A stretch of DNA of 37,186 bases from Bacillota bacterium. Its GTDB lineage: Bacteria; Bacillota; Dethiobacteria; Dethiobacterales; Dethiobacteraceae. A model generated the notes under the pieces. That model searched no databases, was not told the DNA's origin, and saw only the letters and a list, made by a program, of their open reading frames with translations. Numbering within the stretch: the stretch's first letter is position 1; every line of letters begins with the position of its first letter. This document shows positions 1-37,186 of this stretch, one piece after another. Where the stretch lies: positions 1 to 37,186 of the forward strand of contig JAAYKP010000023.1 of NCBI GenBank assembly GCA_012522335.1, in the 5' to 3' direction. The position numbers and the translations under genes are program-made.

Positions 1-537
1 GATACGGCCGGCACACTTATCAGTAATGATATTCATGAGTCTCGTGAAGTCCATTTCCAGAAACCCAGCCGGGTCATTACCGGACTGGCCCATATTCCCG
101 GGCTGGTGCAGGTGTTTGTGGAAATGGCAGCTGATGATGCCGAAACTGAACTGGAACTTTTTGACCGTTTAGCACAGGCACATATTTCCCTTGATATGAT
201 TTCTATCTTCCCGGAGCGTAAAAGCTTCACCATTACTGAAGCTGACCTGGCCAACACAGAAGCTATTCTCAAAAGCCTCGGTTTAGCTTACCGCTTTGTT
301 CCTAACTGCGCCAAAGTAGCTGTGGTGGGCCTGGGTATGCGCAACTTACCCGGAGTAATGGCCAGTGTTGTTAAGGCTTTGAAGGATGCCAATATTAGAA
401 TTTTACAGACAGGTGACTCCAATATCACCATTTCACTGCTGATCAATGAAGCAGATCTTTCGGAAGCACTCTGCACACTGCATGAACATTTTCATCTGGC
501 GGCACCGCCCAGTGAGGATGAAAAGGTTCTGGCTTAA
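1..537 (+). CDS. Aspartate kinase, C-terminal part (partial)
   Basis: This is the 3' end of an aspartate kinase, which phosphorylates aspartate at the head of the lysine, threonine and methionine pathways. The frame is open from base 1, so the gene starts upstream of the window. The visible 178 residues begin DTAGTLIS, matching the linker after the kinase domain. Two ACT regulatory domains follow: about residues 35-100 (VITGLAHIPGLVQVFVEM) and about 105-170 (VAVVGLGMRNLPGVMASVV). In this family the paired ACT domains bind lysine, threonine or diaminopimelate as feedback inhibitors. The dapG-like class is likely, but the allosteric ligand cannot be read from this fragment. A terminator follows directly, so this is the last gene of its operon. 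The GTG at 106 is an internal codon, not the start. Confidence 0.9.
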   Translation, partial: DTAGTLISNDIHESREVHFQKPSRVITGLAHIPGLVQVFVEMAADDAETELELFDRLAQAHISLDMISIFPERKSFTITEADLANTEAILKSLGLAYRFVPNCAKVAVVGLGMRNLPGVMASVVKALKDANIRILQTGDSNITISLLINEADLSEALCTLHEHFHLAAPPSEDEKVLA

Positions 538-574
538 ATTTTTCTCGTGGTTGCTGACAATATAATTCACCCAC

Positions 575-602
575 AATCAGGCTTAACCGCCTGATTTTTT
601 TT
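575..602 (+). terminator. Rho-independent terminator after the aspartate kinase
   Basis: An 8-bp perfect stem (AATCAGGC at 575-582, GCCTGATT at 589-596) with a six-base loop is followed by an uninterrupted T run to 602. It separates the aspartate kinase operon from the 3D-domain gene. Confidence 0.9.
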
Positions 603-731
603 TGCCTGCCGGTTGAAACGCTCTTTAATTATTTGCCTCCTGTCATAGGTATAAAAAATTTTTTCCTGGGAATAATTACCTAGTACAGCCTTTTGCTGTA
701 AAAAAAGGTTTTTAATTAATGAGGTGAAGAG

Positions 732-1712
732 ATGAAGAGCAAGAAAAAGGGCAGGTTGATCATGGTGCCGCTGCTTTTACTGTCCCTGTTCCTGCAGAAC
801 AGCAGTACTGCGGCACAGCAAGATCTAGTGATTGCCGATGCCCCTACTGTTTCGTATGCCCGTGCCCTGCTTCCTACCTATGTCCAGCGGCTGCAGGAGC
901 GGCAGGAGGAGGCAGTTCTCCGGCATACAGTTGCGCGCGGGGAAACACTGACGATGATTGCCAAAAGATATGGCCTCAGCCTGGAGCAGCTGATTAGTGC
1001 CAATAACATTAATAACCCTCATTTGATTTATGCCGGACAAGTCCTGACTGTTGTCAAGGATGATCAGCCCCAAGCTGCTGAGACGCCGCTGAGGCATACT
1101 CTGCAGCGGGGGGAAACGGTCTGGAAGTTGGCCAAACGTTACCATGCTCAGGTAGATGAAATCTTGGCGGTGAATAAGATTACCGATCCTACCAAGCTGG
1201 AGGTGGGTCGAGAGCTAATCATCCCTCAGGGAAGCAAAAGCGGCGGCAGCAGTGGGACCACACGGGTGCTGGCTGCCCGCGGCAGTAATAATACCTCCCG
1301 GGCCGGTGAAAGTGATGCCCGCCGGGTGATCTCAGCTAACGGCCGCAGCATCAGTTATACACGCAGCTATACGGTAACGGCAACGGCCTACTGTGCAGGT
1401 ACGGCCGGAACCGGCTGCCCCATCGACAGTAAAGGGCGCAGCGTCTGTACCGGCAGCTATAATGACGGTCTTACGGCCAGCGGCCGTCGGGCCGTGGCCG
1501 GTGACGGCAGCGAGGCAAATCCTCATCTGGTAGCCGTTGATCCTAAAATTATTCCTTTAGGCAGCCGTCTTTATCTTGACGGTTACGGTTTCGCCATTGC
1601 TGCCGACACGGGCGGCGCCATCAAAGGCAATCGCCTTGATCTTTTGCTGCCCACTCACCAGGCGGCACTTCGCTTTGGCCGCCGGAAACTGCAGCTATAT
1701 TTATTACCCTAG
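732..1712 (+). CDS. Secreted LysM and 3D-domain cell-wall protein
   Basis: This is a 326-residue exported protein, probably a peptidoglycan-active enzyme. An N-terminal signal peptide (positive MKSKKKGR, then a hydrophobic stretch to about residue 27) precedes two LysM peptidoglycan-binding repeats at about 64-108 ([19 protein letters not shown]) and about 120-165 ([16 protein letters not shown]). A Gly/Ser-rich linker leads to a C-terminal 3D domain at about 225-326. That domain keeps the aspartate motifs [11 protein letters not shown] and [15 protein letters not shown]. 3D domains share the double-psi barrel of MltA-type lytic transglycosylases, and the family includes YabE- and YuiC-like wall remodelling proteins. 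GAGGTG at 721-726 sits five bases before the ATG. The gene stands alone, between a terminator upstream and the aroF promoter downstream. The exact cleavage activity is inferred. Confidence 0.9.
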
Positions 1713-1742
1713 CAAAAAATCTGCGCACAGAAAAAAAAAGGC

Positions 1743-1771
1743 TTGACAAGACTGCCAACAAGGGTTAAATT
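1743..1771 (+). promoter_or_regulatory. Sigma-A promoter of the aroF T-box operon
   Basis: A perfect -35 TTGACA (1743-1748) is separated by 17 bases from TAAATT (1766-1771), with TTAAAT one base earlier as an alternative. It lies just upstream of the first conserved T-box element, as expected for a leader transcribed from about 1778. Confidence 0.75.
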
Positions 1772-1784
1772 TAGGAGTAATATC

Positions 1785-2049
1785 AAAAGGCGATGACAGG
1801 GAGATAGTAGGCAGGTTGGCAGGATTGCAGAGAGCCGGTGGCAGCTGTGAACCGGTATCCGCACTTGACTGAAGATACCCCCTTGAGCAGCGAACCGAAA
1901 TTAGAGTAGGCTTCGACGGAGATCCTACCGTTACCTGGGATTAGGCATAACCCGCTGAGGGCGTGCCGAAAATGAGAGGGCTTATTGCTAAGCCAAATTG
2001 GGTGGTACCGCGGATTAATCCGTCCCTTTTTTCAGGGACGGATTTTTTG
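1785..2049 (+). promoter_or_regulatory. T-box riboswitch leader, probably tyrosine-specific
   Basis: This leader reads the charging state of a tRNA and controls aroF-tyrA-aroA by antitermination. Stem I can be followed in the sequence: a K-turn (GATGA near 1793 with TGAG near 1884), an upper helix pairing AGGCAGGT (about 1809-1816) with ACTTGACT (1863-1870), and an apical hairpin ending GTGAACCGGT. The specifier-loop strand after GAA (1871-1873) reads GATAC, so UAC (Tyr), AUA (Ile) or GAU (Asp) could be the specifier. The conserved T-box AATTGGGTGGTACCGCGG (1996-2013) contains TGGT. That base pairs with a tRNA whose discriminator base is A, which fits tRNA-Tyr and excludes tRNA-Asp (discriminator G). 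UAC also fits an aromatic operon. The amino-acid assignment is inferred; the class is certain. Confidence 0.93.
2017..2049 (+). terminator. T-box intrinsic terminator
   Basis: An 11-bp stem pairs 2017-2027 (AATCCGTCCCT) with 2034-2044 and is followed by T's to 2049. It starts only a few bases after the T-box motif, whose bases would instead form the antiterminator when an uncharged tRNA is bound. Confidence 0.92.
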
Positions 2050-2131
2050 TTATCTTAATCCCTGTCTCAGTAGTACGGTATGACGGTAAAAAGCACAAAA
2101 TAATTAACAAAACTAAGGAGGATCAGAAACT

Positions 2132-3160
2132 GTGGTAATTGTGATGCAGCCGGGTGTCAAGGCGGAACAAATTCAACAGATAGCAGCACGGTTAGAAGAG
2201 GTAGGTTTGGGGGTGCATTTGTCAGAGGGCAAATTCCGCACCATTATCGGTGCCATCGGTGATGAAAAACTGGTGCGGCAGATGAGTTTGGAAGCACTGC
2301 CTTTTGTGGAGAAAGTGCTGCCCATCACACAACCGTTTAAGCTGGTGAGCCGCGAATTTCAACAGGAGAATTCTGTTTTTAAAGTGGGCGACTGCACCAT
2401 CGGTGACAAACAGGTAGTGCTGATGGCCGGTCCCTGTGCGGTGGAAAGTGAGGAACAGCTGCTGCAAGCAGCAGCAGGAGTCAAAGCGGCCGGAGCCCAA
2501 ATTTTACGGGGCGGGGCCTTTAAACCGCGCACTTCACCTTACGCCTTTCAAGGTTTAGAGGAAAAGGGGCTCGAGCTGCTGGCAAAAGTCCGGGAAAAAA
2601 CCGGGCTGCCCATAGTGACGGAAGTTATGGATCAGCATACGGTGGGCTTAGTGGCAGAATATGCCGATATTCTGCAGGTAGGGGCGCGCAATATGCAGAA
2701 CTTTCATTTGCTGCGCGAATTAGGCAAGCTGGAGAAACCAATTCTTTTAAAAAGGGGTATGTCAGCCACCATTGAGGAATGGTTGATGGCGGCCGAATAT
2801 ATTGTCTCCAGCGGCAATCCGCAGGTTATTCTCTGCGAGCGGGGCATTCGTACTTTTGAATCATCTACCCGCAATACTTTAGATTTAAGCGCTGTGCCGG
2901 TGGTGAAACATTTGTCTCACCTGCCGGTGATTGTTGATCCCAGTCACGGAACGGGCAGCTGGCGCTGGGTACCCAGTATGAGCCGGGCAGCCGTTGCTGC
3001 CGGTGCTGACGGGGTGATGATAGAAGTGCATCCGCAGCCGGCGCAGGCCCTCTGTGACGGTGCGCAGTCCTTAACCATTGACAAGTTTACGGCCTTAGTC
3101 ACAGAATTGAGACAAGTGGCTGCTGTTTTTGGTAAGTATATTACAGAGGAGCAGGCATGA
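2132..3160 (+). CDS. aroF: 3-deoxy-7-phosphoheptulonate (DAHP) synthase
   Basis: This enzyme condenses phosphoenolpyruvate and erythrose 4-phosphate to DAHP, the first step of the shikimate pathway. Residues 1-70 form the N-terminal ferredoxin-like regulatory domain of the AroF/AroG(beta) type ([17 protein letters not shown]). The catalytic barrel follows, with GPCAVES at 100-106, [16 protein letters not shown], and a late VDPSHGTG motif. The length of 342 residues is normal for this two-domain form. The start is GTG, nine bases after AAGGAGGA (2115-2122); the in-frame ATG at 2144 would cut into the conserved N-terminus. It is the first gene after the T-box, so its transcription should follow the tRNA signal. 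It overlaps tyrA by ATGA. Confidence 0.97.
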
Positions 3161-4257
3161 TGTTCCCTCTGCGGCGGGTAGCCATTCTTGGTGTCGGTAT
3201 GATGGGCGGTTCACTGGGCAAAGCACTGCTGAAAAGAGATTTGGCAGTGGAGGTTATTGGCTATGACGCAGATCCTGCCGCCGTCCAACTGGCGCGGCAG
3301 GTAGGCGCCGTAACCCATGCTGCCGCTACGGCAGCAGAGGCTGTGGCGGCAGCAGAATTAGTAGTCCTGGCAGTACCGGTGCAGGCAGCCTGCCGGCTGC
3401 TGCGGGAAATGGCGCCCTATCTCAGTCCGGGCTGCCTCGTTACAGATCTGTGCAGTACTAAAGCTGCCGTAACAAAAGCAGCAGAGGAGGCCCTGCCGGC
3501 GGCCGCAGCCTTTGTCGGTGGTCATCCCATGGCAGGTTCAGAGAAAACAGGCGTTTTGGCTGCTGAAGCCGATCTTTTTGAGAATGCCATTTATATCTTA
3601 ACCGGTACAGCCTCAGCAGAGCTGACGGCAATGCAGGATTTAGTCTGGCGGCTGGGCGGCCTGCCGGTAGTCATGACACCGGAGCAGCATGACCGGCAGG
3701 TGGCGGCTATTTCCCATCTGCCCCACCTGACGGCAGCAGTTTTGGTACAGACTGTGGCCGGTCTCGGTGAAACGGCGGAGTTATTAAGCCTGGCCGGCGG
3801 CGGTTTCCGGGACAGCACGCGTATAGCGCTGGGCTGCCCCCGGATGTGGAAAGACATCTGTTTGTCTAACCGGGATAATCTGCTGACAATGCTGGATATG
3901 TTTGCCGACCGGCTGAGTGAGGTGCGGCAGTTGGTGGCTCAGGCTGATGCCGCGGGGTTGCTGGCTTACTTTGCGGCCGCGCGTGAGGTGCGGCAGCAGG
4001 TGCCGCTGCGCGGTAAAGGTCTGCTGCCGCTGCTATATAATTTATTTGTCTTTGTCCCTGATCGCCCCGGGCTGATTGGGGAAGTTACCGGTTTACTAGG
4101 TGAGGGCGGTATTAATATTGCAGAAATTGAACTGCTCCGGGTGCGCGAAAAGACCGGCGGACCGCTGCGGCTGGGTTTTGTAACGGCCGCGGCAAGGGAT
4201 GCGGCCGCTGAAATTTTACAGACCGCCGGTCTGCGCGTGGAGCGGCAGGAGGAATAA
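3157..4257 (+). CDS. tyrA: Prephenate dehydrogenase with C-terminal ACT domain
   Basis: This enzyme oxidatively decarboxylates prephenate to 4-hydroxyphenylpyruvate, the committed step to tyrosine. The NAD-binding Rossmann loop [10 protein letters not shown] is at residues 12-21. The substrate-site motif [11 protein letters not shown] lies near 122-132 and HLPHLTAA in the middle. After about residue 290 an ACT domain follows ([20 protein letters not shown]), the usual site of feedback control by tyrosine. The length is 366 residues. The start ATG overlaps the aroF stop codon (ATGA), so the two are probably translationally coupled. A tyrosine-specific branch enzyme directly behind aroF supports a Tyr reading of the T-box. 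Confidence 0.96.
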
Positions 4258-4259
4258 GG

Positions 4260-5546
4260 ATGCAGGTAACGATTTCCGCTCAGGGACCTCTGCAGGGGAC
4301 AGTGCAGGTACCGGGAGATAAATCTATTTCTCACCGGGCGGCCATTTTAGGGGCTTTGGCAGAGGGAGAAACTACCATTGAAGGTTTTTTACCGGGTGAT
4401 GATTGCCTGGCGACAGTGACTTGTCTGCGCCAATTAGGTGTACCCATAATTGTAGACGGGCAGACGGTACAGATCCAGGGGGTAGGCTTAACAGGCCTGC
4501 GGGAGCCGGAAGATGTCTTAAACTGCGGCAATTCAGGTACCACCGCCCGCTTACTGCTAGGGGTGCTGGCGGCGCAGCCTTTTTCAGCCGTGCTGACGGG
4601 TGATGCTTCTTTACGGCAGCGTCCCATGGGCCGGGTAACTGAACCGCTGCGTTCCTTCGGTGCCCATATTGTCGGACGGCAGCAGGGACAGCTGCTGCCT
4701 TTAACCTGCCTGCCGGGAAAAATCCGGGGCGGCTGCTACCGCAGCCCTGTAGCCAGTGCGCAGGTTAAATCGGCACTGCTGCTGGCCGGCTTGTTCAGCA
4801 GCGGTATGACGCAGGTCAGTGAGCCCTATTTAAGTCGTGACCATACGGAGCGCCTGCTGGCCTGTTTAGGCGCTGACATCAGTGTGCAGGGTACAACTGT
4901 TACGCTGCAGGGATCGGCCCGGCTGAGAGGCCGTCTGCTGCAGGTGCCGGGCGATCTTTCGGCGGCCGCCTATTTTCTGGTGGCGGCCAGTATAGTCCCC
5001 GGTTCCGAGTTACTGCTGCCTAATGTGGGCATTAACCCGTCCCGTACCGGCCTGCTTACAGTTTTACAGGCCATGGGGGGAAAGCTGCAGCTGCTTAACC
5101 GGCGGGAGATCAACGGTGAACCAAGGGCCGATCTCCTGGTCAGAAGCGCTCCCTTACGCGGGGTGGAAATCAGCGGGGCCCTGATTCCCAAGCTGATAGA
5201 TGAGCTGCCTGTGTTGGCTGCCGCCGCCTTGTTTGCCGGCGGAAAAACAATTATTAGAGATGCGCAGGAGCTGCGCGTCAAAGAAACAGACCGCCTGGCG
5301 GCGGTGGCGGAGGAGTTTAGTAAACTGGGGGCAGTGATTACGCCTACCGCCGATGGTCTGATCATAGACGGGCCCCAGCAGCTGCAGGGCGGCACTGTAG
5401 ACAGCCGGGGAGATCACCGTATGGCCATGTCGCTGGCCGTAGCCGCTTTACGGGCAGCAGCGCCGGTTACGATCACGGGTGCTGAAGCGGTGGCTATTTC
5501 TTACCCCCACTTTTGGGAGACACTGCAAAGCTTACAAAGATCTTAA
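4260..5546 (+). CDS. aroA: 3-phosphoshikimate 1-carboxyvinyltransferase (EPSP synthase)
   Basis: This enzyme joins phosphoenolpyruvate to shikimate 3-phosphate, the sixth shikimate step. Motifs appear in family order: PGDKSISHRAAILGALAEG at the N-terminus, NCGNSGTTARLLLGVLA, TGDASLRQRPMGRV, SRDHTERLL, GDLSAAAYFLVAA, ELRVKETDRLAA, and DSRGDHRMAMSLAVAAL near the C-terminus. The 428 residues are a full-length two-domain enzyme. AGGAGG at 4247-4252 stands seven bases before the ATG, and only two bases separate it from the tyrA stop. The glycine-containing motif before the SGTTARL helix is intact. A 95-base gap without a clear terminator follows before bshC, so the transcript may continue. Confidence 0.97.
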   Translation: MQVTISAQGPLQGTVQVPGDKSISHRAAILGALAEGETTIEGFLPGDDCLATVTCLRQLGVPIIVDGQTVQIQGVGLTGLREPEDVLNCGNSGTTARLLLGVLAAQPFSAVLTGDASLRQRPMGRVTEPLRSFGAHIVGRQQGQLLPLTCLPGKIRGGCYRSPVASAQVKSALLLAGLFSSGMTQVSEPYLSRDHTERLLACLGADISVQGTTVTLQGSARLRGRLLQVPGDLSAAAYFLVAASIVPGSELLLPNVGINPSRTGLLTVLQAMGGKLQLLNRREINGEPRADLLVRSAPLRGVEISGALIPKLIDELPVLAAAALFAGGKTIIRDAQELRVKETDRLAAVAEEFSKLGAVITPTADGLIIDGPQQLQGGTVDSRGDHRMAMSLAVAALRAAAPVTITGAEAVAISYPHFWETLQSLQRS

Positions 5547-5641
5547 CAAGCGGTTAACAACAAGGTCGGGAAAGGGAAAAAGCTTTTTTTGTGGAATATT
5601 GCAGAAGAATAATCTACAAAAAATAGTGATAGGAGCTGCCG

Positions 5642-7261
5642 ATGATAAAACGCATCGATACATTCATCCCAGCAGGGATTTATCATGATTATCTGCAGGG
5701 TTTACCGCAGGCAACAAAGTTTTTGGGACGTCATTACAGTGAGACGGCAGTTTTTGCCGATACTGCAGACCGGGTTAGTAATACCTGCCGGACAGACCGC
5801 GCTGAACTTGTGTCCTTATTGTTAACGTATAATCGCCGTGTCGGCTGCGGCGCAGCCACCGAGGCACAGCTGCAGAAGCTGACAGATCCCCGCGCTGTAG
5901 TAGTTGCCGGCGGGCAGCAGGCCGGGTTATTAACGGGGCCGCTGTACACCGTTTATAAAGCTCTGGCTGCCGTAAAACTGGCGGCACAGCTGGAAACTGC
6001 CTTGGCACGACCTGTGGTGCCCTTGTTTTGGCTTGCCAGTGAAGACCATGATTTTGCCGAGGCTAATCACTGCTATCTGCAGAACCGCCGGCAGCAGCTG
6101 CAGAAGCTGGAGCTGCTGCTTACCCATCACGGGGAGCCGCTGGGACGTTTAGAATTCACGGCAGCGGCGAAAGAGACTGTGCTCCGGGAGTTGGCGGAAA
6201 TTTTACCGGACAGCGAATTTACACCGGAGCTGCTGGCATGGTTAACTGCAGCCTGCCGGCAGTCAGCTACCCCGGTGGAGTGGTGTGCCCGGATTTTAAG
6301 CAAACTTTTTCATGAGAGCGGTTTAGTCTTATTTGACCCATTGCTGCCGGAAGCACGACAGCTGGCAGCTCCGGTGTTAGTAAAAGCAGTGGAGCTGCGG
6401 CCGGAAATTGAAACAGCATTGGCCCGGCGGGAAGCCGCGCTGCTGGAGGCAGGTTATCAGCTGCAGGTGCAGCGGGCACCGGACAGTACACTTTTAATGA
6501 GTATGGACGGCCGGCGGACGGCCCTTTTTTACCGGCATAGTCAATACAGCAGCCGGGACGGCAGTTTAACCTGGACGGAAGCAGAATTGTCAGCTTTAGC
6601 CGCACAGAAGCCGCAGCAGGTAAGTGCCAATGTACTGCTGCGGCCGGTGGTGCAGGATGCAATTTTCCCCACAGTGGCTATGGTGCTGGGACCGGGGGAA
6701 ACAGCCTATTATGCACAGGCGCTGGCACTATACCCGCTTTTTGGGCTGCAGCCGCCGTGCCTGGTACCCCGACCGAGCCTGACTATCCTGGAGCCGCGTC
6801 TCAGCCGCTACCTTGCCCGCTATCAAATTGATGAGACGGCCTTTCTGGCGGATCCTGAGGGCCAGCTGCAGCAGGTGCTGCAGGCCAACAGTGTGGTTGA
6901 TGTAGAAGCTGTATTTGCCACCTTGAGAGAAGGGCTGGCAGCAGCTTATGAGCAGGCAAAAAGCGACCTGCAGCAGCTCAATCCCCAGCTGGGTCAATTA
7001 GCGGAGAAAAATCTGCAGCATGTTTATCAGCAGGCAGCCTATTTGGAAAAGAAGGCACAGGCGGAACAAAAACAGCAGCAGCATGTTACTATCCGCCATT
7101 TGACGGCGCTGCGGGAAGCGCTGCGCCCGCTGGATAAACCGCAGGAGAGAGTGTTTAATCTTGTGCAGTACCTGGCAAAGTACGGGCCGGACTGGTGGCG
7201 GCAGTTGCAGCGGGAGTTCCCTCTCCAGCCCGGTCACTACCTCTATCAGTACCAGCAGTAA
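5642..7261 (+). CDS. bshC: Putative cysteine ligase BshC of bacillithiol synthesis
   Basis: BshC is the enzyme assigned to adding cysteine to glucosaminyl-malate, the last step of bacillithiol synthesis. The 539 residues match the family length. Family-like features are the N-terminal segment FIPAGIYHDYLQGLPQATKFLGRHY, the nucleotide-fold motif VVAGGQQAGLLTGPLYTVYKALAAVKLA at about 86-114, and PLFWLASEDHDFAEANHC at about 126-144. A long Gln/Glu/Lys-rich region at about 430-490 is predicted to form the coiled coil seen in BshC. The ATG at 5642 follows AGGAGC (5631-5636). bshB and bshA follow directly, so all three pathway genes sit together, which strengthens the call. The order runs from the last to the first biosynthetic step. 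Confidence 0.93.
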   Translation: MIKRIDTFIPAGIYHDYLQGLPQATKFLGRHYSETAVFADTADRVSNTCRTDRAELVSLLLTYNRRVGCGAATEAQLQKLTDPRAVVVAGGQQAGLLTGPLYTVYKALAAVKLAAQLETALARPVVPLFWLASEDHDFAEANHCYLQNRRQQLQKLELLLTHHGEPLGRLEFTAAAKETVLRELAEILPDSEFTPELLAWLTAACRQSATPVEWCARILSKLFHESGLVLFDPLLPEARQLAAPVLVKAVELRPEIETALARREAALLEAGYQLQVQRAPDSTLLMSMDGRRTALFYRHSQYSSRDGSLTWTEAELSALAAQKPQQVSANVLLRPVVQDAIFPTVAMVLGPGETAYYAQALALYPLFGLQPPCLVPRPSLTILEPRLSRYLARYQIDETAFLADPEGQLQQVLQANSVVDVEAVFATLREGLAAAYEQAKSDLQQLNPQLGQLAEKNLQHVYQQAAYLEKKAQAEQKQQQHVTIRHLTALREALRPLDKPQERVFNLVQYLAKYGPDWWRQLQREFPLQPGHYLYQYQQ

Positions 7262-7296
7262 TTAACAACTATTAACTGGAGAAAGAAGGCGAGAAA

Positions 7297-8031
7297 ATGC
7301 AGCTTGATATTTTAGCCTTTGGTCCCCATCCTGATGATGTGGAGATTGGTATTGGCGGTACACTGATCAAACATGTGGAGATGGGCTATAAAGTCGGTAT
7401 AGTCGATTTAACGGCCGGCGAAAGCGGTACCAACGGCACGCCGGAGATTCGCCGGCAGGAGGCACTGCGGGCCGCCGAAATTATGGGGGTGGCGGTACGT
7501 GACTGCCTGCAGCTGCCGGACGCCCGGCTGGCGGTAAGTGAAGAAATGCTGCGGCCCATCATTGAGATTATTCGCCGTTATCGGCCGAAAGTTGTGCTGG
7601 GACCGTACAGCAAAGATCGTCACCCGGACCATGTGCGCGCACACCAGTTGGTGCGTGAAGCCGCCCATTTAGCCGGATTATGGAAGTATCCGGCTGCCGG
7701 TGAAGCCCATCGTCCCCCGGTAGTTTTGCAGTATTTCCTTGGCGGGACTGCTGAACCTTCCCTGGTCGTGGACATCTCCCCATATCATGAACGCAAAATG
7801 GCGGCCATTTGTGCTCATGCCAGCCAGTTTGGCATCCGTGCAGGAAGAGATATCCAGACCTATGTTAACGACCCTGACTTTTTACGCAGTCTGCGGGTAC
7901 GCGATCAGTATATGGGGTCACTGATTCAGGTCGCCTATGGCGAAGGAATTGTGATGGATGAGCAGGCCGCCATTGATGATTTGATGACTTTACGGGGTCG
8001 TGTGCGTCATACCAGACGCCGGGAGCAGTAG
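7297..8031 (+). CDS. bshB1: N-acetylglucosaminyl-malate deacetylase (bacillithiol synthesis)
   Basis: This zinc-dependent LmbE/PIG-L family enzyme removes the acetyl group from GlcNAc-malate to give GlcN-malate. The metal-binding motif PHPDD is at residues 10-14 (His11 and Asp14 as ligands). The second cluster DRHPDHVRAH lies at 107-116 and contains the third ligand, His112. The length, 244 residues, fits BshB1. Its position between bshC and bshA separates it from LmbE relatives of other pathways. It starts 35 bases after bshC, with a GGAG/GGCGAG-rich ribosome site, and ends three bases before bshA. Confidence 0.93.
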   Translation: MQLDILAFGPHPDDVEIGIGGTLIKHVEMGYKVGIVDLTAGESGTNGTPEIRRQEALRAAEIMGVAVRDCLQLPDARLAVSEEMLRPIIEIIRRYRPKVVLGPYSKDRHPDHVRAHQLVREAAHLAGLWKYPAAGEAHRPPVVLQYFLGGTAEPSLVVDISPYHERKMAAICAHASQFGIRAGRDIQTYVNDPDFLRSLRVRDQYMGSLIQVAYGEGIVMDEQAAIDDLMTLRGRVRHTRRREQ

Positions 8032-8034
8032 CAG

Positions 8035-9156
8035 ATGAAAATTGGCATGATTTGTTATCCGAGCCACGGCGGCAGCGGCGTAGTAGCAACGGAACTGGGG
8101 AAGGAACTGGCTAAACGGGGCCATGTGGTGCACTTTATTTCCTATCAGCTCCCTTTTCGTTTAAACAGCTTTCACCAAAATGTTTTTTATCATGAAGTAG
8201 CCATGCTCTCTTATCCGCTTTTTAAATATCCCCCCTATACACTGGCTTTGGTTAATACCATTGCCGAACTGGCGGAACGCGAGCAGCTGGATATTCTGCA
8301 TGCCCATTATGCCATTCCCCATTCTTTCTGTGCCCACCTGGCGCGGGAAGTATTAGCCGGTCGGGAGGTGCGGGTCGTCACCACACTGCACGGTACAGAT
8401 ATAACATTGGTAGGCAGTGATCCGTCTTTTAAGCGCATCACCCGCTACAGCATTGATAAAAGTGACGGTGTAACCGCCGTATCGCAAAGTTTGCGTGCGG
8501 AAACAGAGCAGACTTTTGCTCCCCGGCAGGAAATCCGCACCATTTATAATTTTATTAATACGAAAAATGTTTACCGGCTGCCGGATGCCCGCCGCGTGGT
8601 GGGCTGCCCCGAGCAGAATTGTAAAGTTTTAGTACATATTTCTAATTTCCGTCCGGTGAAAAGACTGCATGATGTGGTGCAAATCTTTGCCCGTGTACGC
8701 CGCGCCATGCCGGCCCGTTTATTGTTGGTGGGCGATGGGGTGGAGCGGCGTTCAACACAAGCTTTAGTCGATAAACTGGGCCTGCAGCAGGATGTATGTT
8801 TTTTAGGCACACAGGATAATGTGATCCCCATTTTATCAGCGGCAGATCTATTTTTGCTGCCCTCGGAAAAGGAAAGTTTCGGCTTAGGCGCCCTGGAAGC
8901 CATGGCCTGTGGGGTGCCGGTGATCGCCAGCAGCGCAGGCGGTATCCCGGAGGTAGTGGTGCACGGCGAGACCGGTTACCTGGCAGCAGTCGGTGACGTG
9001 GAAGCAATGTCTGCTTATGCTGTTAATTTATTAAAGGATGAGGAGAAACTGCAGCAGCTGCGCACAGCTGCGCGGCGCCGCGTGGAAGATTTTTTTGACA
9101 GTGAGTTAATTGTGCCGCAGTATGAGGCCTTTTACCGCGAGCTGAGAGAAAGATAA
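8035..9156 (+). CDS. bshA: L-malate N-acetylglucosaminyltransferase (bacillithiol synthesis)
   Basis: BshA is a GT4-family (GT-B fold) glycosyltransferase that joins UDP-GlcNAc and L-malate, the first step to bacillithiol. The N-terminus MKIGMICYPSHGGSGVVATE and the following HFISYQLPFRL are typical of this subgroup. LHGTDITLVGSD and SNFRPVKR appear at the expected places. The sugar-nucleotide site is PSEKESFGLGALEAMACGVP near residues 279-298. The length, 373 residues, is normal. Only three bases separate it from bshB1. With bshC and bshB1 it completes the pathway from UDP-GlcNAc, malate and cysteine. Confidence 0.95.
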   Translation: MKIGMICYPSHGGSGVVATELGKELAKRGHVVHFISYQLPFRLNSFHQNVFYHEVAMLSYPLFKYPPYTLALVNTIAELAEREQLDILHAHYAIPHSFCAHLAREVLAGREVRVVTTLHGTDITLVGSDPSFKRITRYSIDKSDGVTAVSQSLRAETEQTFAPRQEIRTIYNFINTKNVYRLPDARRVVGCPEQNCKVLVHISNFRPVKRLHDVVQIFARVRRAMPARLLLVGDGVERRSTQALVDKLGLQQDVCFLGTQDNVIPILSAADLFLLPSEKESFGLGALEAMACGVPVIASSAGGIPEVVVHGETGYLAAVGDVEAMSAYAVNLLKDEEKLQQLRTAARRRVEDFFDSELIVPQYEAFYRELRER

Positions 9157-9182
9157 GGAAAAAGTGTGGTGGGAAGGAGAAA

Positions 9183-10556
9183 ATGGTGGTTAGCAATGGA
9201 GCTGAACAGGGGGTGCTGTTGGTCAATCCGAATTGGCGGCAGCTGGAGGCACCCTTTGAACATTTAGGTTTAGGATATCTGGCTGCCTGTCTGCGTCAGG
9301 CCGGCATCCACACCACGATTCTGGATCTGCCGCTGACGGGCGGTGATCTGCAGACGGTAGTGCAGGCAGTGCAGCAGGGAAATTATGCTTTAGTTGGCTG
9401 CAGTCTCACCTTTCAGGAAAGTGCGGCGGAAACTTTAGACTTTATCACCGAACTGAAAGCAGCCACAACCGTAAAGATCGCGGTGGGTGGTATTTATCCC
9501 ACCTTTGCCGCGCGGGAAATTATGACCCTTTGTCCGGCCATAGATTTTGTGGTTAAAGGTGAGGGAGAAATAACTTTAGTGGAGCTGGCGCAGACCATCC
9601 TGAACGGCGGCTCCGTCCGGGGCGTTGCCGGCTTGGTGGGGCGCAGCGGCAGTGAACTGTGGGAGACTGAGGATCGTCCCAGTATTGACGATTTGGATCT
9701 GCTGCCTGAACCGGCCCGGGATACACTGCCGCAGGTATTGGCACAAACGGGCTATGCCTCAGTGCTTACTTCGCGTGGTTGTTATGGACGCTGTACCTTC
9801 TGCAGTGTAGGTGCTTTTTTTGCGCGTTTCGGCAGTAAATACCGCCAGCGCAGTGCCGACGCCGTCATTGCTGAACTGGAACGCCTGCAGACTGAGTACG
9901 GTGTTACTAATTTTGCTTTTATTGATGCTAATTTTATCGGCACTAAAGGGCGGGGGCAGGCACGGGCGCGTCAAATTGCGGAAACGATTATCGCCAAGGG
10001 CTGGCAGATCAAATTTAGTATTGAATGCCGCGTCAATGATGTGGAGCCGGAATTATTTGCCTTACTTAAAAAAGCCGGTTTGTGTAAAGTGTTTTTAGGC
10101 GTGGAGTCCGGCTCTCAGGCTGTATTAGATCGTTTCCAAAAAGATGTGACCGTGGCGGAGAACCTGGCCGCCCTGAAAATATTGAGTGATTTAGATATTT
10201 TTGTGGCCATGGGCTTTATAATGTTTGATGATCAGACTACTTTTGACGATTTGACGGCTAATATGCAGTTTTTACAGCAGGTCAAAACTGTAACGGGCCG
10301 GCCTTACCTGGCCAAAGTTGACCCGGCCAGTAAAGTTCTGCCTTTAGCCGGCACAAAAATTGAAGCCAGGCTGAAAGCAGAAGAGCGCTATGGCGGCAAT
10401 ACGTTAAACTTCTCATATCAAATAGCCGATCCGTTAGTGGAAAAAGTTTATCAGGTGATACGGGCGGCAGCTGCTGTGCGCCGCAGGTTCCGCAGCTTAC
10501 GCGGCCGTTCTGCTTACCATGAATTTGACTGGCAGACAGGGAAAATTAAGGATTGA
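9183..10556 (+). CDS. B12-binding-domain radical SAM protein, function unknown
   Basis: This 457-residue radical SAM enzyme has an N-terminal cobalamin-binding-like Rossmann domain, about residues 8-145 (GVLLVNPNWRQLEAPFEHLG, ILDLPL, VGCSLTF, IAVGGIYPTF, VVKGEGE). The iron-sulfur motif CYGRCTFC follows, giving Cys200, Cys204 and Cys207 as cluster ligands. The barrel continues with FAFIDANFIG and KVFLGVESGSQAVLDRFQK. The canonical DxHxxG cobalamin histidine is not evident, so B12 may bind base-off without a His ligand, as in many such enzymes, or not at all. It is 26 bases downstream of bshA and probably cotranscribed with it. The his promoter begins in its stop codon. Substrate is unknown. 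AAGGAG lies only three bases before the ATG, so the GTG at 9186 could be used instead. Confidence 0.88.
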   Translation: MVVSNGAEQGVLLVNPNWRQLEAPFEHLGLGYLAACLRQAGIHTTILDLPLTGGDLQTVVQAVQQGNYALVGCSLTFQESAAETLDFITELKAATTVKIAVGGIYPTFAAREIMTLCPAIDFVVKGEGEITLVELAQTILNGGSVRGVAGLVGRSGSELWETEDRPSIDDLDLLPEPARDTLPQVLAQTGYASVLTSRGCYGRCTFCSVGAFFARFGSKYRQRSADAVIAELERLQTEYGVTNFAFIDANFIGTKGRGQARARQIAETIIAKGWQIKFSIECRVNDVEPELFALLKKAGLCKVFLGVESGSQAVLDRFQKDVTVAENLAALKILSDLDIFVAMGFIMFDDQTTFDDLTANMQFLQQVKTVTGRPYLAKVDPASKVLPLAGTKIEARLKAEERYGGNTLNFSYQIADPLVEKVYQVIRAAAAVRRRFRSLRGRSAYHEFDWQTGKIKD

Positions 10557-10582
10557 CAGCAAAGCTTGCCCTATGTTATACT
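10553..10582 (+). promoter_or_regulatory. Sigma-A promoter of the histidine operon
   Basis: TTGACA (10553-10558) overlaps the stop codon of the radical SAM gene. TTATAC (10576-10581, 17-base spacer) or TATACT (10577-10582, 18-base spacer) forms the -10. Transcription would start near 10589, at the edge of the palindromic element that follows. Confidence 0.82.
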
Positions 10583-10590
10583 TTAGAGCA

Positions 10591-10610
10591 TTAACACGTT
10601 AACGCGTTAA
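10591..10610 (+). promoter_or_regulatory. Overlapping palindromes, candidate his operator
   Basis: TTAACACGTTAACGCGTTAA holds two 12-base inverted repeats that share four bases: TTAACACGTTAA (10591-10602, one mismatched pair) and TTAACGCGTTAA (10599-10610, perfect). It lies directly downstream of the -10, where a bound repressor would block initiation. TrpR-like HisR/YerC regulators have been proposed for his genes in Gram-positive bacteria, but I cannot confirm that this matches their site. Confidence 0.6.
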
Positions 10611-10630
10611 AGTAAACGGGGTGAGTAACG

Positions 10631-11872
10631 ATGCAGGAAAAATTAAAGCGTCTTTTAACACCGGAAGGTGTGTGGGATTTACTGCCGGATATGGCGCGAC
10701 AAAAGAGAAAGCTGGAAGAGAAAATTCAGGAATTATTCAGCCGTTGGGGATACCAGGAGGTATCCACACCGGCTTTTGAATATAGTGCCAATTTTGTCGG
10801 TGAGATGAAAGACGGTTTGGCTGAACAGCTGTATCGTCTCTGGGATGAGCGCGGCCGGACTCTGGTTCTGCGCCCTGACTTTACCATTCCGCTGGCCCGG
10901 GTAGCAGCCCTCCATTTGACGCAGGCTCCCCAACCTTTGCGGCTCTGCTACGGCGGCAGTATTTTTCGCCAGACAGCCGGCCTGCAGGGTAAGCAGCGTG
11001 AACTGACACAGGCGGGTGTGGAGCTGTTAGGCTCCCCCCATGCCGCAGCTGATGCCGAAGTAATTGCGCTGGCGGCAGCAGTCCTGCAGGCAGCAGGTTT
11101 AGAGGAATTTACTTTATGCCTTGGCCATAGTGGTTTTTTAGACAGCTTACTTTCTGCCTATCAGGTAGATTTAGCTGAGCGGGCCATCATTAAACGCCTA
11201 TTTTATCAAAGGGATTTTGTAACTCTAAAAAAGCAGGTTAACCGGCTGCCCTTGGCAGACCGGCAGAAAGAAAATATTTTACGCATTCCTACTTTACGGG
11301 GTGGCCGGGAGGTTTTGGAGGAAGCACGGGAACTTTTAACGACAGAGCAGGCTGACCGGCCGTTGGCAACACTGGCGGAGATCTGGTCAGTGTTGGAGGA
11401 TTACGGCGTTACTGCTTATCTGCAGTTAGATTTAGGCCTGGTACGTATGCTGGATTACTATACAGGCATGGTTTTTGAAGGATATACCGCCGGTCTCGGT
11501 TATGCGCTGTGCGGCGGCGGCCGCTATGACCGGCTATTGGAGCATTTTGGTCCTGCGCGGCCGGCCGTGGGCTTTGCGGTCAGTATAGATCACTTGTTGA
11601 CCCTCTTAACCCGGGAGAAAAAAATGCCGGCACTCACTCCGCCTGTTTATGTGGCATATGGCCGCGGCGGGCGGGCAGCGGCCATTGCCGCGGCACAGGC
11701 TTTACGGACCGGGCAGACACCGGCGATTTTGGCAGCGGCAGCAGCTACGGCGGCAGAAGCCCGCCGGCAGGCAGCGGTCAGGGGCGCACAGCGGCTGTTG
11801 TATTATAGCGAGGCCGGTGTTTTGGATCTTGACCTGCAAAAAGCGGCAGGGGAGGAAGAACTGGATGGATAA
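10631..11872 (+). CDS. hisZ: ATP phosphoribosyltransferase regulatory subunit
   Basis: HisZ is a histidyl-tRNA synthetase paralogue without aminoacylation function that activates short-form HisG and carries its histidine feedback response. The N-terminus PEGVWDLLPDMARQKRKLEE and motif 2-like RPDFTIPLARVAA resemble class II HisRS. The middle motif LDYYTGMVFEGYTAGLGYAL and CGGGRYDRLLEHFG are present. The anticodon-binding domain of true HisRS is replaced by a short divergent C-terminus. The 413 residues are typical. GGGGTGAG lies about six bases before the ATG. It is the first gene of the operon and overlaps hisG by eight bases. Confidence 0.93.
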   Translation: MQEKLKRLLTPEGVWDLLPDMARQKRKLEEKIQELFSRWGYQEVSTPAFEYSANFVGEMKDGLAEQLYRLWDERGRTLVLRPDFTIPLARVAALHLTQAPQPLRLCYGGSIFRQTAGLQGKQRELTQAGVELLGSPHAAADAEVIALAAAVLQAAGLEEFTLCLGHSGFLDSLLSAYQVDLAERAIIKRLFYQRDFVTLKKQVNRLPLADRQKENILRIPTLRGGREVLEEARELLTTEQADRPLATLAEIWSVLEDYGVTAYLQLDLGLVRMLDYYTGMVFEGYTAGLGYALCGGGRYDRLLEHFGPARPAVGFAVSIDHLLTLLTREKKMPALTPPVYVAYGRGGRAAAIAAAQALRTGQTPAILAAAAATAAEARRQAAVRGAQRLLYYSEAGVLDLDLQKAAGEEELDG

Positions 11873-12509
11873 AGAGTGGTTAACTATTGCTTTAGCCAAG
11901 GGCAGGATTTTGCCACCCACCCTGCAGCTTTTCACGGCAGCCGGCATTGACTGCGCCGAGCTGTCTGCAGATACGAGGAAACTGGTTTTCACCGTTGGTG
12001 CCCAGAAACTACGTTTTATACTTGGTAAACCTGCTGACATTCCCACTTATGTCGAATATGGTGCCGCCGATCTGGGGGTGGTGGGCAAAGATATACTTTT
12101 AGAGCAGGAAAAGGAACTATATGAGTTATTAGATTTGAAAATAGGCGCCTGCCGCCTTGTTGTTGCCCGCCGCCGCGGCAGCGGCGCATTTACAGGCGGC
12201 TATGTGGCGACAAAATATCCCCGTATTACGGAACGCTACTTCCAGCAGCAGGGAAAGCAGTTTGAGCTGATTAAGCTGCACGGTTCCATAGAATTGGCGC
12301 CGTTATTAAATTTAGCCGATGTGATTGTAGATTTAGTTTCCACAGGTAAAACTTTGGCGGAAAATCATTTGGAAGAGGTGGAAACAATCACCCCCATTAC
12401 TTCCCGGTTGATTGCTAATCCCGGCAGTTACCAGGTCAAGGGGGAACGGGTAATGGCCTTTACTCGGAAATTGGAGCGAGTACTGTCAGTACAGGAGGAG
12501 GTGCAGTGA
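11865..12509 (+). CDS. hisG: ATP phosphoribosyltransferase catalytic subunit, short form
   Basis: HisG joins ATP and PRPP, the first committed step of histidine synthesis. The 214-residue protein is the short form, which lacks the C-terminal regulatory domain and needs HisZ, the gene directly upstream. Motifs include the N-terminal LTIALAKGRILPPTLQLF, YVEYGAADLGVVGKD near residues 57-71, and the PRPP-loop region ADVIVDLVSTGKTLAENHL. The frame is open much further upstream, to 11649, but that part is the hisZ sequence in another frame. ATG at 11865 (overlapping the hisZ stop as ATGGATAA) follows GGGGAGG and gives the standard N-terminus. The stop overlaps the start of hisD. Confidence 0.96.
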   Translation: MDKEWLTIALAKGRILPPTLQLFTAAGIDCAELSADTRKLVFTVGAQKLRFILGKPADIPTYVEYGAADLGVVGKDILLEQEKELYELLDLKIGACRLVVARRRGSGAFTGGYVATKYPRITERYFQQQGKQFELIKLHGSIELAPLLNLADVIVDLVSTGKTLAENHLEEVETITPITSRLIANPGSYQVKGERVMAFTRKLERVLSVQEEVQ

Positions 12510-13819
12510 TGTTAAAAGAGTATACGCGTGAGACCTTTTTACAGCAGTTCAGGCGTCGTGACTTTGACGACTATCCGGAGGAGTTGGCAGCGGTGCGGCA
12601 GATCCTGGCTGCTGTCCGTGAAGCAGGTGACGAGGCAGTGCTTGCCTACACGGAACGTTTTGACCAAGCCCGCCTTACTGCTTTAGAAGTAAGTGCGGCA
12701 GAATTTGCCGCGGCAGAAGCAGCCGTGGAGCCGGAAAGCAAAGCTATTCTGCAGCAGGCCGCTGAAAATATTGCCGCCTATCATCGCCGCCAACTGCAGC
12801 AGTCTTGGGTAGAGTATGGTGCTGACGGCATTATTTTAGGACAGCGGATTACTGCCTTAGACCGTGTCGGTGCTTATGTGCCCGGAGGTGCAGCTGCTTA
12901 TCCTTCTTCTGTGCTGATGACAGTTGTTCCGGCGCGTATCGCCGGTGTGCGGGAAGTTGTGATGGTGACGCCTCCCCAGGCTGACGGCAGTGTCAATCCC
13001 TATACGCTGGTGGCGGCCGGGATTGCCGGTGTAGATGCCGTTTATAAGTGCGGCGGCGCTCAGGCTATTGCCGCGCTGGCTTATGGTACGGCCAGCATTC
13101 CGCGGGTTGACAAAATTGTCGGCCCCGGTAATTTGTATGTTACCCTGGCTAAACGGGAAGTTGCCGGCATTGTGGGCATCGATATGCTGGCCGGCCCCAG
13201 TGAAGTGGTGGTAGTAGCAGACGAAACGGCGCGGGCTGATTTTGTTGCTGCCGATCTGTTGGCACAGGCGGAACATGATCCGCTGGCCGCTGCCTATTGT
13301 GTTACCACTTCTGCCCGTTTGGCGGCAGAACTGCCGGCTGAAGTAAACCGTCAGTGTGCGGCACTGCCGCGCCGGACTGTGATCGAACAGGCACTGAGGG
13401 CACAGGGAGCTTTGGTAACGGTGGAAAATTTATCGCAAGCCCTGGAGATTGTTAATCTGCTGGCACCGGAGCATTTAGAGCTGCATCTTGCTGATCCCTG
13501 GTCTGTAATGGGCAGCATTCGCCATGCCGGTGCTATCTTTGTCGGCTCTTTTACCCCGGAATCCCTGGGGGACTACTGGGCCGGCCCCAATCATGTTTTA
13601 CCGACGGCCGGAGCCGCCCGATTTTCATCAGTTTTATCTGTAGATGATTTCTGCAAAAGAACCAGTTTACTTGCTTATTCACCGCAGGCACTGCTAAAAT
13701 GTGCGGCGGCGGTAGAAAAATTGGCCGCTGTGGAAGGGCTGGCGGCCCACGGCCAGGCTGTCACCAAAAGGAGGGAGTTTCTTGCGCAAGAGAAAGCAAA
13801 GCATCACCCGACAAACTAA
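12506..13819 (+). CDS. hisD: Histidinol dehydrogenase
   Basis: This zinc enzyme oxidises histidinol to histidine in two NAD-dependent steps, ending the pathway. Family motifs include VGAYVPGGAAAYPSSVLMT, GGAQAIAALAYGT, KIVGPGNLYVTLAKREV, DMLAGPSEVVVVAD, LLAQAEHDPLAAAYCVT (Zn-site region) and GDYWAGPNHVLPTAGAARFSS. The 437-residue length is normal. The start may be GTG at 12506 or ATG at 12509, both inside the hisG stop region and both served by AGGAGGAG at 12492-12499. The 3' end overlaps hisB by 38 bases. Confidence 0.97.
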   Translation: MMLKEYTRETFLQQFRRRDFDDYPEELAAVRQILAAVREAGDEAVLAYTERFDQARLTALEVSAAEFAAAEAAVEPESKAILQQAAENIAAYHRRQLQQSWVEYGADGIILGQRITALDRVGAYVPGGAAAYPSSVLMTVVPARIAGVREVVMVTPPQADGSVNPYTLVAAGIAGVDAVYKCGGAQAIAALAYGTASIPRVDKIVGPGNLYVTLAKREVAGIVGIDMLAGPSEVVVVADETARADFVAADLLAQAEHDPLAAAYCVTTSARLAAELPAEVNRQCAALPRRTVIEQALRAQGALVTVENLSQALEIVNLLAPEHLELHLADPWSVMGSIRHAGAIFVGSFTPESLGDYWAGPNHVLPTAGAARFSSVLSVDDFCKRTSLLAYSPQALLKCAAAVEKLAAVEGLAAHGQAVTKRREFLAQEKAKHHPTN

Positions 13820-14372
13820 AGAAACCAACATTACCCTGACCTTGGCGCTTGACGGCACAGGAACAGCCGACCTCGACTGCGGTGTGCCTTTTCTCGAACA
13901 TATGCTGACTTTATGGAGCCATCATGCCTGCTTTGACCTGCAGCTGCAGGCTACGGGGGACTGGGAAGTAGATGCGCATCATGTGGTGGAAGATGTGGGT
14001 TTAGTCTTGGGCGAGGCCTTTCGGCAGGCTTTAGGCGATAAAGCAGGCATTACCCGTTTTGCTTCTTTAGCCTTGCCTATGGATGAGGCCCTGGTTTTAG
14101 TGGCGGTAGATTTGTCCGGTCGTCCCTATTTGAGTTTTGATCTGCCTTTGCCGGCGGCGCGCCTCGGCAATTTTGAAACAGAGCTGGTGGAAGAATTTTT
14201 GCGTGCCTTTACCAGCCGGGCGCTGTGTACACTGCACGTCAAACTGTTATCCGGCCGCAACACCCATCATATTATAGAGGCGCTTTTTAAAGGATTGGGA
14301 CGGGTTTTGGGCACCGCTACCCGTTATGACGCGCGCGTGACCGGTATTCCCTCAACCAAAGGGTTGTTATAA
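13782..14372 (+). CDS. hisB: Imidazoleglycerol-phosphate dehydratase
   Basis: This manganese enzyme dehydrates imidazole glycerol phosphate to imidazole acetol phosphate. The conserved metal-binding His/Glu motifs are all visible: GVPFLEHMLTLWSHHACFDL near residues 30-49, DAHHVVEDVGLVLGEAF near 61-77, and SGRNTHHIIEALFKGLGRVL near the C-terminus. It is the monofunctional 196-residue form, without the phosphatase domain of the enterobacterial fusion. The start is TTG with a strong AAAGGAGGGA (13767-13776), inside the end of hisD. The start is supported because it gives the family N-terminus (MRKRKQSITRQTKETNI). hisH normally comes next in this operon type but is not here. Confidence 0.96.
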   Translation: MRKRKQSITRQTKETNITLTLALDGTGTADLDCGVPFLEHMLTLWSHHACFDLQLQATGDWEVDAHHVVEDVGLVLGEAFRQALGDKAGITRFASLALPMDEALVLVAVDLSGRPYLSFDLPLPAARLGNFETELVEEFLRAFTSRALCTLHVKLLSGRNTHHIIEALFKGLGRVLGTATRYDARVTGIPSTKGLL

Positions 14373-14474
14373 AACCTAGGGAATTAGCAGGATTTTTTTT
14401 CTGTTCGGGGAATATAGTAGGAGAATATGGAAGACCTCACTGGAATTTATTTTATTTGTAGGGGAGGTTGTCAC

Positions 14475-15203
14475 ATGCTGATTATTCCGGCAGTAGATAT
14501 TCGAAATGGACGCTGTGTACGCTTGGTACATGGTAACCTGGAGCGTGAAACTGTATATTATGAAGATCCGGTGGAGGCAGCACTGCACTGGGAAGCTGAA
14601 GGGGCCGAACGCCTACATGTGGTAGATTTGGACGGCGCCATGAACGGCAGGATGAAAAATATCGCCGTGATTGAAAAGATTGTCCAGGCGGTCAAAATTC
14701 CTATTCAGGTGGGAGGAGGAATACGTCAGGTACGGGAGGCAGCTGATCTGCTGGACCGTGGGGCGGCGCGCGTGATTCTGAGCACAGCAGCAGTGCAGGA
14801 GCCACAGCTGGTGGCTGAACTTTGTGCCCGTTTCCCCGGACAAATTATGGTTGGCATTGATGTCCGTGCGGGACGGGTGGCTATTCGCGGCTGGCTCGAG
14901 GAAGCTCCGCTGTCGGCCATTGATCTGGCACAACAGATGGTGCAGCTGGGCGTGCAGGAAATTATTTATACTGATATTTTGCGTGACGGTACCTTAAAGG
15001 GACCTAATGTGGCCGCGCTGGCGGAAGTAACGCAGGCGCTGCCGGTTTCGGTAATTGCTTCCGGCGGCATTGCTTCTTTACAGGATATTCTTGAACTCCT
15101 GCCGCTGCAGGCGTACGGACTGAACGGCATCATCATCGGCCAGGCCTTGTATACGGGCCGCATTACCCTGCCGGCTGCTTTAGCCATCACGGAGGGTATG
15201 TAA
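14475..15203 (+). CDS. hisA: ProFAR isomerase
   Basis: HisA is the (beta-alpha)8 barrel that isomerises the aminoaldose ProFAR to the aminoketose PRFAR. Its catalytic aspartates fall in IPAVDIRNGRCVRL (residue 8) and GIDVRAGRVAIRGW (about 130). Phosphate-binding glycines lie in VGGGIR and IASGGIAS. The 242-residue length is normal. The frame is open upstream to 14427, but ATG at 14475, seven bases after GGGGAGG (14461-14467), gives the standard MLIIPAVDI start. It is preceded by a 102-base gap, the only real gap inside the his operon, and its stop is followed immediately by the hisF start. Confidence 0.97.
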   Translation: MLIIPAVDIRNGRCVRLVHGNLERETVYYEDPVEAALHWEAEGAERLHVVDLDGAMNGRMKNIAVIEKIVQAVKIPIQVGGGIRQVREAADLLDRGAARVILSTAAVQEPQLVAELCARFPGQIMVGIDVRAGRVAIRGWLEEAPLSAIDLAQQMVQLGVQEIIYTDILRDGTLKGPNVAALAEVTQALPVSVIASGGIASLQDILELLPLQAYGLNGIIIGQALYTGRITLPAALAITEGM

Positions 15204-15983
15204 ATGGTTGCGAAACTGATTATTGCCTGTCTGGATGTTAAGGATGGCCGTGTCGTGAAGGGGACGCAGTTTATTAATTTGCGCGATGCCGGTGATCCGG
15301 TGGAGCTGGCCCGCTTTTATGACCGGGCCGGGGCAGATGAATTGGTTCTGTTAGATATCTCCGCCTCCCTGGAGGGGCGGGGCACCATGCTGGAGTTGGT
15401 GGAGCGTACGGCCGCCGCAGTGCAAATTCCCCTCACTGTTGGCGGCGGCATAAATGATCTGGCACAAATGCAGCAGCTATTTGCTGCCGGGGCAGACAAA
15501 ATCTCCCTCAATACGGCGGCTGTGCAGCAGCCTGAACTGCTGACTGCAGCTGCAGCCAGATTTGGCGGCCGGCGCCTGGTTTTGGCCATAGATGCCAAAT
15601 GGAGCGATAATTTGCAGAGTTGGGAAGTGTATACCCATGGCGGGCGTCAGCCCACAGGTAAAGCAGTTTTGCCTTGGGCAGCTGAAGCTGAAGCCCGTGG
15701 CGTGGGAGCAATCCTCCTAACCAGTATCGATGCTGACGGGGGTAAAGAGGGTTATGATCTTGCCTTAACAGCCGCCGTGGCCGAGACTGTCAGTATACCG
15801 GTCATTGCTTCCGGTGGTGCCGGCAGTAAGGAACATTTTTACGACGTTCTGACCGAGGGAAAGGCTGCAGCTGCTCTGGCTGCTTCTGTTTTCCATTATC
15901 AGAGTTTCAGTATTGCCGCAGTGAAAGCCTACCTGGCTGCGCGGGGGGTGCCGGTTAAATATGAACAAGATCCTGAAATTTGA
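15204..15983 (+). CDS. hisF: Imidazole glycerol phosphate synthase, cyclase subunit
   Basis: HisF turns PRFAR plus ammonia into imidazole glycerol phosphate and AICAR. The ammonia normally comes from the glutaminase subunit HisH. The barrel carries the catalytic aspartates in [18 protein letters not shown] (residue 11) and LVLAIDAKW (about 130). [16 protein letters not shown] and [12 protein letters not shown] are also standard. The length, 259 residues, is normal, and no sequence fused to it could replace HisH. The ATG directly abuts the hisA stop, and the end overlaps hisIE by 23 bases. Without a nearby hisH it must either use free ammonia or rely on a glutaminase encoded elsewhere. Confidence 0.97.
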
Positions 15984-16611
15984 TCAGGCAGGTTTAATCC
16001 CGGCCATTGTGCAGGATCTGCATACTGGCCGTGTTTTGATGCTGGCTTATATGAATGAGGAATCTTTAAACAAAACACTGGCCAGCGGGGAAACCTGGTT
16101 TTACAGCCGCAGCCGGCAGGAGTTATGGCATAAAGGCGCTTCCTCGGGACATACGCAGACTGTGAAACGTATTGATTATGATTGTGACGGTGACGCCTTG
16201 TTGGTGTATGTAGAACAGAAAGGCGGTGCCTGCCATACCGGCGCCACCGGCTGTTTCTACCGCACGCTGACCGGTGAGGCAGTGGCTGTCGGGCAGCAGT
16301 TTTTACCCGAACTGGAGCAGATTATTGCTGAACGTAAATTTAACCGTCCGCCGGGCTCCTATGTAAGCAAGCTCTTGAACGGTGGTTTGGACCGTATTTT
16401 AAAGAAGGTAGCCGAGGAGGCGGGGGAAGTTATTATTGCGGCCAAAAATGCAGACCGCGAGGAGTTAATCTATGAATGCGGCGATCTGCTTTTTCATCTG
16501 CTGGTGCTGTTGGCTGCACAGGAGGTAAGCCTCGGGGAGGTAATAGCAGAATTAAAACGGCGGCACCGGCCGGCAGCCGCGGAACGGGATGACGATTACC
16601 ATGAAGGTTGA
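15961..16611 (+). CDS. hisIE: Bifunctional phosphoribosyl-AMP cyclohydrolase / phosphoribosyl-ATP pyrophosphatase
   Basis: This fused enzyme carries out the second and third steps of histidine synthesis. Residues 1-110 are the HisI cyclohydrolase with its zinc/magnesium motifs, including [24 protein letters not shown] and [12 protein letters not shown]. Residues about 118-216 are the all-alpha HisE pyrophosphatase with [16 protein letters not shown] and [13 protein letters not shown]. The 216-residue total is normal for the fusion. The start lies 23 bases inside hisF. The stop lies inside the start region of the PHP gene. Confidence 0.96.
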
Positions 16612-17413
16612 TTATCATCTGCATACGGCGCGCTGCGGTCATGCCGCGGGGACGATGGCGGATTATGTGGCGGCTGCCGCTGCAGGCGGTTTAAAAGAGA
16701 TTGGTTTTGCCGACCATTTCCCTTTGGAGTTGTTAGGTTACACACCGCAGGAACAGGTTAATATGGCTCCGGGAGAACTGGCGGCTTATATAGCTGAAGT
16801 ACAGTGGTGGCAGAAAAAAGCGCCGCTGCCCGTCAGACTGGGAGCAGAGGTAGATTTTCTGCCCGGACGGGAAAAAATAACGGCAGCAGTGTTAGCTGCC
16901 TACGACTTTGATTACCTGATCGGTTCAGTTCATTTTTTAGGAGACTGGGACTTTACTCACCCGGCTTATCAGGAGCGCTTTCAAGAGGTAAATATTGACC
17001 GGCTGTATGAGCAGTATTTCGCTTTAATTCAGCAGTTAGCACAAAGCAGGCTGTTTCAGGTCGTCGGACATTTAGACGTGATCAAAAAATTTGCCTACTT
17101 TCCCCGTGCGGACTGGTCACTGCTGGTGGAAGAAACTTGTCAGATTTTAAAGGCCGGCGAGATCTGTGTAGAAGTAAACACTGCAGGCTGGTACGCACCG
17201 GCAGGTGAAGTTTATCCAGGTTTGTCGCTGCTGCGCAGGTGCCGGCAGTTAGGTATTCCCGTCACTTTAGGTTCTGATGCCCACCGGCCCCAGGATGTGG
17301 GACGGGACCTGGAACGTGCCCTGCAGCTGCTGGCAGAGCTGGGTTTTCGTGAGATAGCCACCTTTGCCGGTGGACAGTGCCGTTTACAGCCGCTGGTTCT
17401 GAATCGTTCATAG
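16601..17413 (+). CDS. Histidinol-phosphatase, PHP family (HisJ/HisK type)
   Basis: This metal-dependent PHP-domain phosphatase most likely converts histidinol phosphate to histidinol, the step before HisD. It begins [15 protein letters not shown], the HxH metal motif plus the third site. [16 protein letters not shown] and the C-terminal [12 protein letters not shown] supply the remaining ligands. The length is 270 residues. The in-frame ATG at 16589 would add MTIT, but the family start matches 16601. Neither has a good ribosome site, so translation is probably coupled to hisIE, which it overlaps by 11 bases. PHP proteins also include other phosphoesterases, but the last place in a his operon makes the histidinol role likely. 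Confidence 0.88.
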
Positions 17414-17464
17414 GTAATCTTTGCCGGCTTGGGGTGCACTGTCTGCGGCTGTTGAGCATCAATA

Positions 17465-17482
17465 TGGTATAATCATGATCAT
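17465..17482 (+). promoter_or_regulatory. Extended -10 promoter and palindrome before the Rrf2 gene
   Basis: TGGTATAAT (17465-17473) is a perfect -10 with a TG extension; no matching -35 is seen at the usual distance. The palindrome ATGATCAT (17475-17482) follows where transcription would start, and could be an autoregulatory site. Operator function is an inference. Confidence 0.55.
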
Positions 17483-17506
17483 ACAGCAAAAGGTAGGAGA
17501 TTTTGG

Positions 17507-17956
17507 ATGAGGTTGTCCACAAAGGGTCGTTACGGTGTACGAGCTATGTTTGACTTGGCCCTGCACAGCGGCGAAGAGCCCATAGCTCTGAAAAGTGTGG
17601 CCCAACGGGAGCAAATTTCAGAAAAATATTTAGAACATCTTTTTGCCAGTTTAAAAAAGGCAGGTTTGATTCATAGTGTGCGTGGTGCCCAGGGCGGCTA
17701 TCGCCTGGCGCGGCCGGCGGAAGAAATAACATTAGGTGATATCCTCCGGGTACTGGAGGGTCCTGTGGCCCCGACAGATTGTGTGGTGAAAGGTTCTACC
17801 GGTGAAAAATGCGAGCGGGTGGCAGAGTGTGTGATGCGCCATATCTGGTGCCGCCTGAGCGATGAAGTCAACGACATCCTTGACAATATCACCTTGGCAG
17901 AAATCGTCGAAGAACAGCGCAGACTAACGGGCGAAGGTTACATGTATTATATCTAG
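17507..17956 (+). CDS. Rrf2-family transcriptional regulator with cluster-type cysteines
   Basis: This winged-helix DNA-binding protein belongs to the IscR/CymR family. The N-terminus MRLSTKGRYGVRAMFDLAL and the wing SVRGAQGGYRLARP are diagnostic. After the dimer helix it has Cys92, Cys102, Cys108 and Cys115. Their location matches the loop where IscR holds an Fe-S cluster, so sensing of Fe-S or redox state is plausible. CymR-type proteins normally lack this set. The length is 149 residues. AGGTAGGAG precedes the ATG. The usual iscS/nifS-iscU neighbours are absent; an alkyltransferase gene and lgt follow instead. The regulated genes are unknown. Confidence 0.92.
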   Translation: MRLSTKGRYGVRAMFDLALHSGEEPIALKSVAQREQISEKYLEHLFASLKKAGLIHSVRGAQGGYRLARPAEEITLGDILRVLEGPVAPTDCVVKGSTGEKCERVAECVMRHIWCRLSDEVNDILDNITLAEIVEEQRRLTGEGYMYYI

Positions 17957-18015
17957 AAAGCAGAATTTAACTTGAGCACAGCTTTTATCTCCGGAGCAAA
18001 AAGGTTGGGATCAGG

Positions 18016-18528
18016 ATGGGGAAAACTGCAGGCAGGATTATAAGTATACCTACGGTGGTGGGAGAGCTAACAGTCTCCTATACGGCGCGTGGTTTATATA
18101 GACTGGAGCTGCCCGGCTTTGCCGGCAGCAATTATCCGCCTGTCAGCGCGGAGGAGCCGGCCTGGCTGCAGAAGCTGGCACGTGATTTACAAAACTACTT
18201 TTTAGGGCAGCCAGTTCACTTTACCTGTCCCTGGGATGATGCAGACTATCCGCCTTTTTTCCGGCGTGTTTTACACGCGGCTGCTGAGATACCGTATGGC
18301 GAGTGCCGAACCTATAAGTGGCTGGCGCAGCAGGCCGGCTCACCCGCTGCCGTACGGGCTGCCGGTCAGGCCATGGCCTGTAATCGTACCCCCTTGGTAA
18401 TTCCTTGTCACCGGGTACTGCGCAGCGACGGTAAATTAGGTGGTTTTGCGTACGGCCTGCCGTGGAAGGAAAGACTATTAGCAATAGAAAAAGCAGCAAG
18501 CAAGGGAGGACTTTTAAATGCAAATTGA
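18016..18528 (+). CDS. ogt: Methylated-DNA-protein cysteine methyltransferase
   Basis: This suicide DNA-repair protein removes alkyl groups from O6-alkylguanine onto its own cysteine. The active-site motif IPCHRVL places the acceptor at Cys131. The DNA-binding helix-turn-helix lies before it (IPYGECRTYKWLAQQAG then AVRAAGQAMACNRTP). An N-terminal ribonuclease-H-like domain covers residues 1-75. At 170 residues it is the single-function form with no Ada regulatory domain. The ribosome site is weak, and the gene follows rrf2 by 59 bases. Its last 11 bases overlap lgt. The choice of ogt over ada-like names is by convention. Confidence 0.93.
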   Translation: MGKTAGRIISIPTVVGELTVSYTARGLYRLELPGFAGSNYPPVSAEEPAWLQKLARDLQNYFLGQPVHFTCPWDDADYPPFFRRVLHAAAEIPYGECRTYKWLAQQAGSPAAVRAAGQAMACNRTPLVIPCHRVLRSDGKLGGFAYGLPWKERLLAIEKAASKGGLLNAN

Positions 18529-19273
18529 CCCCATTGCCTTTCATCTTTTTGGCATTCCCATTTACTGGTATGGCGTGATGATTAGTTCAGGTCTATTATG
18601 CGGCACTTTGGTGGCACTGCACCGGGCCCCGCAGTACGGTCTTGATGAAGATGATTTATTAACTTTCCTCTTATTAGCTGTTCCGCTGGCTATTGTTGGC
18701 GCCCGCGCAGTGTTTGTGGCGGAAAACTGGCAGACGATGGCAGGCGATTTTTTAGCGATAATTAATCTGCGTCAGGGCGGCTTGTCAATTCATGGTGCCC
18801 TGGCCGGCGGCATTATCGCCGGCTTGATTTATACCCGCTTTAAAAAGCTTGATTTCTGGAAGATTGCTGATGTTACCGCCCCCGGTTTAATTCTCGGTCA
18901 GGCCATTGGCCGCTGGGGTAATTATTTTAACCAGGAAGCATACGGTGTGCCTACCGATTTACCCTGGGCGCTCTATATTGACGGAGCTTACCGCCATCCT
19001 ATTTTCTTTTATGAGTTCGTGTGGAATCTGCTTGTTTTTGCCTACCTGCTGGCTGTGAGTAAAAAAGAAAAAACAGACGGTGGTATCTTTTTACGCTATC
19101 TGGTTGGCTACTCTATCGGACGCTTCTTTATTGAAGGCATCCGCGACAATACGATGTATTGGGGAAAATTCCGTTTAGGTCAAATTGTCAGTGTGCTGCT
19201 GATTGTGGTCGGCCTGGCTCTTTTATGGTGGCGCAGGCAGCAGGCCAAAGATGAGGGAGGTGTGGTGCGTTAA
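18518..19273 (+). CDS. lgt: Prolipoprotein diacylglyceryl transferase
   Basis: This inner-membrane enzyme moves diacylglycerol from phosphatidylglycerol to the lipobox cysteine of prolipoproteins. About seven membrane segments are visible. The Lgt signature GRWGNYFNQEAYG is complete, together with GGLSIHGALAGG (essential His/Gly region), HPIFFYE and GRFFIEGIRDN. The length, 251 residues, is a little short but normal for Gram-positive forms. AAGGGAGG precedes the ATG inside the ogt gene. The stop overlaps aroC by one base, linking lipoprotein maturation to an aromatic operon by cotranscription only. Confidence 0.97.
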   Translation: MQIDPIAFHLFGIPIYWYGVMISSGLLCGTLVALHRAPQYGLDEDDLLTFLLLAVPLAIVGARAVFVAENWQTMAGDFLAIINLRQGGLSIHGALAGGIIAGLIYTRFKKLDFWKIADVTAPGLILGQAIGRWGNYFNQEAYGVPTDLPWALYIDGAYRHPIFFYEFVWNLLVFAYLLAVSKKEKTDGGIFLRYLVGYSIGRFFIEGIRDNTMYWGKFRLGQIVSVLLIVVGLALLWWRRQQAKDEGGVVR

Positions 19274-20433
19274 TGCGTTATTTAACGGCGGGGGAATCAC
19301 ATGGTCCTGCCATTACTACTATTATTGAGGGTTTGCCGTCCAATTTGCCCCTTGAGCCCGCGGAGATCAATCAGGATCTGGCCCGGAGACAGCAGGGCTA
19401 TGGCCGGGGGGGCAGGATGAAAATTGAAAAGGATCAGGTGGAGATTTTGGCCGGCCTGCGTTTTGGCAAAACCTTGGGCAGCCCTGTGACCCTGCAGGTG
19501 AAGAATAAGGATTATGCCCAGTGGACAGACAAAATGGACCCTGCCGGCGAGCAGCCGCCGGAATTGGATTTAGTAACGCACCCCCGACCGGGTCATGCTG
19601 ATCTGGCAGGTGCGTTAAAATATAATTTTACCGATTTACGCAATGTTTTAGAGCGGGCCAGTGCCCGGGAGACGGTGGCCAGAGTGGCTGTCGGGGCAGT
19701 GGCCAGGTCATTACTGAAAGTCTTTGATATTCTGCTCTATTCCTATGTGGAGACTATCGGTCCGGTGGCGGCAGCGCCGCAGGATCCTGTCTTAGTCATT
19801 GCCGACTATGACGTGATAGAGAATTCACCGGTGCGCTGTGCAGACCCGGAAACAGCGCGGCAAATGATGAAGGCTATTGACGAAGCTAAAGCTGCCGGTG
19901 ATTCCCTGGGTGGTACCTTTGTGGTGGTGGCTGTAGGCGTACCTGTTGGCCTGGGCAGCCACGTACAGTGGGATCGTAAGCTGGATGCCCGCCTGGCGGC
20001 AGCCCTGATGAGTGTTCAGGCCATTAAGGGCGTGGAAATTGGCGGCGGGTTTAGCCTGGCTGCCCGACCGGGTTCGCAGGTGCATGACGAAATTTTTTAT
20101 CATCACAGTAAAGGTTACTATCGCCACACCAATCATGCCGGCGGTATTGAAGGCGGCATCAGCAACGGTGAGGCCATCGTCTGCCGGGCGGCGATGAAAC
20201 CGATTCCCACTTTATCCAGACCGCTGCAGAGTGTAAACATGGAGGACCACAGCCCGTATACAGCCGCCGTTGAACGTGCTGACAGTTGTGCCGTACCGGC
20301 AGCAGCCGTGGTAGGCGAGGCGGTGGTAGCCTGGGAACTGGCAAAAGCTTTGCGGGAAAAACTGGGCGGTGATTCACTGGAGGAGATGCAGCATAACTAC
20401 CGCACCTTTTTAAATACGGTGGCTCAAAGGTAG
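19273..20433 (+). CDS. aroC: Chorismate synthase
   Basis: This enzyme makes chorismate from EPSP, the final step of the common aromatic pathway, and needs reduced FMN. The motifs RYLTAGESHGPAI, QGYGRGGRMKIE, THPRPGHADLAG, RASARETVARVAVG, GGIEGGISNGEAIVCR and RADSCAVPAAAVV are all present in order. The length, 386 residues, is normal. No flavin reductase domain is fused to it. The ATG shares its first base with the lgt stop. aroB follows after 12 bases. Confidence 0.98.
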   Translation: MRYLTAGESHGPAITTIIEGLPSNLPLEPAEINQDLARRQQGYGRGGRMKIEKDQVEILAGLRFGKTLGSPVTLQVKNKDYAQWTDKMDPAGEQPPELDLVTHPRPGHADLAGALKYNFTDLRNVLERASARETVARVAVGAVARSLLKVFDILLYSYVETIGPVAAAPQDPVLVIADYDVIENSPVRCADPETARQMMKAIDEAKAAGDSLGGTFVVVAVGVPVGLGSHVQWDRKLDARLAAALMSVQAIKGVEIGGGFSLAARPGSQVHDEIFYHHSKGYYRHTNHAGGIEGGISNGEAIVCRAAMKPIPTLSRPLQSVNMEDHSPYTAAVERADSCAVPAAAVVGEAVVAWELAKALREKLGGDSLEEMQHNYRTFLNTVAQR

Positions 20434-20445
20434 AGGGAGGTCAGG

Positions 20446-21531
20446 ATGCAGACTGTACAGGTAAAGCTTGCGGAACGCTCTTATCCAATTTATATAGGTA
20501 AAAATATCTGGTCCTTGCTGCCGCAAAAACTGCAGACTGTACTGCCTCTCACAACGGCACTGTTGGTGAGCGACAGTAATGTTTATCCGCTCTACGGTGA
20601 AAAAATAAGTGCCGCCCTCACGGCGGCCGGCTGGCGGGTGACACCGGCTGTAGTACCGGCCGGTGAAGGCAGTAAAACGCTGGCCCGGGCGGAAGAACTT
20701 TATACTGCCGCCATTAAGGCCGGACTGGACCGCAGCGGTACGGTGGTAGCCCTGGGCGGTGGTGTTGTGGGTGACCTGGCCGGTTTTATTGCGGCCACCT
20801 ATCTGCGCGGAGTGCCCTTTGTGCAGATTCCGACTTCACTGCTGGCTCAGGTTGACAGCAGTGTGGGGGGTAAGGTGGCAGTTAATCATCCTTTGGGCAA
20901 GAATCTGATTGGTGCCTTTTATCAACCGAAACTGGTCTGGATAGAACTGGAGGTTTTACGCACACTGCCCCGGGCGGAGTTTTTAGCAGGGGCGGCGGAA
21001 GTTGTTAAATATGGCGTGATCTTAAGCGAATCGCTCTTTTCTACCCTTGAACGGCACTGGCAGGACTTTCTTTCCCAGGAGGAGCGGCTGTTGGCGCAGG
21101 TGATTACAGAATGCTGCCGGCTTAAAGCCGAGATTGTTGCTGCGGATGAGCGGGAAGCAGGACAGCGGGCGCTGCTCAATTTTGGCCACACCCTTGGCCA
21201 TGCCCTGGAAGCTGCGACCCACTATGACTACTACCTGCACGGCGAAGCCGTTCTGGTAGGGATGATGTTGGCGGTGCAGCTGGCCTTGCGTCAGCAGCTT
21301 TTGGCGCCGGCAGCCGGAGGGCGCCTGCTGGAACTTATGGCAAAACTTGGTATGAAACCGGCGCCGCCGGCTTTAACTGCCGCTGCCGTGCTCACTGCCC
21401 TGCAGCAGGACAAAAAAAGGGCAGGCACAAAACAACCCTTTATTCTGCCCGTAAAAATAGGCCAGGCGGACATTTTTGCCAATATCCCGCCTATGCTGGT
21501 CAGCAGTGTTCTGCAGGAGTATTTAAATTGA
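20446..21531 (+). CDS. aroB: 3-dehydroquinate synthase
   Basis: AroB cyclises DAHP to 3-dehydroquinate with transient NAD use and a zinc ion. The motifs VVALGGGVVGDLAGFIAATY, PTSLLAQVDSSVGGKVAVNHPLGKN, and the zinc site NFGHTLGHALEAATHY with LHGEAVLVGMM are visible in order. The 361-residue length is normal. AGGGAGG precedes the ATG. It is the last gene of the rrf2-to-aroB run. Its stop codon lies inside the -35 of the next promoter, and no terminator separates it from secDF, so some readthrough is likely. Confidence 0.98.
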   Translation: MQTVQVKLAERSYPIYIGKNIWSLLPQKLQTVLPLTTALLVSDSNVYPLYGEKISAALTAAGWRVTPAVVPAGEGSKTLARAEELYTAAIKAGLDRSGTVVALGGGVVGDLAGFIAATYLRGVPFVQIPTSLLAQVDSSVGGKVAVNHPLGKNLIGAFYQPKLVWIELEVLRTLPRAEFLAGAAEVVKYGVILSESLFSTLERHWQDFLSQEERLLAQVITECCRLKAEIVAADEREAGQRALLNFGHTLGHALEAATHYDYYLHGEAVLVGMMLAVQLALRQQLLAPAAGGRLLELMAKLGMKPAPPALTAAAVLTALQQDKKRAGTKQPFILPVKIGQADIFANIPPMLVSSVLQEYLN

Positions 21532-21556
21532 CAACACCTAAGCAAGTGTTTATAAT
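21528..21556 (+). promoter_or_regulatory. Consensus sigma-A promoter of secDF
   Basis: TTGACA (21528-21533), a 17-base spacer and TATAAT (21551-21556) match the consensus at every position. The -35 contains the aroB stop codon. Transcription from about 21563 would produce a leader of about 115 bases before secDF. Confidence 0.9.
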
Positions 21557-21569
21557 TTACTGAGGGACT

Positions 21570-21674
21570 GAGGGTAGTTTCGCCGGGACAGACCGGAAGA
21601 GTACCCTCTTTGCCGTTTATGCCGGTTTTCCGGCTGGGGCAAAATGTCTGCAGTTAATATACGAGGGGGTACCC
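21570..21674 (+). promoter_or_regulatory. Structured 5' leader of secDF, class unknown
   Basis: Two stem modules are visible. The first pairs GAGGGTA (21570-21576) with TACCCTC (21602-21608) around an inner CCGG/CCGG hairpin (21583-21596). The second pairs TTTGCC (21609-21614) with GGCAAA (21638-21643) around GCCGG-TTTT-CCGGC (21621-21634). The ribosome site is GAGGGGG at 21663-21669, inside a short GGGTACCC palindrome (21667-21674). The 3' arm of module one is also complementary to this site. It fits no riboswitch family that I recognise, and there is no T run, so translational control is more likely than termination. Confidence 0.5.
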
Positions 21675-21676
21675 TG

Positions 21677-23806
21677 ATGCAAAGGAAACGTCTCCTGATT
21701 TTAGTTTTCATAATTGTCCTGCTGCTGGCAGGCAGTGCGGCTGCTGTCTGGCGGGTCGCCCAAGAACTAAATCTTGGTCTTGATTTACGCGGTGGTGTGT
21801 ATGTGCTGTACCGTGCCGTGGAGACTGAAGACGGTGCAGATGATGCTGATAAACTTGCCCGTGCTGTGACTATTATCCGTTCCCGCGTTGATGCCTTAGG
21901 TGTTGCTGAACCTAACATTCAGCAGGAGGGGCAGGATCGCATTCGTGTAGAACTGCACGGCATTGAGGATCAGCGGGCAGCCCGGGAAGTAATCGGCAAA
22001 ACGGCACTCCTTAAATTTGTCGGCCCGGATGATGAGGTCATTGTTTCCGGTGACGAGTTAAAAGATGCCTTTGTCGGTTATGACCAGTATAACCGGCTGG
22101 CTGTATCCCTGGAGTTTAATGAAACCGGCAGGGAAAAGTTTGCCCAGGCCACGGAAAAGTTTCTGGGCAGGCAAATTGCCATCTATCTTGACGAAGAGTT
22201 AATTTCTGCTCCCCGTGTCGATACTGTCATTCCCGATGGTAAGGCGCAGATCACGGGGAGTTTTACGGCGGAAGAAGCCGCCAATTTAGCCCTGCAGCTG
22301 CGTTCCGGCGCCCTGCCGGTGCAGCTGCAGGAGCTGGAGATTCGCAGCGTGGGCCCGCAGTTAGGTCGTGATTCTTTAACCCGCAGTGTGCGTGCCGGGG
22401 CAGCCGGCATTATCCTCGTTTTATTGTTTATGTTAGCTTATTATCGAACCCTGGGCTTAATGGCCGCTGTGGGCTTGATTGTTTATGCCGCCCTGGTGCT
22501 GGTGGTGATGAAGGTGCTGAATGTTACCTTAACACTGCCGGGAATTGCCGGTTTAATCTTATCGGTAGGGATGGCTGTAGATGCCAATGTCATTATTTTT
22601 GAACGGATTAAAGAGGAATTGCGTAAAGGACGTACCATGCGGCCGGCGGTGGAAGCCGGTTTTTCCCAGGCCTTTCGTTCAATTCTTGACTCCAATGTGA
22701 CGACACTTATTGCCGCTGCCGTTCTGTTTCAATTTGCGCAGGGCCCGGTGCGCGGTTTTGCCGTTACCTTAAGTGTTGGCATTTTAGTCAGTATGTTTAC
22801 GGCTATCGTGCTGACACGTTATCTGCTGCGTCAGGCTGCCGGCACGGCGCTGCTGCCTACGCCGCAGAGCAGCCTGCGGCAGGAGACTGAACCGGCAAAA
22901 CGCGGCCTGAATTTTATTGCCTGGCGCAAATATGCCTTAATATTCTCATGCCTCATCATTGCGGCCGGCATGACTGCATGGGCAGTCCGCGGGTTAAACT
23001 ACGGTGTTGATTTTACCGGCGGCACCATTATGCAGATTGATCTGGGCCAGGAGTTTACCCTTGACGAAGTGCGTGATACTTTAGCTCCCTTTGGTTTGGC
23101 CGGTGCGGCGGTGCAAAAGGTTGGCTCGGAACAGGCCGGCGCCGAAGTGGAAAAATCGCAGGAAGTATTGATTCGTACACCTGAATTAACGGCAGCAGAG
23201 CAGGATGAAATCTTTGCCGCTTTTCAGGAGCGCTTCGCTTTGGCGGAGGATGCTTTAATCAGGGTGGATAATGTGGGCGCTGCAGTGGGCAGCGAATTAC
23301 AGCGCCAGGCAGTGATTGCTCTCCTGCTGGCAGGTCTGGGTATGGTAATCTACATTACTATTCGCTTCGAGTTCCGCTTTGCTGTCACCGCCATTATTGC
23401 GCTTCTGCATGATGCAGCCATGATGCTGACCTTTTTTGCCCTCTTCCGTCAGGAGTTAAATAGTACCTTTATTGCCGCTGTGCTGACGATTCTCGGTTAC
23501 TCCATTAACGATACCATTGTTATCTATGACCGGATCCGGGAAAATATGAGGCTGCAGCGTAAAGAATCTGTGGCGGAAATTGTCAATAACAGCATTGCGC
23601 AATCTTTGATTCGTACCATCAATACCTCTTTAACCACACTGTTAGTACTGGTGACAATGCTGATTTTTGGCGGGCTGACAATCCGTCCCTTTGTTAGTGC
23701 TTTAGTGGTGGGAGTAGTCTTCGGCACTTATTCCTCCATTTTTCTGGCTTCACCCTTGTGGCAGTGGTGGAAGGAGCGGAGAGCAAAGAAAGAGTCTTTA
23801 GCCTAA
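21677..23806 (+). CDS. secDF: SecD-SecF fusion, protein translocase accessory subunit
   Basis: This RND-type membrane protein uses proton motive force to help pull proteins through SecYEG. The first half is SecD, with LGLDLRGG at residues 33-40 and a large external loop, then six membrane segments around residues 240-400 (GMAVDANVIIFERIKEELRKG). The second half is SecF, with GVDFTGGT near 438, a shorter loop, and membrane segments containing GYSINDTIVIYDRIREN. At 709 residues it is a complete fusion as in Bacillus. The frame is open to 21644, but ATG at 21677 has GAGGGGG seven bases upstream and a positive-then-hydrophobic start (MQRKRLLILVFIIV), so it is preferred. A terminator follows. Confidence 0.96.
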   Translation: MQRKRLLILVFIIVLLLAGSAAAVWRVAQELNLGLDLRGGVYVLYRAVETEDGADDADKLARAVTIIRSRVDALGVAEPNIQQEGQDRIRVELHGIEDQRAAREVIGKTALLKFVGPDDEVIVSGDELKDAFVGYDQYNRLAVSLEFNETGREKFAQATEKFLGRQIAIYLDEELISAPRVDTVIPDGKAQITGSFTAEEAANLALQLRSGALPVQLQELEIRSVGPQLGRDSLTRSVRAGAAGIILVLLFMLAYYRTLGLMAAVGLIVYAALVLVVMKVLNVTLTLPGIAGLILSVGMAVDANVIIFERIKEELRKGRTMRPAVEAGFSQAFRSILDSNVTTLIAAAVLFQFAQGPVRGFAVTLSVGILVSMFTAIVLTRYLLRQAAGTALLPTPQSSLRQETEPAKRGLNFIAWRKYALIFSCLIIAAGMTAWAVRGLNYGVDFTGGTIMQIDLGQEFTLDEVRDTLAPFGLAGAAVQKVGSEQAGAEVEKSQEVLIRTPELTAAEQDEIFAAFQERFALAEDALIRVDNVGAAVGSELQRQAVIALLLAGLGMVIYITIRFEFRFAVTAIIALLHDAAMMLTFFALFRQELNSTFIAAVLTILGYSINDTIVIYDRIRENMRLQRKESVAEIVNNSIAQSLIRTINTSLTTLLVLVTMLIFGGLTIRPFVSALVVGVVFGTYSSIFLASPLWQWWKERRAKKESLA

Positions 23807-23825
23807 ACTTTATTGGGTTAACATC

Positions 23826-23858
23826 AGTACGCCTGCAGCGGTCGGGCGTACTTTTTTT
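23826..23858 (+). terminator. Rho-independent terminator after secDF
   Basis: An 8-bp perfect stem (AGTACGCC at 23826-23833, GGCGTACT at 23845-23852) with an 11-base loop runs directly into a T tract. Confidence 0.92.
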
Positions 23859-24005
23859 CTGTAGTCCCCTATCCCATGGCACGGATGCGCCTGCCTTAGG
23901 TTTGTTAAGTTCAAGCTGCGGAATAAAGGAATTTTCTACAGATTTGCCGAACTCTTTACATATTTACTTTATGCTTACGTTCCTTTACAAGACGGGAGGA
24001 TTAAA

Positions 24006-24425
24006 ATGCAGCTTGGCGTTATTGTTGGTCTTACCTTCGGTGTATTAATAGCCTTTTTTGCTTTTGTCAACCGGACTACCGTCATTGTTAATTATTTTTT
24101 TGGCCAAGTGGAAGCCAGTGTAGCGCTGCTAATCTTAGCCTCAGCCACGGCCGGCGCGCTGGCGGTAGGACTGCTGGGTCTGATTACACAGATTCGGACC
24201 GGTTTTACTATCTGGAATTATAAAAATAAAGCAAAGCATTTTGCGAAGGAACTTGAAGATTTAAAGAAGCAAAAACAAACTTTGCTGGATGATTTAGCAG
24301 CAATCAATGCAGAATTTGAACTGCTGCGGCAGGAAAAGCAGCAGCCGCGGCAGCAAGACAATACAGCAACGGCAGCGGAAATGACCGTTGAAACAGCAGG
24401 GGAGACTATGCATGACAGTGAGTAA
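24006..24425 (+). CDS. LapA-domain (DUF1049) membrane protein with coiled coil
   Basis: This is a small membrane protein of 139 residues. Two hydrophobic segments, about 4-22 and 38-62, flank the VNRTTVIVNYFFGQVEASVALLILASA stretch typical of the LapA domain. A charged cytoplasmic coiled coil follows at about 75-115 (KNKAKHFAKELEDLKKQK), then a Gln/Thr-rich tail. LapA-type proteins help assemble envelope components in Gram-negative bacteria, but the role of Gram-positive relatives is not established, so I assign none. GGGAGG lies before the ATG. The last 14 bases overlap recJ, so the two are probably coupled. Confidence 0.82.
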   Translation: MQLGVIVGLTFGVLIAFFAFVNRTTVIVNYFFGQVEASVALLILASATAGALAVGLLGLITQIRTGFTIWNYKNKAKHFAKELEDLKKQKQTLLDDLAAINAEFELLRQEKQQPRQQDNTATAAEMTVETAGETMHDSE

Positions 24426-26775
24426 GTGGGCGTGGGTTGTACCGGAAGTAGACGAGGAGGCTGTTAAGCAGCTCAGGCAGCAGCTAGGCATCCACCGCCT
24501 GACGGCAGCCGCCCTTTATCAACGGGGCCTCCATACCCCCCAGGAAGCGCAGGCTTTCTTAAGGTGTGACCTGTCGGATCTGGGAGATCCTTTTTCCATG
24601 GCCGGCGCTGCGGCCGCAGCAGTCAGAATAGCGGCAGCCATTGAACGAAAAGAAAGAATTCTCATTTTTGGTGATTATGATGCAGACGGCATTACTGCAA
24701 CCGCTCTCTTAATGCGGGCGCTGCAAAATTTGGGTGCTGACGTGGCATACTACATACCGAGCCGCTTTACAGAAGGGTATGGCCTGCAGGCTGCAGTGCT
24801 GGAAGAATATGCAGCGGCAGGTTTTCAGCTGGTAATCACCGTTGACTGCGGCATCAACTCCTTTGCTGAAATGGAAGCAGCCCGGCAGCTGGGCTTAGAC
24901 TTAATTATTACCGATCACCACACCTGTTTTCCCGGCATCAGAACGGCTATGGCCGTGTTGAACCCGAAGCAGGCTGCTTGTTCCTATCCGGAAAAACAAC
25001 TGGCCGGGGTGGGAGTAGCCTGGACTTTGGTCAGAGCCCTTTATGCCACTCTGGAGCTGCCCCCTGAGGCAGCCTATCAGTTCCTGGATCTGGTGGCTGT
25101 GGGGACCATTGCCGATGTGGTGCCGCTGGTCGGTGAGAATCGTATCTTGGTGAAACATGGCTTGGCACGCTTAAGTGAGAAACCGCTGCCCGGCCTGGCG
25201 GCCCTGATGCAGGTCAGCGGCTCAGCAGACGCGAAACTGACAGCGATGCAGGTGGCCTTTACCTTAGCCCCTCGCCTTAATGCTGCCGGACGCCTGGAGG
25301 AAGCGGATCCGGCGGTGGAGACTTTGCTTGCCGGACCGGCAGAGGCAGAGGCAGGAGCAAAAAAGTTAGATGCCTTAAACCGCCGGCGTCAGCAAATTGA
25401 AATAAAGATCACGGCCGAAGCCCGAGTCTTGGCGGACGCGCAGGCTGATGCCCCTGCCCTGGTACTGTGGCAGGAGGGTTGGCATCCCGGCGTCATCGGC
25501 ATTGCCGCCGGACGTTTAGCCAGAGAGTTTAACCGTCCGGTAGCCCTCATTGCTTTGGAAGGAGCAGAGGGACGCGGTTCAATCCGTTCCGTGCCCGGCT
25601 GTAATGTAGTGGCAGCTCTGCAGGCCTGCGCTGAGCATCTGCTTAAGTTTGGCGGCCATGCAGAAGCAGCCGGTTTAACTATTGCCGCAGCGGAGCTGGA
25701 GGCCTTTCGTCAGGCCTTCAGTCAGGCTGTAGCCGCCCAGGAGTATACTGAACCTGCACTGCCTGTAGTCGCGGAAACGCATTTGGCCGAACTAACATTG
25801 GCGCTGGCAGAGGAGTTAGAAAGTTTAGCCCCCTTTGGTCAGGGGAACAGCGAGCCTGTTTTTCTGATTAAAGGAGCAGAGATACTGCAGGCACAGCAGG
25901 TCGGGGCCCAGGGTGATCATTTGCGCCTCACCTTAAAGCAGGAAGCAGTGGTGCAAAATGCCATTTATTTCGGTGCCGGGGAACAGCGGCTAAACAAAGA
26001 TGAACGCCAGGAGCTCATAGTGCTGCCGGGAGTTAATCAATGGCAGGGGCGTACATTGCTTTCCCTGCAGGTTAAAGATATGCGCCCGGCAGCTGCTGAC
26101 AGCACCCCGGTCATTGTTGATCAACGCCACAAGAAGGTTAGTGAGCAGTGGTTGGTGCGTCTGGCCGGAGAAAAGAAATTATTGATCTGGGTTAATACTA
26201 AGGCTGCCAAAACGGGACTGGAAAAATTGTTAGGCCGGCGTGCGGAGGTAACACAGTTAGGACGCAGGGTTGATTATACACAGACTTATGATGCGCTGCT
26301 TTTTTACCATTTACCCTATCAAAGAAAAGACCTCGAACAGCTGCTGCAGCAACTGTCTTTTAGCTATACACCGCAGCTTTACCTCTGCTATGGAGCTGAG
26401 GAGGCAGCGCTAAATGAGAAGATTTTTGCTGCTACGGTGCCAGCTGCCGACACCCTGCAGCAGTTGGCCGGCTGTGTCTCGCAAGCTGAACCCATTTTAA
26501 CAGCCGCCAAGGTCCAGGGAAAGCTCAGACAGCAGGTTACACATTATCTGATTAAAGAGGCACAGGTGGTGTTTAAGGAAATTGCTGCCGGACAATGTAC
26601 AACCTGGCCGCCCCAGGAAAGCCAGCTGCAACAGTCACCCACTTATCGCCGCTATCGGCGGGTACTGGCTCGCTTCCGTGCTTATCAGGATTTCTGGCTG
26701 CGGGCGACGGCAGACGAAATAACGGCTTATTTTCTCAATCCGGAACAGTTAGCCCTGGAGGAAGAGGAGATATAA
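24412..26775 (+). CDS. recJ: Single-strand-specific 5'-3' exonuclease RecJ
   Basis: RecJ degrades single-stranded DNA 5' to 3' in recombination and mismatch or base-excision repair. The DHH phosphoesterase motifs are ILIFGDYDADGITATALL, VDCGINS, ITDHHTC, and the DHHA1 motif FGGHAEAAGLTI near residue 418. An OB-like domain (RLTLKQEAVVQNAIYFG) follows near 500. A C-terminal region of about 200 residues extends past the core; such extensions are common in Gram-positive RecJ. The length is 787 residues. The TTG at 24388 would add eight residues, but ATG at 24412 follows AGGGGAG at the right distance. relA starts four bases after the stop; the apt gene often found between them is absent. Confidence 0.94.
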   Translation: MTVSKWAWVVPEVDEEAVKQLRQQLGIHRLTAAALYQRGLHTPQEAQAFLRCDLSDLGDPFSMAGAAAAAVRIAAAIERKERILIFGDYDADGITATALLMRALQNLGADVAYYIPSRFTEGYGLQAAVLEEYAAAGFQLVITVDCGINSFAEMEAARQLGLDLIITDHHTCFPGIRTAMAVLNPKQAACSYPEKQLAGVGVAWTLVRALYATLELPPEAAYQFLDLVAVGTIADVVPLVGENRILVKHGLARLSEKPLPGLAALMQVSGSADAKLTAMQVAFTLAPRLNAAGRLEEADPAVETLLAGPAEAEAGAKKLDALNRRRQQIEIKITAEARVLADAQADAPALVLWQEGWHPGVIGIAAGRLAREFNRPVALIALEGAEGRGSIRSVPGCNVVAALQACAEHLLKFGGHAEAAGLTIAAAELEAFRQAFSQAVAAQEYTEPALPVVAETHLAELTLALAEELESLAPFGQGNSEPVFLIKGAEILQAQQVGAQGDHLRLTLKQEAVVQNAIYFGAGEQRLNKDERQELIVLPGVNQWQGRTLLSLQVKDMRPAAADSTPVIVDQRHKKVSEQWLVRLAGEKKLLIWVNTKAAKTGLEKLLGRRAEVTQLGRRVDYTQTYDALLFYHLPYQRKDLEQLLQQLSFSYTPQLYLCYGAEEAALNEKIFAATVPAADTLQQLAGCVSQAEPILTAAKVQGKLRQQVTHYLIKEAQVVFKEIAAGQCTTWPPQESQLQQSPTYRRYRRVLARFRAYQDFWLRATADEITAYFLNPEQLALEEEEI

Positions 26776-26779
26776 CAAG

Positions 26780-28951
26780 ATGAGTTTACAGGCATTAAAG
26801 GATACCATTAAAAGCTATTACCCGGTGGAACCAAACTGGGATTTGCTGGAGAAAGCTTACTGGTTTGCCGTTAAAGCACACCAGGGGCAAAAACGTTTTT
26901 CCGGCGAACTTTATATTACTCATCCTCTGGGTGTGGCCAATATTCTGGCCGAGTTAGAACTGGACCTGGATACAATTGCTGCCGGTCTCTTACATGATGT
27001 GGTGGAAGATACCGAGGTTACTCTGGAAGAAATTGAAGCTGAATTCGGTGCCGACATTGCTCAGCTGGTAGACGGTGTCACTAAACTCTCCAAGCTGGAG
27101 TTTAAGTCGAAAGAAGAGCGCCAGGCGGAAAACTTACGCAAAATGTTTGTGGCTATGGCCAGGGATATCCGGGTGCTGTTGATTAAGTTAGCTGACAGAA
27201 CCCATAACATGCGCACCTTAAAATATTTATCTTCAATCAAACAGCAGGCAATTTCCCGGGAAACCTTAGAGATTTATGCTCCTTTGGCGCATCGTTTGGG
27301 GATTTATAAAATTAAATGGGAACTGGAAGATCTGGCTTTTCGTTTTCTGGAAAGAGATCACTATTATGCTTTAGCTAACAGATTGGCCAAAAAGCGGCAG
27401 GAAAGAGAAGCCTTTATTACTCAGATTATCGAAGTATTGCAGCCAAAACTGCAGGAGGTTAATATTGAGGCCCAGATCTCCGGGCGTCCTAAACATCTCT
27501 ACAGCATCTGGCAGAAAATGAAGGAACAAAATAAGGAGTTCCATGAAATCTATGACTTAACTGCCATCCGCATCATAGTCAATTCCCTCAAAGATTGTTA
27601 CGGAGCCCTGGGGATGGTCCACACTTTATGGAAACCAATTCCCGGCCGTTTTAAAGACTATATTGCCATGCCCAAACCTAATATGTATCAGTCGCTGCAT
27701 ACTACGGTGATGGTGGGCAAAAATGAACTGCTGGAAGTACAGATCCGCACCTGGGAGATGCATCGTACTGCGGAATACGGGATTGCGGCCCACTGGCGTT
27801 ATAAAGAAAAGAAAGACAGTAAACAGGATCAGCAATTTGAAGAGAAACTGACTTGGCTGAGGCAGATTATGGAACTACAGCAGGAGAGTAAAGATGCCTC
27901 AGAGTTTATGGAAAATGTAAAAATTGATCTGTTTACTGATGAAGTTTTTGTTTTTACACCCAAAGGTGATGTCATTGATCTGCCGGCCGGTTCAATTCCC
28001 CTGGACTTTGCCTACAAAATTCATACTGAAATTGGTCACCGCTGCATCGGTGCCCGCGTCAACGGCCGGCTGGTGCCGCTGGACTACGAACTAAAGACCG
28101 GCGACATTGTGGACATTATGACCTCCAAGCAGGGCACACCGAGCCGTGATTGGATCAATATGGTTAAAAGCTCCGGGGCAAAAGCAAAAATTCGCGCCTG
28201 GTTCAAGAAAGAACGACGGGAAGAAAACCTGGCCAAGGGCAAAGAACTGCTGGAAAAAGAGCTGCGGAGACAAGAGCTGGAGCCCCATCTCTATTTAAAA
28301 CCGGCTTTAGTACAGGAGATGGCGAAAAAATTCAACATCCACACTGAAGAAGACGCCTACGTAGCCATTGGTCTCGGGGGTATAACGCCGCAGCAGGCTG
28401 TTTCACGCTTAAAAGAAGAATACCGGAAAAAGTATGGATCCACTGAGCCTGAAGCAGCGGAAACGATGGAAAAAGATTTTATCCCGCAGAAGACAGTCAG
28501 TAAGACCGGTAAAGGTGTAATAATTGCCGGAATCGACAGCATGCTGCTGCGCTTTGCCAAATGCTGTACGCCGGTGCCGGGTGATAAGATTGCCGGTGTG
28601 GTAACACGCGGCCGCGGTGTGTCTATTCACCGCCAGGACTGCCCCAATGTGCTCAACCATCCTGATAAAGACCGCCTGCTGGAAGCACACTGGGAGGAAA
28701 ATGCTGAAGGCGCTTATCCTGTGGAAATAGAAGTGACAGGTATGGACCGGCCGCAAATCTTAAAGGATGTCGTTACCGCCGTGGCTGAGTGCAAAGTTAA
28801 TCTTAATGCCTTAACCGGCCGCGCTACTAAAGACGGTATGTCCATTATCCAAATGACGGTAGTAGTAAGAGACCTGGAACATTTGGAGAATGTGATTAAT
28901 CGTTTGAGCCGCGTGCGGGATGTTTATAGTGTTCACCGCATTCACACTTAA
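26780..28951 (+). CDS. relA: Bifunctional (p)ppGpp synthetase/hydrolase
   Basis: This long RSH protein makes and degrades the stringent-response alarmone. The N-terminal hydrolase HD domain is intact: His48 (ITHPLGVA), His72-Asp73 (LLHDVVEDT) and Asp140 ([11 protein letters not shown]), so degradation should be functional. The synthetase domain follows with [23 protein letters not shown] and [17 protein letters not shown] domain lies at about 388-450 ([19 protein letters not shown]). A zinc-finger-like region [28 protein letters not shown] precedes the C-terminal ACT domain at about 645-720. The length, 723 residues, is normal. The call of bifunctional Rel over synthetase-only RelA rests on the intact HD residues. 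Confidence 0.96.
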
Positions 28952-28961
28952 GGAGGAAAAG

Positions 28962-29408
28962 ATGCGCGCAGTTATCCAACGAGTTTCAGAAGCCCGTGTT
29001 GAAGTGGACGGGGAGGTCCTTGGTCAAATTAATGAGGGTTTAATGATCCTACTGGGTGTACACACGGCAGATCAGGAAGCCGATCTGCGCTATCTGGCAG
29101 AGAAAATTGCCCATCTGCGGATTTTTGAGGATGAGGCCGGAAAGATGAATCTCTCTCTGCTTGATATTGGCGGCAGTGCCCTGGTGGTTTCCCAGTTTAC
29201 CCTTTATGCCGATACCCGACGCGGCCGCCGGCCCGGCTTTTCTGCCGCTGCCGGACCTGACAAGGCAGAGCCACTTTACGAACAGTTCTGTTCTGTTTTG
29301 GCGTCGCACGGCATTCCTATAGCCACCGGACGTTTTGGCGCCAATATGGACGTCCACCTTACTAATCAAGGGCCTGTGACCATCATCATTGACACCGCTG
29401 AGAAATAA
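28962..29408 (+). CDS. dtd: D-aminoacyl-tRNA deacylase
   Basis: Dtd removes D-amino acids, and mis-charged glycine, from tRNA. The 148-residue protein starts [19 protein letters not shown]. It carries both signature motifs: [21 protein letters not shown] near residues 77-97 and the cross-subunit TNQGPVTI near the C-terminus. The frame is open upstream to 28920, inside relA. ATG at 28962, with AGGAGG at 28951-28956 directly after the relA stop, is the clear start. The recJ-relA-dtd order is shared by many Bacillota. Confidence 0.97.
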
Positions 29409-29427
29409 ATATATAGTAAGATTTTAA

Positions 29428-29472
29428 TGCGGCGGAAGCCTTCCTGCGCCATTAAGGCCGCACAGTTTTATT
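29428..29472 (+). terminator. Possible terminator after dtd
   Basis: TGCGGC (29428-29433) pairs with GCCGCA (29457-29462) around an inner GGAA-GCC-TTCC hairpin (29434-29444). CAGTTTTATTG follows. The T tract is short, so termination may be partial. Confidence 0.35.
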
Positions 29473-29550
29473 GCTCTGATTTTTACAGCAGCAGTTTTTC
29501 ATAACAGCCTGAGGTTTGAGACCAGCCACCAGGACGAGGAGATGATATTG

Positions 29551-30342
29551 ATGTTAAGTGAAGAGCAAAAGCAGCGTTACGCCAGACACCTTTTATTACC
29601 TGAAGTAGGTGAAAAAGGTCAGGAAAAACTGCTGGCTGCCAAGGTACTCATCATCGGTGCCGGTGGTTTAGGCTCACCGGTGGCCCTTTATCTGGCAGCG
29701 TCAGGAGTAGGTACCCTGGGCATTATGGATGGTGATACGGTGGCGCTGAGTAATCTGCAGCGGCAAATTGTACATAAAACAGCCAGTATAGGCAGGTTAA
29801 AGGTTGATTCGGCGCAGGAAACATTGGCACAGCTGAATCCAGATGTGCAGGTCATTGCCTACCCTGAATACGCTACGCCGGAAAACCTGCCGCACATTTT
29901 AGACTATTATGATCTGGTCATCGATTGCTGCGACAACCTGCTGACACGCTATTTAGTTAATGATGTGGCCGTACTTTATCATAAACCATATGTTTATGGG
30001 AGTATCATGCGTTTTGACGGCCAGGCGGCCGTGCTTTACCCGCCTGCCGGTCCCTGTTACCGCTGCCTCTTTCCGGAAACGCAGCTGCCCACCGGCCTGC
30101 CGGACAGCCGGGAAATTGGGGTGCTGGGTATTACCCCGGGACTGGTGGGTATGATCCAGGCAACGGAAGCTCTCAAACTCATCCTGGGTATTGGCGAATC
30201 CCTAAACGGACAGATGTTGGTAATTGACGCCTTAAAGATGGAGATCTTGAAAGTTAAAATAGCGCGCGACCCGGATTGTGTTCTATGTGGTGACCACCCT
30301 AGCATTGTCGATCTGGCCCCGGAAAACTACTTGGCGTACTAA
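29551..30342 (+). CDS. ThiF/MoeB/HesA-family adenylyltransferase (E1-like)
   Basis: Enzymes of this family adenylate the C-terminal Gly-Gly of a small ubiquitin-like sulfur carrier for thiamin, molybdopterin or cysteine synthesis. This 263-residue protein has LSEEQKQRYARHLLLPEVG at the start, the ATP loop IIGAGGLGSPVALYLAASG, the arginine motif SNLQRQIVHKT, GRLKVDSA, and DCCDNLLTRYLVNDV. Two CxxC pairs that bind structural zinc lie at CYRCLFPE and CVLCG. ATG at 29551 is about nine bases after GAGGAG (29536-29541); the earlier ATG at 29542 is too close to that site. No ThiS, MoaD or other carrier gene is nearby, so the pathway cannot be decided. Confidence 0.9.
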   Translation: MLSEEQKQRYARHLLLPEVGEKGQEKLLAAKVLIIGAGGLGSPVALYLAASGVGTLGIMDGDTVALSNLQRQIVHKTASIGRLKVDSAQETLAQLNPDVQVIAYPEYATPENLPHILDYYDLVIDCCDNLLTRYLVNDVAVLYHKPYVYGSIMRFDGQAAVLYPPAGPCYRCLFPETQLPTGLPDSREIGVLGITPGLVGMIQATEALKLILGIGESLNGQMLVIDALKMEILKVKIARDPDCVLCGDHPSIVDLAPENYLAY

Positions 30343-30353
30343 GACAATATGAC

Positions 30354-30394
30354 AAAAAAAGGTGCTGTCGGGATGAACCCTGACAGCGCCTTTC
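30354..30394. terminator. Bidirectional terminator between convergent genes
   Basis: GGTGCTGTC plus GGG (30361-30372) pairs with CCC and GACAGCGCC (30378-30390) with one bulged T and one G-T pair. Seven A's upstream (a T run on the - strand) and TTTC downstream flank the stem. It serves the ABC operon on the - strand well and the E1 gene on the + strand more weakly. Confidence 0.85.
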
Positions 30395-32248
30395 TTATCT
30401 AAACCGGCCTTTTTTCTTAGTGCCGGTAAAAATCTCTACCCTTAAGCCCTTCAGACTTTGCCGCACTGTAGCCGCCATAAAACCAAAGAAGAATAAGCTC
30501 CAGGAGGCAAATGTCACCAGCAGTCCTACCGTAACCCTTAAATACGGTTTCCACAGTAAAGGCCTGCTCACCATATATAAGAAGCGGATCAGATTATTCA
30601 GGAAACCACTGCCTGGCGGCGGAGGTGGCATGGCCTGAAAAAGCGTTATTAACTCTGCCGGCGGTATCAAATATACCATACCTAAAGCTAAGATCAGCAT
30701 AAAGATGAGATTAACCAAATACATCAGCAGTGAGGCTCCCGGAGTAATACGCTGCTGCGGATTATCCGGATTGTAGCGTGAATTGTTGACGGAATAAAAG
30801 AGCCCAATGGCGCTGGCACCTAATGTTAACAAGACTGAACTTAAGGCCAGCATAATCGTTAAAGAAGCCGAAGCTTTTATTGCTACCGCGGTTCCTACTA
30901 GCAGGATCTGCATTAACACTATAGTTGGTAAAACTGCGCCTAATAATTTACCCCATACCACAGGCCAACCGGCCAGCGGCACACTATTTAAAAACCATTC
31001 TGCTTCACCTTCCCGGCCAAAAGACTGCAGTGCCATGTTGCCGCTGAACATGATGGTGTACATAACTAAGACACTAATCATGGAACCGGCTGTTTGTTCC
31101 ACCGGGAAGAAAATATAGCGAACGACGAAAAACATCATCAGCAGGACGGGGACCATGTAGCCGAACCATTCCCGCGTATCCCGTATCATATATAGTAAAT
31201 CTTTTTTCGCCACCGCCCACATTCCCGCCAAAGGTGAAGCGAGGCCTATGACGCGCTCGCCGGCAGTAAGCTGCACTAAAGACGGCTTTATGTCACCGGC
31301 CTGGTGCTGCTCCGGCTGCTTTTTGCGCCGGCCGCCTGCTCCTTGGCTGAGGGAGATCCAACCCTGACGGAAGCCGCGCTCCAGCAGGGTAAAGGCTGTG
31401 AAAAACAGGCCTGCTGCGGCCAGCAGGAGCAGTAAGCTCCAGGCCAGCCCGCTGACAAACTCGGCTCTGAGCCCGGCTCCCAGCGCTTTGGCTCCCCAGC
31501 CCCAGGGAAAATAGCCCATAACCTTTAACAGTGTTTCCTGACTATCCAGCCAGTTTGTTAGGTTGAGTGATGATTCCCGCATCATAATCATACTGGGCAG
31601 CTGGAAGGTGAGAGCAATTATGATTCCCGCCAGCGCTCCAATCACACCGACAGCTTCACGGGCGCGGTGCGGCGGTACGATACGCATGACCACTAAATTC
31701 AACAGTTCAGCCGCTGCCGTGCCGATAATCCAGAAACCACAGCCCACCAGCAGCACCAATAAATAATAGGCGGTGCCGGCCTGAAAGAGCAGGCCGTAAA
31801 AAACACCGGGCATAAAGCAGAATAAGAGGGCCGTCAAAAGATTGCTGTTAGCAATCACTAATGACTTCACCGCAAAAACAACCCGCAGTGGTACCGGAGA
31901 CATGAAGAAAAGCTCTAAATCCTCCGACATATATAAAGTGACAAAGGCTGAAGTAACACCAAAGAAAATCTGCGCCGCAATTCCCAGCAGGAAAACAAGC
32001 GATAAAAAACCCTGGCCCGTTTCCGGCGGCATAACCCGCAGTGCTCCGTACGCCAGAAAACCTAAATAAGCGAGCACGGACAGCAGTCCCAGGCTGGCAG
32101 TAATTACGCCCAGCCAGGCCAGAAAAGGCCAATGACGCAGTTTATTCCAGGTTACGCGCAGCTGTGTGCCCAACAGCAGCTTGAAATCCTGCCAAAAAGA
32201 TTGAGGTGGCGGTGGCTCTGACAGAGGAGGAGGAAAAACTATACTCAT
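30395..32248 (-). CDS. ABC transporter permease, large exporter type
   Basis: This 617-residue membrane protein is the partner of the ATPase gene upstream, which it overlaps by ATGA. A short cytoplasmic Pro-rich N-terminus (VFPPPLSEPPPPQ) precedes at least ten hydrophobic segments. These are arranged as two halves separated by a charged cytoplasmic loop near residues 305-335 (GGRRKKQPEQHQAGDIKP). LFFMSPVPLRVVF and EAEWFLNSVPLAGWPVVWGK repeat a similar motif at matching places in each half. The protein resembles uncharacterised ABC-2-like exporters of Bacillota. The substrate is unknown. A terminator lies directly after the stop. Confidence 0.85.
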   Translation of the reverse strand: MSIVFPPPLSEPPPPQSFWQDFKLLLGTQLRVTWNKLRHWPFLAWLGVITASLGLLSVLAYLGFLAYGALRVMPPETGQGFLSLVFLLGIAAQIFFGVTSAFVTLYMSEDLELFFMSPVPLRVVFAVKSLVIANSNLLTALLFCFMPGVFYGLLFQAGTAYYLLVLLVGCGFWIIGTAAAELLNLVVMRIVPPHRAREAVGVIGALAGIIIALTFQLPSMIMMRESSLNLTNWLDSQETLLKVMGYFPWGWGAKALGAGLRAEFVSGLAWSLLLLLAAAGLFFTAFTLLERGFRQGWISLSQGAGGRRKKQPEQHQAGDIKPSLVQLTAGERVIGLASPLAGMWAVAKKDLLYMIRDTREWFGYMVPVLLMMFFVVRYIFFPVEQTAGSMISVLVMYTIMFSGNMALQSFGREGEAEWFLNSVPLAGWPVVWGKLLGAVLPTIVLMQILLVGTAVAIKASASLTIMLALSSVLLTLGASAIGLFYSVNNSRYNPDNPQQRITPGASLLMYLVNLIFMLILALGMVYLIPPAELITLFQAMPPPPPGSGFLNNLIRFLYMVSRPLLWKPYLRVTVGLLVTFASWSLFFFGFMAATVRQSLKGLRVEIFTGTKKKGRFR

Positions 32249-33027
32249 TGGTTATTCCCCTCCTCCAGGCTGCGGATTAATTCAGCAGTTTCATGACCGC
32301 CGGTTAACTCCAGGAAAATATCTTCTAAACTTTCATCGCCATGGCCAACCATCTGCCGCAATTCGGCCGGACTGCCCTGGGCAATCAGTTTGCCTTCTTT
32401 TAAAATGCCGACACGGTGGCACATTCTTTCCGCGATTTCTAAAATGTGGGTAGACAAAAAGACGGCTGCTCCCTGACGTGCCATTTCCTGCAGGACATCT
32501 TTCAGCAGGCGTGCACTGGCCGGGTCCAGACCAACTGTAGGTTCATCCAATAAAATGACACGCGGTTGGTGAATTAAGGCTGCCGCCAGCACTACTTTTT
32601 GCCGCATCCCATGTGAATAACCTTCTAACAGTTCATCTGCCCGCTCTGCCAAACCAAACATGGCCATTAACTGTGCTGCCCTTTCCTGGGCAGCTTCTTT
32701 CGGCATGCGGTATAGAGCTGCAACCAGCTGCAGAAACTCTCTGGCCGTCAGCTTGCCATAAATTTTAGGCTGGTCCGGTACATAAGCCATCATTCCTTTA
32801 GCCAGTGCTGCTTCCCGGGCGATATTGTAACCACAGATATAGGCTTCGCCTTCACTGGCATCTAACAGTCCGCATAACATGCGGATGGTGGTTGTTTTGC
32901 CGGCCCCGTTCGGCCCTAAAAAGCCATAAATTTCACCGCTTTTTACTTCCAGGTTTAGCTTGTCAACGACATTTATATTGCCGTAACGTTTAGTCAGTTG
33001 CTGTGTACGGATTAAAATCTCATTCAC
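32245..33027 (-). CDS. ABC transporter ATP-binding protein
   Basis: This is the nucleotide-binding subunit of the exporter formed with the following permease. It has Walker A GPNGAGKTT, the signature YSHGMRQKVVLAAAL, Walker B VILLDEPTVGLDP and the switch motif LSTHILE. About 260 residues make a single-domain ATPase of the ABC-2 type. The frame is open to a TTG at 33087. I prefer the GTG at 33027 because GGGAGAG lies six bases before it and the family start (NEILIRTQQLTKRYG) begins there. ATG at 33033 is the alternative. The pair is the only - strand operon in the window. Confidence 0.9.
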   Translation of the reverse strand: MNEILIRTQQLTKRYGNINVVDKLNLEVKSGEIYGFLGPNGAGKTTTIRMLCGLLDASEGEAYICGYNIAREAALAKGMMAYVPDQPKIYGKLTAREFLQLVAALYRMPKEAAQERAAQLMAMFGLAERADELLEGYSHGMRQKVVLAAALIHQPRVILLDEPTVGLDPASARLLKDVLQEMARQGAAVFLSTHILEIAERMCHRVGILKEGKLIAQGSPAELRQMVGHGDESLEDIFLELTGGHETAELIRSLEEGNNQ

Positions 33028-33219
33028 TTTCATCTCTCCCAAGCGTAAAAAATTGTTCATTATTAAAGATTCGCCCAGAGAGTGCAATCTCCTACTTTTT
33101 TAATGTATCTTAATAAAGAAATCATTTAGTAATATTTCCTGCCTTTCCTGCAGCCGCTTTCCAGGCAATATTTTTCGTTTTCAACGGGCAACTTAAGAAA
33201 AAAGCTAGGAGGCAGGAAA

Positions 33220-33384
33220 ATGCTTTTTAATGTTGCTGCAGAAATACTGGAGAAAATTGAGCAGGAGTTCAGAGAAGCGGACCCGGAGGAAAAAGAACGT
33301 TTTGTAAAAAGCTCACTTTCACTTTTACAGCAGATAATAGGTGATGCGAAAAATATGGTCGACAGCCTGAAGCAGCAGCCGTAG
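33220..33384 (+). CDS. Small charged helical protein, 54 residues, unknown
   Basis: A short reading frame encodes 54 residues beginning MLFNVAAEILEKIEQEF and ending LKQQP. I do not recognise it. It is rich in Glu, Lys and Gln with regularly spaced Leu/Ile/Val, so one or two amphipathic helices are likely, and it has no signal peptide or cysteine. Evidence for translation is a perfect AGGAGG (33206-33211) eight bases before the ATG, and a strong terminator exactly at its end. The terminator stem includes the last codons and the stop, so the gene appears to be monocistronic. It lies between the divergent ABC operon and nagZ. Confidence 0.7.
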   Translation: MLFNVAAEILEKIEQEFREADPEEKERFVKSSLSLLQQIIGDAKNMVDSLKQQP

Positions 33385-33397
33385 CTGCTGCTTTTTT
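33371..33397 (+). terminator. Terminator overlapping the small gene's stop codon
   Basis: A 9-bp perfect stem (AGCAGCAGC at 33371-33379, GCTGCTGCT at 33384-33392) with loop CGTA is followed by TTTTTT. The stop codon TAG (33382-33384) is in the loop and the first paired base of the right arm. Confidence 0.93.
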
Positions 33398-33547
33398 ACC
33401 GGTTGGACCGCAGCTGCTTTACATAATTCATATTAAATAATGCCATTATATAAGTACACTTTCCCGATAATAATATAAAAATTGCATAAGGGAACAAATC
33501 TACGGGCAAGGTGTCTAAACTTGTAGTAGCTGCAGGGGGAACAACTC

Positions 33548-34759
33548 TTGAAAAAGATAGTCTTTTTTCTTTTTGTGACCGCTTTTATCCTACTCATGCT
33601 GACACGCTTTGGGATCATTAATTTCTACCCACGTGATTCGGTCTTACCTAATGATCCGCTAACGGCCCAGATTGCTGCTATGTCGCTGGCCGAAAAAGTT
33701 GGCCAGCTTATTATTGTTGGTATGGAGGGTACTACTCTCAATAATGATATTAAAAGTTTAATCGTCGACCATCATGTCGGTGGTATTATCCTCTATCAAA
33801 AGAATATCAGCAATAGTACTCAGCTCTTAACCTTGCTCAACCAACTAAAAAGTGCCAACAGCACTAACAGCATTCCTCTTTTTCTCTCCGTTGATGAAGA
33901 GGGTGGTAGTATCAGCAGGATGCCGGAGGAGCTAAAAAAGCTGCCGGCCAATCAGACTATCGGTGCTGTTAATAATCCTACTTTTTCTTATAAAGTTGGA
34001 CAGGCATTAGCAGCACAACTAAAAGCTTTTGGTTTTAATCTTAACTTCGCTCCTGTTTTAGATATCAACAGCAACCCGCTTAATCCTGTGATTGGAGACC
34101 GTTCTTTTGGCAACAACCCGGAACTGGTCAGTAAGCTCGGGGTAGAAACAATTAAAGGGCTGCAAAGTGGCGGTATTATTCCGGTAGGTAAGCATTTCCC
34201 CGGTCATGGAGATACAGCGGTTGACTCACATCTCGGCCTGCCCATTGTCAACCATGATTTAAGCAGGCTAAAAAGTTTCGAGCTGAAACCTTTTCAGGCA
34301 GCTATCAATAAGCAGGTGGAAGCGATTATGATCGCCCATCTTCTGTTGCCCAAGCTGGATGATCAATTTCCTGCATCAATGTCTAAAGCTGTTATTACCG
34401 ATTTATTAAAGAACGAACTAAATTTTCAGGGATTGGTAGTAACTGATGATATGACTATGGGTGCAATTGTTGAAAACTACCCGGTTCATGAAGCTGCGGT
34501 ACAAGCGGTCAAAGCCGGCAGTGACCTGATTTTAGTCTGTCATGACTATGTCAGCCAGTTAGCTGTTTTTAGAGCACTGCAGAAAGCCGTGACCTCAGGT
34601 GAAATTCCGGAAGCACAAATTGACGCCAGTGTCTACAAAATCCTCAAATTAAAACAAAAATACAAGCTGTCAGATCAACCTATTAGAAATGTTGATCTGA
34701 CAGCTATCAACAAGCATATTGAGGAACTCCTGGCTGCTTATCTTCCCAACACTTTTTAA
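33548..34759 (+). CDS. nagZ: Beta-N-acetylhexosaminidase, glycoside hydrolase family 3 (NagZ-like)
   Basis: The enzyme removes N-acetylglucosamine from muropeptides or other beta-linked amino sugars in cell-wall turnover. The 403-residue protein has an uncleaved anchor or signal peptide (MKKIVFFLFVTAFILLMLT) and one GH3 TIM-barrel domain. The loop KHFPGHGDTAVDSH at 215-228 supplies the Asp226-His228 acid/base pair of the NagZ subgroup. Asp300 in VVTDDMTMGA is the predicted nucleophile. SVDEEGGSISRM is also conserved. The second domain of Bacillus NagZ is absent. The start is TTG with AGGGGGA seven bases upstream. The signal suggests action outside the membrane. Base use is more A/T-rich than in the biosynthetic genes. 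Confidence 0.93.
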   Translation: MKKIVFFLFVTAFILLMLTRFGIINFYPRDSVLPNDPLTAQIAAMSLAEKVGQLIIVGMEGTTLNNDIKSLIVDHHVGGIILYQKNISNSTQLLTLLNQLKSANSTNSIPLFLSVDEEGGSISRMPEELKKLPANQTIGAVNNPTFSYKVGQALAAQLKAFGFNLNFAPVLDINSNPLNPVIGDRSFGNNPELVSKLGVETIKGLQSGGIIPVGKHFPGHGDTAVDSHLGLPIVNHDLSRLKSFELKPFQAAINKQVEAIMIAHLLLPKLDDQFPASMSKAVITDLLKNELNFQGLVVTDDMTMGAIVENYPVHEAAVQAVKAGSDLILVCHDYVSQLAVFRALQKAVTSGEIPEAQIDASVYKILKLKQKYKLSDQPIRNVDLTAINKHIEELLAAYLPNTF

Positions 34760-34824
34760 CAGGTAAAATTGCTTTTACGGAGAACTTAATAAGCAGAGCA
34801 TTTAGTCAGAAAAAGGAGAGCAAG

Positions 34825-35697
34825 ATGGTTAAAAAATTGGGAAGAAATGATCCGTGCTGGTGCGGCAGCAGCAAAAAATATAAAAAGTGCCACGCCGAGT
34901 TTGACGATAAACTGGAAAGCTACCGTTTACAGGGCCACATTGTACCGCCGCGTGAAATTATTAAAAATCCTGCACAAATAGCAGGTATCCGGGCCAGCGG
35001 CAAGATTAATACCGCTATCTTAGATTATATTACTGATCACATCAAGATAGGCATTTCTACTGAAGAAATAGATCAGTTAGTCTACCAGAAAACACTTGAG
35101 CTGGGGGGACATCCGGCACCTCTAAACTACCGGGGCTATCCGAAAAGCATCTGTACTTCTGTCAATGACCAAATCTGCCACGGCATACCGTCACCGGAAG
35201 TAATCCTAAAAGAAGGCGACATTGTCAATATTGATGTTTCTACCATTTATCAGGGCTACTTTTCCGATTCCTCCCGCATGTTTTGTTTAGGGGAAGTAGA
35301 GCCCACAACAGCAAAATTAGTGCAGGTGGTACGGGAAGCTGTCGAATTAAGCCTGTCTGAGGTAAAGCCCTGGAACTTCCTCGGCGACGTCTCCCATGTT
35401 ATTTATCAACACGCTAAAAAGCACGGTTACTCGGTTGTCAGAGAGTTCGGCGGCCACGGCATTGGCCTTGAGTTTCACGAAACCCCCTGGGTCAGTTTTG
35501 TTGCCCCCGCCGGTACAGAAATGCTCATGGTGCCCGGCATGATCTTCACCATTGAACCGATGATCAATCTGGGTACCCACGAACTTTACCTCGACCCCAA
35601 CGGCTGGACCGCCTACACCGCAGACGGCAAGCCATCCGCCCAATGGGAAGTAATGGTTTTAGTCACAGAGGACGGACATGAAGTGCTGGCACACTAA
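34825..35697 (+). CDS. map: Methionine aminopeptidase with N-terminal SEC-C zinc motif
   Basis: This enzyme removes the initiator methionine from new proteins. All five metal ligands of type I enzymes are seen: Asp137 (NIDVS), Asp148 (SDSS), His211 (GGHGIGLEFHE), Glu244 (TIEPM) and Glu275 (QWEVMV). His119 in CHGIP is the substrate-site histidine. Residues 1-24 form a SEC-C motif (Cys11, Cys13, Cys22, His23), the zinc motif found at the SecA C-terminus, which probably helps dock the enzyme on ribosomes. The 290-residue length fits this extended form. AAGGAGAG precedes the ATG. The usual map site in ribosomal-protein operons is not used here, so a second map is likely elsewhere. Confidence 0.94.
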   Translation: MVKKLGRNDPCWCGSSKKYKKCHAEFDDKLESYRLQGHIVPPREIIKNPAQIAGIRASGKINTAILDYITDHIKIGISTEEIDQLVYQKTLELGGHPAPLNYRGYPKSICTSVNDQICHGIPSPEVILKEGDIVNIDVSTIYQGYFSDSSRMFCLGEVEPTTAKLVQVVREAVELSLSEVKPWNFLGDVSHVIYQHAKKHGYSVVREFGGHGIGLEFHETPWVSFVAPAGTEMLMVPGMIFTIEPMINLGTHELYLDPNGWTAYTADGKPSAQWEVMVLVTEDGHEVLAH

Positions 35698-35792
35698 ACT
35701 TCACTTATCTAAACTCATAACACCAAAATGATTATCCCGGATACTAATTATCTGCATCTGTCTGCAGTGTTTACCAAAGGAGCACAAAACTA

Positions 35793-35821
35793 TTGAAGTC
35801 AGGGGATAGTACGGCATAATT
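35793..35821 (+). promoter_or_regulatory. Candidate promoter for cas6
   Basis: TTGAAG (35793-35798) and CATAAT (35815-35820) are separated by 16 bases, about 87 bases upstream of the cas6 start. The match is moderate, and the AT-rich setting makes chance similarity possible. Confidence 0.4.
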
Positions 35822-35906
35822 ATAAAGTAATGGTAAGTAAGAAAAGGGATTGGCAGAATTCTGTGGAAATAGATTGTCATCACTGGTAAGCAGCAGGGGT
35901 GAAATA

Positions 35907-36641
35907 ATGCATTTAAATATTTACTTAGAATCGGTGGACGAACTAAATCTACCGCTTCATTATAACCATCTGGTTCAGTCTGCTATTTATAATTCTATCG
36001 ATGCCGAACTGGCAGATTTTTTACATAACGAAGGGTATAAGCATGAAAAACGCACATTTAAAATGTTTAGCTTTTCTCGCATAAATGGTCGCTTCAAACG
36101 TGATCCGAATAAGGAACGTATTATATTCGACGAGAAAAAAGTTTGTATAGTTATCTCATCACCGATTGAACGGTTTTGTGAATCGTTGATGCATACGCTG
36201 CTGACACGAGGCAAAATAAGACTAGGTGAAAATGAATTGGAAGTAACAAAAATATTAGTAGAGAATTATGAGGTTAAAAATGACCAGATAAAAATTCAGA
36301 CCTTATCACCCGTAGTACTTTATAGTACTCTCTTGCGGCCGGACGGTCGTAAGTATACGTGTTATTACCAACCACTTGAGCCTGATTACAACAGACTTTT
36401 AACTGAAAACTTGCAGAAAAAGTATACAGCCTTTTGGGGCAGTGAGCCGCCGGCTGCAGAACTCGATGCGCAAACTATCGGTACACAAAGGATGCATCTG
36501 GTAAAGTACAAAGGGACAATTATCAAGGGTTATTTCGGAAAACTATTGTTGTCTGGGCCACAACCCTTGTTACAAATTGCTGTTAACGCCGGCCTGGGCA
36601 GCAAGAACAGCCAGGGGTTCGGGTGTATAAAAGTAATCTAA
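35907..36641 (+). CDS. cas6: CRISPR pre-crRNA endoribonuclease Cas6
   Basis: Cas6 cuts the CRISPR transcript within each repeat to release crRNAs. The 244-residue protein has the C-terminal Gly-rich loop GLGSKNSQGFGCIKV of Cas6 and two ferredoxin-like halves. By alignment from memory with archaeal Cas6, Tyr28 (SAIYNS), His40 (DFLHNE) and Lys52 (TFKMFSFS) occupy the catalytic-triad places. The frame is open to a TTG at 35850, but ATG at 35907 after AGGGGTGA (35895-35902) gives the usual start MHLNIYLES. The array begins 242 bases after the stop. No cas1, cas2, cas3, cas10 or Cascade gene is in the window. Base composition is more A/T-rich than the housekeeping genes. Confidence 0.93.
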   Translation: MHLNIYLESVDELNLPLHYNHLVQSAIYNSIDAELADFLHNEGYKHEKRTFKMFSFSRINGRFKRDPNKERIIFDEKKVCIVISSPIERFCESLMHTLLTRGKIRLGENELEVTKILVENYEVKNDQIKIQTLSPVVLYSTLLRPDGRKYTCYYQPLEPDYNRLLTENLQKKYTAFWGSEPPAAELDAQTIGTQRMHLVKYKGTIIKGYFGKLLLSGPQPLLQIAVNAGLGSKNSQGFGCIKVI

Positions 36642-36654
36642 AGTTTGGAGCGTA

Positions 36655-36706
36655 TTTTATACAATATAAAACAGGTATTTATAAAGTTGTGTAGAAATAA
36701 CTTTTA
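36655..36706. repeat. Two short A/T-rich inverted repeats after cas6
   Basis: TTTTATA-CAA-TATAAAA (36655-36671) is a perfect 7-bp palindrome. ATAAAGTT (from about 36680) pairs with AACTTTTAT with one bulge. Neither is followed by a T run, so neither is a clear terminator. Confidence 0.55.
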
Positions 36707-36716
36707 TAACTTAAAA

Positions 36717-36764
36717 TTGTCGTCGACCTGCGATAGTGCAAAAACCCCTGGAGATCGACGACAA
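36717..36764. repeat. 10-bp perfect inverted repeat with 28-base loop between cas6 and array
   Basis: TTGTCGTCGA (36717-36726) and TCGACGACAA (36755-36764) are exact reverse complements. The 28-base loop contains the run GTGCAAAAACCCC and can add a CC/GG pair. The element stands out by its GC content from the A/T-rich surroundings. There is no T run, so it is not a terminator. It may be a structured RNA or a protein site linked to the CRISPR locus. Confidence 0.75.
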
Positions 36765-36792
36765 CATCATATTTTGCTTAATGCCTGTAATT

Positions 36793-36883
36793 AAAGGCTT
36801 TGCAGTGCTTTTTACTTTTTCGCTGTAACCATTTGCTTGAATCAGCGAAAATGAAAAAGCCTTTATTTTCAACGTTTTAACGG
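36793..36883 (+). promoter_or_regulatory. CRISPR leader with leader-proximal hairpin
   Basis: This A/T-rich stretch directly precedes the first repeat, as a leader should. It contains a long imperfect inverted repeat: 36808-36825 pairs with 36843-36859 with one mismatch and one bulged base around a 17-base loop. AAAGGCT (36793-36799) and AGCCTTT (36858-36864) can form an outer or alternative arm. The repeat orientation puts the transcript on the + strand. I cannot pick a promoter within it with confidence. Confidence 0.6.
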
Positions 36884-37186
36884 GTTCTTAGCCTACCTAT
36901 AAGGAATTGAAACCTTTCCAGCTGGGCTACAAGGGATACATTCAACTTTGGTTCTTAGCCTACCTATAAGGAATTGAAACAAGGATTTACAAAGACAATC
37001 AGGCGTGGCAATCGTGCGTTCTTAGCCTACCTATAAGGAATTGAAACCCGTCGGGGGGTGCCTGCTGCTCCAAAAAGTTGCGGTGTTCTTAGCCTACCTA
37101 TAAGGAATTGAAACCTGGCTTTGACGATTGGGGCCGTATGGAAGCTGTACCGTTCTTAGCCTACCTATAAGGAATTGAAACTTAAA
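36884..37186 (+). CRISPR. CRISPR array, five repeats visible, continues past the window
   Basis: Five identical 30-base repeats start at 36884, 36951, 37018, 37085 and 37152. Each begins GTTCTTAGCC and ends GGAATTGAAAC. The four complete spacers (36914-36950, 36981-37017, 37048-37084, 37115-37151) are each exactly 37 bases. A fifth starts at 37182 and is cut by the window end. The ATTGAAAC end is the 8-base handle left on crRNAs by Cas6 in type I-B and type III systems, so the array reads on the + strand with its leader upstream. No repeat is degenerate, as expected at the leader end. The repeat has only weak internal pairing (TTCTTA with TAAGGAA). Type I-B or III is inferred. Confidence 0.98.

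Follow-up and report, generated by a model that had tools for sequence, protein, structure and literature searches.

The CRISPR spacer closest to the leader in this contig (spacer 1) is a fragment of recT, since its peptide and its DNA both match that gene in the right frame and above chance. We consider it very probable (about 93%) that this spacer is a 37-bp piece of recT from a phage or prophage of the FQLGYKGYIQLC sub-clade, stored in the sense orientation and serving DNA interference by a type I-B system. The analysed window comprises 37,186 nucleotides and is the entire contig C113, so the array is interrupted by the contig end.

Layout of the array and its leader

The array contains five perfect 30-nt repeats with a period of 67 nt, spanning positions 36884-37181 of the window. 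The features are as follows.

35907..36641, + strand: cas6, crRNA-processing endoribonuclease (TIGR01877, 133.8 bits; Pfam Cas6 domains)
36642..36883, + strand: leader region, 242 nt, inner part conserved in a two-leader alignment with the second leader on contig C146
36884..36913, + strand: CRISPR repeat 1, 30 nt, GTTCTTAGCCTACCTATAAGGAATTGAAAC
36914..36950, + strand: CRISPR spacer 1, 37 nt, leader-proximal, CTTTCCAGCTGGGCTACAAGGGATACATTCAACTTTG; frame +3 reads FQLGYKGYIQL, a fragment of the recT coding strand
36951..36980, + strand: CRISPR repeat 2, same sequence as repeat 1
36981..37017, + strand: CRISPR spacer 2, 37 nt; target search negative
37018..37047, + strand: CRISPR repeat 3, same sequence as repeat 1
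37048..37084, + strand: CRISPR spacer 3, 37 nt; target search negative
37085..37114, + strand: CRISPR repeat 4, same sequence as repeat 1
37115..37151, + strand: CRISPR spacer 4, 37 nt; target search negative
37152..37181, + strand: CRISPR repeat 5, same sequence as repeat 1; the contig ends 5 nt further, within the array

The preliminary description had placed spacer 1 at 36914-36950, next to the leader, and both points are correct: the 37 nt lie exactly between two perfect repeats, a leader conserved with that of C146 lies upstream, and a degenerate repeat closes the opposite end. Spacer 1 would then be the most recent acquisition of the array. Elsewhere in the same genome the repeat occurs only on contigs C66 and C146. 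Contig C66 starts with the same repeats and appears to continue the C113 array, the join being inferred from these repeats. The leader also contains a hairpin, GTCGTCGA...TCGACGAC, at about 36717-36766, with a fold z of -4.5 as single-stranded DNA; it is nearly unchanged in the second leader on C146 and is possibly a candidate protein-binding or regulatory site.

Match of spacer 1 to phage recT

The third forward frame of spacer 1 is open and translates, as described earlier, to FQLGYKGYIQL. Because five of the six frames of the spacer are open, an open frame is weak evidence by itself. We therefore searched IMG/VR viral contigs with a degenerate back-translation pattern of this 11-mer, and DNA encoding it was found in at least 120 stretches. 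By our own estimate about 3e-4 matches were expected by chance (2.7e-15 per site over ~1.2e11 sites, the collection size being assumed). In the sites examined among the matches listed, the 11-mer was in frame within RecT-like open reading frames (ORFs), and homologues in annotated phages are named RecT-like or recombination protein. The identical 11-mer is present in the solved RecT structure 7ub2. These data bear out the proposed resemblance to a conserved segment of the phage RecT single-strand annealing protein (PF03837), a segment also found in clostridial phage RecTs; unlike that protein's gene, the window holds only 37 nt, a record of the gene rather than the gene.

Nucleotide comparison gave the same assignment. 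The best DNA matches to spacer 1 agreed at 32 of 37 bases and were found in a viral contig of IMG/VR (L134) and in a Peptococcaceae metagenome-assembled genome, or MAG (L142). In each, all five differences fall on third codon positions: four are in silent codons, and the fifth, CT to CA, is also silent, lying at the end of the Thr codon just before the 11-mer. Over ~1.2e11 sites (assumed), chance alone would give about 7e-4 matches with five or fewer mismatches. The best-matching genes score 139.5 and 150.6 bits against Pfam RecT, and a YqaJ recombinase/exonuclease gene adjoins each of them. It is therefore scarcely credible that the RecT likeness arose by chance, whether from non-coding DNA or from an unrelated gene read in a different frame: although the exact source is absent from the collections searched and several other frames are open, the excess of matches over expectation is set against this, as are the third-position differences and the two controls scanned, the reversed peptide and the -3 frame of spacer 1, which each gave 0 matches.

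The end of the spacer narrows down its source. With TG as its final two bases, spacer 1 must continue with Cys or Trp behind QL; among 111 distinct sites compared, this residue was Ala in 99 and Cys in 12. The continuation LA.R.G expected in the preliminary description is thus not what spacer 1 encodes; the TG ending fits the minority 'QLCMR' type and groups the spacer with the QLC relatives, unlike the commoner 'QLA' sub-clade. With the -TG ending imposed, a scan whose pattern also fixed the preceding codon returned 10 viral contigs, and a further scan returned four contigs from MAGs of Clostridia-type bacteria (L142 to L145). These results point to a source recT in the FQLGYKGYIQLC sub-clade, which is present in clostridial phages and genomes, and they support an origin in a recT-carrying phage or prophage.

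Whether the donor was a free phage is less certain. The recT could have belonged to a prophage, plasmid or other integrated element, as the bacterial contigs L142 to L145 contain close relatives and Enterococcus megaplasmids a weaker match. We regard this as possible but the less likely source, because L134, one of the two best DNA matches, is a viral contig and because no recT was found in the bacterium's own genome; prophage and phage are, moreover, not truly exclusive categories. The lack of recT in its own genome also means that spacer 1 is not self-targeting at recT.

The preliminary description had suggested looking for a recT protospacer with a consistent protospacer-adjacent motif (PAM). 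Relatives of the protospacer in recT were found, as above, but an exact protospacer was absent from the collections searched. The exact 32-nt core did not occur in IMG/VR, which was scanned completely with a restricted wobble pattern covering that core, nor was there an exact protospacer among GTDB species contigs. Neither the bacterium's own genome nor a set of 98 genomes from its class contained a protospacer with three or fewer mismatches. With blastn, GenBank phages yielded nothing beyond 17-nt chance matches to unrelated genes, and plasmids nothing beyond weak, unannotated 26/30 matches on two Enterococcus megaplasmids. Spacers 2-6 had no matches in phages, and in the retrieved loci their matches were limited to 13-15 nt; the RecT motif was not found in other spacers of related genomes. 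One genome of the same family has a 74-repeat array with a near-identical repeat (G010:C18:38-4896, L156); none of its spacers matched GenBank phages, so no PAM could be derived from that array.

The relatives, rather than an exact protospacer, show what the PAM slot would look like. In 12 QLC relatives, the three bases before the spacer site (-3 to -1) were CGA in 4, CCA in 4, CTA in 2 and CGG in 2. In 10 of these 12, the first base of the spacer site falls within the codon for Thr in a Pro-Thr pair, and hence the preceding three bases in those 10 are CNA. For the type I-B system of Clostridioides difficile, the PAM is YCN for interference and CCN for adaptation, with CCA accepted (PMC8406132). 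The putative CNA slot is compatible with CCA but does not prove it.

The type I-B system and the sense of the crRNA

The cas genes identify the system as type I-B. Cas6 (TIGR01877, 134 bits) is encoded directly upstream of the leader on C113. On C66, two repeats and a degenerate last repeat are followed by a csx14-like gene, csx15, cas8b (two ORFs), cas7, cas5, cas3, cas4 and cas1b, and by a last short ORF that is putatively cas2 by its appearance. Cas7/Csh2 (TIGR02590, 249 bits), Cas5b (TIGR02592, 110 bits), Cas3 (TIGR01587, 132 bits), Cas4 (TIGR00372, 103 bits) and Cas1b (TIGR03641, 476 bits) all scored above the cut-offs. The Cas8b ORF (L140:1757-3253) scored 93 bits against TIGR02556 and 41 bits against Csh1, both under the curated cut-offs. 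Cas8b occupies two adjacent ORFs of 498 and 134 aa (L140:1757-3660); the shorter one aligns with the C-terminal part of Pfam Cas_TM1802 (43 bits, cut-off 25) and is perhaps a stand-alone small subunit or the product of a split gene.

This set (Cas6, Cas8b, Cas7/Csh2, Cas5b, Cas3, Cas4 and Cas1b) resembles the type I-B systems of Clostridia such as C. difficile, with which it also shares a 30-nt repeat ending in ATTGAAAC, spacers of 36-37 nt and spacers derived from phages. It differs from these systems in that the C-terminal part of Cas8b is the separate 134-aa ORF, and in that Csx14 and Csx15 head the operon. Within L140:402-1726, the Csx14/Cas_NE0113-like protein carries a weak LuxR-type helix-turn-helix (HTH); together with Csx15, it is possibly an operon regulator.

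Csx14 and Csx15 families are met mostly near type III systems. Their position at the head of the C66 operon could suggest that the array also serves an RNA-recognising type III complex, in which case spacers of this sense could not act on the transcript. This is very improbable and largely refuted, as no Cas10 of the Csm1 or Cmr2 type matched in the bacterium's own genome, which is 99% complete, and the operon contains Cas8b, Cas7/Csh2, Cas5 and Cas3.

The orientation of spacer 1 was considered as a further indication of CRISPR type and rejected, since for a single spacer the two senses are equally likely (50% each). The earlier assignment to type I-B and DNA targeting thus stands on the cas genes of C66 and the absence of Cas10, while the argument drawn from the sense of the spacer is only consistent with it. 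The orientation itself is clear: with the leader upstream of spacer 1 and the degenerate repeat at the other end, the crRNA reads in the same sense as recT mRNA. As the preliminary description stated, it could not pair with the mRNA, and it can pair only with the template strand of the DNA.

In the most probable course of events, a 37-bp recT piece would have been captured from a phage or prophage and inserted so that the crRNA matches the recT message in sense. The array would be transcribed, and Cas6, encoded just upstream, would cut the transcript within each repeat. A complex of Cas8b, Cas7 and Cas5 carrying the crRNA would pair with the recT template strand in phage DNA beside a 5' PAM, and the bound complex would recruit Cas3, leading to destruction of the phage DNA as in standard type I-B interference.

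A second leader and the meaning of the recT spacer

Contig C146 (G000:C146:1-253; L141, - strand) carries a leader and one variant repeat followed by phage coding sequence. No second repeat occurs at +37. In the 223 nt after the repeat, a C-terminal fragment of a Siphovirus Gp157 homologue is encoded, and another ORF begins behind it. The Gp157 Pfam match reaches 28.5 bits, just under the cut-off of 28.6; all 51 residues of the fragment align with a phage homologue. A tblastn search found no gp157 relatives in IMG/VR, and the bacterium's own genome has no further copy of the phage fragment. The junction is possibly an assembly chimera, in which the assembler crossed from a spacer into a phage with an identical protospacer, or it may be real. 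If it is a chimera, the first spacer of the second array would likewise be a sense spacer, derived from gp157.

The leader-proximal spacers of both arrays (recT; gp157 with the start of the next ORF at C146) might then be taken to draw on the coding strand of phage recombination genes, with the I-B system preferring recombination modules, for example through DNA ends processed during infection. We think such a preference very improbable. Spacer 1 is ordinary CRISPR immunity, a routine record of phage infection. It ties this bacterium to a recT-carrying phage family whose exact member is absent from the collections searched, and it offers a PAM test for the I-B system if that phage is found. 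Targeting a conserved gene segment may also restrict mutational escape.
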